A stretch of 64,000 nt of DNA, taken from Caldifarciminota bacterium SM23_42 (GTDB lineage Bacteria > Hydrothermota > Tepidihabitantia > SM23-42). Below the pieces are notes generated by a model, which had not been told where the DNA came from, did no database searches, and worked only from the letters and a program-made list of their open reading frames with translations. This document shows, piece by piece, positions 1-64,000 of this stretch. Location of the stretch: the NCBI GenBank assembly GCA_001303785.1, contig LJUJ01000001.1, positions 62,001 through 126,000 of the forward strand. The letters are read 5' to 3'. The position numbers and the translations under genes were made by a program. How positions within the stretch are numbered: position 1 is the stretch's first letter; each line of letters begins with the position of its first letter.

Positions 1-750
1 ATGCTGGAATGGAACGACTGAAAGATCGAAGCGTGCCCGTATCACACGTGCGATATCAATGGCATCATTCGGATCGTTAACGAGTATCACAAATTCCGTT
101 GCCCGATCCTCGAGATCAAGGAGCTCCTGACCAACATCGAGCGGGATGTAAAAGAGACTTCTATCCATGCCGCCGATACCGATATGAAATATGCCCTTGA
201 CCAAAAGATTCATGCCGGTCGGCGAGTCATATGCGGTTCTCGTTATGATCGTAAGTGTGTCACCGATTGTGACTTCTAAACGCTCGGCTAGCCCACTGCC
301 AATTATTGCTGCCCGCTCGCCAGAATTGATATATGAGCCTCCGATGAGTCTTTTGTTCAGGGCGGCGATGTCGCGCTCCTTTTCAGGGTGGATGGCATAG
401 CCCAGTGCTGGTATGTTAAGCTCCTCTTCGCCGAGGAGAACACCGAACTTGATCCGGGGGGAGGTCAGCGCGATGCCTTCTTCGGGTAGGGCCTCATAAA
501 ACTGAGGCGTAAGCTCTAACGATTCGGATAATGGAATCATTCGTTCACGCCTCTCATACTCTGTTGTCGTGATTCTGATGTGACCAGAAATCAACCTTAC
601 GATGTTGCCGCTTATGTTCTCAAATATGCCGCTGATGTAGCTTCTCATGACTATTATTGCCGTGATCGCAAGTGCGACACTGATACCAGAGATTATGCTA
701 CGTCGGGTATTGCGGAAGAAATTTCTATAGGCGAGTCTGAACAGCTGCAT
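1..750 (-). CDS. ABC transporter permease, FtsX/MacB family (partial, runs off the left edge)
   Basis: An open frame of 250 codons starts with ATG at 750 and continues past base 1 without a stop. It begins MQLFRLAYRNFFRNTRRS, the cytoplasmic entry of a first membrane helix (IISGISVALAITAIIVM), and continues as an extracytoplasmic MacB-PCD-like domain. The C-terminal membrane helices lie outside the window. Its start codon overlaps the stop of the upstream permease gene by one base (TAATG), so the two are translationally coupled. The partner permease and ATPase upstream suggest a LolCDE/MacAB-type exporter moving lipoproteins or an envelope substrate. The substrate is not visible. The frame is too short for the ORF search because it is cut by the edge. 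Confidence 0.88.
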   Translation of the reverse strand, partial: MQLFRLAYRNFFRNTRRSIISGISVALAITAIIVMRSYISGIFENISGNIVRLISGHIRITTTEYERRERMIPLSESLELTPQFYEALPEEGIALTSPRIKFGVLLGEEELNIPALGYAIHPEKERDIAALNKRLIGGSYINSGERAAIIGSGLAERLEVTIGDTLTIITRTAYDSPTGMNLLVKGIFHIGIGGMDRSLFYIPLDVGQELLDLEDRATEFVILVNDPNDAIDIARVIRARFDLSVVPFQH

Positions 751-1976
751 TATACATGCCTCAGCGCATCAACCGGTTGTAGTCTGGTTGCTTTCCGTAC
801 CGGCCATAGTGTGACAAACACAGAAACAAAAACTCCGAATAGGAATACGGACAGAACTGTCCAGTAGTCGATTTCACCTACGATGATGAATTTCATTGGG
901 TAGACGATGTCGGCGTTTCCAAACATTGCGCTCATGTCAATGCCGAAATGCACGAGATACAACGATAAGAGCAGACCAATCAGACAACCCAGCAGACTGC
1001 CGAAGATTCCGATGATACCGCCCTCGTACACGAACATCTTCACGATCCCCTGGTTGTTGAATCCCATTGCCTTGAGCGTACCAATCTCTGGAATACGTTC
1101 CATCACCGCCATCAGCATGGTGTTGATAATGCCCACGGCTGCTATGATGACAACTACGAGGGCGATCATGAACTGAGCCATTCTCTTAAATCCGGAAATT
1201 TCGAAGATGGCCGCGTTCAACTCTCTCCAGGTGTATACTTCGTATTCCTTACCGACTGCCTGCACGAGACGCTCTTTCGTTCGTACGAGATTCCTGTCAT
1301 CACGGACTCTTACGCTCAATTCGGTTACACCGTCAAATATTGCGAGGAGTTCTTGAGCCTGTTCAATAGAAATGAGGGCGGCGTTGCGGTCAAAAAGCGG
1401 ATGTCCGGTGTTGATGATACCGGAGACGGTTAAGTCGAAAGCGTTGTACGTTCCATTTCGGTCCTTGGTGATAATCGTCAAGTATGACCCTATATCCAAA
1501 TCCATATCTCTGGATAAATCTTTGCCGATGAGAACGTCGCCTTCATGCTGCAGGAAAGAACCTTTCACAACGGAGTTGACGATCTTAAATACTTCTTTCT
1601 CTTTCTTAATATCGACGCCCACTCCTATTACGGGCAGTTCATCGATGCCATTACTGATGCTGGCTTGAAATTTAACACGCGGTGCTACACTCTTAACGTT
1701 ACTTATTTGCTCGATTTTCTTAAGGATCAGCCCCGGGTTGTCAATGATTGTATCAAGAGGAAACACGCCCTCCTCACGGTAATAGCCATCTGCAAAGATT
1801 TCCAGATGGCTGGTCTCGTAGTCTATGATGTTCTGTGAGGCCAGCTTGTCGACCCCATTCATCATAGAGTTCATGAGAATCATTGCAGACAGTCCGACTG
1901 AAATCGCAGCCGCAGTGATGACCGTCCGCCGTGTATGGCGGAATACATTACGCCAGGCGAGTTTAACTGCTGTCAC
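750..1976 (-). CDS. ABC transporter permease, FtsX/MacB family
   Basis: Membrane subunit of about 408 residues. An N-terminal helix follows VKLAWRNVFRHTRRT, then a large periplasmic domain, then three C-terminal helices (near residues 270-400) with the FtsX-type stretch IPEIGTLKAMGF between helices. I chose the GTG at 1976: GAGGGG lies just upstream and the N-terminus then matches the neighbouring permease. A longer frame reaches an ATG at 2021 but adds a basic tail overlapping the ATPase gene. With the GTG start the overlap with the ATPase is 14 bp. Likely works as a heterodimer with the following permease, powered by the ATPase. The family is clear; the substrate is unknown. Confidence 0.9.
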   Translation of the reverse strand: MTAVKLAWRNVFRHTRRTVITAAAISVGLSAMILMNSMMNGVDKLASQNIIDYETSHLEIFADGYYREEGVFPLDTIIDNPGLILKKIEQISNVKSVAPRVKFQASISNGIDELPVIGVGVDIKKEKEVFKIVNSVVKGSFLQHEGDVLIGKDLSRDMDLDIGSYLTIITKDRNGTYNAFDLTVSGIINTGHPLFDRNAALISIEQAQELLAIFDGVTELSVRVRDDRNLVRTKERLVQAVGKEYEVYTWRELNAAIFEISGFKRMAQFMIALVVVIIAAVGIINTMLMAVMERIPEIGTLKAMGFNNQGIVKMFVYEGGIIGIFGSLLGCLIGLLLSLYLVHFGIDMSAMFGNADIVYPMKFIIVGEIDYWTVLSVFLFGVFVSVFVTLWPVRKATRLQPVDALRHV

Positions 1977-2667
1977 CCGGCCCCTCGCTTTTCTTCGTTT
2001 TGTCGGCGACCACCTTACCATCTCTCAATCTGATGATCCTTTGTGCGTAGTCCATCACCAGTTGATCGTGCGTAGAAAAAATAAATGTCGTTTTGTGTTT
2101 TTCGTTGAGTTCTTTCATCAGACCCAATATTTCTTTTGCAGTTGTCGAATCAAGATTTGCGGTGGGTTCGTCAGCGAGTACCATACTAGGATTCTTAACC
2201 AATGCGCGCGCAATGGCAACTCTTTGTTGCTGTCCACCGCTCATTTCGTTGGGCCTGCGATTTATGTACTCGCCCAGACCAACTTCTTCGAGAATCGATA
2301 TAATATTCTCTCTCTTTTTGTCTTGTGTCATGTCCAAGAGAATCAAAGGGATCTCAACGTTTTCGTAGGCGGTCAAGACCGGTATCAGGTTGAATGTTTG
2401 AAACACAAATCCAATTTCATTTTTTCTTAAAGTAGCCTTCTCTTTTGAGCTAAGTTTATTGGTATTCGTGCCATTTATGAGAACATCACCCTTGGTTGGT
2501 ACATCAAGGCAGCCGATGATATTGAGCAGGGTGGTTTTCCCAGAACCTGATGGGCCAGCGATGGCAGTGAATTCCGCAGCTTCGATTTTTACGCTGACGC
2601 CACGTAAGGCAGGAAATAATACTTTACCAACCTTGTAATCCTTGTATAGATTTATCGTCTCAACCAA
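1963..2667 (-). CDS. ABC transporter ATP-binding protein (LolD/MacB type)
   Basis: Nucleotide-binding subunit of the exporter, about 234 residues. Visible motifs are Walker A GPSGSGKTT, Q-loop region FVFQTFNLIPVLTAYENV, signature MSGGQQQRVAIARAL and Walker B MVLADEPTANLD followed by the H-loop STHD. The close MacB/LolD resemblance and the two FtsX-type permeases downstream point to mechanotransmission-type export rather than classical import. The start is probably the TTG at 2667, which sits 4-5 nt after a strong AAAGGAGG; the frame is open to another TTG at 2691 but that lies before the ribosome site. Part of a four-gene minus-strand operon headed by the beta-barrel gene. Confidence 0.93.
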   Translation of the reverse strand: MVETINLYKDYKVGKVLFPALRGVSVKIEAAEFTAIAGPSGSGKTTLLNIIGCLDVPTKGDVLINGTNTNKLSSKEKATLRKNEIGFVFQTFNLIPVLTAYENVEIPLILLDMTQDKKRENIISILEEVGLGEYINRRPNEMSGGQQQRVAIARALVKNPSMVLADEPTANLDSTTAKEILGLMKELNEKHKTTFIFSTHDQLVMDYAQRIIRLRDGKVVADKTKKSEGPGDSS

Positions 2668-2718
2668 AACACCTCCTTTGTCACATGACAAATGGATTCA
2701 AAATGTGGCTTTGCCACA

Positions 2719-3762
2719 TTAGAAGTAGACCTTTCCCCATACGTAAACAGCCCCGCGATATGGTGTTATGTTCCTGAATTCGCTCTCCGTTGAGCCGAGT
2801 GTATAGCTCAGCCCAACGGTGACTTCGGCGTTCTCCATTATAGCATAACTGAGTTGAGGAATTATGATTGTTCCTCTGTCGTCTAAGTTCGTAATGGAAT
2901 TGATAGATGGCCTAATGAAGGGGTTGTTGAAGAGACCGATGCTTGCATACAGATAATGCTGGGCAAGTGTTTGCCGCTGGCCTTCTATGATCATCATATA
3001 GTCGTAGTATGCAGGGTCGTCAACGCCACTGCCATCGAAGTAATATTCAATCATTGCGTAAATCGTGAGTGGAAACGTATAATCGAGACCGACCGATATT
3101 TTCGTGTAGTCGATTGTGTCATTTCTTGTATAGCTCATCTCACCCCAGTACCCTACGGCCAGTTCACCGGCAATTTCTCCGCCAATGATTGTTTGGTGTT
3201 CCGACGCACGGTGCATAATGGTCATGCCTATATCATTGCCTGCAAAATTAGTACCGACGCGCGTCCCAATGAGCGTTCTATTAATGTCACCATCCGGCAT
3301 GGCAAGAATTCTGATATCAGTGAGATCGCCGAGAGAAAAATAACCGAGCAACGCATTGTAGCCAGCACGTTCATAGCCGGGTTCGAAATAATTCGTCCGA
3401 TTAAAGGTATCCAATGGCCGAAAAACCCTTCCGACACCCCAATAGAGGCTCTGTTTTCCCACGATGATTCGCGTTCTTTCATCTCCTAACCAGAGTGCAA
3501 GACGCGAGATGCTGGTATTATCGGCTGCGTAGTTCAGTGTACTGGTATCATATGGTACGATCAAGTCGAGTGCCACTTGTAGGCCATGGTCAGAGTCAGC
3601 GGTCTTCAGTTCCAGCCAACCGCGATTGTAGCCGGTGAAATATGTCGAATCATTCCACGTCAGGTAGGGACGAGTTTCCACATAGCCGCTTGCATTGATC
3701 TGGGAGATGAATAGTAGCACCAGTATCATTGTGTACCGTAGAGTATACGCTATTTTTCGCAT
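2719..3762 (-). CDS. Predicted outer-membrane beta-barrel protein
   Basis: 347 residues with a signal peptide (charged start, hydrophobic stretch ILVLLFISQ, cleavage near NASG). The mature part is made of alternating amphipathic strands rich in Tyr, Trp and Gly and ends in aromatic Phe (VYVWGKVYF), the usual C-terminal signature of a BAM-folded barrel. I recognise no named family. It is the first gene of the operon with the ABC ATPase and two permeases, so it may be the outer-membrane exit or substrate of that exporter; this is inference from position. A weak possible promoter (TTGAAT, 18 bp, CATAAT) lies upstream on this strand, overlapping the plus-strand promoter of the aldolase. Confidence 0.7.
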   Translation of the reverse strand: MRKIAYTLRYTMILVLLFISQINASGYVETRPYLTWNDSTYFTGYNRGWLELKTADSDHGLQVALDLIVPYDTSTLNYAADNTSISRLALWLGDERTRIIVGKQSLYWGVGRVFRPLDTFNRTNYFEPGYERAGYNALLGYFSLGDLTDIRILAMPDGDINRTLIGTRVGTNFAGNDIGMTIMHRASEHQTIIGGEIAGELAVGYWGEMSYTRNDTIDYTKISVGLDYTFPLTIYAMIEYYFDGSGVDDPAYYDYMMIIEGQRQTLAQHYLYASIGLFNNPFIRPSINSITNLDDRGTIIIPQLSYAIMENAEVTVGLSYTLGSTESEFRNITPYRGAVYVWGKVYF

Positions 3763-3781
3763 TAGTCAAGTGGGCACATCA

Positions 3782-3810
3782 TTGACACATCACGATTTTT
3801 GGGTTATTAT
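3782..3810 (+). promoter_or_regulatory. Sigma70-type promoter of the aldolase gene
   Basis: TTGACA at 3782-3787, 17 bp, TATTAT at 3805-3810. Predicted start near 3817, giving a leader of about 100 nt before the gene at 3920. Confidence 0.75.
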
Positions 3811-3848
3811 GCTTACAGAGGAAAGTAAGATTCAAACGGATGGTAACG

Positions 3849-3884
3849 GATTCAGACCAATATCCGTGTGCATCCGTGTGAATC
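3849..3884 (+). repeat. Leader hairpin with the direct repeat ATCCGTGTG
   Basis: ATCCGTGTG occurs twice (3862-3870 and 3872-3880) and the flanks GATTCA/TGAATC can pair. Phrases of this kind (ATCCGTGT-CATCCGTGT-GAATC) recur as dispersed intergenic repeats in many bacterial genomes. Here it lies in the 5' leader of the aldolase gene. Confidence 0.5.
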
Positions 3885-3919
3885 GAATTTTTGTGACACA
3901 GAAATGAGAGGAGTGTTTT

Positions 3920-4699
3920 ATGGATTGGGGATTGAAGAATCGATTATCAAGGATAATTAGACCTGAGACGGGCCGAACCGTAATGCTCGCGGTTGATCAT
4001 GGTTACTTTTTAGGCCCGACTAGTGGTCTTGAAGTTCCCGGCGAGACGATCAAACCACTGCTTTCCTATGCCGATTCGCTTATGCTCACACGCGGTGTCC
4101 TTCGTACATCTGTTCCCGCTGAATTCAACATACCGATTGTCTTGAGAGTGTCGGGTGGCACGAGTATTCTCCATGATGATCTATCTAACGAAGATATCAC
4201 CACGTCAATGGAGGAAGCGATAAGACTCAATGTTAGCGCGGTAGCCCTTTCAATTTTCGTTGGTTCGGCACACGAGAAGGAAACGCTCACCAATCTTTCA
4301 AAACTAGTGACTCAAGGGGTAGGGTATGGAATACCAGTACTCGCCGTTACCGCAGTGGGGAGAGAAATGACCCGTGATGCGAAATATCTTTCTTTGTGCT
4401 GCCGGATTGCGGCTGAGTTAGGTGCCCATTTCATAAAAACATACTATTGTGAAAATTTCGAAAAGGTCGTTGAAACCTGTCCGGTGCCGATTGTCATTGC
4501 CGGTGGCAAGAAGACACCCGAGAAGGATGCCTTAGCCTTGGCTCACAACGCCATTTCACATGGTGCCGTGGGTGTGGACATGGGTAGGAATATTTTCCAG
4601 TCAGATAATCCAGTTGGCATGATTCAAGCGGTGAGGGCCATCGTGCATAAGAATGCTACGGTTGAAGAGGCGTACGGATTGTATGAGAAGGCAAAGTGA
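3920..4699 (+). CDS. Class I aldolase of the DhnA/LsrF type
   Basis: 259-residue TIM-barrel aldolase/thiolase of the DeoC/LacD/LsrF superfamily. The N-terminal signature AVDHGYFLGPTSGLE is characteristic of LsrF and the archaeal-type fructose-bisphosphate/ADH-synthase group. The Schiff-base lysine is expected in FIKTYYCENF, and the phosphate-binding loops are IAGGKK and GVDMGRNIFQ. The ribosome site GAGGAG lies 7-10 nt before the ATG. Substrate could be a phosphorylated ketose, an autoinducer-2 derivative, or an aromatic-amino-acid precursor; no lsr or aro genes are nearby to decide. It stops at TGA, which shows UGA is a normal stop in this genome. It probably shares a transcript with the dehydrogenase 127 bp downstream. 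Confidence 0.88.
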   Translation: MDWGLKNRLSRIIRPETGRTVMLAVDHGYFLGPTSGLEVPGETIKPLLSYADSLMLTRGVLRTSVPAEFNIPIVLRVSGGTSILHDDLSNEDITTSMEEAIRLNVSAVALSIFVGSAHEKETLTNLSKLVTQGVGYGIPVLAVTAVGREMTRDAKYLSLCCRIAAELGAHFIKTYYCENFEKVVETCPVPIVIAGGKKTPEKDALALAHNAISHGAVGVDMGRNIFQSDNPVGMIQAVRAIVHKNATVEEAYGLYEKAK

Positions 4700-4826
4700 G
4701 ACGGTTACGGTAACGACGCTCCTATCGATAATAAAGGTGGCGTTAAACGTGTTTATGGACGGTGCCGCTATACGGTTGACGAAACGGGCCTCGGCACCGT
4801 GTGTCTTTTGACATAGCCGTTCTAAG

Positions 4827-5852
4827 ATGAGAGCCGCCGTCTACTACAACAATAACGACATCCGCATTGAGGAATTACCCATACCCAAGATAGGAAATCG
4901 GGAAATGCTGGTAAAGATTATTGCCAGTGGTGTTTGTGGTAGCGATGTGATGGAATGGTATCGGATCAAGAAAGCGCCAAGGGTTTTGGGCCATGAGATT
5001 GCTGGTGAGATCGTAGAGGTTGGGGGAGAGGTCGATCAATACAAAGTAGGTCAGCGAGTTTTCGTTTCTCATCACGTACCATGTGATGATTGTCGATACT
5101 GTCGTGCTGGATATCACACGGTGTGTGCCACATTACGCTCGACCAATTTCGATCCCGGGGGTTTTGCCGAGTTCGTAAGGGTCCCTGAAACGAACATGCG
5201 GAATGGTGTTTTCATGTTGCCGGACGAAGTGTCGTTTGAAGAGGGCACTTTTGTTGAGCCGCTAGGTTGTGTTGTCAGGGGACAGAGGTTTGCCGGAGTG
5301 AAGAGTAGCGATACGGTAGTCGTCATCGGCTCGGGTATCTCAGGACTGATGCACATTCATCTGGCGAAAATCAAGGGTGCGGCTAAGGTAATCGCTACCG
5401 ATATCTGCGAATACCGTCTTGAAGCGGCCAAGCGTTTCGGCGCCGATGTGACTATTCATGCTAAGGATGATGTGGCCAGTTTGGTTAAGCAGGCAAACGA
5501 AAATCGCCTGGCTGATGTAGTGATTGTATGCACCGCAGCTTTGCCTGCGTTCGACCAGGCGTTTGATTCTGTCGACTGTGCTGGAACCGTGCTGCTTTTT
5601 GCACCAACTGCGCCTGAAGTCAGGGTACCTTTGCCGCTTTATGATATTTACTTTAAAAGTACGAGGATTATCTTTTCTTACGCTGCAGTAACCGCTGATA
5701 TCATCGAAGCCATTGAACTATTGAGAAGCAAGACGTTCAATGCTCAGGATATGATAACCCATCGGTTTGGTCTTTCTGAAATACAAAAAGGATTTGGTCT
5801 CGTTGCCCGAGCTGAACGCTCGATAAAAGTAATAATCCTACCGCAGGAATAG
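4827..5852 (+). CDS. Zinc-dependent medium-chain alcohol dehydrogenase
   Basis: 341 residues, the normal size for the sorbitol/threonine dehydrogenase branch. The catalytic zinc site is Cys in SGVCGSD, His-Glu in LGHEIAGEIVEVGG, and the structural zinc cysteines follow in CDDCRYCRAGYHTVC. A Rossmann NAD(P) fold follows with VVVIGSGISGLMHIHLAK. The reaction is probably oxidation of a polyol or sugar alcohol (or reduction of the ketose); the exact substrate cannot be read from sequence. Neighbouring aldolase suggests a short sugar or polyol catabolic unit. Its stop is one base from the convergent stop of the next gene, leaving no room for an intrinsic terminator. Confidence 0.9.
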   Translation: MRAAVYYNNNDIRIEELPIPKIGNREMLVKIIASGVCGSDVMEWYRIKKAPRVLGHEIAGEIVEVGGEVDQYKVGQRVFVSHHVPCDDCRYCRAGYHTVCATLRSTNFDPGGFAEFVRVPETNMRNGVFMLPDEVSFEEGTFVEPLGCVVRGQRFAGVKSSDTVVVIGSGISGLMHIHLAKIKGAAKVIATDICEYRLEAAKRFGADVTIHAKDDVASLVKQANENRLADVVIVCTAALPAFDQAFDSVDCAGTVLLFAPTAPEVRVPLPLYDIYFKSTRIIFSYAAVTADIIEAIELLRSKTFNAQDMITHRFGLSEIQKGFGLVARAERSIKVIILPQE

Positions 5853-5853
5853 T

Positions 5854-6429
5854 CTACTCACTAGTCCTGCATTCTTCTGCCTTTTCTTGACGTGCTAGGA
5901 CCTTTCTTATGAGGTGTCCAGTCATTACTTTATTAAGGTGCTCAAAACCGGCACAACCATCAATGTCTTTCCCCTTTATATCTACGTGATATAGCTCATC
6001 TGAATCCGTCCGCTTTTTCTCGACCTTGATGGCGTAATCAGCGTCGAAGATTGTCATGAAATCGTGAATTGGCATTACAAAAACGCCTTTTTCCGAGTAT
6101 AGGGATATTAATTTGTCTATTTCTCTTCTGTCTTCAGATAAGTGTTCAATTTCCTTTTCAATATCAACCCGCGAGCTTGTCAGTTTTCCATATATGTGTT
6201 GCATCTCTTGAGGTTCATCAATGTCCTTCAGTTTCTTGGCACCCTTTTCGAGGACGCCTTCTAATACTGCAACGGCCTGTTGTATCTTTTGGCTGGCTTC
6301 TGACAGGCAGAAAAGATATGCCTCGATGACTTGAAAAGACGGTAACTTTTCCAAGTTGTCATAATACAATTGTCCATAAGGTTTGCAAAAAGGTCCTTTC
6401 TTAGTATCTTCTAAATCATCAAGTACCAA
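5854..6429 (-). CDS. Hypothetical protein, partly coiled coil
   Basis: 191 residues, not recognised. No signal peptide or membrane segment is seen. A charged helical middle part (about residues 40-115, with runs such as EKEIEHLSEDRREIDKL) suggests a coiled coil; the C-terminal third is a small alpha/beta region ending in charged residues. The start is TTG at 6429, placed 4 nt after AAGGAGGAC, a strong ribosome site. It lies 155 bp downstream of enolase on the same strand and may be read from the enolase promoter. It converges end to end with the alcohol dehydrogenase. Confidence 0.7.
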   Translation of the reverse strand: MVLDDLEDTKKGPFCKPYGQLYYDNLEKLPSFQVIEAYLFCLSEASQKIQQAVAVLEGVLEKGAKKLKDIDEPQEMQHIYGKLTSSRVDIEKEIEHLSEDRREIDKLISLYSEKGVFVMPIHDFMTIFDADYAIKVEKKRTDSDELYHVDIKGKDIDGCAGFEHLNKVMTGHLIRKVLARQEKAEECRTSE

Positions 6430-6584
6430 TTTTGTCCTCCTTGGTTATGGTTGTCCAACAAATCTAGTATGCAAGGCACTCCTCACATTGCATCGCGCAC
6501 TCGAAGCAGAAGCGGACATTTACTGCTCCTCTCGCCATGCTTGAGGCAAAAAAGCGGAGTCGATTCCGTTTAAGGAAATCACGG

Positions 6585-7889
<1,305 letters not shown>

Positions 7890-7917
7890 TCAAGGTGATA
7901 ACGAGTGATATTTTCTG

Positions 7918-7945
7918 ATTATAGTGAAAACGATAGAATTGTCAA
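7918..7945 (-). promoter_or_regulatory. Consensus sigma70 promoter of eno
   Basis: On the minus strand TTGACA (7940-7945), 16 bp, TATAAT (7918-7923). Both hexamers are perfect. Predicted start near 7911 gives a leader of about 40 nt including the ribosome site. Confidence 0.88.
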
Positions 7946-8004
7946 TTACACAGAAGACTTGTTGAAATTCTTGCCGGATTTGCTTGGAGAAAGTAGTGTT
8001 TGTG

Positions 8005-9579
8005 TTAATGCGGATGGTACCGTAATGGGCAAGCCAAACAGCGCGCTGCCTCATTCATTAGCTCTTCTCTCTTTGCCCACAGCTCAACTTCCTTGAAGTC
8101 GCCTTTTCTTTCCTCGATATCACGGTGAGGAATGGTGATTCGTGGTGTTTCTGTAAGAGGAAGTAGTCTCACCTTCGGACTGTAGGTTTTCCTGAATAGT
8201 GTTACAAGAAAGATTGGCAGGCCCCTCAAATGCGCGTCGATGCGCCTAGCGGCATTCATACCGTGACCCACGGCGTGGGCGATAGTTGCGCTTCCTAGGA
8301 CGACATCGCCGCCCGCAAAGATTTTTTGGTGTGACGTCTTTCCATTCTTTGTCTTAATATGTCTATTTTTATCGAATTTTACGAGGTCCTTAAGAAAATC
8401 AGTCTCGGGATGCTGCCCAATCGCCATAACTACGGTATCCAATTTGACTTCAAATTCGCTTCCTTCAATTTTCTTTACTTGACCCTTTCTACCTTCTGCA
8501 CATTCGGTTCTGAGCAATGTGATTTTATGTTTCTCTATTTTGACGGGAACAACTAGAGGAATGATTTCCACGCCTTCTTCCTTTGCTTCTTCAAGATTCT
8601 CATGCTCAGCAGGCATATCTTCGATGTTCCGGCGGTAGTATATTGCGACCTGGTGTCCTTCCCGTATTAGGCTACGTGCAATGTCAATCGCGGTATTACC
8701 GCCGCCGATGATGCCGACCTTACCGAGATGGTATAACTCACCTTTTTTGATACGTCTAAGTACATCAAAACCATCCAACGCATTCTCTTCTCCATGGATA
8801 CCAAGTTTTATCGGTTTCCACACACCGGTCGCGACAAAGACAGCATCGTAATCCCGTAGTAGTTCTTCTATTGATACGTCCTTGCCAATCTCTACTCCAC
8901 ACTTTAGTTCGAATTTCAAGGTCATTAGGGTTTCAATTTCTTGATCGAGGACAGCCTGAGGGTGACGAAATTCTGGGATGAGTATGCCTAACACGCCGCC
9001 CGGTTTTTCTTCGCGTTCGTAGACCGTCACTCTGTATCCTCTATGTGAGAGATAATACGCGGCACTAAGTCCACATGGTCCGGCACCGACTATGGCTACC
9101 TTTTTTTTCTTCGGCTTGTGTCTGTGGACAGGCAGTATAGTCTTGACGCCGGCTCGCAAGTAGCGTATCGCTACTGGTGCGTCTATGCCTCTTCTCGTAC
9201 AATGACTCTCACACGGCGCAAGACAGATTCTTCCTAGTGTATCGAAAAAAGGTACATAAGGGTAACGTTCCTCGCTGTCGGTTGCAAGATGGTTTATGTA
9301 AGCCCAGGGCATAATACCTGCCGGGCATATTTTCTCGCAGGGTGGCTTTTGGTATCGGAACCCCTTGTGCGCATCGAGAATGTTGTAGAGCCAGATTAAT
9401 ACCCAGGCGGCCAAGAGTCCCCAAAATGCTTGGTTGATGCCGGTCCAGATAATAACCATGAGGGCTATCGAACCATAGAAAATGGCGGCGAATGCGATGC
9501 CTGTCCATAACCTACCCGCATAGATTTGCCCAGCACCGACTATGAAGGTTGATAAGAGGGCTGTTCTACCTGACTTCAT
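8005..9579 (-). CDS. Membrane-anchored GltD-like NAD(P)H/FAD oxidoreductase
   Basis: 524 residues. An N-terminal part (about 1-75) has a GAGQIYAGRLWTG loop and two to three hydrophobic helices, like TM2-type small membrane modules. Next come the Fe-S cysteines typical of the glutamate-synthase small subunit/dihydropyrimidine dehydrogenase N-terminus (CEKICPAG and CLAPCESHCTRRG). Then follow the FAD site VAIVGAGPCGLSAAYYLSHRG and the NAD(P) site VGIIGGGNTAIDIARS, with the second FAD motif IFAGGDVVLGSATIAHAVGHG. A last CLACP follows. This is the electron-input subunit of this enzyme group, but no partner glutamate synthase large subunit is present. It overlaps the NapH-like gene by 14 bp, which suggests that NAD(P)H electrons are passed to that Fe-S membrane protein. 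Confidence 0.87.
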   Translation of the reverse strand: MKSGRTALLSTFIVGAGQIYAGRLWTGIAFAAIFYGSIALMVIIWTGINQAFWGLLAAWVLIWLYNILDAHKGFRYQKPPCEKICPAGIMPWAYINHLATDSEERYPYVPFFDTLGRICLAPCESHCTRRGIDAPVAIRYLRAGVKTILPVHRHKPKKKKVAIVGAGPCGLSAAYYLSHRGYRVTVYEREEKPGGVLGILIPEFRHPQAVLDQEIETLMTLKFELKCGVEIGKDVSIEELLRDYDAVFVATGVWKPIKLGIHGEENALDGFDVLRRIKKGELYHLGKVGIIGGGNTAIDIARSLIREGHQVAIYYRRNIEDMPAEHENLEEAKEEGVEIIPLVVPVKIEKHKITLLRTECAEGRKGQVKKIEGSEFEVKLDTVVMAIGQHPETDFLKDLVKFDKNRHIKTKNGKTSHQKIFAGGDVVLGSATIAHAVGHGMNAARRIDAHLRGLPIFLVTLFRKTYSPKVRLLPLTETPRITIPHRDIEERKGDFKEVELWAKREELMNEAARCLACPLRYHPH

Positions 9580-10360
9580 GTTTAATCGCCTTGGTTGGAC
9601 AAATCTTTACACAATCCAGGCAGCGTATGCAGTCGATGTCGTGCTGATGGCGGTATATGCCTACGTGCATGGGACATACCATCTGACAGGATTCACACGC
9701 GATACATTTATCTTTGTCGACCTTCAATCTCCATACACTGAAGCGGTTGAAAATCGAGTATATAGCACCGACCGGACAGAATGTTCGGCAGAAGAATCTC
9801 TTGATGGATATAGAAAAGAGAATTATGCCCAGTAGTATTGCGATTTTCATGTAGTAATGCCAACCAACTAGCGCCCGTAGATCGCCCGTAGTGTCGGCAA
9901 GAACAAGGGGTATGCCGGCAATCAAGGCGCCATCCGGACAAAGCTTGCAAAACCATGGTTCTGCTGTGATATAGGCAATTACTCCGGCAACCCCGACGAG
10001 CACGACGTATTTGAAGTATGAGAAGACCTTGGGTAGTTTCATCTTGAAGGATTTGATCTTGTAAAGGAGGTCCTGGAAGAATCCGAAAGGACATATCCAG
10101 CCACAGGTCATTCTTCCGACAACCATACCGACGGTTCCAAAAAGACCGGCGACATAGAAGGGAAATAGCCTCAGCCCTATGAAGTGCTGCAGACCGCCCA
10201 TTGGGCACGAATACCAGGCAAGTGGACATCCCCAGCAGTTCAGAATCGGTGTGCAAGCTCGCTTTAAAACTCCCTGGTATATCCCGCCGGCAAAGAAGGC
10301 TGGGATATAGGAATTCTGTATTATTGTGGCGATGATTTGGACGGTACGTTTCAGCTTCAC
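9566..10360 (-). CDS. NapH/MauN-type membrane 4Fe-4S protein
   Basis: About 264 residues. The family hallmark CGWICPFGFFQDLLYK and a second CRTFCPVGAIYS are present, with a further CWGCPLAWYSCP cluster near the N-terminus and two C-terminal ferredoxin sites (CIACESCQMVCP and CIRCLDCVKICP). Hydrophobic helices lie between them. NapH-like proteins carry electrons between the quinone pool or cytoplasmic donors and the periplasm. The start is GTG at 10360, overlapping the TGA of the small CXXC gene (GTGA); an open frame reaches an ATG at 10384 but is inside that gene. Gene order flavoprotein, NapH-like, CXXC peptide suggests one electron-transfer unit. Confidence 0.9.
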   Translation of the reverse strand: MKLKRTVQIIATIIQNSYIPAFFAGGIYQGVLKRACTPILNCWGCPLAWYSCPMGGLQHFIGLRLFPFYVAGLFGTVGMVVGRMTCGWICPFGFFQDLLYKIKSFKMKLPKVFSYFKYVVLVGVAGVIAYITAEPWFCKLCPDGALIAGIPLVLADTTGDLRALVGWHYYMKIAILLGIILFSISIKRFFCRTFCPVGAIYSIFNRFSVWRLKVDKDKCIACESCQMVCPMHVGIYRHQHDIDCIRCLDCVKICPTKAIKHEVR

Positions 10361-10500
10361 TCGATTCCCATACAGGAAAGGCACATAACTGAACCGACAG
10401 TTTCGGTTTCAATGAAATCGCCGAGCTTACCACCGTACCAGATACCACCTACGAACACAAGTGTTACGATAATCATAAGGATGAGGAATAGTCTTCTCAT
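10357..10500 (-). CDS. CD1871A-like CXXC microprotein
   Basis: A 47-residue gene, too short for ordinary ORF lists: MRRLFLILMIIVTLVFVGG forms one membrane helix, followed by a short linker and the C-terminal CLSCMGIE. This resembles the small CD1871A family (one helix, then ICLECIGIG at the end), which I recall as neighbours of NapH-like Fe-S genes. The ribosome site AAGGAG is well placed before the ATG. Its TGA overlaps the GTG of the next gene. The helix plus terminal CXXC suggests a membrane thiol carrier working with the NapH-like protein; the exact role is unknown. Confidence 0.85.
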   Translation of the reverse strand: MRRLFLILMIIVTLVFVGGIWYGGKLGDFIETETVGSVMCLSCMGIE

Positions 10501-10640
10501 TTAGACTCCTTGTGCTCCATGGTTATATGTTAAATGTCTAACGGTGTGGCTGCCAGTATGGTTGAATGGCTTGGTCTTTTAACGCGCCCAATAACGGTAG
10601 ACCATACAGGTTACCATGCCGTACAACAACCAACGATGTC

Positions 10641-12161
10641 TTAAAAGATGCTCGTTAATACCAACTTGACACCTTTAAATGGTTCCTCGAAACGACAGAC
10701 ACCGCCGGTGCATACAAGTCCGCCTTTTTCTGCACCCACACGGATACGCAGGTTGTGACGTGTCGTAAGGTCGAGGCTCAGCTCGGCAAGGGGCCAGTTT
10801 GTTTCAGGACCTATTTTCTTAAGATCGACCAGCCATTGCGGCGCCCGATTCCGCTTTTCGTACCTCAGGGTGAGTACGAATAATTCCGGTTTCCCTATGG
10901 ATAGGGCAAGTGCTTGGTCATAATAATCGCTTGTGTCACTGGTTACAAATTCGATCTGATATTCAGAACCCACGAAAAATGCACCGAAATTATAACTGAC
11001 TTCCACATGGGGCTTGGTTTCGGTTTTCTTCGCTATAGGAACTTCGATGCCCTGTTTTACGACCTTCTCGATAGCCGCGGTTACTTCTAGTTCATAGGTG
11101 GGATAAGTCGTTATTTTCGCAGCTTGTTCGGTCACGGCATCCATGGTTTCGTTGGTGATGAAAAACTGCTCGAATTTGTTCAATGTAGTATCGTGAGTGC
11201 TGATTTTATTGTTGTCCAATTCGATTGTCATGAAATCAAACGGTGAATACAGTACAGATAAACCGAAACCTATCTCATCTACCCCGCGATTCACAGAAAT
11301 ACCTGTTTTAATGGGTGTCACCGGTTCGTTGTAACGGTAGGTTTTGTTGTAGGGGAACCCGATCGTATCATAATCCATTGCCTGGAAAGTAATGCCAAAC
11401 CCTGGCAGGGCAAGGCTGGAGCTAAACAGTACCCCGTATCCCTTCAATCTGCCGCCGAGACCAGGATACGTGCCTAACTGCTGTGCATATTCAATATATG
11501 CATCAAAGGGACCAGTCCTGAACCCTAGATTTCCGCCATAAAGTTCTGTGAATGCCTCGGGTGTTATGTCTATGTCCCGGTTAATTCGGACATAACGTCC
11601 TCCCAAAGTAACCTTTGGAATGATTTTAGTTTCGAGATCTAGCCCGCGGATCTGTGCAGTTGTGTCATCATCGTTCTTTATGCCGTAAGTGTTTTCTTCG
11701 AAAAAGACATTCCTTGGTTTACCCGAAAGCAGTGTTAGTTGCGTATTAAAGTAATTGAACCCGGTCTGTATGCCAAACAATGATTTGTCTATTTTGAAAT
11801 CCTCATCAACAAACTGATTGAGCACCATACCTCGTCCAAACGTCTTATTGAAGCGGCCGTAGAGTACACTTACCGGGTCCTTGTGATACTGAACACTGTA
11901 GTCGATATAGGAGAGTTTCCGTGGATTTGGCAGGGAGGGGTCAGAAAAAAAGAAAGTGCCGCGCAGCGCGATATCGCCGTAGCTTAGACTCACCTTCAGT
12001 TTGTCTTCGATGTGCTCCTGGTAGTTCGTATCGCCTTCTTCATTTTCGTAGAACACCCAGTATTCGCCATAATTTGCACCGCTCAGCCGCAGGCTTTGCG
12101 CATATAGCGCGGGAATCGAGAAAGCAAGTAGGACTATGACCATGAGCGTAATTCTTCTCAT
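10641..12161 (-). CDS. DUF6029-like outer-membrane protein
   Basis: About 506 residues with a signal peptide (ITLMVIVLLAFSIPALYAQ). The mature part looks like a large beta-barrel: YGEYWVFYE near the N-terminus, GRFNKTFGRGMVLNQF, and many Tyr/Gly strands, ending in aromatic Phe (VKLVLTSIF). This pattern is close to the DUF6029 family of Bacteroidetes and relatives. A late pair VCTGGVC could form a disulfide. The ATG at 12161 is one base after the TlpA stop (TAGCATG), so it is coupled; an upstream frame adds ten residues inside tlpA. It is the third gene of the operon with the TlpA-like thioredoxin and the Omp28-like selenoprotein. Confidence 0.8.
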   Translation of the reverse strand: MRRITLMVIVLLAFSIPALYAQSLRLSGANYGEYWVFYENEEGDTNYQEHIEDKLKVSLSYGDIALRGTFFFSDPSLPNPRKLSYIDYSVQYHKDPVSVLYGRFNKTFGRGMVLNQFVDEDFKIDKSLFGIQTGFNYFNTQLTLLSGKPRNVFFEENTYGIKNDDDTTAQIRGLDLETKIIPKVTLGGRYVRINRDIDITPEAFTELYGGNLGFRTGPFDAYIEYAQQLGTYPGLGGRLKGYGVLFSSSLALPGFGITFQAMDYDTIGFPYNKTYRYNEPVTPIKTGISVNRGVDEIGFGLSVLYSPFDFMTIELDNNKISTHDTTLNKFEQFFITNETMDAVTEQAAKITTYPTYELEVTAAIEKVVKQGIEVPIAKKTETKPHVEVSYNFGAFFVGSEYQIEFVTSDTSDYYDQALALSIGKPELFVLTLRYEKRNRAPQWLVDLKKIGPETNWPLAELSLDLTTRHNLRIRVGAEKGGLVCTGGVCRFEEPFKGVKLVLTSIF

Positions 12162-12162
12162 G

Positions 12163-12672
12163 CTACTGCTCACAATTCCCACCTTGCTCATAGAGTTCTC
12201 GGACCTTGGCGATAATCAATTCTTCATCGCCGGGTTTATACCCCTGATGGGTGAATACGATTTTCTTGTTTTGGTCAATTATGAAGAAAGTAGGCATTGC
12301 CTGAACATTGTATAACTCCCGCATGGTATTCTCTGGGTCAAGGACAACCTGGTACGTCCACTTGTGGCTTGTCGCAAACGGTTTTACCTTTGGTACTGAC
12401 CTTGTCTTATCTTGACTGATTGCCAAAAGGGTTATATTCAGAGAATCGAATTCTTCAGAGTAGGGTCTTAGTGCATCTAACTCCTTGATGCACATCTTGC
12501 ACCATAATGCCCAAAAACTCACTAAAACAGGGCCTTCGGCAAGCAGCGAGTCGAGATTGACAATCTTCCCGTCAACATCTTCCAAGGTGAAACCTGGAGC
12601 GTCAGCCGTTGCTCCTTCCTCAGCAAAAGCAAAAACTAAAGGTATAAGCAATATCAACGAAAACGCTTTCAT
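12163..12672 (-). CDS. Periplasmic TlpA/ResA-type thioredoxin
   Basis: 169 residues: a signal peptide (AFSLILLIPLVFAFA), then a thioredoxin fold with the active site FWALWCKMCIKELD and the cis-Pro loop VQAMPTFFIID. Such proteins exchange thiols and disulfides outside the cytoplasmic membrane. Its ATG overlaps the TGA stop of the preceding selenoprotein gene (ATGA), so the two are coupled. The site is CKMC with normal Cys codons. It may donate electrons to, or receive them from, the UGFC site of its neighbour; that is inference. Confidence 0.93.
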   Translation of the reverse strand: MKAFSLILLIPLVFAFAEEGATADAPGFTLEDVDGKIVNLDSLLAEGPVLVSFWALWCKMCIKELDALRPYSEEFDSLNITLLAISQDKTRSVPKVKPFATSHKWTYQVVLDPENTMRELYNVQAMPTFFIIDQNKKIVFTHQGYKPGDEELIIAKVRELYEQGGNCEQ

Positions 12673-13388
12673 TGTACCTCCTCAAAATCCCTGGTGATTG
12701 CGTGCATAACTTTCTTGCTGTCCGTGTTTTGAATGAATACGACCGCCCTCATCTGCTCAACTGGAATGCCATGGTTGAACACAATGTTTGTATCGAGGGT
12801 GTCCGGATAGACCAGGTCAATCGGAAAACTGTAAAGTTGCTGGCACACGTAACTGAAAAAAGGGAGGAGGAATCCGCGAATACTGTCTTGGCAAATTGCA
12901 ATGTATGTGAGCATTTCCCCCGCGGGTATCGTGTCAGCCGTCACTATCGTTAGCTGCAGGTTCCCAGCAGTCGGTGTTGCTGTGGCCGTGAGTTCGAGGT
13001 TATATTGCGGCGTGTCTGCTTTGGCCGCCTGTATGTGGTCAGTGTAAGTGGTAAGATATGCATCCGGGTTGGGTTCAAAGACTTCATCCGTGCCGTCGAA
13101 TACAACGGTCGGATAATCAGGAATTCCGATTCCATAAAAAAGTGAGCGCTGGTCGACTATGGCTGCGGGACAGAATGTGTGATTATAGGATATTACTGCT
13201 AGAGAATCGCCATAGATTTTCACAAGGCTATCGAGCGCTTGCTCCGCAAGCGCGCAGAAACCTCAACCGTCATCCGTAAAGAATTCGGCTAGTACTGTGC
13301 GGTTTGTTGGCGCAGGAAGCTCTGGTGCCTCTGAACAGAGTATAAGAAAAACAGCCAATATAGGCACTAAGGTAATGATTTTCTTCAT
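12669..13388 (-). CDS. Omp28-like lipoprotein, predicted selenoprotein (UGFC)
   Basis: 239 codons when the in-frame TGA at 13263-13265 is read through; normal ORF calling sees only the part after residue 55. The protein has a lipoprotein signal (LAVFLILC, lipid Cys at 18), then VLAEFFTDDG-U-GFCALAEQALDSL, in which U42 replaces the first Cys of the CxxC of Omp28-type thioredoxin-like proteins (usual form EFTG-WCGYCP). Codons before and after the TGA are in one frame and one domain. A perfect SECIS hairpin starts nine nucleotides after the UGA. The gene ends with a true TGA overlapping tlpA. A pseudogene reading is possible but does not explain the hairpin, the motif position or the four parallel cases. 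Confidence 0.87.
13235..13253 (-). promoter_or_regulatory. Bacterial SECIS hairpin of the UGFC selenoprotein
   Basis: In the mRNA GCGCTTGC pairs perfectly with GCAAGCGC around a GGA loop. The loop begins 18 nt after the UGA and its first two bases are G. Size, distance and G rule fit the bSECIS consensus as I know it (loop 3-14 nt, 16-37 nt from UGA). Confidence 0.82.
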
Positions 13389-13393
13389 CGACT

Positions 13394-13421
13394 ATTATAC
13401 AAACAAATGCCAATCTGTCAA
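13394..13421 (-). promoter_or_regulatory. Consensus promoter, nearly leaderless
   Basis: TTGACA (13416-13421), 16 bp, TATAAT (13394-13399). Only five bases separate the -10 box from the ATG at 13388, so transcription should begin at or beside the start codon and the mRNA is predicted to be leaderless. No ribosome site is present. Confidence 0.85.
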
Positions 13422-13447
13422 TATGCTGGCAGTATGGAGCAAAAAAA

Positions 13448-13471
13448 GGGGAGCAGTAAAGCCTGCTCCCC
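13448..13471. terminator. Bidirectional intrinsic terminator
   Basis: GGGGAGCAG and CTGCTCCCC pair around a short loop, with an A tract before and a T tract after. It ends the minus-strand gene that stops at 13494. Confidence 0.9.
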
Positions 13472-13493
13472 TTTTTCGTCGAGATTGTTGGCC

Positions 13494-15413
13494 TTATTCA
13501 ACGAGAATTATCTTCTGCGTTTCCGCGTGATTTTCGGTATTTAGCCTCACAAAGTATATGCCTGCTGGCAGCCTGCGACCTTGACCATCAGTGCCATTCC
13601 ACATTACTGATAACTGATCACCGATAGCTGATAACTGCTGAGAGAGGTTTTTAACCAGGCGACCAGAGATGTCGAATATCTTCAATTCTGCTTTGCTGTT
13701 ATCTATTATCTGGTATCTGATGTCTGTAAAGGTACTGAACGGATTTGGAACTACCGAGAGGGTCGCCTTCTTGACCCCTAGTTCAGTAATTTCCTCCACC
13801 GCAGTCAGGTTTATGCCGAAGAAATGCATAATCGAGTCCAGTAATGCGGCCTTAGTCGACACACCGGTGCCGTCAACCAGCCCGCCAAGCTCGAATGATG
13901 TCCCGACCGTCTTGTGTGTGCCGGCATCGTTTGCAACGCCGACCGTGTCCGTATTGGCTGCATTCCGCAGAATTGAGAAGCCGGTACCAGTTGCCCTCAG
14001 GTGATCTATATAGCTATTCTCACCTGAATAACCGAAGCTCATGCCTTCGGTGAATGTTGTGGCCGTTCCGGCAACCGTGAAGAGATCGCCTGAACCATCA
14101 CCAAGTGGCTGGATACCAAATAGAGGGCCGAAATTGTAACCCGACGGTGGGTCAAAATACCAGACATCACCACCTTCAAGATACACATTGCCGCCGTTAT
14201 TGATGTAGTCGACCAGCGCAAGTGCCTCAGGACTTGAGGCTCCGATAATATGATTGTACGAATAGATACCAACGCAAACAAAGATGGCCTCGTACACATC
14301 AATCGGATCTCCGGCGAGCAGAGCAGTGCTCTGTATACCCGTATATCCCAAGGCGGTTAGTATGCTATCTATTCTTTGTCCAGACATTGGCGTTGGGTCA
14401 GGATTCCATACGAGGTAGTGATAGGTGCCTATTGTGATACAGAATTCAAACGTATCAGCAAATGCACCTTCAGTAGCAATGAGTTGAATGCCTGCAACAT
14501 GACCGTTCGGTGTTGATGCGTCGGCAGAAATGACATACGGATCGCCGATGTTCTCTGCCGTGCTGTCGACGGCCAGATATCCGAAATAGCCTGCATTATC
14601 GGTGATTGTGATGTAAGGGTCAGAACATTCGATGGTCGTGGAAAGGTTGGTAAAGTCTACGCCGCCGAAATTCCTTAAGGTCGAGGTCATATCTGCTGTC
14701 TCGCCCGGATCTAATCTTCCGTTAACATTTCCACCGACATCATAGATGTCAGATCGGACACTACTAAGATAGGGATTTGTGCCTGTATAGTTCAGGGCAA
14801 TGTCGTCAGCGAGGACCCTCGCTGTGCAATGCCCACTTCAACACCCATTCGTAGTATCGAATAGGGCAACCTGGATTTTTAAGATGTCTGGTGGATTCAC
14901 ACCGGGTACGTTTGCCAGCTCGTCGTTTACATTGAACGAGTAGTTAAACCAGTTATTTGTATCCGCGGCGAGGATGAGATTCACCGTGCTGGAACTCGTC
15001 CAAAAGCAGTGCGGTGTTGGCCAACAGATTCGCGTGTCGCCGAGTACGTTGTCGTTTTCATCAAGGTATCTGATGAGAATTGCCGCCGCTGCCCAATACG
15101 GAGCGCTTGGATTAAGTTCACGCGCCGATAGTCTTGCATCCACCGTGAACTCCAGATCGGCCAGAGACATGGTTGTTGGTATCGACACTGTTTGGTGTAA
15201 TTTCGCGTGCGTAGCATCGTATTTTTTCACTCTTGCTTCAAAATCAGGATCGGGATTGAAACCAAGGCCTCGATCAATGGTATCGGTAATATACTGCGTT
15301 CCAATTCCTTCAGTCCAACCGTTTGATAGTTCTTGCTCGAAATCGCCATTAGTAAGGAGCATTCCGGCGCTGGCTAATCCACACATGAGGAGTAGAGAAA
15401 GGTATCGGTGCAT
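13494..15413 (-). CDS. Secreted carbohydrate-binding-like protein, predicted selenoprotein, type-A sorting domain
   Basis: 639 codons when TGA at 14838-14840 (residue 192) is decoded; otherwise it splits into 191- and 398-residue pieces. A signal peptide (LLLMCGLASA) is followed by a CBM-like jelly-roll domain starting LTNGDFEQELSNGW. Near its end is NGCUSGHC, with Cys on both sides of U192. Ig-like and ThuA/gingipain-like regions follow (LVWNPDPTP, NNGGNVYLEGGDVWY). The C-terminal 90 residues are the type-A sorting domain (VVPNPFSTFTDIRY, LKIFDISGRLVKNL, WNGTDGQG, GIYFVRLN). The second fragment has no signal or start of its own, which argues against two genes. The ATG at 15413 follows AAGGAG, 10 bp after the upstream gene. 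Confidence 0.85.
14807..14824 (-). promoter_or_regulatory. Bacterial SECIS hairpin (GGUC loop)
   Basis: CAGCGAG pairs with CTCGCTG around GGUC, the same four-base loop I know from Escherichia coli fdhF. Twenty nucleotides separate the UGA from the loop. Partial outer pairing (GGGCA with TGCCC) extends it. Confidence 0.84.
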
Positions 15414-15423
15414 ATCAACTCCT

Positions 15424-16479
15424 TTATTGCACTACCACTTTTCCCGTAGTCTTGATTTCGGTGCTTTCGAAGCGATACAAGTATACACCGGCACTCACAC
15501 GGGTACCTTGTTCATTGTTGAGATTCCAGGTGACTGTCTCTTCATTGCCCGAAGAGATACCGTGCATCGTTTTAACCTCACGCCCACTTACATCATAGAA
15601 GGTAATGCGATATGCGTCTCCGGCAGGAAGTGTAAATGCGAATCTTGTGCCACTGACACAGGGATTTGGAATCGGCGCGATGTGTGAAGCAGCGATGTCG
15701 TTGTTACCATATTCTTCGACCCCGAGTTCTGCAATGTCGAGGATGGCGCCCTGCCATATTTCAATGGTTGAATCTGATGGGTTCATGTTCAAATCCTGTA
15801 ACCAGGCAACGAATTCAATCATTTCTGGGTTCCAATTGGGTTGAAGGGCAAAGGTTTGACTAATGGTCAGTGAATCGCCAGCCGGGATCGAGACAGTTTC
15901 ACCGTTTTGGTTAGGTAGATAATCACGTGCGACATGATTGTGCCACGGGTCCCCGGCTAAGTATTGGGTATAAATGCTGTCTTCGGTGACAACGAAAATG
16001 GCGCGTCCATTCAGCGTTGCGGTGGAGTCATTGCGGAATTGCGCATAGACCGTGCCTGTTCCTTGTAAGGGCCACCAATCACCCCACATCGTTATGGTGA
16101 CAGGTGCGGATTGGGCCAGACGAGTGACAATCCTTGTTTGCCATGTGCCATAGCTTGTGGTACCTTTGTGCCCATCAAACCATAAATAAGGCGTATAGTA
16201 GCCCCAGCTTCCACCTTGGAAATGAGGCGGTGGATAGGAGTACATTCGTTGCAGCGCCTCAGCGCAATACATGCCAAAGCTGTTATTAACGACATGCATT
16301 TCAACCAGTGCTATTTGTCCTGGATAAGTTAGTGTGATGTTGGCCAGCGTACCGCTGGCAGCCCAGCATCCACTTCAGCCCTCTTGGTACAACTCTTCGC
16401 AGACTACGACGCGCTCGGCCGAGAAGGCAGCTGTGAATAATCCCAAGCCAAGCAAGAGCAAAGCTAGATATTTATGCAT
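15424..16479 (-). CDS. Omp28-like secreted protein, predicted selenoprotein (USGC), type-A sorting domain
   Basis: 351 codons with the TGA at 16375-16377 read as Sec (residue 35). Signal peptide LALLLLGLGLFTAAFSA, then VVVCEELYQEG-U-SGCWAASGTLANI: a thioredoxin-like UxxC motif in the place of the Omp28 CxxC, followed by VEMHVVNNSF and the usual Omp28 middle domain. The C-terminus is a type-A sorting domain (IPNPCVSGTRFAF, ITFYDVSGREVKTM, VSAGVYLYRFES). Without readthrough only residues 61 onward would be called. RBS AAAGGAGG lies 4 nt before the ATG at 16479. First gene of a two-gene operon with the carbohydrate-binding-like selenoprotein. Confidence 0.87.
16343..16359 (-). promoter_or_regulatory. 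Bacterial SECIS hairpin (GUA loop)
   Basis: GCCAGCG pairs perfectly with CGCTGGC around GUA. The loop lies 22 nt after the UGA and starts with G. Confidence 0.82.
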
Positions 16480-16493
16480 AATGCCTCCTTTGG

Positions 16494-16528
16494 GTATAAT
16501 AACCCCTAAAGTTTAGGGGTTATTATAC
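16494..16528. promoter_or_regulatory. Perfect 35-bp palindrome at the selenoprotein operon promoter
   Basis: The arm GTATAATAACCCCTAAA (16494-16510) and its exact reverse complement (16512-16528) flank one central base. The right arm contains the -10 box of the operon promoter, so the palindrome covers the -10 box, start site and leader. It could be an operator for a dimeric repressor, or form a hairpin at the 5' end of the mRNA. Confidence 0.85.
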
Positions 16529-16548
16529 TGGCCGTATTGGAAATGTCA
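16521..16548 (-). promoter_or_regulatory. Consensus promoter of the two-gene selenoprotein operon
   Basis: TTGACA (16543-16548), 16 bp, TATAAT (16521-16526), with start predicted near 16514 inside the palindrome. Leader about 35 nt. Confidence 0.87.
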
Positions 16549-16657
16549 ATGGTTCAGTTTTTACTGGGTGCTTGGCACTTGGCAGAGATTGTATGCCTTG
16601 CTGGCGTACTTCCATGCCGGTTTTGCCAATGATTCTTCGGATTTGATTAACCAAAAA

Positions 16658-16675
16658 GGGCAGCCACGGCTGCCC
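16658..16675. terminator. Bidirectional intrinsic terminator
   Basis: GGGCAGCC and GGCTGCCC pair around two bases, flanked by A5 on the left and a T run on the right. Ends the minus-strand gene stopping at 16699. Confidence 0.88.
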
Positions 16676-16698
16676 TTTTTTCGTCGAGATTGTTGGCC

Positions 16699-18603
16699 TT
16701 ATTCAACGAGAATTATTTTCTGTGTTTCCTTATGATTATCGGTATTCAGTCTCACAAAGTATATGCCTGCTGGTAACCCGCGACCTTGCCCATCAGTGCC
16801 ATTCCATGTCACTGATGACTGATCACCAACTGCAGATAACTGCGCGGAAAAGTCCCTGACCAAACGGCCCGTGACGTCGAATATCCTTAATTCAACTTTG
16901 TTGTTGTCTGTTATCTGATATCCGATATCAGTGAAGCCGCTAAACGGATTTGGAGCAATCGAGAGGGTCACCTTCTCGACGTCGAGTTCAGTAATTTCCT
17001 CCACCGCAGTCAGGTTTATTCCGAAGAAATGCATAATCGAGTCTAGTAATGCGGCCTTAGTCGAAACACCGGTGCCGTCAACCAATCCACCGAGCTCGAA
17101 TGAGGCACCGACCGTCTTGTGTGTTCCGGCGTCGTTTGCAACACCGACTGTGTCCGTAATGTATGTATTCTTCAGGATTGAGAAGCCGGTGCCCGTTGAT
17201 CTCAGGTGATCGATATAGCTGTTCTCGCCAGAATAGGTCATGGTCATGCCTTCGGTAAATGTTGTGGCTATTCCTGAAACCGAGGAGAGATCGGCCGAGC
17301 CATCATTAACCGCTTGAATGCCAAACAGGGGCCCGAAATTGTAGCCCTGCATATAGAGTGGGTCATAGTACCAGACATCCCCGCCCTCGAGGTACATATT
17401 GCCGCCGTTATTGAGATAGTCTGCTAGTGCGTTGGCTTCAGAACTCGTTGCAGTGATGGTATAGTTAGATGCGAAAATGCCGACGCAGACAAAGATTGCT
17501 TGATGTTGATCGAGCGGTTCCTCGGTCAACAAAGTGTTTGAGATGTTACCACTGTAGCCAAGCGATGAAAGGGTGCTGTGGATTGTCTGACCAGGAGTCG
17601 GTGTGGGATCAGGATTCCACACGAGGTAGTGGTAGGAGCCAACGACGACGTTGAAAATGAGAGTATCCGCGAACGCTCCGTCTGCGGCAATCAATTGAAA
17701 TTCAGCAAGATGGCCATTGGGCGTCGATATATCGGCTGATACTACATAAGGATCGTCTGTATTTTCTTTTGTGCTATCAACTGCCAGATAGCCGAAATAG
17801 CCAGAGTTGTCGGTGATGGTAATATAAGGGTCGGTACATACTAATGTCGTGTTGAGATTGGTGAAATCGACGCCGCCGATATTCTTGATCGTGACCGTCA
17901 TATCAACGGTTTCACCCGGATCTATGCGCCCGTTGTTATTGCCGCCTAAATCAATTATGGTATTTGCCAAGCATGCAACGTATGGATCTGTTCCTGTATA
18001 ATTGAGGATGATATCATCGGCGAAGACCTTCGCCTCTTCTGTATCCCCTCAGTCATCCACACATTGAGCGATTAGAGAAAATTGAATCTTTGCGATGTCT
18101 GTTGGGGTTATCCCAGGTAAATTCGTGAGTTCGTCGTTGATGTTGAATGCATACGTATTCCATGATGTGTCTGCGGCTTGAATCACATGGCAGGAATTGT
18201 TATTCACCCATGGGCATGCTACAGTGCGGGCGCATATTCTGGTCCATCCCATAAGTGAATCTGACGCATCCAGATATGAGATTGAGACAGCAGCGCCAGA
18301 CCAGCACTGAGAAGAAGTACCAAAGGCATAGATTTTAGCATTGACTGAGAATTCGAGGTCGGTTGTTGGAATGGGCGTGATTTGGTATAGCTCTACAGAA
18401 CCTGTACCATCGCCTTTGTGCACATATACCTCATAATCAGGGTCAGGATCATAAGTAGTGCTGCGCGTGATTTCCATGATACCAGAACCGGCCATGAGTT
18501 CAGACCACCCGGTGGAGAGCTCGTCTTCGAAGTCGCCGTTGGTAATCAATACACTTGCACTGCCGAAGGTTACCAGCAATAGCAACATAAAGTATCGGTT
18601 CAT
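16699..18603 (-). CDS. Secreted carbohydrate-binding-like protein, predicted selenoprotein, type-A sorting domain
   Basis: 634 codons with TGA at 18049-18051 decoded (residue 185). Paralogue of the gene at 13494-15413 and close to it throughout the second half. Signal peptide MLLLLVTFGSAS, CBM-like domain beginning ITNGDFEDELSTGW, then AQCVDDUGDTEEAKVFADD, where U lies exactly nine residues before the shared ADD and a Cys four residues earlier could pair with it. Middle region with NNGGNMYLEGGDVWY and a sorting domain (APNPFSGFTDIGY, LRIFDVTGRLVRDF, GIYFVRLN). The ATG at 18603 follows AAGGAGGCGTT; an open frame reaches further upstream to 18711 but lies within the promoter. Confidence 0.85.
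18019..18034 (-). promoter_or_regulatory. Bacterial SECIS hairpin (GGUC loop)
   Basis: GGCGAA pairs with TTCGCC around GGUC, 20 nt after the UGA. From the UGA through the hairpin it matches the copy in the next paralogue at all but one base, while flanking codons differ more. Confidence 0.84.
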
Positions 18604-18640
18604 AACGCCTCCTTGTTTCCTGCTTGTTTTCGCTACGCTA

Positions 18641-18668
18641 ATTGTACCAATCTGATGAGGAATGTCAA
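18641..18668 (-). promoter_or_regulatory. Sigma70 promoter
   Basis: TTGACA (18663-18668), 16 bp, TACAAT (18641-18646), for the gene starting at 18603. Leader about 30 nt. Confidence 0.84.
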
Positions 18669-18700
18669 TACTTGACAGTGCGACAACTGTATTTAGAGGA

Positions 18701-18732
18701 GCAGGGGGCAAATCCAGAGATCTGCCCCCTGC
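18701..18732 (-). terminator. Probable terminator hairpin
   Basis: GCAGGGGGCA and TGCCCCCTGC form a ten-base-pair stem downstream of the gene ending at 18773. There is no clean T run, so efficiency is uncertain. Confidence 0.65.
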
Positions 18733-18772
18733 TTATTGTTCAGTGAAGAAGGTGTGGGTACCTAGTATCTCT

Positions 18773-20884
18773 TCATCTCAGTTGAATGATTTTCGTCGTT
18801 TCGGTTCTGTTGGAAGCTTGGACCTGGATGAAATAAACACCTTGGGCCAACGGTTTCAAATGTAACGCGATAGTACCTGTGCCTTGCATCAGACCGAAGT
18901 ATTTCTTCTCAAGCACCCGGCCGAGAATGTCATACAACGTTACTGAAGCGGGTGTTGCGTTAGCAAGGCTGTATTCTAGTGCATATTGACCATCGCGCGA
19001 AATTACTGGATATACTGCAAGCTTGGCGCTCGCCACTTCAGATCGGTTTTCTGCAATCCCAGTCCAAGCCCAGTATCGGTCATAAGCTGAATCGGCATTC
19101 ATTTCTAGATCTGCTAGATCATCGCCACCAATAACTGCAAATGCAACGGCATAGGCTTCACCTGGAGCTAAAGTGAACGGACCTACCGAGTTGCACGCAG
19201 ACCAGTTAAAGGGACGATCTGTTGAAGCATTCTGTATTGTGCCATCCATGAATTGTATCTGGATGTCATCGGGTAAACCCTGGTATGGGTTGACATAGAT
19301 TGCATGGTCAATCAGTGCTAGATTCGCCGCTGCCGTACTGCGCGGTGGATCAAGAATCGCAGTACCTACGTAGGGTGTATTGTAGTACATATAAGCCATA
19401 TTCCGGCTTGCATCAGAAGATCCCTGGTTCTGTGACTGTTGTATGCCAGATCCTATGTTCCAATCCATGAACATTGCGGCGTAGAGATCATTGATTGTCT
19501 GTGAACCGTCGTTTCGCAGAACGAATTTTGTTATCACGAAATCTTCAATCTGAGGAATATTCCATGCCCATGAGTACTGACTACAAACCAAATTCTTTGG
19601 TAAGGAGTGTCCCGCGTCGGTATAAATCGCAATTGAATACTCATCCACATCTTCCGGACCAGGCTCGAACATCCGGATGCGTCCGTCGGGGTCGATAGTT
19701 GTCTGCCAATCCGCGTCGTCTTGCCAGTTTTGCTCGTAGTATTGGTCGACTACGTAGTTGGCATCGGTGCCAACGGCGAAACTGCCGTAATAAAGATGGC
19801 TGCCTTGGCTGGGCGGATAATAGAATCCTACTCCTTCTGAATGGTCAGAGCCCATGTAGCCGATTGCGCCGTGACGGGTCATGCTCAATAGAACGTTGCC
19901 GCAGTCGTGGGTAGCACAATCCAAAAAAGGTGTTCCAATCTGCAGATCGAATTGGATGTCTGTTTGATAAGCATCAGCCGTGACATTCAATGAGAAGTCT
20001 ACCTTTGTCCCAGGTGGCGTGCTGGCACCCGCGGTGACAGAAAATGGGTCGCCTACGTTTTCCGCACTCTCACCTGGTGCGATCATCCCCCAATAGCCGT
20101 TTGCATCATTAATTGTAAGATCGGACGATGTGGAGCTAAGGATACCAGTTACATTGGAGAGTGTATCCTGGCTCATGTTTGTCAAGACTACCGTCAAGGC
20201 AGCCGTTTCGCCAGGATCGAGTATTCGGTTATTGTTGCCAGAAGCATCATCGATGCATACTTCTTCGAGGTGAGCAGCTCGGGGTTCGAGGGTTACGTCA
20301 TCGGCGAAGACCTTCGCCTCTTGTGTATCCCCTCAGTCGTCAAAACATTGAGCGAGTAGAGCTACCTCGATTTTCGCGATTTCTGATGGGGTAATACCGG
20401 GAAGAGATTGTAACTCATCTTCGATGTTAAACGTGTAAGAATGCCATGATGTGTCTGGAGCCTCGATGACATGGCAGGTATCGTTACTGTACCATGGGCA
20501 TGCGATACTAAAGGTGCATATTCTGGTCCACCCTAATACTGCATCCGAAGCATTCAGATATGAGACACAGACTGCAGCACCAGCCCAGCATTGAGAAGAA
20601 GTGGCGAAGATATAGAGTTTTGCATCGACGGAGAATACGAGGTCGGTATGTTCAACGTCCACGGCTTGGAAGAGTGTTACAAAACCATTGCCATCAGCTT
20701 TGTACACATAAGCCTCGTAATCAGGATCAGGGTAATAAGTGGTGCCTCTCGTAATTGTGCCAATGCCAGCAATAGTCTGATCCCAGCCGACTGATAGATC
20801 TTGCTCAAAATCGCCATTCGTCAGCATATTTGCAGCGAAGACGACCCCGGCGAAAATGAGCATGATGACAATTAATTTACGCAT
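18773..20884 (-). CDS. Secreted carbohydrate-binding-like protein, predicted selenoprotein, type-A sorting domain
   Basis: 703 codons with TGA at 20333-20335 decoded (residue 184). Signal peptide LIVIMLIFAGVVFA, then a CBM-like domain (LTNGDFEQDLSVGW) ending AQCFDDUGDTQEAKVFADD; Cys 180 and U184 are in the same C-x3-U arrangement as the neighbour. The second half differs from its paralogues: CATHDCGN, a probable propeller or jelly-roll body (DGRIRMFEPGPEDVDEY), then a sorting domain (VTLYDILGRVLEKK, LAQGVYFIQVQ). The ATG at 20884 follows AAAGGAGGAAC. Transcribed from a strong promoter with a leader of about 145 nt. Confidence 0.85.
20303..20318 (-). promoter_or_regulatory. Bacterial SECIS hairpin (GGUC loop)
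   Basis: GGCGAA pairs with TTCGCC around GGUC, 20 nt after the UGA at 20333-20335; almost the same sequence as the element at 18019-18034. Confidence 0.84.
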
Positions 20885-21033
20885 GTTCCTCCTTTCCACA
20901 ATTTTGTGTGCTTGTCATATGCATGTATTCATTAATTTGCCGCGTTGTACGGAATGCCTCGCACTCTTGATGTCTTGTGCCGTATAGACACATCCTTTGA
21001 GGACTCATGATATCTCCACTAACGGTCTACGTT

Positions 21034-21061
21034 ATTATAGAGCTATTTGTGTGTTTGTCAA
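21034..21061 (-). promoter_or_regulatory. Consensus promoter for the 703-residue selenoprotein gene
   Basis: TTGACA (21056-21061), 16 bp, TATAAT (21034-21039). The predicted leader of about 145 nt (20885-21027) is long for this genome; I see no known riboswitch in it. Confidence 0.87.
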
Positions 21062-21081
21062 GTCAGACCAACGCGTACTAG

Positions 21082-21110
21082 TTGACATGACACTTAATAA
21101 ATGCTACAAT
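21082..21110 (+). promoter_or_regulatory. Sigma70 promoter of the plsY-fusion gene
   Basis: TTGACA (21082-21087), 17 bp, TACAAT (21105-21110). It stands back to back with the minus-strand promoter; the two -35 boxes are 20 bp apart. Predicted start near 21117 leaves a leader of only about ten bases before the ATG at 21128. Confidence 0.85.
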
Positions 21111-21127
21111 ATCACGGAGTATTGCAA

Positions 21128-22348
21128 ATGCTTGAACCGGGTAGTAATTCGTTATTGTGTCTTTTTTCCATAGCTTTTGGATACCTTGTAGGTTCTTTCT
21201 CGCCGGCATATTTCTTCGGTCGTCTGAAGGGTGTAGACATCAGGCAAATCGGTACTGGCAACGCGGGGACGCTCAATTTGTTTCACAATTGTGGGCTAAA
21301 GCCTGCCATACCCACGGCCCTTTTTGATATATCAAAGGGTATTCTTGCGATTGTTTTAGCGCAGAGTCTTGGCGTAAACATTATTTGCACACAAATTAGC
21401 GGATTTGCGGCGATAGTTGGGCACGTTTTTCCATTCTATTTGAGGTTCCGTGGGGGACAGGGTGTTGCGACCGCCACAGGCGTTATGCTCTTATACCTGG
21501 TCAAATATGTAAAAACAGACAATGCATTTCTATATACCCTTTGCTTTCTGCTAATCATCGTTGGTATTTTCTACTACGTCACAAGAAAAGGCGCGCTGGT
21601 CGGCATGATTGTCCTCCCTGTCTTGTGTTATTCAATGTTGGTGAGGAATCCTGGGTTTGCCTACATGGCCTTTTTATTGGTTGTCGTTGTTTATATTGTG
21701 ACAATTGGCGTTCTTAATACGGTGAAGTTTAAGTTGCTACAGATACGCGATGAGACATTCAGTTCGCATTGGTGGCGTGTTGTTTTAAGGCCGTGCGCCG
21801 TGATTTTTGTAGTACTTTATCTTTATTGGCCGCAGCGTCAAGTGTTAGTGTTTGTGGGGAGCATAGCATTGTTGTTCATTCTGGTTGATGTCGTCAGATT
21901 TGTGTTGCATCGGGCGAACGAGCTTTTCGCTGTCCGTATCCGGTCTTTTCTCAAGAAAGGCGAGGCGCGAAGATTCACTTCTATGACGATGTTTTTGGTG
22001 GCGGCCTTTATCGTGCTTCTCGTTTTCCACAAAGATATTGCAATTGCCGCTTTGACGTATTTGATATTTGCTGATATATTCAGCAAGATATTCGGTCTTG
22101 CTTTTGGGCGGCATAAGTTATTCGATAAGACCGTTGAGGGCAGTCTTGCCTATCTCGGCGGTGCATTGATCTGTGTGTATGTTCTGTTTACGTCTCTTGG
22201 TATTCCGTTATTGATGCTTTGTATCGGTGCCATTGCAGCGACGATTGCTGAGTTCATGCCGGTCGGCCTGGATGACAATTTCACAGTCGGTATCGTCAGC
22301 GGTGCGGTGATGACCGTAATGAGAATATGGGGACAGGCTGCTTTTTAG
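21128..22348 (+). CDS. plsY: PlsY acyltransferase fused to a DGK1/dolichol-kinase-like membrane domain
   Basis: About 406 residues. Residues 1-200 are PlsY, the acyl-phosphate:glycerol-3-phosphate acyltransferase of phospholipid synthesis, with GSFSPAYFFGRLKGVDIRQIGTGNAGTLN split over its first loop, FDISKGILAIVLA, and GHVFPFYLRFRGGQGVATATG. Residues 210-406 form a second set of membrane helices with FADIFSKIFGLAFGRHK and KTVEGSLAYLGGAL, resembling the CTP-dependent lipid kinases (Dgk1, SEC59, phytol kinase). Bacterial PlsY is normally about 200 residues, so this is a fusion. ATG at 21128 has GGAG eight bases before it; an ATG at 21101 lies in the promoter -10 region and cannot be the start. 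Confidence 0.86.
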   Translation: MLEPGSNSLLCLFSIAFGYLVGSFSPAYFFGRLKGVDIRQIGTGNAGTLNLFHNCGLKPAIPTALFDISKGILAIVLAQSLGVNIICTQISGFAAIVGHVFPFYLRFRGGQGVATATGVMLLYLVKYVKTDNAFLYTLCFLLIIVGIFYYVTRKGALVGMIVLPVLCYSMLVRNPGFAYMAFLLVVVVYIVTIGVLNTVKFKLLQIRDETFSSHWWRVVLRPCAVIFVVLYLYWPQRQVLVFVGSIALLFILVDVVRFVLHRANELFAVRIRSFLKKGEARRFTSMTMFLVAAFIVLLVFHKDIAIAALTYLIFADIFSKIFGLAFGRHKLFDKTVEGSLAYLGGALICVYVLFTSLGIPLLMLCIGAIAATIAEFMPVGLDDNFTVGIVSGAVMTVMRIWGQAAF

Positions 22349-22392
22349 AGGTTTATATCTGAAATATACAAAGATTCAAAAGTAGCCTGTCC
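22331..22392. terminator. Large inverted repeat spanning the plsY-fusion stop codon
   Basis: GGACAGGCTGCTTTT (22331-22345) pairs with AAAAGTAGCCTGTCC (22378-22392); one G-U pair, otherwise complete over 15 bp. It covers the stop codon at 22346-22348 and separates two convergent genes. The loop is long (32 bp), so a terminator role is likely but not certain. Confidence 0.6.
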
Positions 22393-22404
22393 TGTGCTTC
22401 GTTC

Positions 22405-25400
22405 TTATTTGCTTAACAACAATTTCTTAGTAGCACTGTGGTCTTGCGCCGTGAATCTCAGTAGGTAAACCCCGCTCGGGACTTTTCGACCGGTTGCGTC
22501 GGTTGCATTCCAGTTAACAGTATGATAACCCGCTTGCACTTGTTTCTTAAGAAGAGTGACGACTAACCTGCCGGCTACATCAAAAATCGCCAGCTCGACC
22601 TCACAGCGCTGCGGACAGCCATAATTTATCGCAGTTTGCTGCTGGAACGGATTTGGAGCATTCTGGGAAAGTACAAAAACAGTTGGTACGGCATATTCTT
22701 TTTCCGTGATTCCGGTTACCCCAATCCCAATCAACGCAACAGTATCCGCAGGCTCGTCCGGGTCGTTGCTAATGACTACTAGATTGCCCGTTATGAGGCC
22801 TGGCGTACTCGGAGTGAACGTTACGAGCACGGTCTGTTCCTCATAAGGCAATACATAGAAGCTAGTTATGTCCACTGAGAAGTCGATATTGTCAGTGATG
22901 ATATCACTGACTACCAGAGTATCAGTACCGATATTACAGACCTGCAGTTCCAGCGTATCAGAATAGTTGACGTACACGCTGTCAAAATACAAGGTGTCAT
23001 CGGAGAGGTCGATATCTGGTGCAGCCATGACGTGCAGGTAGCAGAGAACGGTGTCCTCGGGCGTAGCCGGGTCATTACTGGATATAAACAGATTGCTATA
23101 GTAGTCACCGCCATACATACGCGCGGCACTGAAGGAGATATCAATATCCATTGCTGAGGCCGCAGGTACGATTCCCGAATCAGGTGAAACAGAGAGCCAG
23201 GCAGGTGAGATGGGTGCGGTCGAAGCAATCCATGTCACGCCGCCATATAGTGAACCGTCGTTGTGGTTTGACGTCTGGTCAAACGCTGTATACCCGGAGC
23301 CTTCGTTCAGGCGCCAGTAGCCCACCAACCCGGGTTCGTTACTACCGATTTCTCTGTACATGTCCGCCTGAATCGCGGCCTGGTTACGAGCCAAATTCCA
23401 GATGCGTACTTCGTCGAGCATGCCGTTAAGGTACTGAATGTTAGCTTCAAAATCCTTGCCAAGGGTGATACCAGTTGTGATCGTGAATGTGTTACTCCAC
23501 GAGAGAGAATCTTCCAACACGCCGTCCAAATAAATTCGCTGCGTACTACCATTATAAGTGCATGCAATGTGATGCCACTTTGATAAAGATATTGGATTGG
23601 TTGTAACTACATTGCCATTTCCGCTATCATCGCTTATATAGAAAAACATGCGATTTGTGCCTACTTCAAGTTCGACATGCATTTCCCAAGTCGCAGTATG
23701 CCCCTCCATAAACTGCTGTGCGTCATTAGTCGCCGCAGCAACATTTATCCAACCCTCAAAAGTGAATTGCTTTATTGGTTCATTGATTATTGGTACCAGT
23801 GTCGGAATGCTTACGTAGTCGTTCACTCCATCGAATTCAAGGGCGTAATTTTGATTTTCTTCTCCAGACGGCAAGTGCGAGTCAGGCAGGGGACCAATCC
23901 TCCTTAGATAATTGATTTGTGCTTTCCCCGGGTGCCTTATCTCAATGTCTTCTTGTCTGTTTTGCGTCTTATAGTCGAATTTGTCATTGCTGCGATTCAA
24001 TAGTCTGTCGTTATCACCGTGACACGAGTTGCCTTTCGAGGCTCTGTGAGTGACGATTCTCTCTTTCTTTTCTTGTACCGACGGAAGTGATGCGATTCGT
24101 ATCTCGAACAACAGATCACTTCCACCAATGTTGCCGATGGTCAAGTTATGATTGACAGATTCGCCCGTGAAGAGGGTATCGCTGATATAATCAGGATTCA
24201 CGGTCATAATAGGTGCTTCTAAACCTTCGCCGAGCAACATCACGGTGGCTGTCGGATTATTTGGATCATTACAGTGCACAGTCAGGTTACTTGGTGATGG
24301 GCCAACCGCAGTCGGAGCAAATATCACGATCACTGTTTGATTTTCATCCGGAGGCAAGCTGAAATTAGTTATACTAACAGTATAGGCGCTGTTGTCGGTT
24401 GTGATGTTACTTATCTCCAAGGTATCACTGCCAATATTGGAGACTTGGAGAGTCAGGGTGTCAGCATAATCAACAAATACTACATCAAAATCTAAGGTGT
24501 CATTGGAAAGTGCAATAACTGGCGCCGCTATTACGTGGAGGTAGCAAAGAACAGAGTCAACGGGCGTAATCGGATCATTGCTTGAAATAAGTAAATTGGC
24601 GAAGTGATCGCCGTCATTGACACAGCACATCGCGTCGAATGTCACATCTATCTCTAATGAATCACCGGGTGAAATTGTGCCCGAGTCCGGAGACGCTGAG
24701 AGCCAGCTGACATCCTTGTTCAACACGATGTCCGCCCAGGTAGTCGGGAAGTTATAGTCGAAAAAAGTGGTCAGATTCTCCCATTCACCTCCTGTCCCGT
24801 TGAAATCGTAGAGCACAAAGTGTACGCCCAAAGTATCATCAGGGGTGACACCCAAGGTCGACAGGGGAATCTTGTATTCAAGAATCCAATGCGGGGTACT
24901 ATCGTTGGGTGATCCGGAGTTTGAGAATTCCATAATGGCTGGGTAGTCCCATTCAGCATTCAGCACACCTGCTGATATATGGCTGAAGAACCCACCATCA
25001 TCGGTCCCATTATTATCCAGGTCGAACCAGACATCACCGGTGATATTTTCATCATTTCCGCCCGTGGCCGTGTGATAGTCTATCAGGACGTAGAGATAAT
25101 CCAGTGAATTCTTTACGTAGACCTTGCCGCGTTCTTCACCCTGGGGGTCATCGATAACCGTTGCCGTAGCATAAGCAGCGTCACTCCATTCGTCTTCAGA
25201 GAATAGCCCATCGATAATCGGCACTACTGAAACAGGAGGTAGTACGAGTGTCGAATCCCTATAAAGAACAGGCGGTCTTTGAGATGATTCAACGTAATGA
25301 TAGTGTTCGTGGGGCTGGTCTATCGGACGTACAGCCCTGCTTGATTCATTGAGAGTTGCTACAGATCCAGCATCTTTAAGTGTCGATGGCAATAATGCTT

Positions 25401-25623
25401 CGGTTATCGTAAACACCAGATCACTTGCCCCGATATTACCGACAACAAGGCTGTGCACAGCAGTTCCGCCGGTGAATAGTGTGTCGCTGATATAATGGGG
25501 ATTTACAGTTATAATGGGCGGGGATGGTCCCGCACCAATCAGATAAACAGCGACTGACAATTTGATGGTCACGCAAAGTGCAAATACCAGTCGCAGGCAT
25601 ATTCTTTCGCTGAATTTTGTCAT
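22405..25623 (-). CDS. Large secreted protein with LamG and choice-of-anchor D repeats
   Basis: About 1072 residues. After a signal peptide (LVFALCVTIKLSVAVYLIG) come Ig-like repeats of the choice-of-anchor D type (each with SPDSG-, SNDP, TPVDSVLCYLHV, DTLxLQVxNIGxDTLxxS), a CBM9-like segment near residues 130-280 (PIIDGLFSEDEWSDA), and a LamG/concanavalin-like domain near 580-790 (ALEFDGVNDYVSIP, WHHIACTYNGSTQRIYLDG, LDEVRIWNLARNQ). The end is a type-A sorting domain (APNPFQQQTAINY, LAIFDVAGRLVVTL, VPSGVYLLRFTA). Probably a cell-surface glycan- or matrix-binding protein. ATG at 25623 follows GAGGAGGATGAG. It lies 54 bp after the upstream giant gene, likely on its transcript. Confidence 0.83.
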   Translation of the reverse strand: MTKFSERICLRLVFALCVTIKLSVAVYLIGAGPSPPIITVNPHYISDTLFTGGTAVHSLVVGNIGASDLVFTITEALLPSTLKDAGSVATLNESSRAVRPIDQPHEHYHYVESSQRPPVLYRDSTLVLPPVSVVPIIDGLFSEDEWSDAAYATATVIDDPQGEERGKVYVKNSLDYLYVLIDYHTATGGNDENITGDVWFDLDNNGTDDGGFFSHISAGVLNAEWDYPAIMEFSNSGSPNDSTPHWILEYKIPLSTLGVTPDDTLGVHFVLYDFNGTGGEWENLTTFFDYNFPTTWADIVLNKDVSWLSASPDSGTISPGDSLEIDVTFDAMCCVNDGDHFANLLISSNDPITPVDSVLCYLHVIAAPVIALSNDTLDFDVVFVDYADTLTLQVSNIGSDTLEISNITTDNSAYTVSITNFSLPPDENQTVIVIFAPTAVGPSPSNLTVHCNDPNNPTATVMLLGEGLEAPIMTVNPDYISDTLFTGESVNHNLTIGNIGGSDLLFEIRIASLPSVQEKKERIVTHRASKGNSCHGDNDRLLNRSNDKFDYKTQNRQEDIEIRHPGKAQINYLRRIGPLPDSHLPSGEENQNYALEFDGVNDYVSIPTLVPIINEPIKQFTFEGWINVAAATNDAQQFMEGHTATWEMHVELEVGTNRMFFYISDDSGNGNVVTTNPISLSKWHHIACTYNGSTQRIYLDGVLEDSLSWSNTFTITTGITLGKDFEANIQYLNGMLDEVRIWNLARNQAAIQADMYREIGSNEPGLVGYWRLNEGSGYTAFDQTSNHNDGSLYGGVTWIASTAPISPAWLSVSPDSGIVPAASAMDIDISFSAARMYGGDYYSNLFISSNDPATPEDTVLCYLHVMAAPDIDLSDDTLYFDSVYVNYSDTLELQVCNIGTDTLVVSDIITDNIDFSVDITSFYVLPYEEQTVLVTFTPSTPGLITGNLVVISNDPDEPADTVALIGIGVTGITEKEYAVPTVFVLSQNAPNPFQQQTAINYGCPQRCEVELAIFDVAGRLVVTLLKKQVQAGYHTVNWNATDATGRKVPSGVYLLRFTAQDHSATKKLLLSK

Positions 25624-25677
25624 CTCATCCTCCTCTTGATAAGAATTGTCCAAATGTGCACTGTCATAGATACACCG

Positions 25678-28600
25678 CTATCGTATAGAGATCAGTTTTT
25701 TCGTTATTTTATGCTTACCTGCGGCGATCTTCACACAGTATGCTCCGGCTGCACATCTCCGCATAGAGTCATCAGTGCCATCCCACGTCAGCTGGTATGA
25801 GCCGGGCTGTTGTACATCATCTGTTAAAGTCCTTACCAAACGACCGGTAACATCGTAGATCGTGACCCGAACACAAACCGGCGATGCAATCGAGTAATTG
25901 ATCGCGGTGAACTCCCTGAAAGGATTAGGATGTCCTATTTTGCACACAAACTCCATGGGTGATTCGATCTTATGTTCGGCTGTACCTATCGGCACTGTGG
26001 TCACCAGCAACACCCTAACATAGTTGCTATGCAGTGAGTGGTCACCAAATGGTATGCCCAAAGAGGCAAGGTGCGTGGGCCATTCACCTTCATCTTCATA
26101 CAATGGTACCTTTTCAAGATTCAAATGAGGTGGTGCATCCGCGTAGCAATCTGGATAATATGCACCCACATGACGGGTATTCCATTCCTGACAGTATGCA
26201 GTCAATTCTTCCGGATATTTGTCCTTCACCTTACCAGTCAGATGCGCCTTTATCATGGTGAGAGCATCGCTAAGTGAAAAAGGATAGTCGAAGACAATCT
26301 TACCATAAACGCGTCCAAGAAGTGAGGCAAGAAGATTTGGTCCAGGGTCATACGGATAGTAACCTACGCCATTTGCAGACATATCTTCCCGCATGCCATA
26401 GAAAGGTAGGGGGTCAACTGAATATGCATATGCCCGGCCAGGTCGAGCCATCTTGTAAAAACCCTTAGTAGCAAACACAAAATCTCGTTTCCAACCATCA
26501 GGTAGTTTCGGAAGCTTTTGGGCACCGAATTCTAAGCTGATCTCATCACCGTGGCACATAATGACAAACTTGCTGTCTGCTGCATCAAGGAGTGGCAAAA
26601 CATTACCGTATTTGGTGTAATAACCTGCAACGTTGGCGTAGTCCCGCTGCCCTTTTTTGCCGTAGTAGTATTCACCCGGATACTTGTCATCATGTGATCG
26701 ATAATCTGCATATCCATAATAGTGAAGCTCTGCAACTTCAGGTTTAAGTTCAATCGTTCGAAAGTCATCAGCAGTGTGGCAGCTCACCCATGCTTTATCA
26801 AGATATACTTCGGTGTAGATCGTTATGCGCAGTCTGTGGTCGCTTGATTTGAAGATTGTTTTACCATATTGATCATAAAGTGGATAAGTGATTGTTTTCT
26901 TGTGACCCCTTGGCATGCCACAGGATGAAACCTTTTTCCATCTACCTGAGGCGTCTACAACTTCGACCGTCGGGTTTCTCAGTTTCATGCCGCGTTTATT
27001 GGCGTGATAAATATCGCTGGCCGGTTCTACTTCGTCTGAATCCTGAAAACGTGTACTGCCAAACAGAAATAGTACTGCTGAGGAAGAATCTTCTAATTCG
27101 CCAACGTCAAGGGTAATCGTAAATGGGTTGGTAAATCCAGTAATGCCTGATTTTTCGAACGGTGCATAAATGCGATCGATCGCTTCGAGGGTGTGCAGAA
27201 TGTCATATCCTTGCTCATCAGTTGCGGCTCTCAATGATGATTCCTGTGATGAATAAATGCTAAGTCCTTGATATCCGGGATAGATTAAGGCTTCTTGCGG
27301 AAAGACGTCGTAATCAGCCGGATGGTCTACTACATATAGGCTCACTTCGTCGAGATAACTGACCTCTTGTAGCATCTCATTGACAGTGAGATAATACTTG
27401 CCATCGACGTTCTCCAGATATTCTCCATTGATTTTGACATACTCATCGTAGTCGGGCGGAACATAGAAGTTGTTTCCCAGCACGCGGTCTACCCACATGC
27501 CTAAGTCGCAACCCACAATTATGTCTCCGATAAAAATATCTTCTTTTTCGTTATGTGTGAACAACAATGGGCAGCAGGCTACTTCATTATAATCGGCACC
27601 CACGGCGGCATACATGTATGCTGAGCTACTAACGAACATGTTGACGGAGTCAGTGGGTAAAGTACACTGGATGAGTACATCCTCGTTGACATTGAAAGTG
27701 TCTACCCTTTGTGACCAGGTTTCTGTTTGATGATTCCAGAAATACATGCCGCATGCATGATGGATTTGCTCACCATGGTGACCCCACCATTCAACAGCAA
27801 TTGCTTCAATCATGGTATCCGGGACATCGAATTGGATCCCGTACAATTGTAGGTCCTGATGGGCTTCATCAAGCGCACCGGCCGTGACCCACCACATGCT
27901 GTCCAAGGCAGATATCTGCTGCACTTCCTGTTGCGTTACCGCAATCCAGTAGGCAGAATTTGGGTTAGGAACGTATCCGCTATCGGCGTTCGGATATTTC
28001 CAAGCGTCGCATCCGGGCGCAGTCAGCTCGTACATACGTGCCGCAGCAAAGTCTTTTGGGCCCACCGTATCATCGACAAAATAGCTGTCTGCAGGCAAAT
28101 TAGAAAAAGAAACTGCTTGATAATGGGAGCCACAAGTGCCGAGAGTGAAATCGTCAAAGACAATCAGAGTATCGGCCTGCTGTGCAAGGGAATCGATTAT
28201 TATGGTACTCGTATACACGGCAACATCATCTAACTTGATTAGAAAAGTAACTGGAATATTGTTCTCTTGATAGATGCCAGTATTCATGAATGCTGCACTT
28301 GGGTGAATAGTGGAGAATTCTGGGTATTGCTCATCTGAAGGTTCAACCATGTTAAGTGCCATTATATTATGCAATGGTGTGGCGGTGCTATGGTATGCAA
28401 AGGCGGCGCCCTCGTTGGTTTCTCCGTTATCGTAGGAATAGGCGCCCACTATCACATCTGTATAGCCGTCACCGTTCACATCCCCGGCAGAAGAAACTGA
28501 CCAACCAAAATATGCCTGATTCTGGTTACATCCTGCGCTCCAGCAGGGCGTTTGCAGAAGTCCGGTGGGACACCCAGGGTAGACAAACGCGACACCCTCG

Positions 28601-30432
28601 TCAACCTGAGCAATATCGTATAGATAAGCCCCGATAATGACATCTGAAAAACCGCTTGCATTCACATCTCCAGCTGAGGAAACAGAACAGCCGAAAAAGG
28701 CATTTCCCTGATTTGATTCAGCGGTCCAAATAGGCTCTTGTGTGAGTCCCGAAGAGCCGCCGTGATAAACAAAGACACGGCCTTCGTCGGCTTGACCATT
28801 ATCATATGAGTAAGCTCCGACAATGACGTCGGAGTAGCCATCGCCATTCACATCTCCGGCTGAGGAAACAGACCAGCCGAAGCGGGCATTTCCCTGATCT
28901 GATTCTGCGGTCCAATCAGGCGTTTGCGCGAGTCCTGTGATGCTACCATGGTAAACAAAGGCACGGCCTTCGTTGGCTTGACCATTACCAAATTGATATG
29001 CCCCGACAATGACATCTGAGTAGCCATCGCCATTGACATCTCCGGCATCTGAGACAGAAAAACCAAAATTGGCATATACTTGATCTGATTCTGCGGTCCA
29101 ATCAGGTGTTTGCGCGAGTCCTGTGATGCTACCATGGTAAACAAAGGCACGGCCTTCGTTAGTTTGACCATTATCAAATTGATATGCTCCGACAATGACG
29201 TCTGAGTAGCCATCGCCATTGACGTCGCCGGCTGACGATACTGACTGCCCGAAGTTAGCATATGCTTGATCTGACTCAGCGGTCCAACTGGGATTTTGTA
29301 TGATTCCTGAATTACTGCCGTGATAAACGAAAGCGCGGCCTTCGTTGGTTTGACCATTATCATAGGCATAAGCCCCGATGATAACATCTGAGTAGCCATC
29401 GCCATTGACATCTCCGGCTGATGATACTGAAGAACCAAAATAGGCATATGCCTGATCTGATTCCGCAATCCATACAGGGTCTTGTGTGAGTCCTGAAGAA
29501 CTGCCATGATAGACAAAGACACGGCCTTCTTGGGCTTGACCATTATCATAGGCATGAGCGCCAACAATGACATCAGAGTATCCATCACCGTTAACATCGC
29601 CGGCGTCTGAGACCGAAAAGCCAAAATTGGCATACGCTTGGTCTGATTCCGCAGACCAATCAGGGTCCTGTCTCAGCACTGAGGCATAGCTACCTGGACC
29701 TGATATCGAATTTTCGTTGTTGGACGAAATGAGTATTTTCATGTGAATCGGATATATCGCGTTCTCATCCTGTACAGAAAAAGATATGTACCCCTGATCA
29801 TCATGCTTGATTGAACTCCTCAATGCCCGTTGATTTTCATCTTCAACTGTGAGAACACGATAAGTGAGAGTACTTTGCTCATTTGAGAACGTCAATTCAT
29901 CGTTGCTTCGGCGAGAGCATTGAATCCCTTGAGTTCCGATTTTCATTTTGGTTGAGAGATTATTCTGACCACTCGGTTTCTTGAGAATAATGACTTTTTG
30001 CTCAATCCCAGTCGGCGAATTAGCAAATTCAAGAACAACATTATTATTTTCGTACATAATTTTGTTATTTGTGATTTTAGGGTTAGCGACACAGCCAGTT
30101 GACTTTAGGCCAAATTCTATATTCCATGGTTGTGTGCCTTGAGCAATACGGGGCATAAGCACGATGCTCTCGTCATCAAAATAAAGTCTGAGGTTGTGTG
30201 TACGATTGGCAAAATGCAGACGTGGTTCTGGAAATTGAGTGCCTTTATAGTCGGAGGATTGCATTGATGGATTGTATTCGGATGCACTGATTCTTTCGTG
30301 GGTAATAGTCATCCAGTCATCAAGGATTCTATCAGGTTCATGAGTGTCCTTTGTTTGCACCAGATGTTGCGCAAATGCACCTGCGGCAATCAACAAAACC
30401 AGCAAAGATACAATAGAAGCTACATACTTCAT
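25678..30432 (-). CDS. Giant FG-GAP repeat surface protein with type-A sorting domain
   Basis: 1584 residues. Signal peptide (VSLLVLLIAAGAFAQ); a WOR-3-style N-terminal region (about 30-245); then seven FG-GAP/integrin-alpha-like repeats (about 250-690), each with GxSVSSAGDVNGDGYSDVI and YDNGQxxEGRxFVYHG, whose DxDGDG-like loops bind calcium in this family. The remaining 800 residues are unfamiliar and Tyr/Asp-rich. It ends with a sorting domain (GHPNPFREFTAINY, VTIYDVTGRLVRTL). The seven repeats are highly alike at DNA level (28375-29690). ATG at 30432 follows AAAGGAGGCAAT. Presumably an adhesin; ligand unknown. Confidence 0.85.
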   Translation of the reverse strand: MKYVASIVSLLVLLIAAGAFAQHLVQTKDTHEPDRILDDWMTITHERISASEYNPSMQSSDYKGTQFPEPRLHFANRTHNLRLYFDDESIVLMPRIAQGTQPWNIEFGLKSTGCVANPKITNNKIMYENNNVVLEFANSPTGIEQKVIILKKPSGQNNLSTKMKIGTQGIQCSRRSNDELTFSNEQSTLTYRVLTVEDENQRALRSSIKHDDQGYISFSVQDENAIYPIHMKILISSNNENSISGPGSYASVLRQDPDWSAESDQAYANFGFSVSDAGDVNGDGYSDVIVGAHAYDNGQAQEGRVFVYHGSSSGLTQDPVWIAESDQAYAYFGSSVSSAGDVNGDGYSDVIIGAYAYDNGQTNEGRAFVYHGSNSGIIQNPSWTAESDQAYANFGQSVSSAGDVNGDGYSDVIVGAYQFDNGQTNEGRAFVYHGSITGLAQTPDWTAESDQVYANFGFSVSDAGDVNGDGYSDVIVGAYQFGNGQANEGRAFVYHGSITGLAQTPDWTAESDQGNARFGWSVSSAGDVNGDGYSDVIVGAYSYDNGQADEGRVFVYHGGSSGLTQEPIWTAESNQGNAFFGCSVSSAGDVNASGFSDVIIGAYLYDIAQVDEGVAFVYPGCPTGLLQTPCWSAGCNQNQAYFGWSVSSAGDVNGDGYTDVIVGAYSYDNGETNEGAAFAYHSTATPLHNIMALNMVEPSDEQYPEFSTIHPSAAFMNTGIYQENNIPVTFLIKLDDVAVYTSTIIIDSLAQQADTLIVFDDFTLGTCGSHYQAVSFSNLPADSYFVDDTVGPKDFAAARMYELTAPGCDAWKYPNADSGYVPNPNSAYWIAVTQQEVQQISALDSMWWVTAGALDEAHQDLQLYGIQFDVPDTMIEAIAVEWWGHHGEQIHHACGMYFWNHQTETWSQRVDTFNVNEDVLIQCTLPTDSVNMFVSSSAYMYAAVGADYNEVACCPLLFTHNEKEDIFIGDIIVGCDLGMWVDRVLGNNFYVPPDYDEYVKINGEYLENVDGKYYLTVNEMLQEVSYLDEVSLYVVDHPADYDVFPQEALIYPGYQGLSIYSSQESSLRAATDEQGYDILHTLEAIDRIYAPFEKSGITGFTNPFTITLDVGELEDSSSAVLFLFGSTRFQDSDEVEPASDIYHANKRGMKLRNPTVEVVDASGRWKKVSSCGMPRGHKKTITYPLYDQYGKTIFKSSDHRLRITIYTEVYLDKAWVSCHTADDFRTIELKPEVAELHYYGYADYRSHDDKYPGEYYYGKKGQRDYANVAGYYTKYGNVLPLLDAADSKFVIMCHGDEISLEFGAQKLPKLPDGWKRDFVFATKGFYKMARPGRAYAYSVDPLPFYGMREDMSANGVGYYPYDPGPNLLASLLGRVYGKIVFDYPFSLSDALTMIKAHLTGKVKDKYPEELTAYCQEWNTRHVGAYYPDCYADAPPHLNLEKVPLYEDEGEWPTHLASLGIPFGDHSLHSNYVRVLLVTTVPIGTAEHKIESPMEFVCKIGHPNPFREFTAINYSIASPVCVRVTIYDVTGRLVRTLTDDVQQPGSYQLTWDGTDDSMRRCAAGAYCVKIAAGKHKITKKLISIR
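28375..29690 (-). repeat. Seven tandem FG-GAP DNA repeats of about 186 bp
   Basis: In-frame tandem units inside the giant gene share long identical stretches at DNA level, for example around GACATCTCCGGC and GGCCTTCGTTGG on the plus strand. Recent duplication or gene conversion is likely. Confidence 0.85.
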
Positions 30433-30549
30433 ATTGCCTCCTTTCAAGGTAGCTCTGCTGTACTAGTACACAAGAAGCTTAGCCGAGGGGCTGACACTGG
30501 GAGATGATGGCTATGTGATGGTCAACCCCCCATGCTTTACAGCTTTTCG

Positions 30550-32109
30550 TTATCTAACCAATAGTACCTTCCTTGTTTCTCCATGACTACCTACTGACAG
30601 TTTGACGAAATAGACACCACTGCCTAATTGACGATTAGCTTGGTCTGTTCCATCCCAACTAAGCATCGATCCATGATCCATGATCCAAGATTCATGATTA
30701 AACGACTTCACGAGACGGCCACTGGCATCATAGATACTTAATTTCGGTCTTTCTATCGTGTATCCTGTATCGTGTGTCCTGTATCGTATTTGTGTTTGGT
30801 GTGTGAACGGATTCGGAGTGACCTGCAAATTTAGCACAAGTGGCTCCGAGATTTCCACTTCTCCGACACCCGGTGACGTGAGCCAAGGAACGAAGTCAAC
30901 GTAACTGCTGACCGTATCGCCCAAGCCCCCTGGATTGGAATCAGGATGGTACGGACCACTTGCATCACCCCACCAATTATTTTCAGCATCGATGGTCACA
31001 CTCGGGCTTGAATTCATAATGGCATAGTACGAGTTACCTGTTATGTTACAATAGTTAATTGTGGGCGCGCCGTTAGAGTGACAGTATATGCCAAAATAAC
31101 TGTTATCCGCAATTGTACAGCTATCAATATCTGGCGCAGAGCCATCCCGGCAGCGAATAGCACCACCTTGATAGGCAGCCGTGTTGTCGATGATGGTATT
31201 GTGTCTAATGGTTGGAGAACAATAATCCCAGCATTCGATGCCACCGCCATAGTAGTAGGCTGAGTTTCCAGAAATAATATTGCTGTCGATAATTGGGGAG
31301 GAGCTATAGTAGCAGGCGATAGCGCCACCATGGTATGTGGCAGTATTAGCACTTATTGTGTTGCCGCGTATAGTTGGAGAGCAGTCAGTCAAACAACAGA
31401 TGCCGCCGCCCCAGATCGTAGAGTTGTTGGTAATTACATTGTTGTATATTAACGGGGATGCGCCATAATAGCAAGTTATACCGGCACCGGTTGAATCGGC
31501 TTGGTTGTCAGTAATGTTATTGTTGATAATGATGGGTGAGGCACCAGTGGCGCAATATATTCCTGAACCATACATACAGTTGTTACCGGTAATTGTGTTG
31601 CCGGTGATTATTGGCGAACTCATGGCACCGGCACAAAAGATACCTGCCCCTTCACTTTCCCCAGCAGGGGATGTATTTGCAGCAATAATATTGTCGATAA
31701 TCGTCGGTGACGAACCTGAACAATTGATACCTGCACCATTATTGGCGTATCCATTACGAATCGTAAATCCACTAATGATGGTGGTAGTATCTGCGCCATA
31801 GGGTACTAATATCACCATTCCGTTGCTGTTACCATCAATGATTGTAGTATCGGCACCGTACTCACCGACGAGGTCAATACCATTCGTGCCCGGCCAGACT
31901 ATGTTCTCGTAGTAAGTGCCCGGAGCGACAAGTACGGTATCACCAGTCGAACACGAATCAAGACAATCTTGGATGCAGTTCATGGTTGAGTCTGGGTGAA
32001 CATACCACACTGCGGCGTGTGTCATGACTAGTGGCAAAAACATGATGACTAACATGCTGGTTACTAAACTTTCGTTCTTCGTGTCTCCTCCTTCCACCCC
32101 CACCTTCAT
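30550..32109 (-). CDS. Secreted parallel beta-helix protein, type-A sorting domain
   Basis: Up to 519 residues. After a signal-like stretch (VTSMLVIMFLPLVMTHA) comes the family start VWYVHPDSTMNCIQDCLDSC and GDTVLVAPGTYYENI, then about ten coils of right-handed beta-helix (SPTIxxNxIxxN-xAxxxGGGI-C). The sorting domain has TPNPFTHQTQIRY, LSIYDASGRLVKSF and LGSGVYFVKLS. The start is uncertain: the ATG at 32109 precedes a strong AAGGAGGAG that has no normal start codon 4-10 nt after it; the next internal ATG lies 54 bp on. It is 61 bp downstream of the LVIVD gene and belongs to module 1, read from the sigma54 promoter. Confidence 0.83.
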   Translation of the reverse strand: MKVGVEGGDTKNESLVTSMLVIMFLPLVMTHAAVWYVHPDSTMNCIQDCLDSCSTGDTVLVAPGTYYENIVWPGTNGIDLVGEYGADTTIIDGNSNGMVILVPYGADTTTIISGFTIRNGYANNGAGINCSGSSPTIIDNIIAANTSPAGESEGAGIFCAGAMSSPIITGNTITGNNCMYGSGIYCATGASPIIINNNITDNQADSTGAGITCYYGASPLIYNNVITNNSTIWGGGICCLTDCSPTIRGNTISANTATYHGGAIACYYSSSPIIDSNIISGNSAYYYGGGIECWDYCSPTIRHNTIIDNTAAYQGGAIRCRDGSAPDIDSCTIADNSYFGIYCHSNGAPTINYCNITGNSYYAIMNSSPSVTIDAENNWWGDASGPYHPDSNPGGLGDTVSSYVDFVPWLTSPGVGEVEISEPLVLNLQVTPNPFTHQTQIRYRTHDTGYTIERPKLSIYDASGRLVKSFNHESWIMDHGSMLSWDGTDQANRQLGSGVYFVKLSVGSHGETRKVLLVR

Positions 32110-32170
32110 TCACCTTCAAAGAGAAATTCAGAGAGGGGCACCAAGTCTCTACATTACTCTCAGCAGGCTT

Positions 32171-33169
32171 CTATCTATCTCTACCCGCAAGTAGATGCGC
32201 GTAGATCTGTAGTCCTTTGGCGGCGTCTGCGACGTAGACATGGTTGTCTGAAACATAAGCGTATAGTGCTTCATCAGGCGTGTCGTAGTAAGCTACTTCA
32301 TTTGGATTTTCAGGTTGAGAAACATCAATGATGCGCAAGCCTGCCTCACACGCTGAGACATAAGCGTATGAACCGACAACATGCACACCCCATGCGTAGC
32401 CTGGTGTAACGAGGTGTCCTAATTCTTCTGGGTATTCCGGGTTTGAGATATCCATAATTCTCAGTCCACACCAATCATCAGCGATATACGCATGATGCCC
32501 TACAACGTATACACCATAAGCCACGCCCGGGGTGTTGTAATAGCTAACTTCTTTTGGCTGTGAAGGAACTGAAATATCAATTATTCTCAGTCCAAGATCT
32601 GCGACAAATGCATAGTTGTCAGAAACAAATACATGACACGCCGTGGTCATTTCATGATGACTCACCTTCTGCGGCCGTGAAGGATCAGTAACATCTATTA
32701 TAATCAGACCTCCATCGGCATCAGCAACATGTGCATGAATACCCGATACGTATACGCTTGACGCGTATCCTGGCGTGTCATATTGACCGAGCACCAACGG
32801 CTGTGACACATCACTTATGTCCCATATTTTCAAGCCGGAAATGCCATCGCAAATATATAGCCGGTACGTGCTATGATCGTAGAACAACCCACACGTGTTG
32901 CACGGAGAATGTTTAAACTGGCTGATTTCCCGTATCTCTGTCGGATCAGAAACATCGAGTATGCAAACACAACCACAAGACCCTAAGAAAAGTAATTCTC
33001 TTGCCTTATCATATGCTAGTGTCCACGCAGTCTTCGAAGACCAATTACCGACACAACACATATTCAGGGAGTCGTTATTCTCGTTGACCTGGTTAGTGTT
33101 ACCGGGTATTGCTTGACCCATTAGTAGGGCCATTGTGCTGAGGGTTAATATACGCAGATAATCTAGCAT
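32171..33169 (-). CDS. Secreted LVIVD beta-propeller protein, module 1
   Basis: 332 residues. Signal peptide (LRILTLSTMALLMGQA), then MCCVGNWSS and about seven LVIVD-type blades such as GLRIIDVSQPENPNEV-YYDTP, each holding AYVADxxxGLxIIDIS. LVIVD proteins are surface beta-propellers of unknown ligand. No type-A sorting domain is seen; it ends after the last blade (GLQIYAHLLAGRDR). The ATG at 33169 follows GGAGG at a good distance; the upstream 28 codons of open frame are untranslated leader. A sigma54 promoter about 150 bp upstream and three dyad sites place it under the activator at 33535-35085. Confidence 0.82.
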   Translation of the reverse strand: MLDYLRILTLSTMALLMGQAIPGNTNQVNENNDSLNMCCVGNWSSKTAWTLAYDKARELLFLGSCGCVCILDVSDPTEIREISQFKHSPCNTCGLFYDHSTYRLYICDGISGLKIWDISDVSQPLVLGQYDTPGYASSVYVSGIHAHVADADGGLIIIDVTDPSRPQKVSHHEMTTACHVFVSDNYAFVADLGLRIIDISVPSQPKEVSYYNTPGVAYGVYVVGHHAYIADDWCGLRIMDISNPEYPEELGHLVTPGYAWGVHVVGSYAYVSACEAGLRIIDVSQPENPNEVAYYDTPDEALYAYVSDNHVYVADAAKGLQIYAHLLAGRDR

Positions 33170-33327
33170 TCTAAACCTCCGTTCTCTGCAAGAGATTCCA
33201 CACCATTCCATATCCCTTCCCGGTCGCTGACCGGTTCGCAGTGCAATCGTCATCCCCTTATTGAGAGGACGATTACCTTCAAATACTTAATCGGCGAATG
33301 TGCACAAGCCGCTATACTTCGATATAT

Positions 33328-33343
33328 GGCAAAATGTATGCCA
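33328..33343 (-). promoter_or_regulatory. Sigma54 (-24/-12) promoter of module 1
   Basis: Minus-strand TGGCATA-CATT-TTGCC: GG and GC ten bases apart, TGGCA and TTGC elements present. Predicted start near 33317, leader about 147 nt to the LVIVD gene. Confidence 0.72.
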
Positions 33344-33427
33344 ATTGGTGTAGTCTATGAAAAGCGATACAATTTGGGGCTTTTTAGAGGAATATTGGAT
33401 TCTTTAAATTCATACAAAGTCAGTATT

Positions 33428-33537
33428 TGTCCGTATTTCGACAGCCATCTGCGATGTGGGTGACTATGGTCGTTCTACATTATGTTTGATGGAATGTCTA
33501 GATTTGGACAGAAATTAGGGTTGTCGAATATACGTCA
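33428..33537. promoter_or_regulatory. Three dyad sites (TGTC-N8-GACA) upstream of module 1 promoter
   Basis: TGTC-CGTATTTC-GACA at 33428-33443, TGTC-TAGATTTG-GACA at 33495-33510, and a weaker TGTCG-AATATA-CGTCA at 33522-33537. They share an ATTT core and lie about -110 to -220 from the predicted start, as enhancer sites for a sigma54 activator would. The stretch 33170-33534 holds no gene. Confidence 0.6.
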
Positions 33538-35085
33538 CTTCAGGCCATACTTCCGCATCTTACCTATGAGAGTCGTGCGGGGGACACCCATAAGCTTGGC
33601 TGCCTTACTCTTGTTGCCACCCGCTTTGGCAAGTATTGATCGAATGTATCTCTTCTCGAATTGAGCGTGGGTTAAGATTTCTTCCTGCTCAGTCATGATC
33701 GGTACGGCGGTTGCAGCGGCCATTTCCGTGCTGCCCCGTATTTTTTCTGAAAGATCTGTTAGTTTTAACTGGATACCTTCTGCAAAAATAACTGCACGTT
33801 CGATTTCGTTTGCCAGTTCGCGCACATTGTTTTCCGCCCAATCATAACGTGTTAATGCGGCCAACGTGTTTTTGTCGAAATTTCGAATATTCTTGCCTTT
33901 CGCGTGGGCGTATTTTTCCAGAAAAAATTGTGCCAGTAAGGGAATGTCGTCCCGCCGTTCTCTTAGGGGAGGTACGTCGATAGTCACAACGTTGATGCGA
34001 TAATAGAAGTCCTGGCGTAGGCGGTTTCTCTGAAGTAACGTGTTAATATCTTCGTTGGTTGCACATATCAGACGTACATTTACCTTAATTGATTTAGTAC
34101 TGCCAACCCTACGAATTTCGCGCTCTTGAAGTACTCTGAGTAATTTAATTTGCATCGCTTCGCTCGTATGCTGTATTTCATCAAGAAACAAGGTGCCACC
34201 CTCGGCCGCTTCAAGTAATCCTTGTTTATTTACTGCTCCAGTAAAGGCGCCCTTGATGCTGCCGAAGAGTTCGGCCTCGAGAAGGTTTTCTGGCAATGCT
34301 CCACAGTTGATTGCCAAGAAAGGTTTGTTCTTTCTGTAACCGTTGTAATGAATTGCCTTGGCGATAAGTTCCTTGCCACTACCTGATTCTCCGGTTAACA
34401 GGACTGTACAATCGTCATTCGTGATGTGCTGCATCGTTGTATAGACTTTCTCCATAGCTTTGCTTTTCCCCTGGATCTCTGAGAATCCATATTGTTTACT
34501 CACCTCTTGGCGCAGTTGCATGTTCTCAGTTACTAGTTGTTCCATATTATTTACGTTGCTTATTGTAATTGCTGCGAGATTAGCGAAAGACTCAAGGAAG
34601 AGTCTGTCCTCTTTGGTGAAAGTTTTCTCATAAATGCGCTGGTCTACGTAAAGGGTGCCTATGGGTTTCTTCCAACCGGGGGCGATGAGAGGCACGCAGA
34701 TGAAAGAGAGAATGTTGAGACCTCTGACACTTTCAGCATCTTTTAGTGTTAAATCGGATTTGATATCAGCGCTCATGAGTGTTTTCTTTTTTGCCAAGGT
34801 CTTTTGGACAATACTTTTGCTGAAAGCGATGGCTTCTTCTTCCAGAGATTCTGAAGCGACTGTCTGATAGCGCTCTCCTGGTTGATCAACGAGTATAATT
34901 ATTCCTCGCTCGGCGCCAATATTGGTGATGGCTGCATGGAGTATTTCGTGGAGAAGTATATGCAAATCTTTTATCTGGTTGATTTTTTGAGCAATCGCGA
35001 AGAGCGAAGACAAGCGATCGTAGGATAACGATGTTTTTATTGAGTCCTTTTCTTTCGGTTCAGGTCTTCTTGATGATTTCTTCAT
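33535..35085 (-). CDS. GAF-AAA+-Fis sigma54-dependent activator, module 1
   Basis: 516 residues. GAF sensor about 28-185 (IGAERGIIILVD, FICVPLIAPG, GTLYVDQRI), then an AAA+ domain about 200-430 with Walker A GESGSGKE, the sigma54-contact loop GAFTGAVNKQG, Walker B GGTLFLDEIQHTSEAMQIKLLRVLQ and the arginine finger region RLRQDFYYRINV. The Fis helix-turn-helix at the end is NKSKAAKLMGVPRTTLIGKMRKYG. There is no receiver domain, so it must be controlled by the GAF ligand or by the neighbouring kinase. The start overlaps the kinase gene stop (ATGA), so the two are coupled. It should drive the LVIVD/beta-helix genes downstream. Confidence 0.94.
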   Translation of the reverse strand: MKKSSRRPEPKEKDSIKTSLSYDRLSSLFAIAQKINQIKDLHILLHEILHAAITNIGAERGIIILVDQPGERYQTVASESLEEEAIAFSKSIVQKTLAKKKTLMSADIKSDLTLKDAESVRGLNILSFICVPLIAPGWKKPIGTLYVDQRIYEKTFTKEDRLFLESFANLAAITISNVNNMEQLVTENMQLRQEVSKQYGFSEIQGKSKAMEKVYTTMQHITNDDCTVLLTGESGSGKELIAKAIHYNGYRKNKPFLAINCGALPENLLEAELFGSIKGAFTGAVNKQGLLEAAEGGTLFLDEIQHTSEAMQIKLLRVLQEREIRRVGSTKSIKVNVRLICATNEDINTLLQRNRLRQDFYYRINVVTIDVPPLRERRDDIPLLAQFFLEKYAHAKGKNIRNFDKNTLAALTRYDWAENNVRELANEIERAVIFAEGIQLKLTDLSEKIRGSTEMAAATAVPIMTEQEEILTHAQFEKRYIRSILAKAGGNKSKAAKLMGVPRTTLIGKMRKYGLK

Positions 35086-38000
35086 TTCTTCCTCGATGTG
35101 CTTCTTTTCAAATCCTTATAGAATTGCCTTATCTCAGTTTTATTGAGATATATCTTTCTCAGTTCTTTGCTGAGCTTCGATGTGATGACGTCGAGAACCT
35201 TTTTTGCCTCTTGGTATTCACTTTTCGCTTTTATATGCTGCTTATTCTTTTTATGTATTTCCCCGAGCAGATAGTAAGCAGCCCATGTGATCTCCTTGGT
35301 GCCACACGCCTCAGAGATTTTCTTGGATTCGACTGCGTTCTCTTCTGCTGTCTTGGTTTCATTCCCGTTTAGATTTATTTTTGCCAGGAGGAGATATGTT
35401 TGTGCCATATCACATTTTCGTTTTTTCTCGGTTGCCAATTGAAGTGCGTCATTGACATAGTTCTTGGCTTTGGCGGTGTTTGCCCTTGCCAGTTCTGCTT
35501 TACCAGCTATTAACAATCCCTCGATGTAAGCCTCAAGACAGTCCATACGTTTGGCGGCAGCTAGTCCTTTCCGGATATGTTTCATTGCACTATCATGAAG
35601 TCCTTTTTTCATTTTCAGATGCGCCAAGTTGATCTCATACCACATATCTTCGAATTCTGATTTCAATACTTTGACTAATTTTCTAATGCTGTCAGCCTGT
35701 TGATGAGCTCGCGCTGCATCACCGATATCGAGCCAGAATCTTAGAAGGTATCGACGTGAGTACATTTCGTACGTTCTATTGCCGATACTGATATTGAGTG
35801 CAAGCGCTTCGTTGTAATAGTGCAAAGCTTTTTCGTAATCACCGGTGTAATGATAAAGTAGTGCAATGTTGTTAAGCGTTGCTGCAAGACCCCACTTCGC
35901 GCCTATTGCAGTGCGAATGTCTATGGCTTTCCTGTAATATTCGAGCGCTTTGTCGAAATTGCCCATTTCGAATTGTACCAGCCCAATATTACTGATGGTG
36001 TCACCGGCACCACTTCTGTCTCCCATTTCCATTTTTATCGTCAATGATTGTTCAAAATAGCGCAATGCTTGTGTGTATTCACCGGAGCTTTCCTTGACTG
36101 CTCCGATGTTGGCGAGTGCGGAAGCGATACCTCGTTTGTCCTTTAGCCGTTGGGCAATATCCATTGCCTGTTCGTAGTATTGAAGTGCCTCATCAAGATT
36201 ACCCAGAAATAAATTCACTACACCGATGTTGGTCAGGGCGTTCGATTGCGCCGTTTCATGACCGGTTTGTCGAGCAAGGTTGAGTGCCTTTTTCAGATGC
36301 TTTAGTGAGTTCTTATAGTCACCCAGCCTGAAATAAATTGTTCCATAATCCAGTAAGATTCTGACTTGTCCCGAGCGGTCTTTAATCTTTCTCTGAATCC
36401 GGATGGCCTTGTCGCAATTATTCAATGCAGACTTGTAGTCGGCTAGACCGGTGTATATGCGAGCGAAGACATGTAAACATGATGCCTGTTCTTCTGGCGT
36501 TCCATATTCCTGTACCAGTCGCCAATGTTGTTCGTTCGAGTCTTTAGCTTCTTTATAGGAACCAACGGATAACTGGGTATCCGCGCGATACTTGAACAGT
36601 GAGAGTCGTATATTATTTAACTCTGGGGTCAAATCATTGGGAATTTTGTTAATTGATTCGATTCCTCTATTGAAATAATGCAATGCATCATTATACGCGA
36701 ATAGTTTTCTACAATATTCTCCTGCCTTGAGAAGGTAAGGGAGTGATTCCTGTTCTTCATCTGCATTCATTAAGTTATGGGCGATTGTGCCGGCCTGTTG
36801 GTCACTATCTCGGTATCTTTCGATATAATAATTGGCGATCAGCTTGTGATATTCTTTTTTTAATTCAGGTATAAGGGTGTTGTATACAGTTTCCTGGATC
36901 ATGGCATGATCAAATTGATACCTTCGCTCTAAGGCATGAATAAGATGATGGGATAATTCCAAATCTTGCAGGCATCGTAAAACCTTAAGCCGCGAAAGTC
37001 CCAACACGTGACAGATCACTTCGGAGTTAAAGTCATATCCTTGAACCGATGCGACGTCCAAGATGTTTCTTGATTCCCTGTGAATTTTCCGCAGCCTACC
37101 TGTAATTACATCGGTTAACCGATCGGGAATTGCCATGCCCGTGGTTTCGCTTGCTAAACGCCAACCTGATGATTCCTGAACCATCGTACCTACATCGCGC
37201 AAATAACCTAACACCTCGAGTACAAAGAGCGGATTACCTTCAGTTTCTCTGTAGATCGAATCGTAGAAACTATCAGCGAACTTAGAATGAGACAACACTG
37301 AGTCAATAACATGTCGAGTATCTTCCTTGCCCAAACGACGGAGTGTCATCTCCTCACACAATCGACCCTTTTGCAATGAGGCAAGTGTTGTATTAAGTGG
37401 ATGGCTTTTGCTGTCTTCATCGACCAATTCTTCAGGCCGATAACTGCCAATGATCAGAATGCGTTCTTGACGGGTGGTCATCGCCAGATAGACTAGAAGA
37501 TTCAAGGTTAGCGAATCTGCCCAATGCAAATCATCAAGATGCATTATTATCGCGCGGTCCTTAGCCATGACTTTCACCAATTCCGATATCGTATCCCAGA
37601 GCTGGTCTTTATTGATCAGGACGACGGGTTTGTCTGGATTCATTTGAAGCAAGGTTTGAACAATACCTTCCCGTGTAGCCAGATGGCACGCTTTATTCTC
37701 GAGAAAATCTTGTACGCCTTCAAGATCCCTGATCATTTTGAGCTCAAAGTAATCGCGGATTATTTCAATAATTGGTTGATAAGCATAACCACGTTCCTTC
37801 GGAAGACAGCGTGCTGTCATGTAACGGACGCCTTTCTCCTTTGCTCTATTACCTAACTCCCAGGCCAGACGCGACTTACCGATCCCCGCTTCGCCCTGCA
37901 AAAGCAGCACGGTGCTCTCACCACTCAATGCGTGACTCAAGCATTTCTCCAAAGACTCAAGCTCTTTGTCTCGACCGATGAATTTTGAATAAATACCACG

Positions 38001-38864
38001 TGGCGTTTCCTCAAATACCTCTTTCTTAGCAATCAACTGAACGAGTTTGCCCTGAAACAATGCCTGCAATTGTTCGAGGTCGGTTCTGAATTCCAAAGCC
38101 GTCTGATACCGTCGATTTTGTTTTTTCTTTAGCGCCTTTAAGATTACCTTCTCAACCTCATCTGGTATATCTTTGTTCAACTCTTGTATGCTTAATGGGT
38201 CAGAGTACAATATTGCATGTAGTGTCGCACCCAAATTATCGCCACTGAACGGTCGTATGCCGGCTAGCATTTCGTACAACACAACACCAAGTGAGAACAG
38301 GTCACTGCGGCCATCGATTTCGCCACCGATCGCCTGTTCTGGCGACATATAGGAGAGCGTGCCTACAATCATGTGCTGTTCGGTCAAAGAAGACTCGCCA
38401 ACGATGCGCGCTAATCCGAAGTCCATTACTTTTGCGTTACCGCCGACCAACATGATATTTCTTGGCTTCAAATCGCGGTGAAAAACTCCTTGCGCATGGG
38501 CGACGGAAAGGGCATCAGTGACTTTGAGTCCTATTTCAATAGAGCGTTCTAGATCTAATGATCCACTTCTCATGATTTGGTCCAGCGTCTCACCTTTTAC
38601 GAATTCCATTGCTATGAATGGTCTTTTGCGGTCTTCTCTAACTTCGTATACTTTCACGATGCTGGGATGATCGAGTTGCATTCCGATCTTAGCCTCTCTC
38701 AGGAACCTTTTACGAATGATCTCGTCAGTTGCGAGATTGGGGAGAAGGATCTTCAACGCGACTTGGTCCTTCGTGTTCAGGTCCGTAGCTTTGTATACCT
38801 CAGCCATACCTCCGGAGCCGATTTTGTTCAGAATTTTGTAGTGTGATATATGCTTGTTGGACAT
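35082..38864 (-). CDS. Ser/Thr protein kinase-ATPase-TPR regulator, module 1
   Basis: 1260 residues. The kinase domain (about 8-265) is complete: glycine loop IGSGGMAEVY, VALKILL with the ATP-site Lys, FHRDLKPRN, DFG in MDFGLARI, and MSPEQAIGG. A STAND/AAA-like ATPase follows (about 290-680) with FIGRDKELESLEK, Walker A GEAGIGKSR and IIMHLDDLHWAD. The rest is 10-15 TPR repeats (such as GDYKNSLKHLKKALNLARQTG, residues about 700-1230). No membrane helix is seen. Likely senses a partner protein through TPRs and phosphorylates the adjacent activator; this is inferred from the fused order in three modules. It has its own promoter with a leader of about 195 nt. Confidence 0.92.
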   Translation of the reverse strand: MSNKHISHYKILNKIGSGGMAEVYKATDLNTKDQVALKILLPNLATDEIIRKRFLREAKIGMQLDHPSIVKVYEVREDRKRPFIAMEFVKGETLDQIMRSGSLDLERSIEIGLKVTDALSVAHAQGVFHRDLKPRNIMLVGGNAKVMDFGLARIVGESSLTEQHMIVGTLSYMSPEQAIGGEIDGRSDLFSLGVVLYEMLAGIRPFSGDNLGATLHAILYSDPLSIQELNKDIPDEVEKVILKALKKKQNRRYQTALEFRTDLEQLQALFQGKLVQLIAKKEVFEETPRGIYSKFIGRDKELESLEKCLSHALSGESTVLLLQGEAGIGKSRLAWELGNRAKEKGVRYMTARCLPKERGYAYQPIIEIIRDYFELKMIRDLEGVQDFLENKACHLATREGIVQTLLQMNPDKPVVLINKDQLWDTISELVKVMAKDRAIIMHLDDLHWADSLTLNLLVYLAMTTRQERILIIGSYRPEELVDEDSKSHPLNTTLASLQKGRLCEEMTLRRLGKEDTRHVIDSVLSHSKFADSFYDSIYRETEGNPLFVLEVLGYLRDVGTMVQESSGWRLASETTGMAIPDRLTDVITGRLRKIHRESRNILDVASVQGYDFNSEVICHVLGLSRLKVLRCLQDLELSHHLIHALERRYQFDHAMIQETVYNTLIPELKKEYHKLIANYYIERYRDSDQQAGTIAHNLMNADEEQESLPYLLKAGEYCRKLFAYNDALHYFNRGIESINKIPNDLTPELNNIRLSLFKYRADTQLSVGSYKEAKDSNEQHWRLVQEYGTPEEQASCLHVFARIYTGLADYKSALNNCDKAIRIQRKIKDRSGQVRILLDYGTIYFRLGDYKNSLKHLKKALNLARQTGHETAQSNALTNIGVVNLFLGNLDEALQYYEQAMDIAQRLKDKRGIASALANIGAVKESSGEYTQALRYFEQSLTIKMEMGDRSGAGDTISNIGLVQFEMGNFDKALEYYRKAIDIRTAIGAKWGLAATLNNIALLYHYTGDYEKALHYYNEALALNISIGNRTYEMYSRRYLLRFWLDIGDAARAHQQADSIRKLVKVLKSEFEDMWYEINLAHLKMKKGLHDSAMKHIRKGLAAAKRMDCLEAYIEGLLIAGKAELARANTAKAKNYVNDALQLATEKKRKCDMAQTYLLLAKINLNGNETKTAEENAVESKKISEACGTKEITWAAYYLLGEIHKKNKQHIKAKSEYQEAKKVLDVITSKLSKELRKIYLNKTEIRQFYKDLKRSTSRKK

Positions 38865-39062
38865 TAGTGTTTGCCCGTGAAGTACTTCTCCTTTCTTGAA
38901 ATTGATGAGAGAATGCGCGCATTATTGACGCAAGAATCGCGAAACGTTATCTGGTACTCACGATGGAAATCTATCACCACGCCGACACCTGCAAGAACAG
39001 GTTCGTCCACTTTACCTCCAATGTAATATTGACGGCAAATACCCAGAATGTTACTGTAGTAT

Positions 39063-39090
39063 ATTTTACATATGGCATCTTTTGTGTCAA
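39063..39090 (-). promoter_or_regulatory. Sigma70 promoter of the module 1 kinase
   Basis: TTGACA (39085-39090), 16 bp, TAAAAT (39063-39068). Predicted start near 39056; the rest of 38865-39143 holds leader sequence and nothing else I recognise. Confidence 0.75.
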
Positions 39091-39143
39091 TATCTTCGAA
39101 GAAGACTTAAGTATAATCAACGACTAAAATATAGAGCGAAAAG

Positions 39144-39181
39144 GGGAGACCCGTACGCTCCCTGTCGGGTTAGGGTCTCCC
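39144..39181 (-). terminator. Intrinsic terminator
   Basis: GGGAGACCC pairs with GGGTCTCCC, followed on the minus strand by CCTTTTCG. Ends the beta-helix gene stopping at 39196. Confidence 0.82.
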
Positions 39182-39195
39182 TGCTTTGTCTTATT

Positions 39196-41178
39196 TTATC
39201 TGATCAGTAGCAACTTAGTCGCTTCTGTGTGATCACCTGCTGTTAGTTTCACGAAGTAAACACCACTCGATAACAACCTTTCCTGGTCGTTACGACCATC
39301 CCATGATACCGAACTCCGTAAGGCGTAGGGCGAAATGCGAAAGGACTTCACCATACTGCCTGTGGCATCATAGATTTTGATTTCAACCGCTGCATCAGCA
39401 GTTATGTATCCGTTATCTGTTATCTGCCATCTGATATCAGTAACGTGTCGGAACGGATTCGGGCTGACCTGGAGACTAATTGCTATTGGCCTGGTAATTT
39501 CACTCTCCTCGATTCCAGTTTGCCATACAACTGAATCTGTGAGCCAAGGGACAGTATCCACCCAGCCGAACACTGCGCCGCTCGGTGGTCCACCAGGATC
39601 ACCCCACCAATTGTATTCTGCATTTATTGTAATACTAGGGCTTATGTTGCGCACCTCAAAACCAGTATTGTCATGGATGTTGACCCAGTTGATTGTGGGG
39701 TTGGAACCATCACTACATTGTATGCCGTGCCCGTCGTTGTTCGTGATTGTGCAGCTGTCGACGTCTGGTGAGCTGAATGAATCGCAGTCTATGCCACACC
39801 CATACCCGGGCGAGTAGTTGTATGTGACGGTGTTATGTTTGATGACAGGAGATGAAAAAGACCACAGCTGTATGCCTGCGGCCCGAGTAGCATTGTTATT
39901 TGTGATCGTGTTGCCAATGATGTTTGGAGAACTATACATGTAACAGAAAATACTACCAGCTCCATTCCACACTATATTGTACTCGATGAGATTATTCTGA
40001 ATCTGTGGGGAACTGCTTTCCATGCAGAAGATGCCGGCGCCACCTGGGAAAATAGCAGTATTCCCGGAAATCGTGTTTTGTGTGATCACCGGTGATGAGC
40101 CGTATACGCATGTGATGCCACCGCCAGCGCTGTCTGCGGCATTATTTTCAATGATATTAGTATGGATGTAAGGGTGGGAATTATTCGAGCAACGGATGCC
40201 AGCACCAGAAGACGCAGTACATCCAGTGATGGTGTTATTGCTGATCGTGGGGTGTGAGGATTCGTGCGCCCAAATGCCGCCGCCCTTAAATGCAGCATTT
40301 GAGGAGATGGTGTTACTATCGATCAAAGGCGATGAGTTAGTGTAACTAGCAATACCGCCGCCCATGGAATCCGCTACGTTGCCTGAGATTGTATTCCCGG
40401 TAACGACTCCGTATCCTTCCAGACCTATTCCTGCTCCCCATACCGCTTCATTATTCTCGATCGTGTTATTGGTAATAGTGGGTGCAGAAGCAATACCAGC
40501 ACCAATGCCGCCAAACCAGTGATTACCAGTGTTAGCAGTTATTGCGTTCTTGGTGATTAACGGCGAAGAGGTTACACAGCATATTCCTGCCGAACCAAAA
40601 TCAGCATGATTTGACTCTATGTTGTTGTTTTGTATGGTAGGGTGTGAATTCTCCCAACACGCAATACCGGCGCCGACGAAGTGGGACGTGTTATTAATAA
40701 TACTGTTATTATCAATCAGTGGTGAAGAGCCGTACGAACACTGAATGCCCGCACCTATGCTGTCGGCCACATTATCGGTAATGATGTTGTTTCGGATTAT
40801 GGGCGAAGCACCATCTCCGCAATAGATACCACCACCAGCGACATTTTCATATCCGTTTTGAATAGTGAATCCTTCAATAACAGTAGTCGAGCTTACATCG
40901 ACCACGATCCCTATTACTCGGGCGGTTCCACCGCCGTCGATTATTGTGGTGGCTGAACCGCCTTCACTCATAAGATCAACCCCCTGCATGCTTGGCCAGT
41001 TGATGTTTTCGTAGTAAGTACCTGGTCCGACCAGTACTGTATCATCTGTCAAGCATGAGTCCAGACAATGCTGTATGCAGTTCATTGTCGAGTCTGGATG
41101 TACATACCAGACTGTTGCGTTTGCTGTACTGAACAGTAGTGCGACGATTACTGTTCCAATGATGCTCTTATACTTCAT
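39196..41178 (-). CDS. Secreted parallel beta-helix protein, type-A sorting domain
   Basis: 660 residues. Signal peptide (GTVIVALLFSTANA), VWYVHPDSTMNCIQHCLDSC start, then about 17 beta-helix coils (SPIIRNNIITDN-ADSxGAGIxC). The sorting domain has SPNPFRHVTDIRW, IKIYDATGSMVKSF and LSSGVYFVKLT. ATG at 41178 follows AAAAGGAGGTAAGC; a second possible start at 41238 has its own AAGGAG but would add a polar extension before the signal peptide. Last gene of module 2. A 225-bp gap upstream contains GCAACC-TTACT-GGTTGC, a small perfect hairpin of unknown role. Confidence 0.85.
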   Translation of the reverse strand: MKYKSIIGTVIVALLFSTANATVWYVHPDSTMNCIQHCLDSCLTDDTVLVGPGTYYENINWPSMQGVDLMSEGGSATTIIDGGGTARVIGIVVDVSSTTVIEGFTIQNGYENVAGGGIYCGDGASPIIRNNIITDNVADSIGAGIQCSYGSSPLIDNNSIINNTSHFVGAGIACWENSHPTIQNNNIESNHADFGSAGICCVTSSPLITKNAITANTGNHWFGGIGAGIASAPTITNNTIENNEAVWGAGIGLEGYGVVTGNTISGNVADSMGGGIASYTNSSPLIDSNTISSNAAFKGGGIWAHESSHPTISNNTITGCTASSGAGIRCSNNSHPYIHTNIIENNAADSAGGGITCVYGSSPVITQNTISGNTAIFPGGAGIFCMESSSPQIQNNLIEYNIVWNGAGSIFCYMYSSPNIIGNTITNNNATRAAGIQLWSFSSPVIKHNTVTYNYSPGYGCGIDCDSFSSPDVDSCTITNNDGHGIQCSDGSNPTINWVNIHDNTGFEVRNISPSITINAEYNWWGDPGGPPSGAVFGWVDTVPWLTDSVVWQTGIEESEITRPIAISLQVSPNPFRHVTDIRWQITDNGYITADAAVEIKIYDATGSMVKSFRISPYALRSSVSWDGRNDQERLLSSGVYFVKLTAGDHTEATKLLLIR

Positions 41179-41403
41179 GCTTACCTCCTTTTGATAGCTG
41201 CGATATAGATTGATGCAAACCGCTCCATATATTATCATGGTTACTCCTTATAACAATGGCACTATAATTCCACCCATGTTGCTCATACCCACACCTTTTC
41301 TCATATTGAGCCATTGCCTATATAACCTTCGCCATCTTCTGTCGCAACCTTACTGGTTGCGTTGATTAAAGTGATGGAAAATAAAATTGAAGTGATACAC
41401 ATA

Positions 41404-42678
41404 TTATTTCACCTTTACTACTTTCTGAACCGTCTTGTTGTCCATTTCCACAAAATATATCCCCCGGGTGATTTTATCTGGTTCCACCACACGTCCTGTG
41501 ATGTCAAAGACCTTGCATTTCTTGCCTTCGGGCAGTCGTAACGGTCCGCGGAAGATGGTTGCGGTAATGTCCTTATGTCGCTCCACAGGTGTGACATTCG
41601 GCTGTTCCTCAACGCCGACGGGCCAAGCTAGCCACGGGTCAAAGTCAACATAATCACTCACGGTATCACCCAGGCCACCTGGATTGAGGGACGGATGATA
41701 AGGACCAGTAGCGTCGCCCCACCAGTTATTCTCGGCGATGACTGTGTCACCTGGATCCCAGAGATGCACCGCCTCGCCAACGTTATCAGTAATATTGCAA
41801 TAGCTGATGACAAAATTACAACCTCCCCAGCTTCCTACACCGTCATGATCATTGTTTGATATAGTACAACTGTCAATTGTCGGTGACGAGTTGCTCTCGC
41901 AATAGATGCCGCCTCCATATCCCTCGGCTGGGTTCATCGTAATTGTGCAATGCACGATATTTGGCGCAGAGTTATTACCACAGGCTATGCCGCCGCCGTT
42001 ACCTCCGAGACCGAACCAATGTGCTTCGTTAAGGGTGATTGTGTTATTGGTGATACTCGGTGAGGAAGCGTCGCAGAGGATACCACCGCCACCAAAAGAT
42101 TCATTTTCAGTAATAGTGTTGCCAGTGATGATTGGCGATGAACCGAAGCAAGCGATACCTCCGCCACCGCCAAATTCAACAAGATTACGCCTAATGACAT
42201 TATCGCGAATAATCGCTGTAGAATTACCCCCGCAAAAGATTCCGCCCCCATTGCCGCCCCAGGTACATACATTTTCGCGAATTACGTTGTTGGAGATGGT
42301 TGGTGAAGAGGCTTCACAGAAGATGCCAGCGCCAGCCTCTCCTTTAAGACGTCCGTACTGTATGGTGAATCCTGTAATGATTGTCGTGGAATCCACTACA
42401 CTGGTGATTGTGATCACTCGTGCTGTGTCGTTTCCATCTATTATTGTCACTTCAGGTCCCAGGTCACTAATCAGGCGAATGCCCTGTGTGCTCGGCCAAT
42501 TAATGTTTTCGTAGTAAGTTCCTGCTCCGACCAGGACGGTGTCACCGGTAGAACATGAGTCGAGGCAATCCTGAATACAGTTCATTGCTGAGTCTGGATG
42601 TATATACCAGACCGTTGCGTTTGCTGTACTGAGCAGCAACGCTACGGCTGCTGTTCCGATTATGCCTGTGTACTTCAT
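41404..42678 (-). CDS. Secreted parallel beta-helix protein, short sorting-like end
   Basis: 424 residues. Signal peptide (GTAAVALLLSTANA), VWYIHPDSAMNCIQDCLDSC and GDTVLVGAGTYYENI, then beta-helix coils (SPTISNNVIRENV, SPIITGNTITENE). The end is shorter than its paralogues (KKCKVFDITGRVVEP, ITRGIYFVEMDNK, VQKVVKVK), lacking the NPF strand, so it may be anchored differently. The ATG follows AAAGGAGGCATAA. It lies 144 bp after the LVIVD gene of module 2 and should be on the same sigma54 transcript. Confidence 0.82.
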   Translation of the reverse strand: MKYTGIIGTAAVALLLSTANATVWYIHPDSAMNCIQDCLDSCSTGDTVLVGAGTYYENINWPSTQGIRLISDLGPEVTIIDGNDTARVITITSVVDSTTIITGFTIQYGRLKGEAGAGIFCEASSPTISNNVIRENVCTWGGNGGGIFCGGNSTAIIRDNVIRRNLVEFGGGGGIACFGSSPIITGNTITENESFGGGGILCDASSPSITNNTITLNEAHWFGLGGNGGGIACGNNSAPNIVHCTITMNPAEGYGGGIYCESNSSPTIDSCTISNNDHDGVGSWGGCNFVISYCNITDNVGEAVHLWDPGDTVIAENNWWGDATGPYHPSLNPGGLGDTVSDYVDFDPWLAWPVGVEEQPNVTPVERHKDITATIFRGPLRLPEGKKCKVFDITGRVVEPDKITRGIYFVEMDNKTVQKVVKVK

Positions 42679-42822
42679 TTATGCCTCCTTTGCCAATTTT
42701 GCCCACTCCCACCTTTTACGTTCGACTGAGCTCACGTCGAAGTTCTCCCCCATCAAGGTGGAGGATAGTGGAGAATGATTTTTTGTTAAAAACATCTGAA
42801 AATGGATCATATAATTGATGTC

Positions 42823-43857
42823 CTAACGGTTCACGGCGAGATTGCCTGTCGATTCGCTTATGGCTGTATTGCCGCGTGTTATTTTATGTGAATAGATACC
42901 CAAACCGGCCATGGATTCTGCAACGTAGACATGTTGCTGTGCAACTACAACGCCCAGGGCATCGTAGGATGTTGCTCGTATAGCGATTTCCTGCGGCTCG
43001 TGTGGGTTCGAGACGTCGATGACACGCAGTCCGCCGTCACAGGCAGCAACGTACACGTTTGAGCCTGAACCATCGATGTCCCAGGTATAACCACACGTCG
43101 CAAAGCTACTGATCTGTTCGGGATTTCCGACTTCGGTGACGTCGAATATAAGCAGGCCACACCAATCGTCTGTAACGTAGGCATAATACCCGTCCACATA
43201 TATGTCGCGAGCCACACCCGGTGTTTCGACGTAGGCTACTTCTTTCGGAACAGCAGGATTAGATATATCAACGATTCGAAGCCCGAGGTCAGCGACGTAT
43301 GCATATGAAGCATATATTGATACGTTACAGGCAGTAGTCATTTCAACACATGCGACCTCGTATGGTGTTGCGGGGTCAGAGACGTCCAGGACACGTAAAC
43401 CACGATCACCATCAGCAACATATAAATATGATCCCTTGCTGGCCAGCGCGCACGCATATCCAGGTGTATCATAGTGCCCAAGTCTTGTTGGCTTTGAAGC
43501 GTTACTGACATCCCATATCGCCACGCCTTGCTCACCCTGGATTGCATACAATCGATTTGTATTATAGTCAAAACATAGTTCGCACAAAGTAGATGCGAGA
43601 TGTTCAAAGTCGCTAATCTTCATGGTCGTATTTGGTTTCGAAACATCTAGGATATAGATGTAATCACGGCAGCCTAAGAAGACGAGGTTACGTGATTCAT
43701 CGTGTGCAATTGCACATGCTGGTTCTGAACCCCATTGACCGATGCAGCACATATTTCTGTCCACGTCGGGCATGGTTCGGGCACTGACCGCATCAGTGTA
43801 CCATATTCCGCATAATAGAACCGCGGTCGATACGATGGCTATTGAATACTTCTTCAT
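42823..43857 (-). CDS. Secreted LVIVD beta-propeller protein, module 2
   Basis: 344 residues, paralogue of the gene at 32171-33169. Signal peptide (YSIAIVSTAVLLCGIWYTDA), MCCIGQWGSEPACAIAHDESR, then about seven LVIVD blades (GLRVLDVSDPATPYEVA, AYVADLGLRIVDIS). No sorting domain. The ATG at 43857 follows AAAGGAGGCCAAA. First gene after a near-perfect sigma54 promoter, 50 bp upstream. Confidence 0.83.
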   Translation of the reverse strand: MKKYSIAIVSTAVLLCGIWYTDAVSARTMPDVDRNMCCIGQWGSEPACAIAHDESRNLVFLGCRDYIYILDVSKPNTTMKISDFEHLASTLCELCFDYNTNRLYAIQGEQGVAIWDVSNASKPTRLGHYDTPGYACALASKGSYLYVADGDRGLRVLDVSDPATPYEVACVEMTTACNVSIYASYAYVADLGLRIVDISNPAVPKEVAYVETPGVARDIYVDGYYAYVTDDWCGLLIFDVTEVGNPEQISSFATCGYTWDIDGSGSNVYVAACDGGLRVIDVSNPHEPQEIAIRATSYDALGVVVAQQHVYVAESMAGLGIYSHKITRGNTAISESTGNLAVNR

Positions 43858-43905
43858 TTTGGCCTCCTTTTGTGGTTTTCTTCTTAGTAACATACTCTTT
43901 CTTAG

Positions 43906-43921
43906 AGCAACATCTGTGCCG
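43906..43921 (-). promoter_or_regulatory. Sigma54 (-24/-12) promoter of module 2
   Basis: Minus-strand CGGCACA-GATG-TTGCT: GGCAC and TTGCT match the sigma54 consensus, with GG and GC exactly ten bases apart. Start predicted near 43895, leader about 38 nt. Confidence 0.85.
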
Positions 43922-44006
43922 GGAGGCAAATTTCTTGGATAAGTTATTATATTGTGACGCTTATTGCCATTGTTGCATAATGTGGTTTAACTACAGAGTG
44001 AGGTTT

Positions 44007-44156
44007 AATAGGTCATATATGACCTATTCGCATGTGTTTTTTAGGATAAATATTTCTGTGTATTAAGTGGTCCTTTATTCTGTGGCGTCAGTGTTGTGTA
44101 TTTTCCGTGAATGAGCTTTATTTGACCGTTAATCTAGGAATCGGTCATTATTGACC
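44007..44156. promoter_or_regulatory. Dyad sites (GGTCA-N4-TGACC) upstream of module 2 promoter
   Basis: A perfect 22-bp palindrome at 44007-44028 (half AATAGGTCATA) and GGTCA-TTAT-TGACC at 44143-44156, with further half sites between. The near site is centred about 122 bp upstream of the predicted start. Likely enhancer sites for the activator at 44148-45692. Confidence 0.72.
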
Positions 44157-45692
44157 TAATCCGAATTTTCTTAGTTTACCCCTCAGTGTTGAACGGGGGA
44201 TACCCATTATTTTGGCGGCTTTTGCCTTGTTGCCATTTGCCTGAGACAGCACAAATTGTATGTATTTCTTTTCAAAATCGTCGTATTTCAGTGGTTGTCC
44301 TTCGTCATCCGTGAGTAAGCTTGCTGCTCCACGGGCGTCTGATACTGCTCTCTTGACTTTATCAGACAAATCCTTGAGTGTGATCTTGTCTGCGTCATTG
44401 GCGAATATGACGGCGTGTTCAATCTCATTCTCTAACTCGCGGACATTATTTTCAGCCCAATCGTAGTTTATCAACGCTTCGGAGGCTTTTTTGTGGAAGC
44501 CGCGGATGGCTTTCTTTTTCTCTTTTGCATACTTCTGCAGAAAATGTTGCGCAAGCAAAGGGATATCGTCACGCCTATCCCTCAGTGGAGGAACGTTGAT
44601 TGTCACTACATTCATACGGTAGTAGAAGTCCTGTCGAAAACGCTTTTCTTGCACTGCTTTCTGTAAATCTTCGTTTGTTGCACAGATGAGGCGAACATTG
44701 ACTTTGGTGGCTTTGGTTCCACCTACTCTCCGGATTTCTTTTTCTTGTAGTACTCTGAGTAGTTTTATCTGCATGGCTTCACTGGTATGATGGATTTCAT
44801 CTAAGAATAGAGTTCCGCCGTGTGCTGCTTGAAAAAGTCCTTGTTTGTCCAGAGCACCAGTGAATGCACCACGTACACTTCCAAACAGCTCGGCTTCAAG
44901 CAGTGTTTCCGGTAAAGCCCCGCAATTTATGGCCAATAAGGGGTTATCTTTTCGATTACCATTATAGTGGATGGCTTTGGCAATGACTTCTTTTCCTGAC
45001 CCAGATTCACCTGTTAGTAATACGGTACAGTCGTCATTCATAATTTGGCTTGCTTCATGAAACACCTTCTGCATGATTTCACTATTGCCAATGACACCCG
45101 GGAATTCGTATTTCTTGCCGACTTCCTCGCGAAGGTGTATATTCTCATCAAGCAGTTGTTCCATCATGTAGGTATTGTTAATGGCAATTGCCGCAAGGTT
45201 GGCGAATGATTCTAGAAACGCTGCATCGTCGCGCGAAAACACTTTAACGTGTATGCGTTGATCAACATAGAGCGTACCCAATGCCCGGGTTCTGCCAGGT
45301 ACAACAAGTGGAACACACACGAATGAGTGTATGCCCAATCGTCGTATGCTGTCGGCATCCTTGAAGCGGGGGTCAGATCTTAAATCTGTGCTTAGGAGAG
45401 TATTCTTGCTTTCCAATGTCGCCTGGACAATACTAGTACTGAAGGTTGCGTCCGCATCCTTCAGCAAATCTGAGGCGACCATGCGATAGTTTTCACCAAC
45501 TTCGTCGGTGAGGATGATCAACCCTCTTTCGGCTTTGATGCTTAGAATCGCTGAATTCAGTATTTCATTGAGTAGCTGTTGCAGGTCATTTATTTGATTG
45601 ATGCGCTGACTCAGTTCAAAGAGTGCACGCAGCTGATCCTGTTGCAGTAGGTCGTTTTGTGTATGCTGAGTCTTAGTTTCTTCCTTGTCCAT
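44148..45692 (-). CDS. GAF-AAA+-Fis sigma54-dependent activator, module 2
   Basis: 514 residues. GAF about 30-185 (IKAERGLIILTD, FVCVPLVVPG, GTLYVDQRIH), AAA+ about 200-430 with GESGSGKE, GAFTGALDKQG and GGTLFLDEIHHTSEAMQIKLLRVLQ, and the Fis end GNKAKAAKIMGIPRSTLRGKLRKFG. No receiver domain. The recognition helix differs from module 1 (RSTLRGKLRKF against RTTLIGKMRKY), matching its different dyad. Twelve bp downstream of the glycosyltransferase in one operon with the kinase. Confidence 0.94.
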   Translation of the reverse strand: MDKEETKTQHTQNDLLQQDQLRALFELSQRINQINDLQQLLNEILNSAILSIKAERGLIILTDEVGENYRMVASDLLKDADATFSTSIVQATLESKNTLLSTDLRSDPRFKDADSIRRLGIHSFVCVPLVVPGRTRALGTLYVDQRIHVKVFSRDDAAFLESFANLAAIAINNTYMMEQLLDENIHLREEVGKKYEFPGVIGNSEIMQKVFHEASQIMNDDCTVLLTGESGSGKEVIAKAIHYNGNRKDNPLLAINCGALPETLLEAELFGSVRGAFTGALDKQGLFQAAHGGTLFLDEIHHTSEAMQIKLLRVLQEKEIRRVGGTKATKVNVRLICATNEDLQKAVQEKRFRQDFYYRMNVVTINVPPLRDRRDDIPLLAQHFLQKYAKEKKKAIRGFHKKASEALINYDWAENNVRELENEIEHAVIFANDADKITLKDLSDKVKRAVSDARGAASLLTDDEGQPLKYDDFEKKYIQFVLSQANGNKAKAAKIMGIPRSTLRGKLRKFGLGQ

Positions 45693-45704
45693 TTCCTAAG
45701 TCAC

Positions 45705-46904
45705 TCAAAGTAGATTACTAACAAGCTTCGCTGCCTTCTGTGCTCCGTCGGTGGGGATGTCTAGGTAGTTCACTTCTCTGCCAAGATTCTGAAGAATCGC
45801 TTCTGCGAGAGATTCAGGTGTCGTTTCTGAATATTCCATGCAGACACCCGCCCTGTGCCGGGCGAGCCTTTGGGGGACATGTATTCTTTGTTCATAATGA
45901 TCCATGAGTGGGAAATAGAGAAATGGTTTTCTGAGAGCCGTCAGTTCTATCGTGGAATTGGCACCTGCTTGTACGATCGCTAGATCACTGGCAGTGAAAT
46001 GTCGGTAGAGTCTGGGCACATAGCCCTTGGTTTCGACCCCTTTTGGAACATCCAGTTCTGCGGGTGCAAGCCGGGGCCCACAGACCAGAATCATGCGAAG
46101 ATCTGGGATTTTATCCTTGAGTATTGGAAAGGATCGCCCGCACAATTCCAACATTTGCTTACCGATGGCTGTACCTCCAATAGAACAGACGATGAGAGGT
46201 TCGTCGCCGTAGCCAAGGGTCGCCCGTAAAGCCTTGCTGTCAACGTGTTCCTGTGGGTCAAAGGGTAGTATGTAATCGACGAATTTGCATTTCTCTTGAG
46301 CCCAATCACGTCGGCGCGGTAGGAGAAAACCGAATTTTGTGTCTGGAATATCTTCCAGTTCACCCAAAAAAAGGCGCATATCAACGAATGGTGACGGCTT
46401 GTGGAAATCTTTTGACCAGAAGCGGTTCCAATAGTAGACCCCGAATTTCTCTATTGGGTTCTTTGTCATAGAGTAGGATGCGATGAAATCGTATATTATT
46501 ACGAAAGGCATGCGTTTCAGTTCGGGTTTCCTTTTTAGTGCAACCATTATTTCGTACGTTTCATCACCGATAACAAGGTCATAACTTCTTTGTTTTGTGA
46601 GTTTGACAAAAACTGCGGCGTTTTGTGCCCAGGCTGAGCGAACATTCATCGTAACCTTCATTAGATTGAATTTGAAGCCCTGCGCAGTATTCTCTGCAAT
46701 CACATTCTCATTTGCCCACTCCGCGGCTTCTGGCAGCATTTTCTCGCCCGCATCCACGAGTAGGTTGCTTGCAGGCTCTGACGCTATCCAGGATATCTCG
46801 ATCCCTGGATTCTGTTTGCGTAATTCGTTGGCTAGCGCAAGGTCTCTTGTTACATGTCCCAGACCAATGGACCCGCTGATGAACAAAATATTCTTACTCG
46901 CCAC
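45705..46904 (-). CDS. MurG/GT28-like glycosyltransferase
   Basis: 399 residues. A GT-B fold is suggested by FISGSIGLGHVTRDLALANEL at the N-terminus (the HVTRD site resembles the GGTGGHV loop of the family) and, in the C-terminal half, CSIGGTAIGK, VETKGYVPRLYRHFTASDLAIVQAGANSTIEL and FPLMDHYEQRIHVPQRL, which match the nucleotide-sugar site of MurG/UGT-type enzymes. Start is GTG at 46904 after GGAGGGAAAA. No signal or membrane helix. Its position between the module 2 kinase and activator suggests it modifies a component or glycosylates the surface products; only module 2 carries it. Confidence 0.83.
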   Translation of the reverse strand: MASKNILFISGSIGLGHVTRDLALANELRKQNPGIEISWIASEPASNLLVDAGEKMLPEAAEWANENVIAENTAQGFKFNLMKVTMNVRSAWAQNAAVFVKLTKQRSYDLVIGDETYEIMVALKRKPELKRMPFVIIYDFIASYSMTKNPIEKFGVYYWNRFWSKDFHKPSPFVDMRLFLGELEDIPDTKFGFLLPRRRDWAQEKCKFVDYILPFDPQEHVDSKALRATLGYGDEPLIVCSIGGTAIGKQMLELCGRSFPILKDKIPDLRMILVCGPRLAPAELDVPKGVETKGYVPRLYRHFTASDLAIVQAGANSTIELTALRKPFLYFPLMDHYEQRIHVPQRLARHRAGVCMEYSETTPESLAEAILQNLGREVNYLDIPTDGAQKAAKLVSNLL

Positions 46905-46949
46905 TTTTCCCTCCTGTTATAACTTCATGTAATTCATTTTATACTACCA

Positions 46950-49199
46950 TCATTGACGCGCGCTTCTAGTGAACTTGTATAAACCAATCTTCTTTAGTAG
47001 TTCATCAAATCTTGGGTCATCGCGTATACAATCGACTGATTCGTCGGTTAGTAGCCACGAAAGAGAACAGTCACGCTCTTCATAAGCCTTTTCTAACCAC
47101 TGAAATGCCTTATCGTGTTGACCAAGTGCAGCGCGTATTTTGGCGAAGAGAAACGGCCGTACGTATGATTTCTTTGCCTTCTTGCTGAGGTTCGATATTA
47201 TTTCCTCGGCGCCCTTTTTGTTACCACTCATTGCGTAGAACCAACCAAGAGCAGCAATAAGTGGAGTGAAATCTTTGGCTGCGTTCACAGCATCATGTAG
47301 TAATGTGATACCCTTGTCATACTGCAAATCATGTGCATACGTTGATGCAATAAGCCAGAGCGCCCACGGGTGTTCTGGCGAGAATTCGAGAGTCTTCAGT
47401 AGCTGTTGCCGAGCTTCTTCAGGCTGCCGGGCCCTTAGATAATAGAGACCCAGGTGTACGTTTTGGGTGAAACTAATCGGATCGAGTTCAAGCACCCGTT
47501 TCTGTTCCGCAATTGCTCTATCCATTTTTCCTGTTACCGCAAAATACCCGGCGTAATTGCCGCGGCTTGAGGAACAATTGGGGGCGAGCTCGAGAGCACG
47601 TTCAGTTCTCTGTCGGGCGCTTTCAAAGTCCCAATCATATTGGTAATGAACGCCCGCGATTGCACTATGGGCAAGCGCAAGTGTGTCGTCGATCTCTAAT
47701 GCTTTTGTAGCGGCTGCTTTTGCCTTTGGGAATACTTGCTTTGCTGGAAAATAATAGTAGATGCCGAATTGTAGGTAACAATATGCCATGGCGGCATAGG
47801 CGACTGCATAGTCGGGATCCAGTTCTATTGCTTGCCGATAGTACTTGATAGCTTTCTCAGTGTCCGTTTTGGAGAGCTTCTGTAAGAAGAAACGGCCTTT
47901 GAGACGCGCGTTATAGGCTTCGATATTCGATGTCTCCCTTTTTTGTAGTGACATCTCTTCATCGCCTAGGATCTCAACTTTAAGTTTGTCCACTATCTTC
48001 ATTGTGATTTCGTCTTGAATCGTGAATACATCTTTGGTTTGGCTCTCATATCGCTCTGACCAGAGGTGGTAACCGTCGGTTACGTTGACCAATTGTGCCG
48101 TTATGCGTATCCGATTTTCGGATTTGCGTACACTGCCTTCCAGTACATGGTCCACATTCAGCGTCCGGCCAATGTCACGGACATCAATATCCTTCCCTTT
48201 AAATGAAAATGCTGACGTTCGCGCAACAACTCGTATGTTTTTTATATGTGTCAAAGAATTTATGAGCTCTTCAGCCATTCCGTCGCAGAAATACTCCTGG
48301 TCCTTGGTCGGGCTCATGTCGATGAAGGGTAAGACAACTATAGAAGCCGATGGCTTGACCGCAGCGATTCTTAAGAGGCTTCCTTCCTCGTGATCGATTG
48401 ACCTCATATCCGCGATCATTTGCTGAATGTCCCGATACCGGTCCTGCGATTTCTTCTGCAGCATCTTTCCGATAACTCGTTCTAATGATGCAGGAACATC
48501 ATTGCGTAATTGGGTGACCGGGATCGGCGCAGTGTTAGATATTGCATACATGATTGCTTCCCAATTATCGCCCTTGAAGGGTAACTTACCGGTTAGCATC
48601 TCGTATAGTACAACACCCAGTGACCAAACATCGGTACGATGATCCATATCCTCAGCTCTTACCATTTCTGGTGACATATAGGCGACCGTGCCCGTGATGG
48701 ATTCGGTTTTTGTGATACGGCTAGTTCCCGCAAGCTTCGCGAGGCCAAAATCCAGTATTTTGACCTGTTCATCACTGGTGATGAAAATGTTAGCTGGTTT
48801 TATGTCGCGGTGTACAATGCCTGTTGAATGAGCTTTTGTCAAACCTTTGGCAACGCCCAACGTAATGTCAATTGCAGCATTGACTTCTAGTGGTCCTTTC
48901 TTGATTCTGTGTTTCAACGTTTCGCCCTCATAACAAGCCATAGCAATGAAAAGCTGGCCTTCATCGGTTTCATCGATTTCGTGGAGGGTGCAGATATTAG
49001 GATGGTCTAGGGAAGAGGCTGACTGAGCTTCTTGAACAAAGCGCTTTTTCGCTGTAGGATCATCGGAGAATTCATGAGGCAAGAATTTCAGCGCGACGGT
49101 GCGTTTGAGTTTAGTGTCTTCTGCTTTGTAGATAACGCCCATGCCGCCACCGCCGATTTTCTCTATGATTTTGTAGTGTGATATGGTTTTGCCTATCAT
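46950..49199 (-). CDS. Ser/Thr protein kinase with TolB-like and TPR domains, module 2
   Basis: 749 residues. Kinase about 8-270 (IGGGGMGVIYKAED, VALKFLPHE, IVHRDIKPANIF, ILDFGLAKL, MSPEMVRAEDMD). A FlgO/TolB-N-like domain follows about 285-430 (ASIVVLPFIDMSPTKDQEYFCDGMAEEL, VLEGSVRKSENRIRITAQLV), then TPR repeats to the end (YYRQAIELDPDYAVAY). Same architecture as many bacterial eukaryote-like kinases with adenylate-cyclase-type receptors. No membrane helix. Promoter TTGACA-16-TATAAT lies just upstream. Confidence 0.92.
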   Translation of the reverse strand: MIGKTISHYKIIEKIGGGGMGVIYKAEDTKLKRTVALKFLPHEFSDDPTAKKRFVQEAQSASSLDHPNICTLHEIDETDEGQLFIAMACYEGETLKHRIKKGPLEVNAAIDITLGVAKGLTKAHSTGIVHRDIKPANIFITSDEQVKILDFGLAKLAGTSRITKTESITGTVAYMSPEMVRAEDMDHRTDVWSLGVVLYEMLTGKLPFKGDNWEAIMYAISNTAPIPVTQLRNDVPASLERVIGKMLQKKSQDRYRDIQQMIADMRSIDHEEGSLLRIAAVKPSASIVVLPFIDMSPTKDQEYFCDGMAEELINSLTHIKNIRVVARTSAFSFKGKDIDVRDIGRTLNVDHVLEGSVRKSENRIRITAQLVNVTDGYHLWSERYESQTKDVFTIQDEITMKIVDKLKVEILGDEEMSLQKRETSNIEAYNARLKGRFFLQKLSKTDTEKAIKYYRQAIELDPDYAVAYAAMAYCYLQFGIYYYFPAKQVFPKAKAAATKALEIDDTLALAHSAIAGVHYQYDWDFESARQRTERALELAPNCSSSRGNYAGYFAVTGKMDRAIAEQKRVLELDPISFTQNVHLGLYYLRARQPEEARQQLLKTLEFSPEHPWALWLIASTYAHDLQYDKGITLLHDAVNAAKDFTPLIAALGWFYAMSGNKKGAEEIISNLSKKAKKSYVRPFLFAKIRAALGQHDKAFQWLEKAYEERDCSLSWLLTDESVDCIRDDPRFDELLKKIGLYKFTRSARQ

Positions 49200-49229
49200 C
49201 CGATTTCCCCTTGTACTACAGGTCTTTCA

Positions 49230-49257
49230 ATTATATTACGCACTCGTTAATTGTCAA
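49230..49257 (-). promoter_or_regulatory. Consensus promoter of the module 2 kinase
   Basis: TTGACA (49252-49257), 16 bp, TATAAT (49230-49235). Leader about 25-30 nt. Confidence 0.87.
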
Positions 49258-49293
49258 TATCTAGATAACAAGGAGGCGTAATACTATTCAGAA

Positions 49294-49330
49294 AGAAGCC
49301 CCATACTCTTTTAGCCAATGTGGGGCTTCT
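49294..49330 (-). terminator. Intrinsic terminator
   Basis: AGAAGCCCCA pairs with TGGGGCTTCT, followed on the minus strand by TTTCTG. Ends the beta-helix gene stopping at 49352. Confidence 0.85.
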
Positions 49331-49351
49331 GACCGAGTATCGGATGATGCG

Positions 49352-51058
49352 CTATCGTATAAGCAACACTTTCTCTACCGCTGTGTACTTGTCGGCGTGT
49401 AGTACAATGAAATACGTACCAGCCGGCAAGTGACGATTAGCGTGGTCTGTACCGTCCCACCTAATCGTCGATCCATGATGCATGATACAGGATTTATGAT
49501 TAAAGTGTTTTACCCAACGTCCGCCAGCATCGTAAACACTTAGTTTCGGCTCGTGTATCGCGTATCGTGGATCGTGAATCATGTATCGTATTTGTGTTTC
49601 GTCGGCAAATGGGTTGGGTGCAACCTGTAGGTTCAGTATGATCGGCGCAACGGTCCTGTGTTCTTCGACACCCGGGCTTGTGAGCCACGGATCATAATCA
49701 ACATAATCACTCACTGAGTCACCAAGACCACTCGGGTTTGTTGTGGGATGGTATGGTCCAGTGGCATCGCCCCACCAATTATTCTGGACGTTCGCTATTG
49801 TGGACGGATCCAGATTCTGCACACCATAGCCTATGTTACTTGTGATATTGCTATAGTGTATTTCGGGTATTGCGCCACTGGCGCAGCATACGCCACCGCC
49901 ACTATTTGCAGAGATAGTACAACTATCAATGGAAGGGCTTGACGCGACGGAACACCAGATGCCACTGCCGTAGTTCAGTGCCGTGTTTCCAGTAATGGTA
50001 TTCCGTGTGATAGTGGGGCTGCAGTTATCATAGCAAGCAATGCCGCCGCCGTATGGCGCCAGATTGTCAATAATGTCATTGTTGGATATTGTAGCCGTTG
50101 AATTCCAGCCAACAAATATGCCACCACCATATTCGATAGCACTATTAAGAGTGACTGTATTATTTGTAACATTTGCTGAGCTGTTGTAGGAGATATCAAT
50201 GCCGCCACCATTGTAGCCAGTATTATTTATGATGCTGTTATCCGTGATTGTTGCGACAGAATTTATTGCGGTGATAATACCGCCCCCGCACGCAACTGCG
50301 GTATTTCCCGTGATAGTGTTACCCGTGACAGTAACTGAGCATCCTTCACCAATGAACAAGCCACCTCCCTGTGCCCAGGCTGTGTTATCTGCAATCGTAT
50401 TAGATATGATATTCAGCGAGCAATTGTATCCACATGCTATGCCACCACCCCGAAGACTGGCAGTGTTAGTGACGACGGTATTGTTTTCAATAATTGGCGA
50501 AGAGTTGAAACCAACGATGATACCGCCTCCGGTCTCAGAAGTGTTATCAGTTATGATGTTATTTCTGATGATTGGTGAGGCATAGGCATAACATGCGATT
50601 CCTCCGCCACTGTAAGTACTTGTATTTTCGATGATTGTATTGTCCGAAATAATCGGGCATGAGTTGTTCAGACAGAAGATGCCACCGCCGACCACCAGTG
50701 GAGGATATACTGTTCCCGTGCCATGCGTGATCGTGAATCCGTTTAAGACCGAATTCGAGTCCTCACCGCTTATAAAAAGTACAACGCTTCCTGTATCTGG
50801 ATGTGATAGACTTCCGCCATCGATTGTTGTAGTATCAGGACCGTATTCACTTTGAACTGTTATTGCCATGCCATAGAAGTTGATGTTTTCAAAATAGGTT
50901 CCTGCGCCAACAAGCACAGTATCGCCATTAGAGCACAAATTCATCCCCGTCTGGATTGAGTTGAGGGTGGAGTCAGGATGGATATACCAGACCGTTGCGC
51001 TTGCTGTACTGAGCAGAAATACCACTATTACTACCGGCGTTGTAGATGTGTAGTTCAT
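49352..51058 (-). CDS. Secreted parallel beta-helix protein, type-A sorting domain
   Basis: 568 residues. Signal peptide (VVIVVFLLSTASA), VWYIHPDSTLNSIQTGMNLC and GDTVLVGAGTYFENI, then about 13 beta-helix coils (TATISNNDIIDN-APYGGGIACYDN). Here the second and third cysteines of the CxxxCLDSC motif are partly lost. Sorting domain: APNPFADETQIRY, LSVYDAGGRWVKHF, LPAGTYFIVLHA. ATG at 51058 follows AAGGAGGTGAAC. Third gene of the module 3 operon. Confidence 0.84.
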   Translation of the reverse strand: MNYTSTTPVVIVVFLLSTASATVWYIHPDSTLNSIQTGMNLCSNGDTVLVGAGTYFENINFYGMAITVQSEYGPDTTTIDGGSLSHPDTGSVVLFISGEDSNSVLNGFTITHGTGTVYPPLVVGGGIFCLNNSCPIISDNTIIENTSTYSGGGIACYAYASPIIRNNIITDNTSETGGGIIVGFNSSPIIENNTVVTNTASLRGGGIACGYNCSLNIISNTIADNTAWAQGGGLFIGEGCSVTVTGNTITGNTAVACGGGIITAINSVATITDNSIINNTGYNGGGIDISYNSSANVTNNTVTLNSAIEYGGGIFVGWNSTATISNNDIIDNLAPYGGGIACYDNCSPTITRNTITGNTALNYGSGIWCSVASSPSIDSCTISANSGGGVCCASGAIPEIHYSNITSNIGYGVQNLDPSTIANVQNNWWGDATGPYHPTTNPSGLGDSVSDYVDYDPWLTSPGVEEHRTVAPIILNLQVAPNPFADETQIRYMIHDPRYAIHEPKLSVYDAGGRWVKHFNHKSCIMHHGSTIRWDGTDHANRHLPAGTYFIVLHADKYTAVEKVLLIR

Positions 51059-51140
51059 GTTCACCTCCTTCATTATGTGGTTATGCCACACAGATTAATG
51101 CAAGCGAATTGGTGGTATGGCCAAGCCCACCTTTTTCCTC

Positions 51141-51171
51141 CCCTTTCACAGGGGAGGGTGAGTGAGGGGGT
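51141..51171. repeat. Small G/C-rich inverted repeat (CCTCCCC / GGGGAGG)
   Basis: CCTCCCC-TTTCACA-GGGGAGG in the 129-bp gap between two module 3 genes. On the minus strand it is followed by A-rich, not T-rich, sequence, so it is not a normal terminator. Similar CTCACCCTCCCC phrases appear in other intergenic gaps here. Confidence 0.45.
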
Positions 51172-51187
51172 GAATGCCGTTTTGCTC

Positions 51188-54100
51188 TTATCTAACATAG
51201 AGAACCTTCTCGGTTGTTTCATAATCGTCGGCAGTCAGCTTGATGAAATAGACCCCACTACCCAATTGGCGGTCAGCTTGGTCAGTGCCGTCCCACGAAA
51301 CGACTGATTCACAATTCATGATTGGAGTTTCATGATTAAAAGAGTTTACAAGACGACCACTGATATCATAGATGCTCAGTTCCATTTTTTGTATCGTGGA
51401 TCGTGAATCTTGAATCGAGAATCGTATTTGTGTCTGTTGGGTGAATGGATTTGGGCTGACCTGCAGCGACATCGTCGTTTTCGGTACGGCGTGCCAAGTA
51501 GCAATTTCTTCGATCCCTAAGGGAATATCGAACCATTCCAGGATACGCCTCATCACTGTGTCGGCAAGTTCCGTTGATGCGATGGCTTCAAAACCATAGG
51601 AAAGGTATACAGCCTTGAATCCATTATCGTACTTGACGCCGCAACACCCGCCCATCCGGTAGCTGAAGATTGAGTCGGCTCCAGGGAGCGGGGAAATGAT
51701 AGTAGGTGAGTCCTGGTTGTTCGCACCGGGATACCCTACGATCAAGAACGTCAAGCCAGCACTGATCGTGTCACCATCAACGCCGTCGACCCTTATCCTG
51801 TATGCGCTGCTGTCGATCACTAGTGCGTGTAAGTAGTTTTGGTAAAAGTCTATGTCGTGGCATCCTTCCACATCCTGTCCAGTTATGAATAGCCTACCGC
51901 CACTGTCCAAATATGCTGAAAGTGCAGCAATACGCAAAGAATCTAAAGGTAAGGGGTTGTCGCCCGTAAGCCATACCAAAGCCTGGTAGCGATATAACGA
52001 GGAATCTGAAGTTAGGTCGTCACTATCCTGGAGGTGAAAAGACACATTGAGTCTTTCTAGCGATGCCGTGAAGTAACTTTCGTATGTACCTCCTGCATCA
52101 TCATCGACAATGAGGAGTGGGGGTGTGCCGACGGTAATGTAGATATTGTCATAGAAATTGAGACTGTCGGCCGTTATTTTCAGATTGAGTGTACAACTAT
52201 AGCAAGGTGCTGTGTCCGCAATATAAAAGACGAATGGGTCACTCGCATTATCCTTGGTGGCGCCACCCATGATTGAGCCGTAATTTGAGATTGAATCAAG
52301 CACCGTGATGTACTCGTCATTCGGGAAAAGCTCTGCGGTGACAGACGACGCTTCGATCCCTGAGTTCAGGAGAGAGACAGTAAGGCTTATCGTATCGCAG
52401 GGGTCAGCGAATCCATCATTACCCGAATCGAGCCATACATGATCGTGCACTGATATTACCGGTACAGCAAAGCCTTCTCTTGCTAAAGACGGTTCTCCGT
52501 AGAGATTTAGACAGAATATATTGTGTTGCGATATGTAGTCCCACCAGAAGAAATTGTTGTAGTAAAAGACTTGAGCATCAAAAAGGGCATCTCCGATTCT
52601 TTCATTTTGATTGATGAGGTAGTGGAAGAAGTAATAGTCTGTTGATACGAGACCTCCGTCGTCTTCATCATCCCAACCAAGGGTAATATAAGATGGTCGT
52701 GTACAGGCGGCGATACCGGCAGAGCCATGTCGGATAAGCTCCCGCGCCAGATTATTTTCCTCGGGCCATGCGTTGTTACAGCTGCAACAGAAATTGATTG
52801 AAGGGTGGCTATCATTGAGGGAGGAAACGTTTTCGTTCTGGAAGAATGGGATACGCATAAGTTCAGGGGATTCAGGTATGCTATCACCATCATCCCATAA
52901 CCACAGGTGTCTCGACACGCGATGCGGAGCGCCGTGTCCTCCCCAATTGACGATTCCATAAGCATTGGCAGGCCAGTTGCTCACGACATTGGATTGGGTA
53001 AGTGGTATATCGCAGGGGTATATGCAGGGCCTGAGTCCTTCGGTCTCATACATCTTTGTGTAGGTCCAGCCGCCTAGTATGTCGACTATCATCTCCTCCA
53101 TCAATTCTGCCGCGTCTGTCTTCGGAGAACCTGGAATATCCTCATTCTCATAGAAATAAATTGCTCCGAGCAGTAGAGCGTTGCTTTTCCAGGTTCCGGT
53201 GTCTTGCTCGAAGCGCACAAGCTTGTGACAGATACCGCCTACCTCCATGTTCCATGGTATCCTACCAACGATCACTTCGGGGACAAAATCTACGCTGTCC
53301 TGTCCGTATTCACCATAAAATCCATCGCCATCTGAGTCCCAGTTTCCTGTGAGATCAGCATAGTAGTAGTCAGTAGGTGTACAGAACTCGGAATTGGGAT
53401 TGTGGTCATTCGGATTTGGAAAACAATAACGCATCGGGATGACATCTATGTTACCGACAAACAGAACATAGTGAATTCCCCAGTCAATATATTTGTCGAT
53501 CAGGAAGTTTCTTATTTTCTGCTGCATGTCAGTCCCTGTATAGTTGTTGGTGATCCAGGTAGTTGTGACTAAATTTACCGAATATCCAAGATACTGCTTC
53601 CAGGCTACAAGATAAGAAATTGTATCCTGTAACGCATCCGTCGTAATAATCACATAATCGTGTGTTTGTCTTGCCGGGTTTATTCGCTGCGGCGTATACC
53701 AGTATTTTGCTTCATTGTAATTAACAAAAAGCTGTGATGCACGGTCATCAGCTACTCGATCGGAAAGCATTTGCTGTAGACCCATGGTATTAGCTTGTCC
53801 ATTGGTAGAGAGCGAGTAATTTATAGTGACTTCACAGTTGCGATAGTAAAACAGCCTGCCCGATTTCGGATGGTAGACAAACGGAAAAAAGGCTACTCTT
53901 GCGAATTTATATTTCCTCAGCTGACCTGTGCCCAGATATTTACCAACCTGTTCAGGGTAGGCAGCATCAGAAGAGTAGGTAGACTCGTAGTTTTTTTGCC
54001 AATCACTGTGACTTCCCATAGGGACTGGGTTGTTTTTATGACAGGGCGCAACAGATGGAGCCGGCTCAATTTTGTAGGTCCCGGGCAATTCAATGCCATT

Positions 54101-54355
54101 ATTCCCGCTGATATCAACTGAGATGACATCTGCTCTGGGCGGTAAAGCGATCGTGAAGACCCTTGCCGGGAGCATGGGTTTGCCTGGAACTAATAGATTG
54201 CTGAAATCAGCCATCATTATTTTGTGCAACCCATTCTCTCCGTCCATAATATCATAATCAGCGGCTTTCAAGTTGATCTTCAGCTGCCCAGCCTCCAGTG
54301 AGAAAGTCGCAATAAAGACAGAAAGTGCGATGATAATGAGTTGTGGTCTTCTCAT
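51188..54355 (-). CDS. Gingipain-like C25 cysteine peptidase, type-A sorting domain
   Basis: 1055 residues. Signal peptide (LIIIALSVFIATFSLEA), a propeptide-like region (GKPMLPARVFTIALPP), then the C25 catalytic part: DYVIITTDALQDTISYLVAWKQ, SDYYYADLTGNWDSDGDG and PEVIVGRIP. The catalytic His is in NWGGHGAP near residue 470 and the Cys in SINFCCSCNNAW near 523, as in gingipains. Ig-like and ThuA-like parts (GRLFITGQDVEGCHD) and a sorting domain (SPNPFTQQTQIRF, LSIYDISGRLVNSF, LGSGVYFIKLT) follow. A secreted endopeptidase. The ATG at 54355 (ATGATG) suits GGAGG best, 19 bp after the upstream stop. Confidence 0.9.
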   Translation of the reverse strand: MRRPQLIIIALSVFIATFSLEAGQLKINLKAADYDIMDGENGLHKIMMADFSNLLVPGKPMLPARVFTIALPPRADVISVDISGNNGIELPGTYKIEPAPSVAPCHKNNPVPMGSHSDWQKNYESTYSSDAAYPEQVGKYLGTGQLRKYKFARVAFFPFVYHPKSGRLFYYRNCEVTINYSLSTNGQANTMGLQQMLSDRVADDRASQLFVNYNEAKYWYTPQRINPARQTHDYVIITTDALQDTISYLVAWKQYLGYSVNLVTTTWITNNYTGTDMQQKIRNFLIDKYIDWGIHYVLFVGNIDVIPMRYCFPNPNDHNPNSEFCTPTDYYYADLTGNWDSDGDGFYGEYGQDSVDFVPEVIVGRIPWNMEVGGICHKLVRFEQDTGTWKSNALLLGAIYFYENEDIPGSPKTDAAELMEEMIVDILGGWTYTKMYETEGLRPCIYPCDIPLTQSNVVSNWPANAYGIVNWGGHGAPHRVSRHLWLWDDGDSIPESPELMRIPFFQNENVSSLNDSHPSINFCCSCNNAWPEENNLARELIRHGSAGIAACTRPSYITLGWDDEDDGGLVSTDYYFFHYLINQNERIGDALFDAQVFYYNNFFWWDYISQHNIFCLNLYGEPSLAREGFAVPVISVHDHVWLDSGNDGFADPCDTISLTVSLLNSGIEASSVTAELFPNDEYITVLDSISNYGSIMGGATKDNASDPFVFYIADTAPCYSCTLNLKITADSLNFYDNIYITVGTPPLLIVDDDAGGTYESYFTASLERLNVSFHLQDSDDLTSDSSLYRYQALVWLTGDNPLPLDSLRIAALSAYLDSGGRLFITGQDVEGCHDIDFYQNYLHALVIDSSAYRIRVDGVDGDTISAGLTFLIVGYPGANNQDSPTIISPLPGADSIFSYRMGGCCGVKYDNGFKAVYLSYGFEAIASTELADTVMRRILEWFDIPLGIEEIATWHAVPKTTMSLQVSPNPFTQQTQIRFSIQDSRSTIQKMELSIYDISGRLVNSFNHETPIMNCESVVSWDGTDQADRQLGSGVYFIKLTADDYETTEKVLYVR

Positions 54356-54374
54356 CATACCTCCTTTCGCAGCC

Positions 54375-56126
54375 CTACTCAATCAGTGTCGCTTTTTCAA
54401 TTATTGAACGCTCTCCGACGATTATTCTACAGAAGTAGGTACCGGCCGGCACTCGCTTACCGTTGTTGTCATAACCGTTCCACACTACCTTCGATTCTTG
54501 ACCCTGGATACTTGATTCTAGATTGAAAGACTTCACGAGACGTCCGCTGGCGTCGTAGATACTTATTTGCGGTTTTTGCATCGTGGATCGTGCATCATGT
54601 ATCGTGTATCTGATGTTGGTGAATTGGGTAAAAGGATTCGGCGTAATCTGCACGTTCAGTTTTGGCGGGTATGAGATCTCATATTCTTCGATACCCGGTT
54701 CTCCCATCCATGGAACGAAGTCAACATAGTCACTAACCGTGTCGCCAAGGCCACCTGGGTTAGTAGTGGGGTGGTATGGTCCTGTAGAATCGCCCCACCA
54801 ATTATCTTCCGCATTGACAGTGATACTTGATATATTGCGGACGCCGTAGCCAACGTTATCAATGATATTGTTGTGGTTAATCGTAGGATTAGCATCCTCA
54901 AAACAGTATATGCCATCTCCATAATTGCCTGCTATAGTACAATGTTCGATGACCGGTGAAGCGCCCAACTTGCAGCTGATACCACCAGCGAAGCTGTTAG
55001 CTGTATTGCCGGTGATTATGTTGGAGGTGATTGTTGACAAGTCGTCAACTGTGCAATGGATGCCTCCGCCAAAATCAGCCGTATTTCCGCTGAATGTATT
55101 GCCTGTGACTAGTGACGAAGTCGTCTGTAAAGCAAGTCCGCCACCGCCTTCAGCTGTGTTACCTGTGATGATATTATCAGTAATAGTTGGTGAACAGTAC
55201 TGATAGATGAGGATACCACCGCCGCCAGCAGTAACTGTATTACCTGTGATAGTATTATTAATGATAGAGGGTGAGGAGTTTTCGTAGCACAATATTCCGC
55301 CGCCAGCGCTTGCACTATTATTAGAAATGGTATTGTCGGTGATAGGTGGAGAGGAGTTATACATGCAACAGATGCCGCCGCCAACGTCCTGACTCCCCCC
55401 ACCAGTGACACTATTATCAGTAATGGTGTTGCCGGTGATGGTTGGTGAACAGTTTACAGTGCACCAGATGCCACCGCCAGTCCACGCAGCTGTATTCTGG
55501 GTGATGGTATTGTCAGTGATAGTCGGCGAAGAGCCGTAGTAGCAGCTGATGCCGGCACCGCGGTAGGATGTGTTGCCAGTTATCGTATTACCAGTGATAG
55601 TGGGTGCAGAGGTTTGGTTACAGTCGATGCCTCCGGCCCACATGCCTGTGTTCCCAGTAATGATATTGTTTGTGATAGTCGGTGAAGAGCTGTACAAGCA
55701 GTAGATGCCGCCGCCATGGTCGTTGGATGTGTTGTTAGTTATCGTATTACCAGTGATAGTGGGTGAAGTGTTTTGGAAGCAGTAGATGCCGGCCGGATAC
55801 CCATTCTGAATAGTGAATCCGCTGATCATAGTTGTAGAATCGACCCCAGTGTTTATTTCTATCACTATTGCAGTTCCACCGCCATCTATGTAGGTCATAT
55901 CAACGCCATATTCGCTTACAAGGTCTATCCCTTGAATACTTGGCCAGACAATATGTTCTGAGTAGACACCTGGTCCCACAAGCACTGTATCCCCGGTTGA
56001 ACATGAATCCAGACAGTGCTGGATGCAGTTCAGCACTGAGTCTGGATGGACATACCAGACTGTCGCATATGCTGCGTTTGTGCATATCAGTGCAGCTACT
56101 ATTACAACTGTTCTTATGTGTTTCAT
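54375..56126 (-). CDS. Secreted parallel beta-helix protein, type-A sorting domain
   Basis: 583 residues. Signal peptide (TVVIVAALICTNAAYA), VWYVHPDSVLNCIQHCLDSC and GDTVLVGPGVYSEHI, then about 14 coils of beta-helix (SPTITGNTITGNTxxxGGGI). Sorting domain: TPNPFTQFTNIRY, ISIYDASGRLVKSF, VPAGTYFCRII. ATG at 56126 follows AAGGAGGTAACA. First gene of the module 3 secreted operon, with the C25 peptidase and a second beta-helix protein. Confidence 0.86.
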   Translation of the reverse strand: MKHIRTVVIVAALICTNAAYATVWYVHPDSVLNCIQHCLDSCSTGDTVLVGPGVYSEHIVWPSIQGIDLVSEYGVDMTYIDGGGTAIVIEINTGVDSTTMISGFTIQNGYPAGIYCFQNTSPTITGNTITNNTSNDHGGGIYCLYSSSPTITNNIITGNTGMWAGGIDCNQTSAPTITGNTITGNTSYRGAGISCYYGSSPTITDNTITQNTAAWTGGGIWCTVNCSPTITGNTITDNSVTGGGSQDVGGGICCMYNSSPPITDNTISNNSASAGGGILCYENSSPSIINNTITGNTVTAGGGGILIYQYCSPTITDNIITGNTAEGGGGLALQTTSSLVTGNTFSGNTADFGGGIHCTVDDLSTITSNIITGNTANSFAGGISCKLGASPVIEHCTIAGNYGDGIYCFEDANPTINHNNIIDNVGYGVRNISSITVNAEDNWWGDSTGPYHPTTNPGGLGDTVSDYVDFVPWMGEPGIEEYEISYPPKLNVQITPNPFTQFTNIRYTIHDARSTMQKPQISIYDASGRLVKSFNLESSIQGQESKVVWNGYDNNGKRVPAGTYFCRIIVGERSIIEKATLIE

Positions 56127-56177
56127 TGTTACCTCCTTCTTGCGCTCTGGTAATTACCGCACATCAGCTCTAATAAT

Positions 56178-56193
56178 AGCAAGATTCATGCCA
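56178..56193 (-). promoter_or_regulatory. Sigma54 (-24/-12) promoter of module 3
   Basis: Minus-strand TGGCATG-AATC-TTGCT, GG and GC ten bases apart. Predicted start near 56167; leader about 41 nt with a ribosome site. Confidence 0.8.
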
Positions 56194-56273
56194 AAGGTGC
56201 GGGTTCAGAGAAGTGCCAAGATTTAGTGCCTTTTCAGTGTAAGTCAATGAAAAAAGAAATACTGAAAAAGCCA

Positions 56274-56392
56274 CGAGACCATATTTGGTCTCGCATTGGA
56301 ATTTATGTTCGGATTAAATGTCTCTGGGTTGGTCTGTTTACTCGAGACCTAATATGGTCTCAAAGGCACAAGCTTGACGTTATTTGGTCAAG
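56274..56392. promoter_or_regulatory. Three dyad sites (GAGACC-N6-GGTCTC type) upstream of module 3 promoter
   Basis: CGAGACC-ATATTT-GGTCTCG at 56274-56293, GAGACC-TAATAT-GGTCTC at 56344-56361, and CTTGAC-GTTATTTG-GTCAAG at 56373-56392, the last overlapping the activator stop. The first is centred about 117 bp upstream of the predicted start. Confidence 0.75.
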
Positions 56393-57888
56393 CCAAGCTT
56401 TTTCATCTTACCCCTCAGTGTAGTGCGGGGAATACCCATGATCTTGGCTGCTTCGGTCTGGTTGCCGGCCACCTGTAATAAGATCGTGTTGATGTACTCC
56501 CTTTCAAGTTCATCATAGGTCAGAGGCTTTCCTTTTGCATCCTGGGCTCTGGGTGCACTACATATAGCTGTTGGCAGTGCTCCTCTAACCTTTTCTGATA
56601 GATCATTTAAATTAATTGTGCTGCCCGTTTTTGCATATATGACCGCGCGTTCAATCTCGTTCTCTAATTCGCGAACGTTGTTCTCTGTCCAATCATATCT
56701 CATTAACGCGTCCAATGCCTTTTTGTCAAAACCTTGAAATGATTTCCGTTTTTCGGTCGCATGCTTTTCCAGAAAGTGTTGGGCTAAAATGGGAATATCC
56801 TCGCGTCTGTCGCGTAGAGGCGGTACGTTGATTGTGACCACATTTATCCGATAGTAGAAGTCTTGCCGGAAGCTTCCCTTCTGAATTGCTTCGCGAAGGT
56901 CCTCATTGGTTGCGCATATGAGCCGGACATCGACTTTGTGTGAGGTTGTGCCGCCCACACGCCGGATATCTTTGTCCTGGAGAACACGCAGCAATTTGAT
57001 CTGCATCGCTTCGCTAGTGTGATGAATTTCGTCCAGGAAAAGCGTACCGCCATGTGCAGCCTGAAACAAACCTGGTTTATCCACGGCGCCGGTGAACGCA
57101 CCACGCACGCTTCCGAATAACTCAGCTTCGAGAAGTGTTTCAGGCAGAGCACCACAGTTGATTGCCAAAAAGGGCTTTGTTCTCCTCTCTCCGTTATAAT
57201 GTATTGCCTTAGCGAGCACTTCTTTGCCTGAACCTGATTCTCCAGTGAGTAGGACCGTACAGTTGTCATCCAATACATGCTCTATTCTTTCAAAGACATC
57301 TTGCATGGGCTGGCTATGTCCGACCACGCCTGGGAATTCGTACTTGGCCTTAATTTCTTTGTGAAGTCTTACGTTTTCATCCATTACTTTTTGCATGAGC
57401 GTCGTGTTATTGATGGCAATAGCCGCTAGATTGGTAAATGCTTCGAGAAAAGCTACGTCTTCTTGGGTGAAAGCTTTCTTTCCGATACGCTGGTCAACAT
57501 ACAGGGTACCGAGTGCCCGGGTGGCCTCAGGCACGATGAGTGGAACGCAGATAAAAGACAGTATATTGAGCTCGCGTACGCTATCTCTGTCTTTGAATCC
57601 GGCATCAGCGCCGATGTCGGGACTCAGAAGAGTTTTCTTGCGCTTAAGGGTTTCTTTGACAATGCTTCTGCTAAATCTGATATCTTCACTCTTGAGAGAT
57701 TTGGAAGCTACAGTACGATAGTTCTCTCCAGTTTCATCGGCAAGAATGATAAACCCTCGTTCAGCTCTGATATTGCGTATTGCGGAATCCAGGATTTCAT
57801 CGAGTAATATTTGCAGGTTTTTGATCCTATGGATCTTGTGGTTTATTTCAAAGAGTGCGATTAGTCGTTCTTGCGATAAGTTCACCAT
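56380..57888 (-). CDS. GAF-AAA+-Fis sigma54-dependent activator, module 3
   Basis: 502 residues. GAF about 22-175 (IRAERGFIILAD, FICVPLIVPE, GTLYVDQRIG), AAA+ about 190-420 with GESGSGKE, GAFTGAVDKPG and GGTLFLDEIHHTSEAMQIKLLRVLQ, and a Fis end NQTEAAKIMGIPRTTLRGKMKKLG. No receiver domain. The recognition helix RTTLRGKMKKL is distinct from modules 1 and 2. Starts 5 nt after the kinase stop, so the pair is co-transcribed. Confidence 0.94.
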   Translation of the reverse strand: MVNLSQERLIALFEINHKIHRIKNLQILLDEILDSAIRNIRAERGFIILADETGENYRTVASKSLKSEDIRFSRSIVKETLKRKKTLLSPDIGADAGFKDRDSVRELNILSFICVPLIVPEATRALGTLYVDQRIGKKAFTQEDVAFLEAFTNLAAIAINNTTLMQKVMDENVRLHKEIKAKYEFPGVVGHSQPMQDVFERIEHVLDDNCTVLLTGESGSGKEVLAKAIHYNGERRTKPFLAINCGALPETLLEAELFGSVRGAFTGAVDKPGLFQAAHGGTLFLDEIHHTSEAMQIKLLRVLQDKDIRRVGGTTSHKVDVRLICATNEDLREAIQKGSFRQDFYYRINVVTINVPPLRDRREDIPILAQHFLEKHATEKRKSFQGFDKKALDALMRYDWTENNVRELENEIERAVIYAKTGSTINLNDLSEKVRGALPTAICSAPRAQDAKGKPLTYDELEREYINTILLQVAGNQTEAAKIMGIPRTTLRGKMKKLGLTK

Positions 57889-57893
57889 GTTTT

Positions 57894-60857
57894 CTATTTC
57901 TTTAGTGCTGCGAGCCTTTTTCTTGCGGCATTAACCTCAGGCAAATAGGCGTCGGATTCCTCCAGAATATTGATGTATATTACATATTCGGCAATTGCCT
58001 GCTTGTATCGTCCCTTTTCTTCATACAATTGTGCGAGTCGGTAATGGTATTTGGGATTGATGAGAAGCCACTCGCCTTTCTTGGGATCGAGAGTTACCAA
58101 GTTTTCATATTCCCTTATCGCTTTCTCGATTTCTCCTTTACGCAAATAAGCTCTTGCAAGCACGTCACTGTTCAAGAACAGGTTAATTGCCCCAATATTC
58201 GCCTGGTAAAAGTCGGGTCGTCCCATAGACGGTATGTTTTTACAAACTTGTATTGATTTCTCTAATGAATCCTGCCTTAGTAGCAGTTCGGCATATACAA
58301 GATGATGGTGAAATTCTATCCAGTGTGCTTTTCGGAAAATCTTTGGAATGAGTGCTTCGATCACATTTAGTCTTGACCTACATGATTCATATTTGCCTTC
58401 CTCTACATCGATTAGAGCAAGGCAGCAATTGCCGTAAGCCGTAACCCATGTCGTTTGAAGCCATCCAGATACGCTGAAAGAATCAAGCGTATTCTGTACA
58501 GAACTCCTGCTACGTCCATAATCTCCGAGTTCATAATACAATGCGCCCTTTACTGTCTCCATGCTATAGAGCCCGAATTTGTGTCCAACAGTTTCCCATA
58601 GTTGGGTCATCATTCTTGAATTGTGCTCCCACTGCGCATGATTTCCTAGCCAGGAGTTGAAAAAGGCTTTCCAACTGTATCCCGATCCACGTTTACCAGG
58701 GGATGGTGCGTTGGTGATAAAGCAATCGCACCATTGCAGGGCATTATCGTATTCTTCTCTTAGTGCGTATAAGTAAGAAAGCTTCATGGCTGAAATAATA
58801 AAATCTGGGCTGATCTGCAACGCCTCTTTGTACGAAATAATTGCTTCATCATGGTTTCCCATATGGAAATAGATATCGGCCATTGTGTCGAAAGTGTTGG
58901 CATCATCAGGGTATGCGGATTGATATCTCTTGAAATAGTGCAGCGCCTTAGTGTACGCCTCCATGTCAAGATAAGTATAAGCCATGCCGCAAAGGGCCTC
59001 ACCAAAATCAGGATCCAATTCTAGACTTTTACTATACACTTTGATCGCCTCATCTAAAAGCCCATTCCGACGGAAAAAGTAGCCCAGCTCAGTATATACG
59101 CGTTTCTCATTAGGGTACTTCTGAACCATGAGATTGAGAATACGCCCATGTTTCTCCCAATTTTCTTCGATGAAACCGGCATATGAAGCTTCAATGTAAA
59201 GGCTCTCCCTTTCGGTCGCCTTACTTGAGAATTCTTTTGCTTTCTTAAGGGCTTGTTCGCTTGAGCTTTCCTCTCTAAGCCCACTAAGTACCCAGGCAAG
59301 ATAGAGGTATGCTGTGGCAAACGTTGAATCGAGTTCTATCGCCACCTCAAAATGTCGACGTGCGTCAGTGGAGTACCATCTGTCAAAGTATTCTCTACCT
59401 TTTATGAAATGCGTGTATGCCTCGATTGATGACGTGGTTGCATCAGAGATTCGTGGCTGATCTTCCAATGCTCTCTCTTCAGGCACACCAATGCCTATCG
59501 ATATGTTGTAGCTCAATTCATCAATCTGACTGTTGAGTATACTGGCAACACTCTCGCCCTTCGAAGTGGTGCTCTTCAGGATCTTCTTCGTCTTTACATC
59601 CAGGACTTTCGCATCGGTGGCGAATACATCACCTGCCCGCGTGAAGCTACCCAGGACGATGTTTTCTATGCCTTGCTTGCGGCATATTTCAAAACCGGTT
59701 TCTTCGTCAATCAGCTCCACGTCTTTGCCTGCAGCCCTGGCTAGATCATGCATTCGCTGCCATGTCATGACGTCCAGTTGCCCGGTCTCTTGAAGGCTGG
59801 TTATCAGCAGATTTGGAATTGCCACGGAGAGATAGGCAAGATCGTTCTCACCAGAGAGATTCTTGAAGGTCATTACAGCAACGGCTTTCCTCCCTTCTGT
59901 TGAGGCCGGTGGGAATAGCATGCTTCTTGTGATCAGTATTGTTGATACAACCAAAGCAAGAACCAGCGCAGGTGCAAGAAGCTTTGTGAGTTTATATTTG
60001 ACTTTTTTCTTCTGAATGAATGCCTGGGGCAGTGTGAAGCCTGATTCACGTGCAATGCTACATAGATCTGTAATCAAGGTAGTGGTATCTTGATACCTAG
60101 CTTTTGTGTCTTTCTGGATCATGCGATCCAACGTGCTCTCTAATCCATCAGGTATGTCAGCACGTAGCTGTTTGATCGATTCTGGTTGTGTATTAAGAAT
60201 CGAGTAGAGTGTTACGCGCCAATTTTCTCCCTTGAACGGTAGTTTGCCAGTAAGCATTTCATATAGGACCACTCCTAAGGACCAGATATCGGTTGTCTCA
60301 TCAACATCTTCGCCGCGAGCCTGCTCTGGAGACATATATGCTATTGTGCCAGCAGTCGTTCCTTCTTTGGTTATCCTTGTTTCTCCAGCCAACTTTGCAA
60401 GACCGAAATCCAGGATTTTAGCTTCACCATCCTCAGTTATGAATATATTACCTGGTTTTATGTCCCGGTGAATGATACCTTTCGAATGTGCCTTGAAAAG
60501 CCCTTGTGCTACTTGTATTACTATTGCTATGGCTCGTTCGAACTGCAGCGGTCCGCGTTCAATCCTTTTCTGCAATGTCTCACCCTCATAGAAAGTCATG
60601 CTTATGAAAAGCTGACCGTCATCGGTTTCATCGATTTCGTGAATGTTGCTGATATTCGGGTGGTCAAGTGCCGAAGCGGTTTGCGCTTCTTTGATGAAAC
60701 GTCGCTTGGCAGCGGCGTTTCGGGTCAAGTCGTGAGGCAGGAATTTCAAGGCGACCGTGCGCTGAAGTTTAATGTCCTCGGCCTTGTACACGACACCCAT
60801 ACCCCCGCCGCCAATCTTCTCAAGTACCTTGTAGTGAGATATCGTCTTACCGATCAT
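57894..60857 (-). CDS. Membrane Ser/Thr protein kinase with TolB-like and TPR domains, module 3
   Basis: 987 residues. Kinase about 8-270 (IGGGGMGVVYKAED, VALKFLPHD, IIHRDIKPGNIF, ILDFGLAKL, MSPEQARGEDVD), one membrane helix about 290-312 (LLAPALVLALVVSTILI), a FlgO/TolB-N-like domain (KAVAVMTFKNLSGENDLAYL, IENIVLGSFTRAG) and many TPRs (YSKSLELDPDFGEALC) to residue 970. The helix would put the TPR part outside the cytoplasm, unlike the soluble module 1 and 2 kinases. Promoter TTGACA-16-TATAAT upstream. Confidence 0.92.
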   Translation of the reverse strand: MIGKTISHYKVLEKIGGGGMGVVYKAEDIKLQRTVALKFLPHDLTRNAAAKRRFIKEAQTASALDHPNISNIHEIDETDDGQLFISMTFYEGETLQKRIERGPLQFERAIAIVIQVAQGLFKAHSKGIIHRDIKPGNIFITEDGEAKILDFGLAKLAGETRITKEGTTAGTIAYMSPEQARGEDVDETTDIWSLGVVLYEMLTGKLPFKGENWRVTLYSILNTQPESIKQLRADIPDGLESTLDRMIQKDTKARYQDTTTLITDLCSIARESGFTLPQAFIQKKKVKYKLTKLLAPALVLALVVSTILITRSMLFPPASTEGRKAVAVMTFKNLSGENDLAYLSVAIPNLLITSLQETGQLDVMTWQRMHDLARAAGKDVELIDEETGFEICRKQGIENIVLGSFTRAGDVFATDAKVLDVKTKKILKSTTSKGESVASILNSQIDELSYNISIGIGVPEERALEDQPRISDATTSSIEAYTHFIKGREYFDRWYSTDARRHFEVAIELDSTFATAYLYLAWVLSGLREESSSEQALKKAKEFSSKATERESLYIEASYAGFIEENWEKHGRILNLMVQKYPNEKRVYTELGYFFRRNGLLDEAIKVYSKSLELDPDFGEALCGMAYTYLDMEAYTKALHYFKRYQSAYPDDANTFDTMADIYFHMGNHDEAIISYKEALQISPDFIISAMKLSYLYALREEYDNALQWCDCFITNAPSPGKRGSGYSWKAFFNSWLGNHAQWEHNSRMMTQLWETVGHKFGLYSMETVKGALYYELGDYGRSRSSVQNTLDSFSVSGWLQTTWVTAYGNCCLALIDVEEGKYESCRSRLNVIEALIPKIFRKAHWIEFHHHLVYAELLLRQDSLEKSIQVCKNIPSMGRPDFYQANIGAINLFLNSDVLARAYLRKGEIEKAIREYENLVTLDPKKGEWLLINPKYHYRLAQLYEEKGRYKQAIAEYVIYINILEESDAYLPEVNAARKRLAALKK

Positions 60858-60888
60858 CCAATGTCCCCGGTTGTTCCTAATATTGTGA

Positions 60889-60916
60889 ATTATATTATGC
60901 CCTTACGTGTTGTCAA
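60889..60916 (-). promoter_or_regulatory. Consensus promoter of the module 3 kinase
   Basis: TTGACA (60911-60916), 16 bp, TATAAT (60889-60894). Leader about 25 nt. Confidence 0.87.
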
Positions 60917-60936
60917 TAATGGGAAAAACAGATAAT

Positions 60937-60966
60937 TAGCCCCACTTCCCAAAGAAAGCGGGGCTA
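60937..60966 (-). terminator. Intrinsic terminator
   Basis: TAGCCCC pairs with GGGGCTA (stem extended by CTT/AAG), followed on the minus strand by ATTATCTGTTTTT. Ends the ankyrin gene stopping at 60996. Confidence 0.82.
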
Positions 60967-60995
60967 TTCATATGGGTCGGTAGATACGGTTCTGG

Positions 60996-62519
60996 CTACT
61001 GTGCTACTTTGCCTTTTGTATAAAAAAACCTGTCACCGCGGTTCTCAGCACAGATAATTGCGGTTTTACCTTTTCTCCCTGTTGCTTGCTGCGCAAAATC
61101 CTTGTAGACCGATTCACGCTCGCGTGTATGAAATGGAAACATTACCTTAGGTTGAACCGATTCAATCGTGAGTAAAGCCTCTTCGTTTTGCCAATCGTTG
61201 CCGACCCGGACGAATATAATATCTGCATCTCTAGCGATCTTGCCAAGGTGTTTTATGTCTTTTTTGAAAAGATCATATTGCGTGGTATCATGACTATAGC
61301 CGCCCGAGTGATACAGAACCAAACCGTCCACGCTGACTACGAAATTTCCTCCGGTTTCTTCTGCTTCGGGGGATTGTATTGTCTGTATCTGCATAGCATC
61401 TATTCTCTTTGTCTCCTTAGGTCCGAGATGCACATATTCAGTACCAACCGTATCATTCCACCCGAATACGTAGGTGATGTTTGGCATTGATTCCTGCCAG
61501 TAGTAGATTATTGAATCATGATGGTCAATGTGGTTATGGGTTACAAAAACGTAAACATTTTGGTCTTTGATTTCGTCGAGGTTTATATGTCCATTGGCTA
61601 GATATGGTTCGTCTGGTTGCTCTCCATAATTCCAATAATCAAAGATTAACAAGTGTTCCTTTGTCTTGACAGCGCATCCACTGTGACCGAGATACCATAA
61701 TATCGCTTCGCCGTTATCGAGTTCTTTTTTCAACAGGGGAGACGACCCGAAGTTTTCCTCTAGATTCTCCGCTGTTGCACCATGCTGCTTGAGCAGTTCT
61801 GCTGTTTTTTCATTACCATGCTTTGCCGCATAATACAACGGGGTTCTGCCGTTGTTATCATGGGCATCGGTGTCCAAACCCTTGATAATGAGGAGGTCCG
61901 CAACTGCCGCGTAACCCTTTATACTTGCCATGTGCAGGTATGTTTTGCCATCTTCTGTTGTAACTGCTAGGTCAGCACCACCATCGATGAGCACTTCAGC
62001 GATGTCATCGTATCCCCATCTGACTGCAAAGTGTAACGGTGTTTCACCGATATTATCCTTGATATCAAGTTCTGCACCTTTCTCGATGAGTAATATTAGG
62101 GCTTCGTAGTTATGCTGCCTGGCAGCGTAGTGTAGTGGCGCTCTGCCAAAAGCGTCTTGATCATTCAATGTAGCGCCCTTTGTGATCAGTTTTTCGGCTA
62201 TTTCGGCATTCCCAGTATATGCAGCGTAAAGAAGAACACTCTGATTGACGGCGTTCAATGCGTTAACATTGGCATCTTGTGTGATTAGGAATTCTGCTAT
62301 TTCTCCTTGACCAGACGCAGCTGCAAGGTGCAAGGGCGTTTGACCAAATTCATCCGGTGCGTTCACCAACTCGCGGTTCTCTTCCACGAGCATTTTGACC
62401 GTTTCGATATCCCCTTCCTGAGCAGCATCGTGAATCTCATCTGACGCAGCTATGCTGACACCCAAGCAGATGAATGCTATTGTGAGTGATTTCATGTTCA
62501 TCATACTCGATTTTTGCAT
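60996..62519 (-). CDS. Secreted ankyrin-repeat protein fused to a metallo-beta-lactamase domain
   Basis: 507 residues. Signal peptide (SLTIAFICLGVSIAASD), then about seven ankyrin repeats (residues about 25-255; GQTPLHLAAASGQGEIAEFLI, APLHYAARQHNYEAL), and a metallo-beta-lactamase-fold domain about 270-500: LIFDYW, VFVTHNHIDHHDS with the zinc motif HxHxDH, LYHSGGYSHDTTQ and MFPFHTRERE. It resembles UlaG-like or secreted lactonase enzymes; the fusion with extracytoplasmic ankyrins is unusual. ATG at 62519 follows GGGAGGAAGAT; the open frame reaches further but lacks a ribosome site. Confidence 0.86.
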   Translation of the reverse strand: MQKSSMMNMKSLTIAFICLGVSIAASDEIHDAAQEGDIETVKMLVEENRELVNAPDEFGQTPLHLAAASGQGEIAEFLITQDANVNALNAVNQSVLLYAAYTGNAEIAEKLITKGATLNDQDAFGRAPLHYAARQHNYEALILLIEKGAELDIKDNIGETPLHFAVRWGYDDIAEVLIDGGADLAVTTEDGKTYLHMASIKGYAAVADLLIIKGLDTDAHDNNGRTPLYYAAKHGNEKTAELLKQHGATAENLEENFGSSPLLKKELDNGEAILWYLGHSGCAVKTKEHLLIFDYWNYGEQPDEPYLANGHINLDEIKDQNVYVFVTHNHIDHHDSIIYYWQESMPNITYVFGWNDTVGTEYVHLGPKETKRIDAMQIQTIQSPEAEETGGNFVVSVDGLVLYHSGGYSHDTTQYDLFKKDIKHLGKIARDADIIFVRVGNDWQNEEALLTIESVQPKVMFPFHTRERESVYKDFAQQATGRKGKTAIICAENRGDRFFYTKGKVAQ

Positions 62520-62643
62520 ATCTTCCTCCCTTTTCATATTCTGATATATTCTAGCAATGGACCTTACATAATGCTCACAGATATTCTAACAAGTGCGTAT
62601 TTTCGATTGTCGACGGGTGGAAGGAGATGATCTGGAATCATCT

Positions 62644-62679
62644 ATTTCGGAATTTAGTTAATTAGCTAAATACCGAAAT
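62644..62679. repeat. Inverted repeat ATTTCGG / CCGAAAT
   Basis: ATTTCGG and CCGAAAT enclose TTAG...CTAA in a 36-bp imperfect hairpin between the ankyrin gene and selC. Possible operator or terminator. Confidence 0.5.
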
Positions 62680-62720
62680 GCTCACAAGAATCACTTCGAA
62701 TGGTTATGGTGAACGATGGC

Positions 62721-62748
62721 TTGACTTTAGTCGGTTTTTCGTTAGAAT
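62721..62748 (+). promoter_or_regulatory. Candidate promoter of selC
   Basis: TTGACT (62721-62726), 16 bp, TAGAAT (62743-62748). It would start about 130 nt before the mature tRNA. Spacing fits the other promoters here, but each hexamer has one mismatch. Confidence 0.55.
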
Positions 62749-62886
62749 CTTAGCAGTTCTCTAATATTCGAATTTTTCCGGTAAATCAGAGATTTGGGAG
62801 GATTTTTTATATAGCTAGCCCCGTATTTCTTTGGAACACGGGACGCTGAATTTTTCAACCAAATTATAAATTCGGGAAAAATTCGT

Positions 62887-62980
62887 GGAGGCGGATGGGT
62901 GCTGGTGTGCCTGACGGGCTTCAAACCCGGATATCCTTCGAAAGGGGGATGGTAGGTTCGATTCCTACACGCCTCCGCCA
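62887..62980 (+). tRNA. selC: tRNA-Sec (UCA), selC
   Basis: Begins GGAGGCGG and ends CGCCTCC-G-CCA with encoded CCA. The D arm is the long Sec type: GGGTGC-TGGT-GTGCCT, six pairs with wobbles and a four-base loop. The anticodon loop CTTCAAA carries UCA, which reads UGA. The variable arm is long and pairs (ATCC ... GGAT). The T arm is GTAGG-TTCGATT-CCTAC. The 8-bp acceptor has a G-A mismatch at its inner end; otherwise it matches the bacterial tRNA-Sec plan. It proves the genome decodes UGA as selenocysteine. selA, selB and selD are not in the window. Confidence 0.95.
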
Positions 62981-63075
62981 TGCTTGAGACAGAAAATTCC
63001 CTGTGTATGCACACAACCACCTGAGATATGTTATGGATACATTGTGTTGAATGGGGTTATGCGGTTATAGATTGT

Positions 63076-63156
63076 GAGGCCCACCCCGTTGAATAACGGC
63101 TAATGAATATTGATCAAACCTGACCGCATACTCATGCATTGAACGGGGCGGGCCTC
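63076..63156. repeat. 81-bp element bounded by 15-bp inverted repeats
   Basis: GAGGCCCACCCCGTT (63076-63090) and AACGGGGCGGGCCTC (63142-63156) are inverted copies with one mismatch. They enclose 51 bp with no gene. Size and ends suggest a MITE-like remnant, or a structured RNA after selC. Confidence 0.5.
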
Positions 63157-63196
63157 GTAGCCGAGAAGGGCAGGCGTCGTGGCTAGGCGTTCAGGG

Positions 63197-63589
63197 CTAA
63201 CTTTTGTTTTTGTCTCTCAATTTCTTCATAAATGAATGCAACATTTTTTCAATCCCCACACACATATCAAGCCAAGGATTCACGATGTCTTCCTTTACAA
63301 TCTTGAGTTCGAGAAGTTCATATAGCCGGCTTTCTGTCTGGACTGCGCTGCAATACGCTACCTCCAATTTACGGACATAAGTCTCTGCATTTACACGATA
63401 GAAACCTGCGGCGATGTGCGCACTGATATTCCCGGCACAGATTAGGACTTGATCGGCAACGTAACTGGCCGTCGTTTCCCGAGGCATTGATTCTACCTCC
63501 CGATAAATGGAAACGAACAAATCACGCGCCTTCTGCCAGACTCTCAAATCGGTGAAATGTTTAATCGCGCCTGTTGGAGTGGACTCCAC
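63197..63589 (-). CDS. Four-helix-bundle S23/IVP-type protein
   Basis: 130 residues of the family named after the 23S rRNA intervening-sequence protein: FTDLRVWQKARDLFVSIYR, then ISAHIAAGFYR and KLEVAYCSAVQTESRLYEL. It is all helical. Function is unknown in most genomes; some lie inside rRNA insertions, but no rRNA is present here. GTG start at 63589 follows AAAGGAGGAATT. Confidence 0.83.
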   Translation of the reverse strand: MESTPTGAIKHFTDLRVWQKARDLFVSIYREVESMPRETTASYVADQVLICAGNISAHIAAGFYRVNAETYVRKLEVAYCSAVQTESRLYELLELKIVKEDIVNPWLDMCVGIEKMLHSFMKKLRDKNKS

Positions 63590-63856
63590 AATTCCTCCTT
63601 TCTACTATATATACAAGATTTGCACGGGAAATTACAACCGTTTACATACAGGTAATTATCGCCGCTCATAAGTGCCTTCCTCAAAGAACGCCACTAAGCA
63701 GCGTATTGCCCATAACCGGTGGTATGGACAATTAGGGTAGGTTAACGTGCTAGTTTGATAGTGTTCAAATTGCTTAGTCTACTTTGGGCAATACTATGTG
63801 TGTCTCCGTGCAATGAATTTGTCGAGCACCAGAATCGAACAAGCGACAACGATACT

Positions 63857-64000
63857 CTAAAGCTGTGCCTTGATAGTTGCGTATTCGCTTTCGTTGTACG
63901 GTAAGTTTGTGCCGCCGACCTTTTGTATCTGCTTGTTGCCGTTGCCTATACGGTCACTCGCGGGTGGATGTGACATTAACAATTTCTCGAAGGTACTAGG
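63857..64000 (-). CDS. C-terminal end of an M48-type metallopeptidase (partial)
   Basis: The last 47 codons of a minus-strand gene entering from the right edge: TFEKLLMSHPPASDRIGN and a short tail ending ATIKAQL. The SHPPASDRI phrase is typical of the C-terminus of M48 (HtpX/BepA-like) peptidases. The catalytic HExxH would lie outside the window. The interval 63590-63856 holds no gene that I can see. Confidence 0.68.
   Translation of the reverse strand, partial: PSTFEKLLMSHPPASDRIGNGNKQIQKVGGTNLPYNESEYATIKAQL

Follow-up and report, generated by a model that had tools for sequence, protein, structure and literature searches.

Five probable selenoprotein genes, three with a carbohydrate-binding-module-like domain, cluster in a Caldifarciminota genome

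Five minus-strand genes (P0001 to P0005) that lie together in the genome of Caldifarciminota bacterium SM23_42 are very likely genuine selenoprotein genes, in each of which an in-frame UGA is decoded as selenocysteine (Sec). The analysis covered a window of 64,000 nucleotides of contig LJUJ01000001.1 and relied on comparisons of sequences and predicted structures. Three of the genes, P0002, P0004 and P0005, represent a selenoprotein family that is outside the libraries and papers that we searched, and their Sec is located in a domain resembling carbohydrate-binding modules (CBMs). The UGA would be read as Sec because the SECIS hairpin just downstream of it recruits SelB carrying Sec-tRNA(Sec), and the ribosome would then insert Sec at this codon. 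Comparative genomics supports this decoding step strongly, about as far as comparison can.

Inspection of the reading frames confirmed exactly one internal TGA in each of the five genes, with homology running on both sides of it. A previous sequence-only reading of this DNA had proposed five minus-strand genes with one in-frame TGA each, and both the frames and the five codon positions were borne out (Table 1). The same reading had placed three of the TGAs at one aligned position of a paralogous domain, and the TGAs of P0002, P0004 and P0005 indeed fall into a single alignment column. The stop codon of P0001 overlaps with the ATG of the next gene. TGA also serves as the final stop of P0001 and P0005; these terminal codons were considered as second Sec codons and rejected, as they are not followed by a hairpin (-3.9 and -5.3 kcal/mol).

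Table 1. Location of the cluster genes, their Sec codons and SECIS hairpins, and the genes for the Sec machinery. Positions refer to the window unless the contig is named.
Feature	Position	Strand	Description or basis
DUF6029 protein	10641..12191	-	conserved neighbour
TlpA/AhpC-TSA-type thioredoxin (Cys)	12163..12672	-	directly downstream of P0001
P0001	12669..13388	-	exported thioredoxin-like selenoprotein, motif DDGUGFC; 239 residues with TGA as Sec
SECIS hairpin of P0001	13235..13253	-	loop GGA
Sec codon TGA of P0001	13263..13265	-	in-frame TGA, homologue comparison
P0002	13494..15413	-	CBM-like Sec domain (NGCUSGHC), further extracellular-type domains, T9SS tail; 639 residues
SECIS hairpin of P0002	14807..14824	-	core AGCGAG GGTC CTCGCT
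Sec codon TGA of P0002	14838..14840	-	in-frame TGA, aligned column
P0003	15424..16479	-	Omp28-like secreted selenoprotein, motif EGUSGC, T9SS tail; 351 residues
SECIS hairpin of P0003	16343..16359	-	hairpin search, family pairing
Sec codon TGA of P0003	16375..16377	-	in-frame TGA, homologue comparison
P0004	16699..18603	-	CBM-like Sec domain (CVDDUGD), beta-rich middle part, glutamine-amidotransferase-like domain, T9SS tail; 634 residues, counted from the ATG at 18603 with TGA as Sec
SECIS hairpin of P0004	18019..18034	-	GGCGAA GGTC TTCGCC, family covariation
Sec codon TGA of P0004	18049..18051	-	in-frame TGA, aligned column, profile search
P0005	18773..20884	-	CBM-like Sec domain (CFDDUGD), divergent C-terminal part, T9SS tail; 703 residues
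SECIS hairpin of P0005	20303..20318	-	GGCGAA GGTC TTCGCC
Sec codon TGA of P0005	20333..20335	-	in-frame TGA, aligned column
selC, tRNA-Sec	62887..62980	+	74.3 bits vs gathering cut-off 47; inside the window
selB	contig 126870-128750		above its cut-off; 0.9 kb past the window end, same contig
selA	contig 128969-130321		adjoins selB, same contig
selD	contig 137617-138522		same contig

A hairpin with a G-containing loop follows the internal TGA in all five genes. As a control, we considered every TGA codon in the whole window with at least 20 open codons before it and at least 60 after it (40 codons), and searched for a stem of at least 6 pairs with a G loop at the SECIS distance. Only 7 of the 40 TGAs have such a hairpin. 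Five of these are the TGAs of the cluster; of the other two hairpins, one is weak (-5.1) and the one at position 16644 is terminator-like. The G-loop hairpins noted previously downstream of each TGA were observed in every case.

The domain shared by P0002, P0004 and P0005 is N-terminal and comprises approximately 190 residues. Profile searches identified it in 52 of the 147 genomes of the phylum, and TGA was present in 50 of these 52; in the genome studied here, CBM-like genes were found only in this cluster. Strong matches spanning the Sec column carry TGA in 110 of 111 cases, in 50 genomes of 10 families. The exact Sec codon was verified in 55 distinct members, all of which have TGA at the Sec column, and the other matches were scored as TGA anywhere inside the match. 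The lone match without TGA (L070) has Cys at ...ETSCPPPFDSVRVLADN, placed within about one residue. The Sec column is among the ten invariant columns of alignment A1, which contains members down to 34% identity. A scan of GTDB with alignment A2, using two short peptide patterns only, yielded 21 loci, the majority of them from records with WOR-3 or Stahlbacteria in the title. A clear tRNA-Sec was present in 43 of the 50 genomes with the CBM-like domain, as compared to 12 of the 97 genomes without it (p = 7e-19, shared ancestry ignored). Of the seven domain-bearing genomes in which no clear tRNA-Sec was found, three (G010, G012 and G021) have a full selB.

The SECIS signal sits in the family and not in one gene. 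The commonest form of the hairpin encodes A-K-V-F-A, and the stem variants GGCGAA/TTCGCC, GGCGGA/TCCGCC, GCGAG/CTCGC, GGCAAA/TTTGCC, GGCTAA/TTAGCC, GGCACA/TGTGCC and GGCGTG/TACGCC all pair. Because the codons of the two residues flanking Val pair with each other, these residues tend to be exchanged jointly, as is evident from the peptides AKVFA, AEVSA, ARVLA, AQVCA and AWVYA (K-F, E-S, R-L, Q-C and W-Y). This rule is followed by 48 of the 55 sequences, and a few E-F, R-F and K-L combinations occur via G-U pairs. Within the family stem, 99% of the cells pair. We counted 21 compensatory cells, as compared to a mean of 4.9 in shuffled data (21 was reached in 0 of 500 shuffles) and 0–3 in slid controls, with sequence relatedness handled solely via the latter. 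Two of the stem pairs join third codon positions and are paired in 98–100% of cases versus 74–77% expected, so the stem is not explained by the protein alone. A synonymous shuffle of single sequences that scored the best stem anywhere gave p < 0.05 for 2–4 of 55, which is the chance level, as a 6-pair stem is drowned out when the maximum is taken over all positions. The folding energy of the whole region, compared to synonymous shuffles, gave a clearer signal, with a mean z of -2.0 and 26 of 55 sequences below 0.05. The pairing of the hairpins proposed in the earlier reading is kept across homologues with compensatory changes.

These results bear on two explanations that do without Sec. If the TGAs were true stops, the genes would be pseudogenes or split pairs with downstream halves that are dead or separately translated, and TGA is indeed a normal terminator in this genome, ending 7 of the 34 larger ORFs of the window. 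However, homologues from 10 families of the phylum keep this codon, and only as TGA, at the same column, the replacement at the site is Cys, and a covarying hairpin follows. We regard this explanation as very improbable and reject it on the basis of the conserved TGA and the hairpin. The second explanation is a reassignment of TGA to an ordinary amino acid, such as Trp or Gly, in this lineage, and the in-frame TGAs are the sole point in its favor. It is rejected because of the same 7 of 34 ORFs, in which TGA still terminates genes; in addition, in-frame TGAs in the window are limited to the genes with a SECIS hairpin, homologues nearly always have Cys at the Sec positions rather than Trp or Gly, and selA, selB, selC and selD are all present. 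Its probability is thus considered negligible.

For selenoprotein synthesis, the machinery is encoded on the same contig as the cluster. The location of selC in the window agrees with the earlier reading, and the check that it had proposed for selA, selB and selD located all three on the same contig. The selD gene itself contains Sec at the catalytic position (VKCAGUASK), and the fold downstream of its Sec codon has an energy of -15 kcal/mol. The earlier reading had also suggested inspection of homologue codons at the aligned positions, which showed TGA or Cys and not random stops.

P0001 (RTVLAEFFTDDGUGFC) and P0003 (RVVVCEELYQEGUSGC) are thioredoxin-like. Their relatives have either TGA or TGT/TGC at the Sec position, as in RVVLAELFTYARCTYCP and RVVVAEQFTATWCPYCP, and the many Cys homologues show a replacement of UxxC by CxxC at the exact site. 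In the P0001 family, the SECIS stem has on average 5.65 of 6 pairs in Sec members versus 3.6 of 6 in Cys members (five sequences), and in the P0003 family 6.41 of 7 pairs in Sec members versus 2 of 7 in the Cys member (one sequence). One P0001 homologue (L153) has GGA at the Sec position with the hairpin still present; either Sec was lost recently here or the sequence contains an error. According to the profile search, the P0003-type gene is present in a single copy in this genome. The NF045500 and Omp28 models are among the best matches of both proteins, and P0003 passes the Pfam model Omp28 (PF11551) with 46.8 bits versus a gathering cut-off of 34.9 bits. A search of PDB sequences gave no match for either protein. 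P0001 and P0003 are distantly related to the Omp28/GOS_C selenoproteins already known.

The predicted model of the CBM-like N-terminal domain (pLDDT 89.5) is a beta-sandwich whose strands 171-181 and 188-201 are joined by the turn that holds Sec. Its structural matches include the porphyran-binding CBM 8xmz_A (Z 13.6, 134 aligned residues, rmsd 2.5 Å), the CBM16 2zex_A (Z 12.2, 141 residues, rmsd 3.2 Å) and the CBM4-2 2y64_A (Z 11.5, 145 residues, rmsd 3.1). At the sequence level, P0004 scored 13.9 bits and did not reach the gathering cut-off of 25.9 for CBM_4_9 (PF02018), and 2 of 26 CBM-like members matched PF02018 at E < 0.01 (best 9e-4). The domain is predicted to be a CBM-like beta-sandwich, a likeness in fold that shows no function. 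To our knowledge, Sec is not known from any CBM. In P0004, the fold of residues 320-534 is similar to that of class I glutamine amidotransferase-like domains such as 1wl8 (Z 14.2, 177 residues, 3.1 Å), a likeness that again shows no function.

Signal-peptide-like N-termini were read off the sequences of all five proteins. The C-terminal type A sorting domain TIGR04183 (cut-off 23) was identified in P0002 (45.8 bits), P0003 (33.3 bits), P0004 (46.3 bits) and P0005 (38.3 bits), and a profile search found no such tail in P0001. The genome also encodes SprA (377.6 bits versus a cut-off of 200) and four PorV-family proteins above the cut-off. P0002 to P0005 are therefore probably exported by the type IX secretion system (T9SS), either onto the outer membrane or across it. 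Thus, of the five secreted proteins to which T9SS-style sorting domains had previously been ascribed, all but P0001 carry one. The gene order P0001-TlpA-DUF6029 is kept in approximately 20 relatives. A CBM-like gene is located less than 4 kb from a P0001- or P0003-type gene in 23 genomes, and near selC too in several genomes.

The cluster may represent an extracytoplasmic thiol/selenol redox module, to which we give slightly less than even chances. In this reading, P0001 and P0003 are thioredoxin-like UxxC oxidoreductases, and Sec of P0002, P0004 and P0005 is located in a turn of the CBM-like beta-sandwich, in the wider family usually beside Cys (CU). Electrons could pass to the surface-exposed Sec domains from the UxxC proteins and from the TlpA-DUF6029 pair downstream, or these proteins could make and break Se-S bonds in the Sec domains. 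Cys was found at position -1 relative to Sec in 34 of the 55 members and within five residues in 40; since the other 15 have no Cys at this distance, a local Se-S bond cannot hold for the family in general. More broadly, we tentatively suggest that the surface-displayed family, which does not have a thioredoxin fold, works together with Sec-Omp28 and Sec-thioredoxin partners as a selenium-dependent redox system outside the cell. Our searches retrieved no description of such a system. As part of the same tentative suggestion, the CBM-like family would consist of almost obligate selenoproteins throughout the phylum.

It is less expected, and in our view unlikely, that Sec in the CBM-like domain serves on the cell surface to bind a soft metal, a metalloid or a thiophilic ligand rather than as a redox catalyst. 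Vicinal CU is present in the metal-handling selenoproteins SaoL, HgcA and MbdU (PMC13188914), the fold resembles binding modules, and the 15 members that have no nearby Cys partner would also agree with a ligand. The adjoining UxxC oxidoreductases and TlpA are nevertheless better suited to redox turnover, and there is no conserved metal-ligand set to point to. Sec could also be kept because it forms a structural cross-link (Se-S or Se-Se) within a surface layer, the UxxC proteins then serving as isomerases; we consider this quite improbable. Its predicted location between two strands (residues 181-188), outside any thioredoxin fold, and the surface display implied by the T9SS tails are in line with a cross-link. 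However, no partner has been identified, and Cys is usually enough for a structural bond, which leaves the near-absence of Cys forms unexplained.

Secreted selenoproteins with T9SS-style tails had been put forward as an undescribed group. This holds for the CBM-like proteins but not for P0001 and P0003, which are related to the Omp28-related GOS_C/NF045500 listed in an inventory of 119 prokaryotic selenoprotein families from 2026 (PMC13188914). No counterpart of the CBM-like family was found among the 119 families, although a groundwater MAG survey cited there (Deng et al.) may hold it (PMC13188914). None of the NCBIfam selenoprotein models matches any of 26 CBM-like members, and no match to the family was found among the Pfam selenoprotein models. 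Literature searches retrieved nothing relevant on WOR-3 or Stahlbacteria selenoproteins or on selenoproteins and Omp28, and nothing but an unrelated nutrition study on selenoproteins and type IX secretion. Published methods assume many Cys homologues for almost all selenoproteins (PMC12013277), and the family may have escaped detection because such homologues are nearly absent here (1 of 111). Selenoprotein families poor in Cys homologues may thus be systematically missed. The CBM-like family adds a selenoprotein family without a thioredoxin fold to the list of 119, and its coupled residue changes clearly illustrate an RNA structure that dictates the sequence of the protein. Since the selenium codon is kept in approximately 50 related genomes, standard gene callers would split each gene into two pieces, and gene calls for such proteins in related MAGs are probably truncated. 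Exported selenoproteins in this uncultured lineage point to new cell-surface chemistry.

Like the Omp28-related selenoprotein (GOS_C, NF045500), P0001 and P0003 are thioredoxin-like and exported and have a UxxC motif. They differ from it in that the NF045500 cut-off of 200 bits is not reached by P0001 (26.4 bits) or P0003 (41.9 bits), and in that P0003 carries a T9SS tail. Thioredoxin reductase of the mammalian type is a flavoprotein with a GCUG motif in its C-terminal tail. In 34 CBM-like domains, the vicinal Cys-Sec, frequently with Gly as the next residue (TCUGA, HCUGA and SCUGA), is similar to this motif; however, Sec is internal in a beta-sandwich, with neither a C-terminal tail nor a flavoprotein, and the similarity is a resemblance only. 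P0002 to P0005 share the C-terminal TIGR04183 domain with T9SS cargo proteins, and SprA and members of the PorV family are encoded in the genome as well.

The CBM-like domain was found in a Cys form at a single locus, L070 (G056:C1:2499500-2501300), in a genome containing eight further members of the family. Three genomes with selB above the cut-off (G006, G013 and G001) displayed neither a CBM-like selenoprotein nor a clear tRNA-Sec match; either other selenoproteins are present or selC was missed.

In a homologue of the thioredoxin-like protein P0001 (L153, G022:C65:5289-6014), the Sec codon is replaced by GGA (Gly), while the SECIS-like hairpin is still intact. Either Sec was lost only recently in this homologue, or the GGA is a variant of the sequence.

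The genes downstream of the selenoprotein cluster could be an electron source for the exported proteins. Elsewhere in the window, a module of regulators, kinases and beta-helix proteins is repeated (30550-60857).

Genes downstream of the cluster and components of the repeated module
Feature	Position	Location
TlpA, DUF6029, Fer4_5 membrane Fe-S protein, FAD/NAD(P) oxidoreductase	8005-12672	Downstream, same strand as cluster
GAF/sigma-54 regulators	33535, 44148, 56380	Repeated module
Ser/Thr kinase-TPR proteins	46950, 57894	Repeated module
NosD-type beta-helix proteins	30550, 39196, 41404, 49352, 54375	Repeated module

Distant Omp28-like selenoproteins were also observed in a different family of the same phylum, where two of them, carrying the motifs UPTC and UPSC, lie in tandem (L189, G138:C1:636100-638700).

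Follow-up and report, generated by a model that had tools for sequence, protein, structure and literature searches.

A probable selenocysteine codon in the active site of an exported, HBP35/Omp28-related thioredoxin-fold protein of Caldifarciminota bacterium SM23_42

Does a TGA triplet inside a reading frame end the protein, or does it specify a selenocysteine (Sec) in the active site, and in the latter case what would the protein do? This question is raised by a gene on the minus strand (12669 to 13388) of the 64,000-nucleotide stretch of DNA analysed here, hereafter the window. The frame starts with an ATG at 13388, ends with a TGA at 12671-12669 and, when translated with TGA as U, encodes 239 amino acids of a putative exported thioredoxin-fold protein. 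The TGA in question is codon 42 (13263 to 13265, minus strand). It is followed by GGT TTC TGC (G43, F44, C45) in the peptide context FFTDDG-U-GFC, where the codon of C45 (13254 to 13256, minus strand) would supply the resolving cysteine of the UGFC motif. The interval from 13235 to 13265 is fully accounted for by this TGA, the 9 nt after it and a perfect hairpin of 8 bp. The first-pass annotation had placed U42 at the first cysteine of a thioredoxin CxxC motif, directly before GFC. It had also stressed that UGA would act as Sec codon and as stop within one gene. This second point is correct but ordinary: of the Sec forms for which the fetched sequence reaches the stop, 18 have TGA there and 14 have TAA or TAG.

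A genome search found homologues in 85 of the 147 genomes of the phylum. The taxon labels of 19 public records are mostly candidate division WOR-3 or Candidatus Stahlbacteria, with one Latescibacterota, one Planctomycetia and one TA06. Seventy loci were examined, chosen among the matches listed (the strong ones and most TGA-bearing ones, some weak TGA-bearing ones being left out); in this set the codon aligned with U42 is TGA in 43 cases (the window's own counted), TGT or TGC in 25 and GGA in one, and the position is missing in one. Thus, the cysteine or Sec that the first-pass annotation expected in relatives is indeed found there, and the alternation of TGA and TGY at this exact codon supports U42 as first residue of the thioredoxin motif. 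The Cys45 codon is TGY in all examined loci holding that position. Furthermore, the TGA is conserved over several families of the phylum, and protein similarity runs on past it. The single GGA (Gly) codon, at L021 (G082:C65), is accompanied by a full and perfect SECIS hairpin, and the same genome additionally holds a TGA copy (L041). Because the full hairpin is still present, the Gly codon would stem either from a Sec codon lost in the very recent past or from an error in the base call.

The hairpin directly behind the codon (13235 to 13253, minus strand) has an 8-bp stem, GCGCUUGC-GGA-GCAAGCGC, and is proposed as the SECIS element on the grounds of its fold, its covariation and its absence from Cys forms. 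PMC13188914 describes a bSECIS model with a loop of 3-9 nt, a stem of 4-16 bp, a G in the first two loop bases, a distance of 16-37 nt from the UGA and an MFE at or below -7.5 kcal/mol. The window hairpin, with its 3-nt loop (GGA), its 8-bp stem, a UGA-loop spacing of 17 nt and -12.3 kcal/mol, conforms to every rule. Model-conforming hairpins at or below -7.5 kcal/mol stand behind 59 of the 2620 TGA triplets of the window (both strands), and 11 of the 2620, codon 42's own counted, reach -12.3 kcal/mol or lower, which sets the hairpin of codon 42 above chance. The matches listed from a separate scan of every TGA frame in the window are mostly chance ones and served as a lead list only. The gene's own stop TGA lacks a model-conforming hairpin. 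Among the other long open frames of the window that were tested, none has one behind its terminal TGA, except three in which this TGA is itself a candidate Sec codon; their hairpins have -10.4, -7.3 and -7.3 kcal/mol, the last two narrowly missing -7.5.

An equally stable hairpin is obtained from just 1.0% of synonymous recodings of the window gene. The fold-energy z-score from dinucleotide shuffling is unimpressive (-1.36, with 22 of 200 shuffles equalling the hairpin); synonymous recoding, the SECIS model and covariation are more informative than this score. Among the loci examined, a hairpin that fits the model with -7.5 kcal/mol or lower is present in 31/43 Sec forms versus 0/25 Cys forms, the 17-nt spacing is kept in 37/43 Sec forms, and loci where at most 5% of synonymous recodings match the hairpin number 38/43 for Sec versus 1/25 for Cys. 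In an alignment of 41 distinct Sec sequences, 88.4% of the stem cells are paired, compared with 70.3% when shuffled and 24-52% in slid registers. Stem cells with a double change amount to 59, against a shuffled mean of 16.8 and 10-22 in slid versions, although for the number of pairs showing any double change the excess is modest, 49 of 500 shuffles reaching the observed value. The best model hairpin is weaker than -7.5 kcal/mol in 12 of the 43 Sec forms, with no stable one at L056, and the deep-branching Sec forms L038, L056 and L058-L060 have a hairpin in a different register, or none found. Taken together, these comparisons argue that the hairpin behind the Sec codon is under selection.

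The genome is equipped to decode such a codon. A gene for tRNA-Sec with a UCA anticodon lies in the window (62887 to 62976, plus strand; detected by ARAGORN, and by Rfam RF01852 with 74.3 bits for a cut-off of 47), and reading frames for SelB, SelA and SelD lie a short way outside the window on the same contig. SelB scores 338.6 bits, above the family cut-off, and the SelA and SelD frames were identified by eye from the sequence, not from a family-model score. SelD (L009 17522-18478 and upstream, minus strand) is apparently itself a selenoprotein: reading through a TGA gives CAGUASK, Sec-type SelD having a UxxK motif (PMC13188914). It would then be annotated with a truncated N-terminus.

SelB profiles match in all 147 genomes; because EF-Tu and relatives match everywhere, only matches above the curated cut-off, in 61/147 genomes, were counted as SelB. 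With this definition, the gene upstream of the DUF6029 gene (see below) was compared at 55 syntenic loci, syntenic meaning within 1300 bases, a limit set after the distances had been seen and excluding L111 (G074, U, 4599 bases from DUF6029). It carries U in 27 SelB-bearing and 2 SelB-lacking genomes, and C in 0 SelB-bearing and 24 SelB-lacking ones, 2 being unaligned; 25 of 80 loci yielded no syntenic gene. An operon that has Sec where the genome bears SelB and Cys where SelB is lacking provides a clean natural experiment. Over all examined homologues, SelB is above the cut-off in 39 of the 43 TGA-form genomes, and SelA is found in three of the other four. One exception, G083 (U, no SelB, 66% complete), carries SelA. 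In the other, G066 (L035 and L112, TGA form with SECIS), neither SelA nor SelB was found in an assembly 91% complete, and the best tRNA-Sec match is marginal (48.4 bits); G066 goes against the pattern in which Sec follows its machinery.

In a tree of 93 sequences with codon 42 masked, a quick build with several long branches, 38 Sec forms and the sole Gly form make up one group with a support of 87, and over the whole tree Sec and Cys have replaced each other five times or more. At L038 (G074:C137), a TGA occupies the Sec position within an otherwise Cys-type paralogue group, with a different and weaker hairpin. This is possibly an independent switch to Sec.

Two readings of codon 42 without Sec have to be weighed. 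If the TGA were a true stop, the locus would be a pseudogene, or it would encode a 41-aa peptide and a 184-aa protein restarting at GTG 13223. The downstream part is indeed an open frame with a GTG start, and G066, where SelA and SelB were not detected, fits such a reading; however, a protein restarting at 13223 would be without the active site of the thioredoxin domain, and conservation extends to both frame and hairpin. Moreover, several families of the phylum share this TGA, which 43 loci have in the same place, with similarity continuing beyond it, while 25 others have Cys. We regard this reading as highly improbable, the codon survey, the selection on the hairpin, the covariation and the agreement with SelB effectively excluding it. 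Still less credible is a sequencing or assembly error by which a TGT or TGC Cys codon would have been misread as TGA. In its favour, the genome is a draft assembly in 59 contigs, but 43 genomes, of which several are assembled into a single contig, have an identical TGA (43 loci), and a covarying SECIS is confined to the TGA forms, which effectively excludes this explanation also. Codon 42 of the window gene therefore most likely encodes a selenocysteine in the active site, as judged from the alternation of codons, the covarying SECIS, the complete Sec machinery and the near-perfect match to the presence of SelB. When the TGA is read as a stop during annotation, a 184-aa fragment would be called and the active site lost.

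To which family would this protein belong? Its AlphaFold2 model is confident (pLDDT 89.2) and shows two domains, first that of a thioredoxin at residues ~30-123 and then an Ig-like beta-sandwich at ~127-239. UGFC is positioned after the strand 32-38, at the start of the helix 45-62. The nearest solved structure to the predicted model is HBP35 of Porphyromonas gingivalis (PDB 5y1a), which shares the two-domain fold (Z 22.9, rmsd 2.4, 207 residues) with 12% identity and which has Cys48/Cys51 and a C-terminal surface-sorting domain (PMC2907840). Plain thioredoxins match the first domain, over residues ~30-124, with Z of about 10-11. The second-closest fold (Z 18.6 over 194 residues) is that of PDB 2axo, which we take to be a DUF1223 protein (PF06764); the DUF1223 profile gives 14.2 bits at residues 34-57, for a Pfam cut-off of 30.7. 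The third is an Omp28 domain (PDB 2r2c_B), superposing on the C-terminal domain with Z 12.3. In the predicted model, HBP35 and DUF1223 are thus at least as close in fold as Omp28.

The first-pass annotation had called the protein an Omp28-like lipoprotein and had suggested a comparison with Omp28 family members. In this comparison the protein falls far below the curated cut-offs: the Omp28 lipoprotein model NF033782 gives a weak 24.2 bits at residues 26-77 (cut-off 150), PF11551 (Omp28) has no match at E <= 1, and no Pfam family is above its cut-off over the protein. The same holds for NF045500, an Omp28-related selenoprotein model of 377 positions as against 239 aa here, with 26.4 bits for a cut-off of 200. 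All 15 close members examined match both NF045500 and NF033782 weakly, NF045500 at E <= 0.01. Because every curated cut-off is missed, plain membership in Omp28 or NF045500 is rejected and "Omp28-like" is fair as a distant relation. As to the putative lipoprotein character, C18-S19 is invariant in 15/15 members, but position -1 is atypical: a lipobox has G, A or S directly before the Cys, and such a small residue seldom precedes C18, most members having F, L, V or another one there.

Thioredoxin-like selenoproteins of the UxxC type are common (PMC13188914). NF045500, listed in the same source as hypothetical protein GOS_C, has this motif in a thioredoxin-like fold, and GOS_C was first found in 2008 in ocean data, with 74 sequences (PMC13188914; PMC2398784). 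The model of the window protein, which resembles thioredoxins with the Z values given above, shows the same combination. As in the bacterial UxxC selenoproteins of the Trx, TlpA-like, DsbA-like and DsbG-like types, Sec comes first in the redox motif (PMC13188914), but the window protein differs from them by an added C-terminal Ig-like domain and by the want of a Pfam family above cut-off. Searches of an open-access paper library on selenoproteins in connection with Omp28, WOR-3 or Stahlbacteria did not turn up the branch described here. Ocean data had already revealed this type of selenoprotein, of which the window protein forms a separate, new branch.

The gene belongs to a set of minus-strand genes that gives indications on its possible role. 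Its stop overlaps the start (ATGA) of a gene for a TlpA/ResA-like periplasmic thioredoxin with a CKMC motif (12163 to 12672; Pfam AhpC-TSA, 83.9 bits), which is adjacent in relatives as well. Next come a DUF6029 protein, a predicted outer-membrane beta-barrel (10641 to 12191; PF19494, 77.9 bits), then a NapH/MauN-like membrane ferredoxin (Fer4_5; 9566 to 10384) and a GltD-like, NAD(P)H-dependent FAD/Fe-S oxidoreductase (8005 to 9579), both assigned from profile matches. The NapH-like gene is also a neighbour in relatives, and the oxidoreductase gene adjoins it in some of them. Where the fetched flank was long enough, most Sec-form relatives have TlpA-DUF6029-NapH downstream in this order. The Cys paralogues are located elsewhere than the Sec-form operon, several of them close to SelD. 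The DUF6029 model has its best match with an usher (Z 19.6), followed by alginate porin barrels, and exactly one Cys pair, a CX4C near the C-terminus formed by C494 and C499, is conserved in 23/23 homologues.

Considering this gene set, a mechanism may be envisaged. With SelB acting at the hairpin that immediately follows UGA 42, tRNA-Sec would decode this codon as selenocysteine. In the mature protein, the selenol of Sec42 would attack and Cys45 would resolve the selenenylsulfide, so as to make the protein a fast reductase of disulfides, or of other oxidised sulfur or selenium, in the outer cell envelope. It would be recharged by the co-encoded TlpA, itself supplied with electrons from NAD(P)H by the co-encoded oxidoreductase and the NapH-like membrane ferredoxin. 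The DUF6029 barrel encoded alongside would offer a likely client in its one invariant Cys pair. An envelope relay from NAD(P)H to ferredoxin, TlpA, the Sec protein and a client would be the most economical reading of the gene set. We infer this relay from gene order alone, and the chemistry, the direction of electron flow, the partners and the client share this conditional standing, while the Sec codon, the SECIS, the machinery, the predicted fold and the operon are backed by the sequence analysis itself.

Another view would retain the Sec at UGA 42 but assign to the protein an oxidase or isomerase activity, the binding of metal or hemin, or an accessory role at the surface instead of a reductase function fed by TlpA and NapH. 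HBP35, the structural relative, reduces insulin with a need for both C48 and C51, and it binds hemin as well, so that it can be invoked on either side: its thioredoxin activity requires the two active-site cysteines (PMC2907840). Conserved neighbours can act in other pathways; against this, a ferredoxin and another thioredoxin are encoded in the conserved set to which the gene belongs. Sec, moreover, normally serves reductive chemistry. A non-reductase function appears unlikely, without being negligible. The whole explanation, namely Sec at UGA 42 in an exported thioredoxin-domain reductase that is recharged by a co-encoded TlpA/NapH relay, is in our judgement very probable.

The promoter region of the gene also has a particular organization. 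A perfect TTGACA-16-TATAAT promoter (13394 to 13421, minus strand) has a -10 element ending 5 nt ahead of the ATG. The window contains six perfect TTGACA-N-TATAAT copies for 0.07 expected, the others being at 7918, 16522, 21034, 49230 and 60889 (minus). In a comparison of 23 of the 43 Sec loci with 19 Cys forms having an identifiable start, start codons being picked by script, 21/23 Sec forms versus 1/19 Cys forms have a promoter, with no more than two mismatches, whose end lies 5-9 nt ahead of the start. The usual distance from the -10 element to the transcription start puts the 5' end of the mRNA at the start codon. Because the -10 element ends 5 nt before the ATG, the mRNA of the Sec gene would probably be leaderless, an arrangement apparently conserved in relatives.

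Upstream of the gene lie other candidate Sec proteins, which are more surprising than the UGFC gene. Three of them are secreted paralogues that carry type IX sorting tails and are encoded on the minus strand at 13494-15413, 16699-18600 and 18773-20899, each with one in-frame TGA (14840-14838, 18051-18049 and 20335-20333, respectively). The TGA belongs to an N-terminal domain and closely precedes a conserved AD[DN] stretch; a hairpin with a GGUC loop stands 20 nt behind each. No family model is above cut-off for this domain. The residue at the site is U in 20/20 covering BLAST matches, three being the window's own, and never Cys. Between two of these genes, a PF11551 Omp28 protein (15424-16476, minus strand; 46.8 bits) has a sorting tail and a TGA at 16377-16375 giving USGC at the thioredoxin motif; of 22 matches, the window's own counted, 16 have U at the site and 6 have C. 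This neighbour was considered as a close paralogue of the UGFC gene and rejected, since a pairwise BLAST gives just 20.8 bits.

A wider picture may be imagined, which we put forward as possible but doubtful. WOR-3 bacteria would possess a selenium redox system outside the cell, where the Sec-thioredoxin, expressed from a strong leaderless operon and recharged by TlpA and NapH, would keep the Cys pair of the barrel reduced and serve the neighbouring exported, type IX-tailed Sec proteins, including one family never seen with Cys.

The Sec branch described here is very well supported and useful, yet of a selenoprotein type that specialists would expect. With it, the exported thioredoxin/Omp28/HBP35 group gains a widely conserved Sec-containing member line in a candidate phylum. 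The outer-membrane barrel and the sorting-tailed neighbours indicate the cell surface as a site where selenocysteine would be used.
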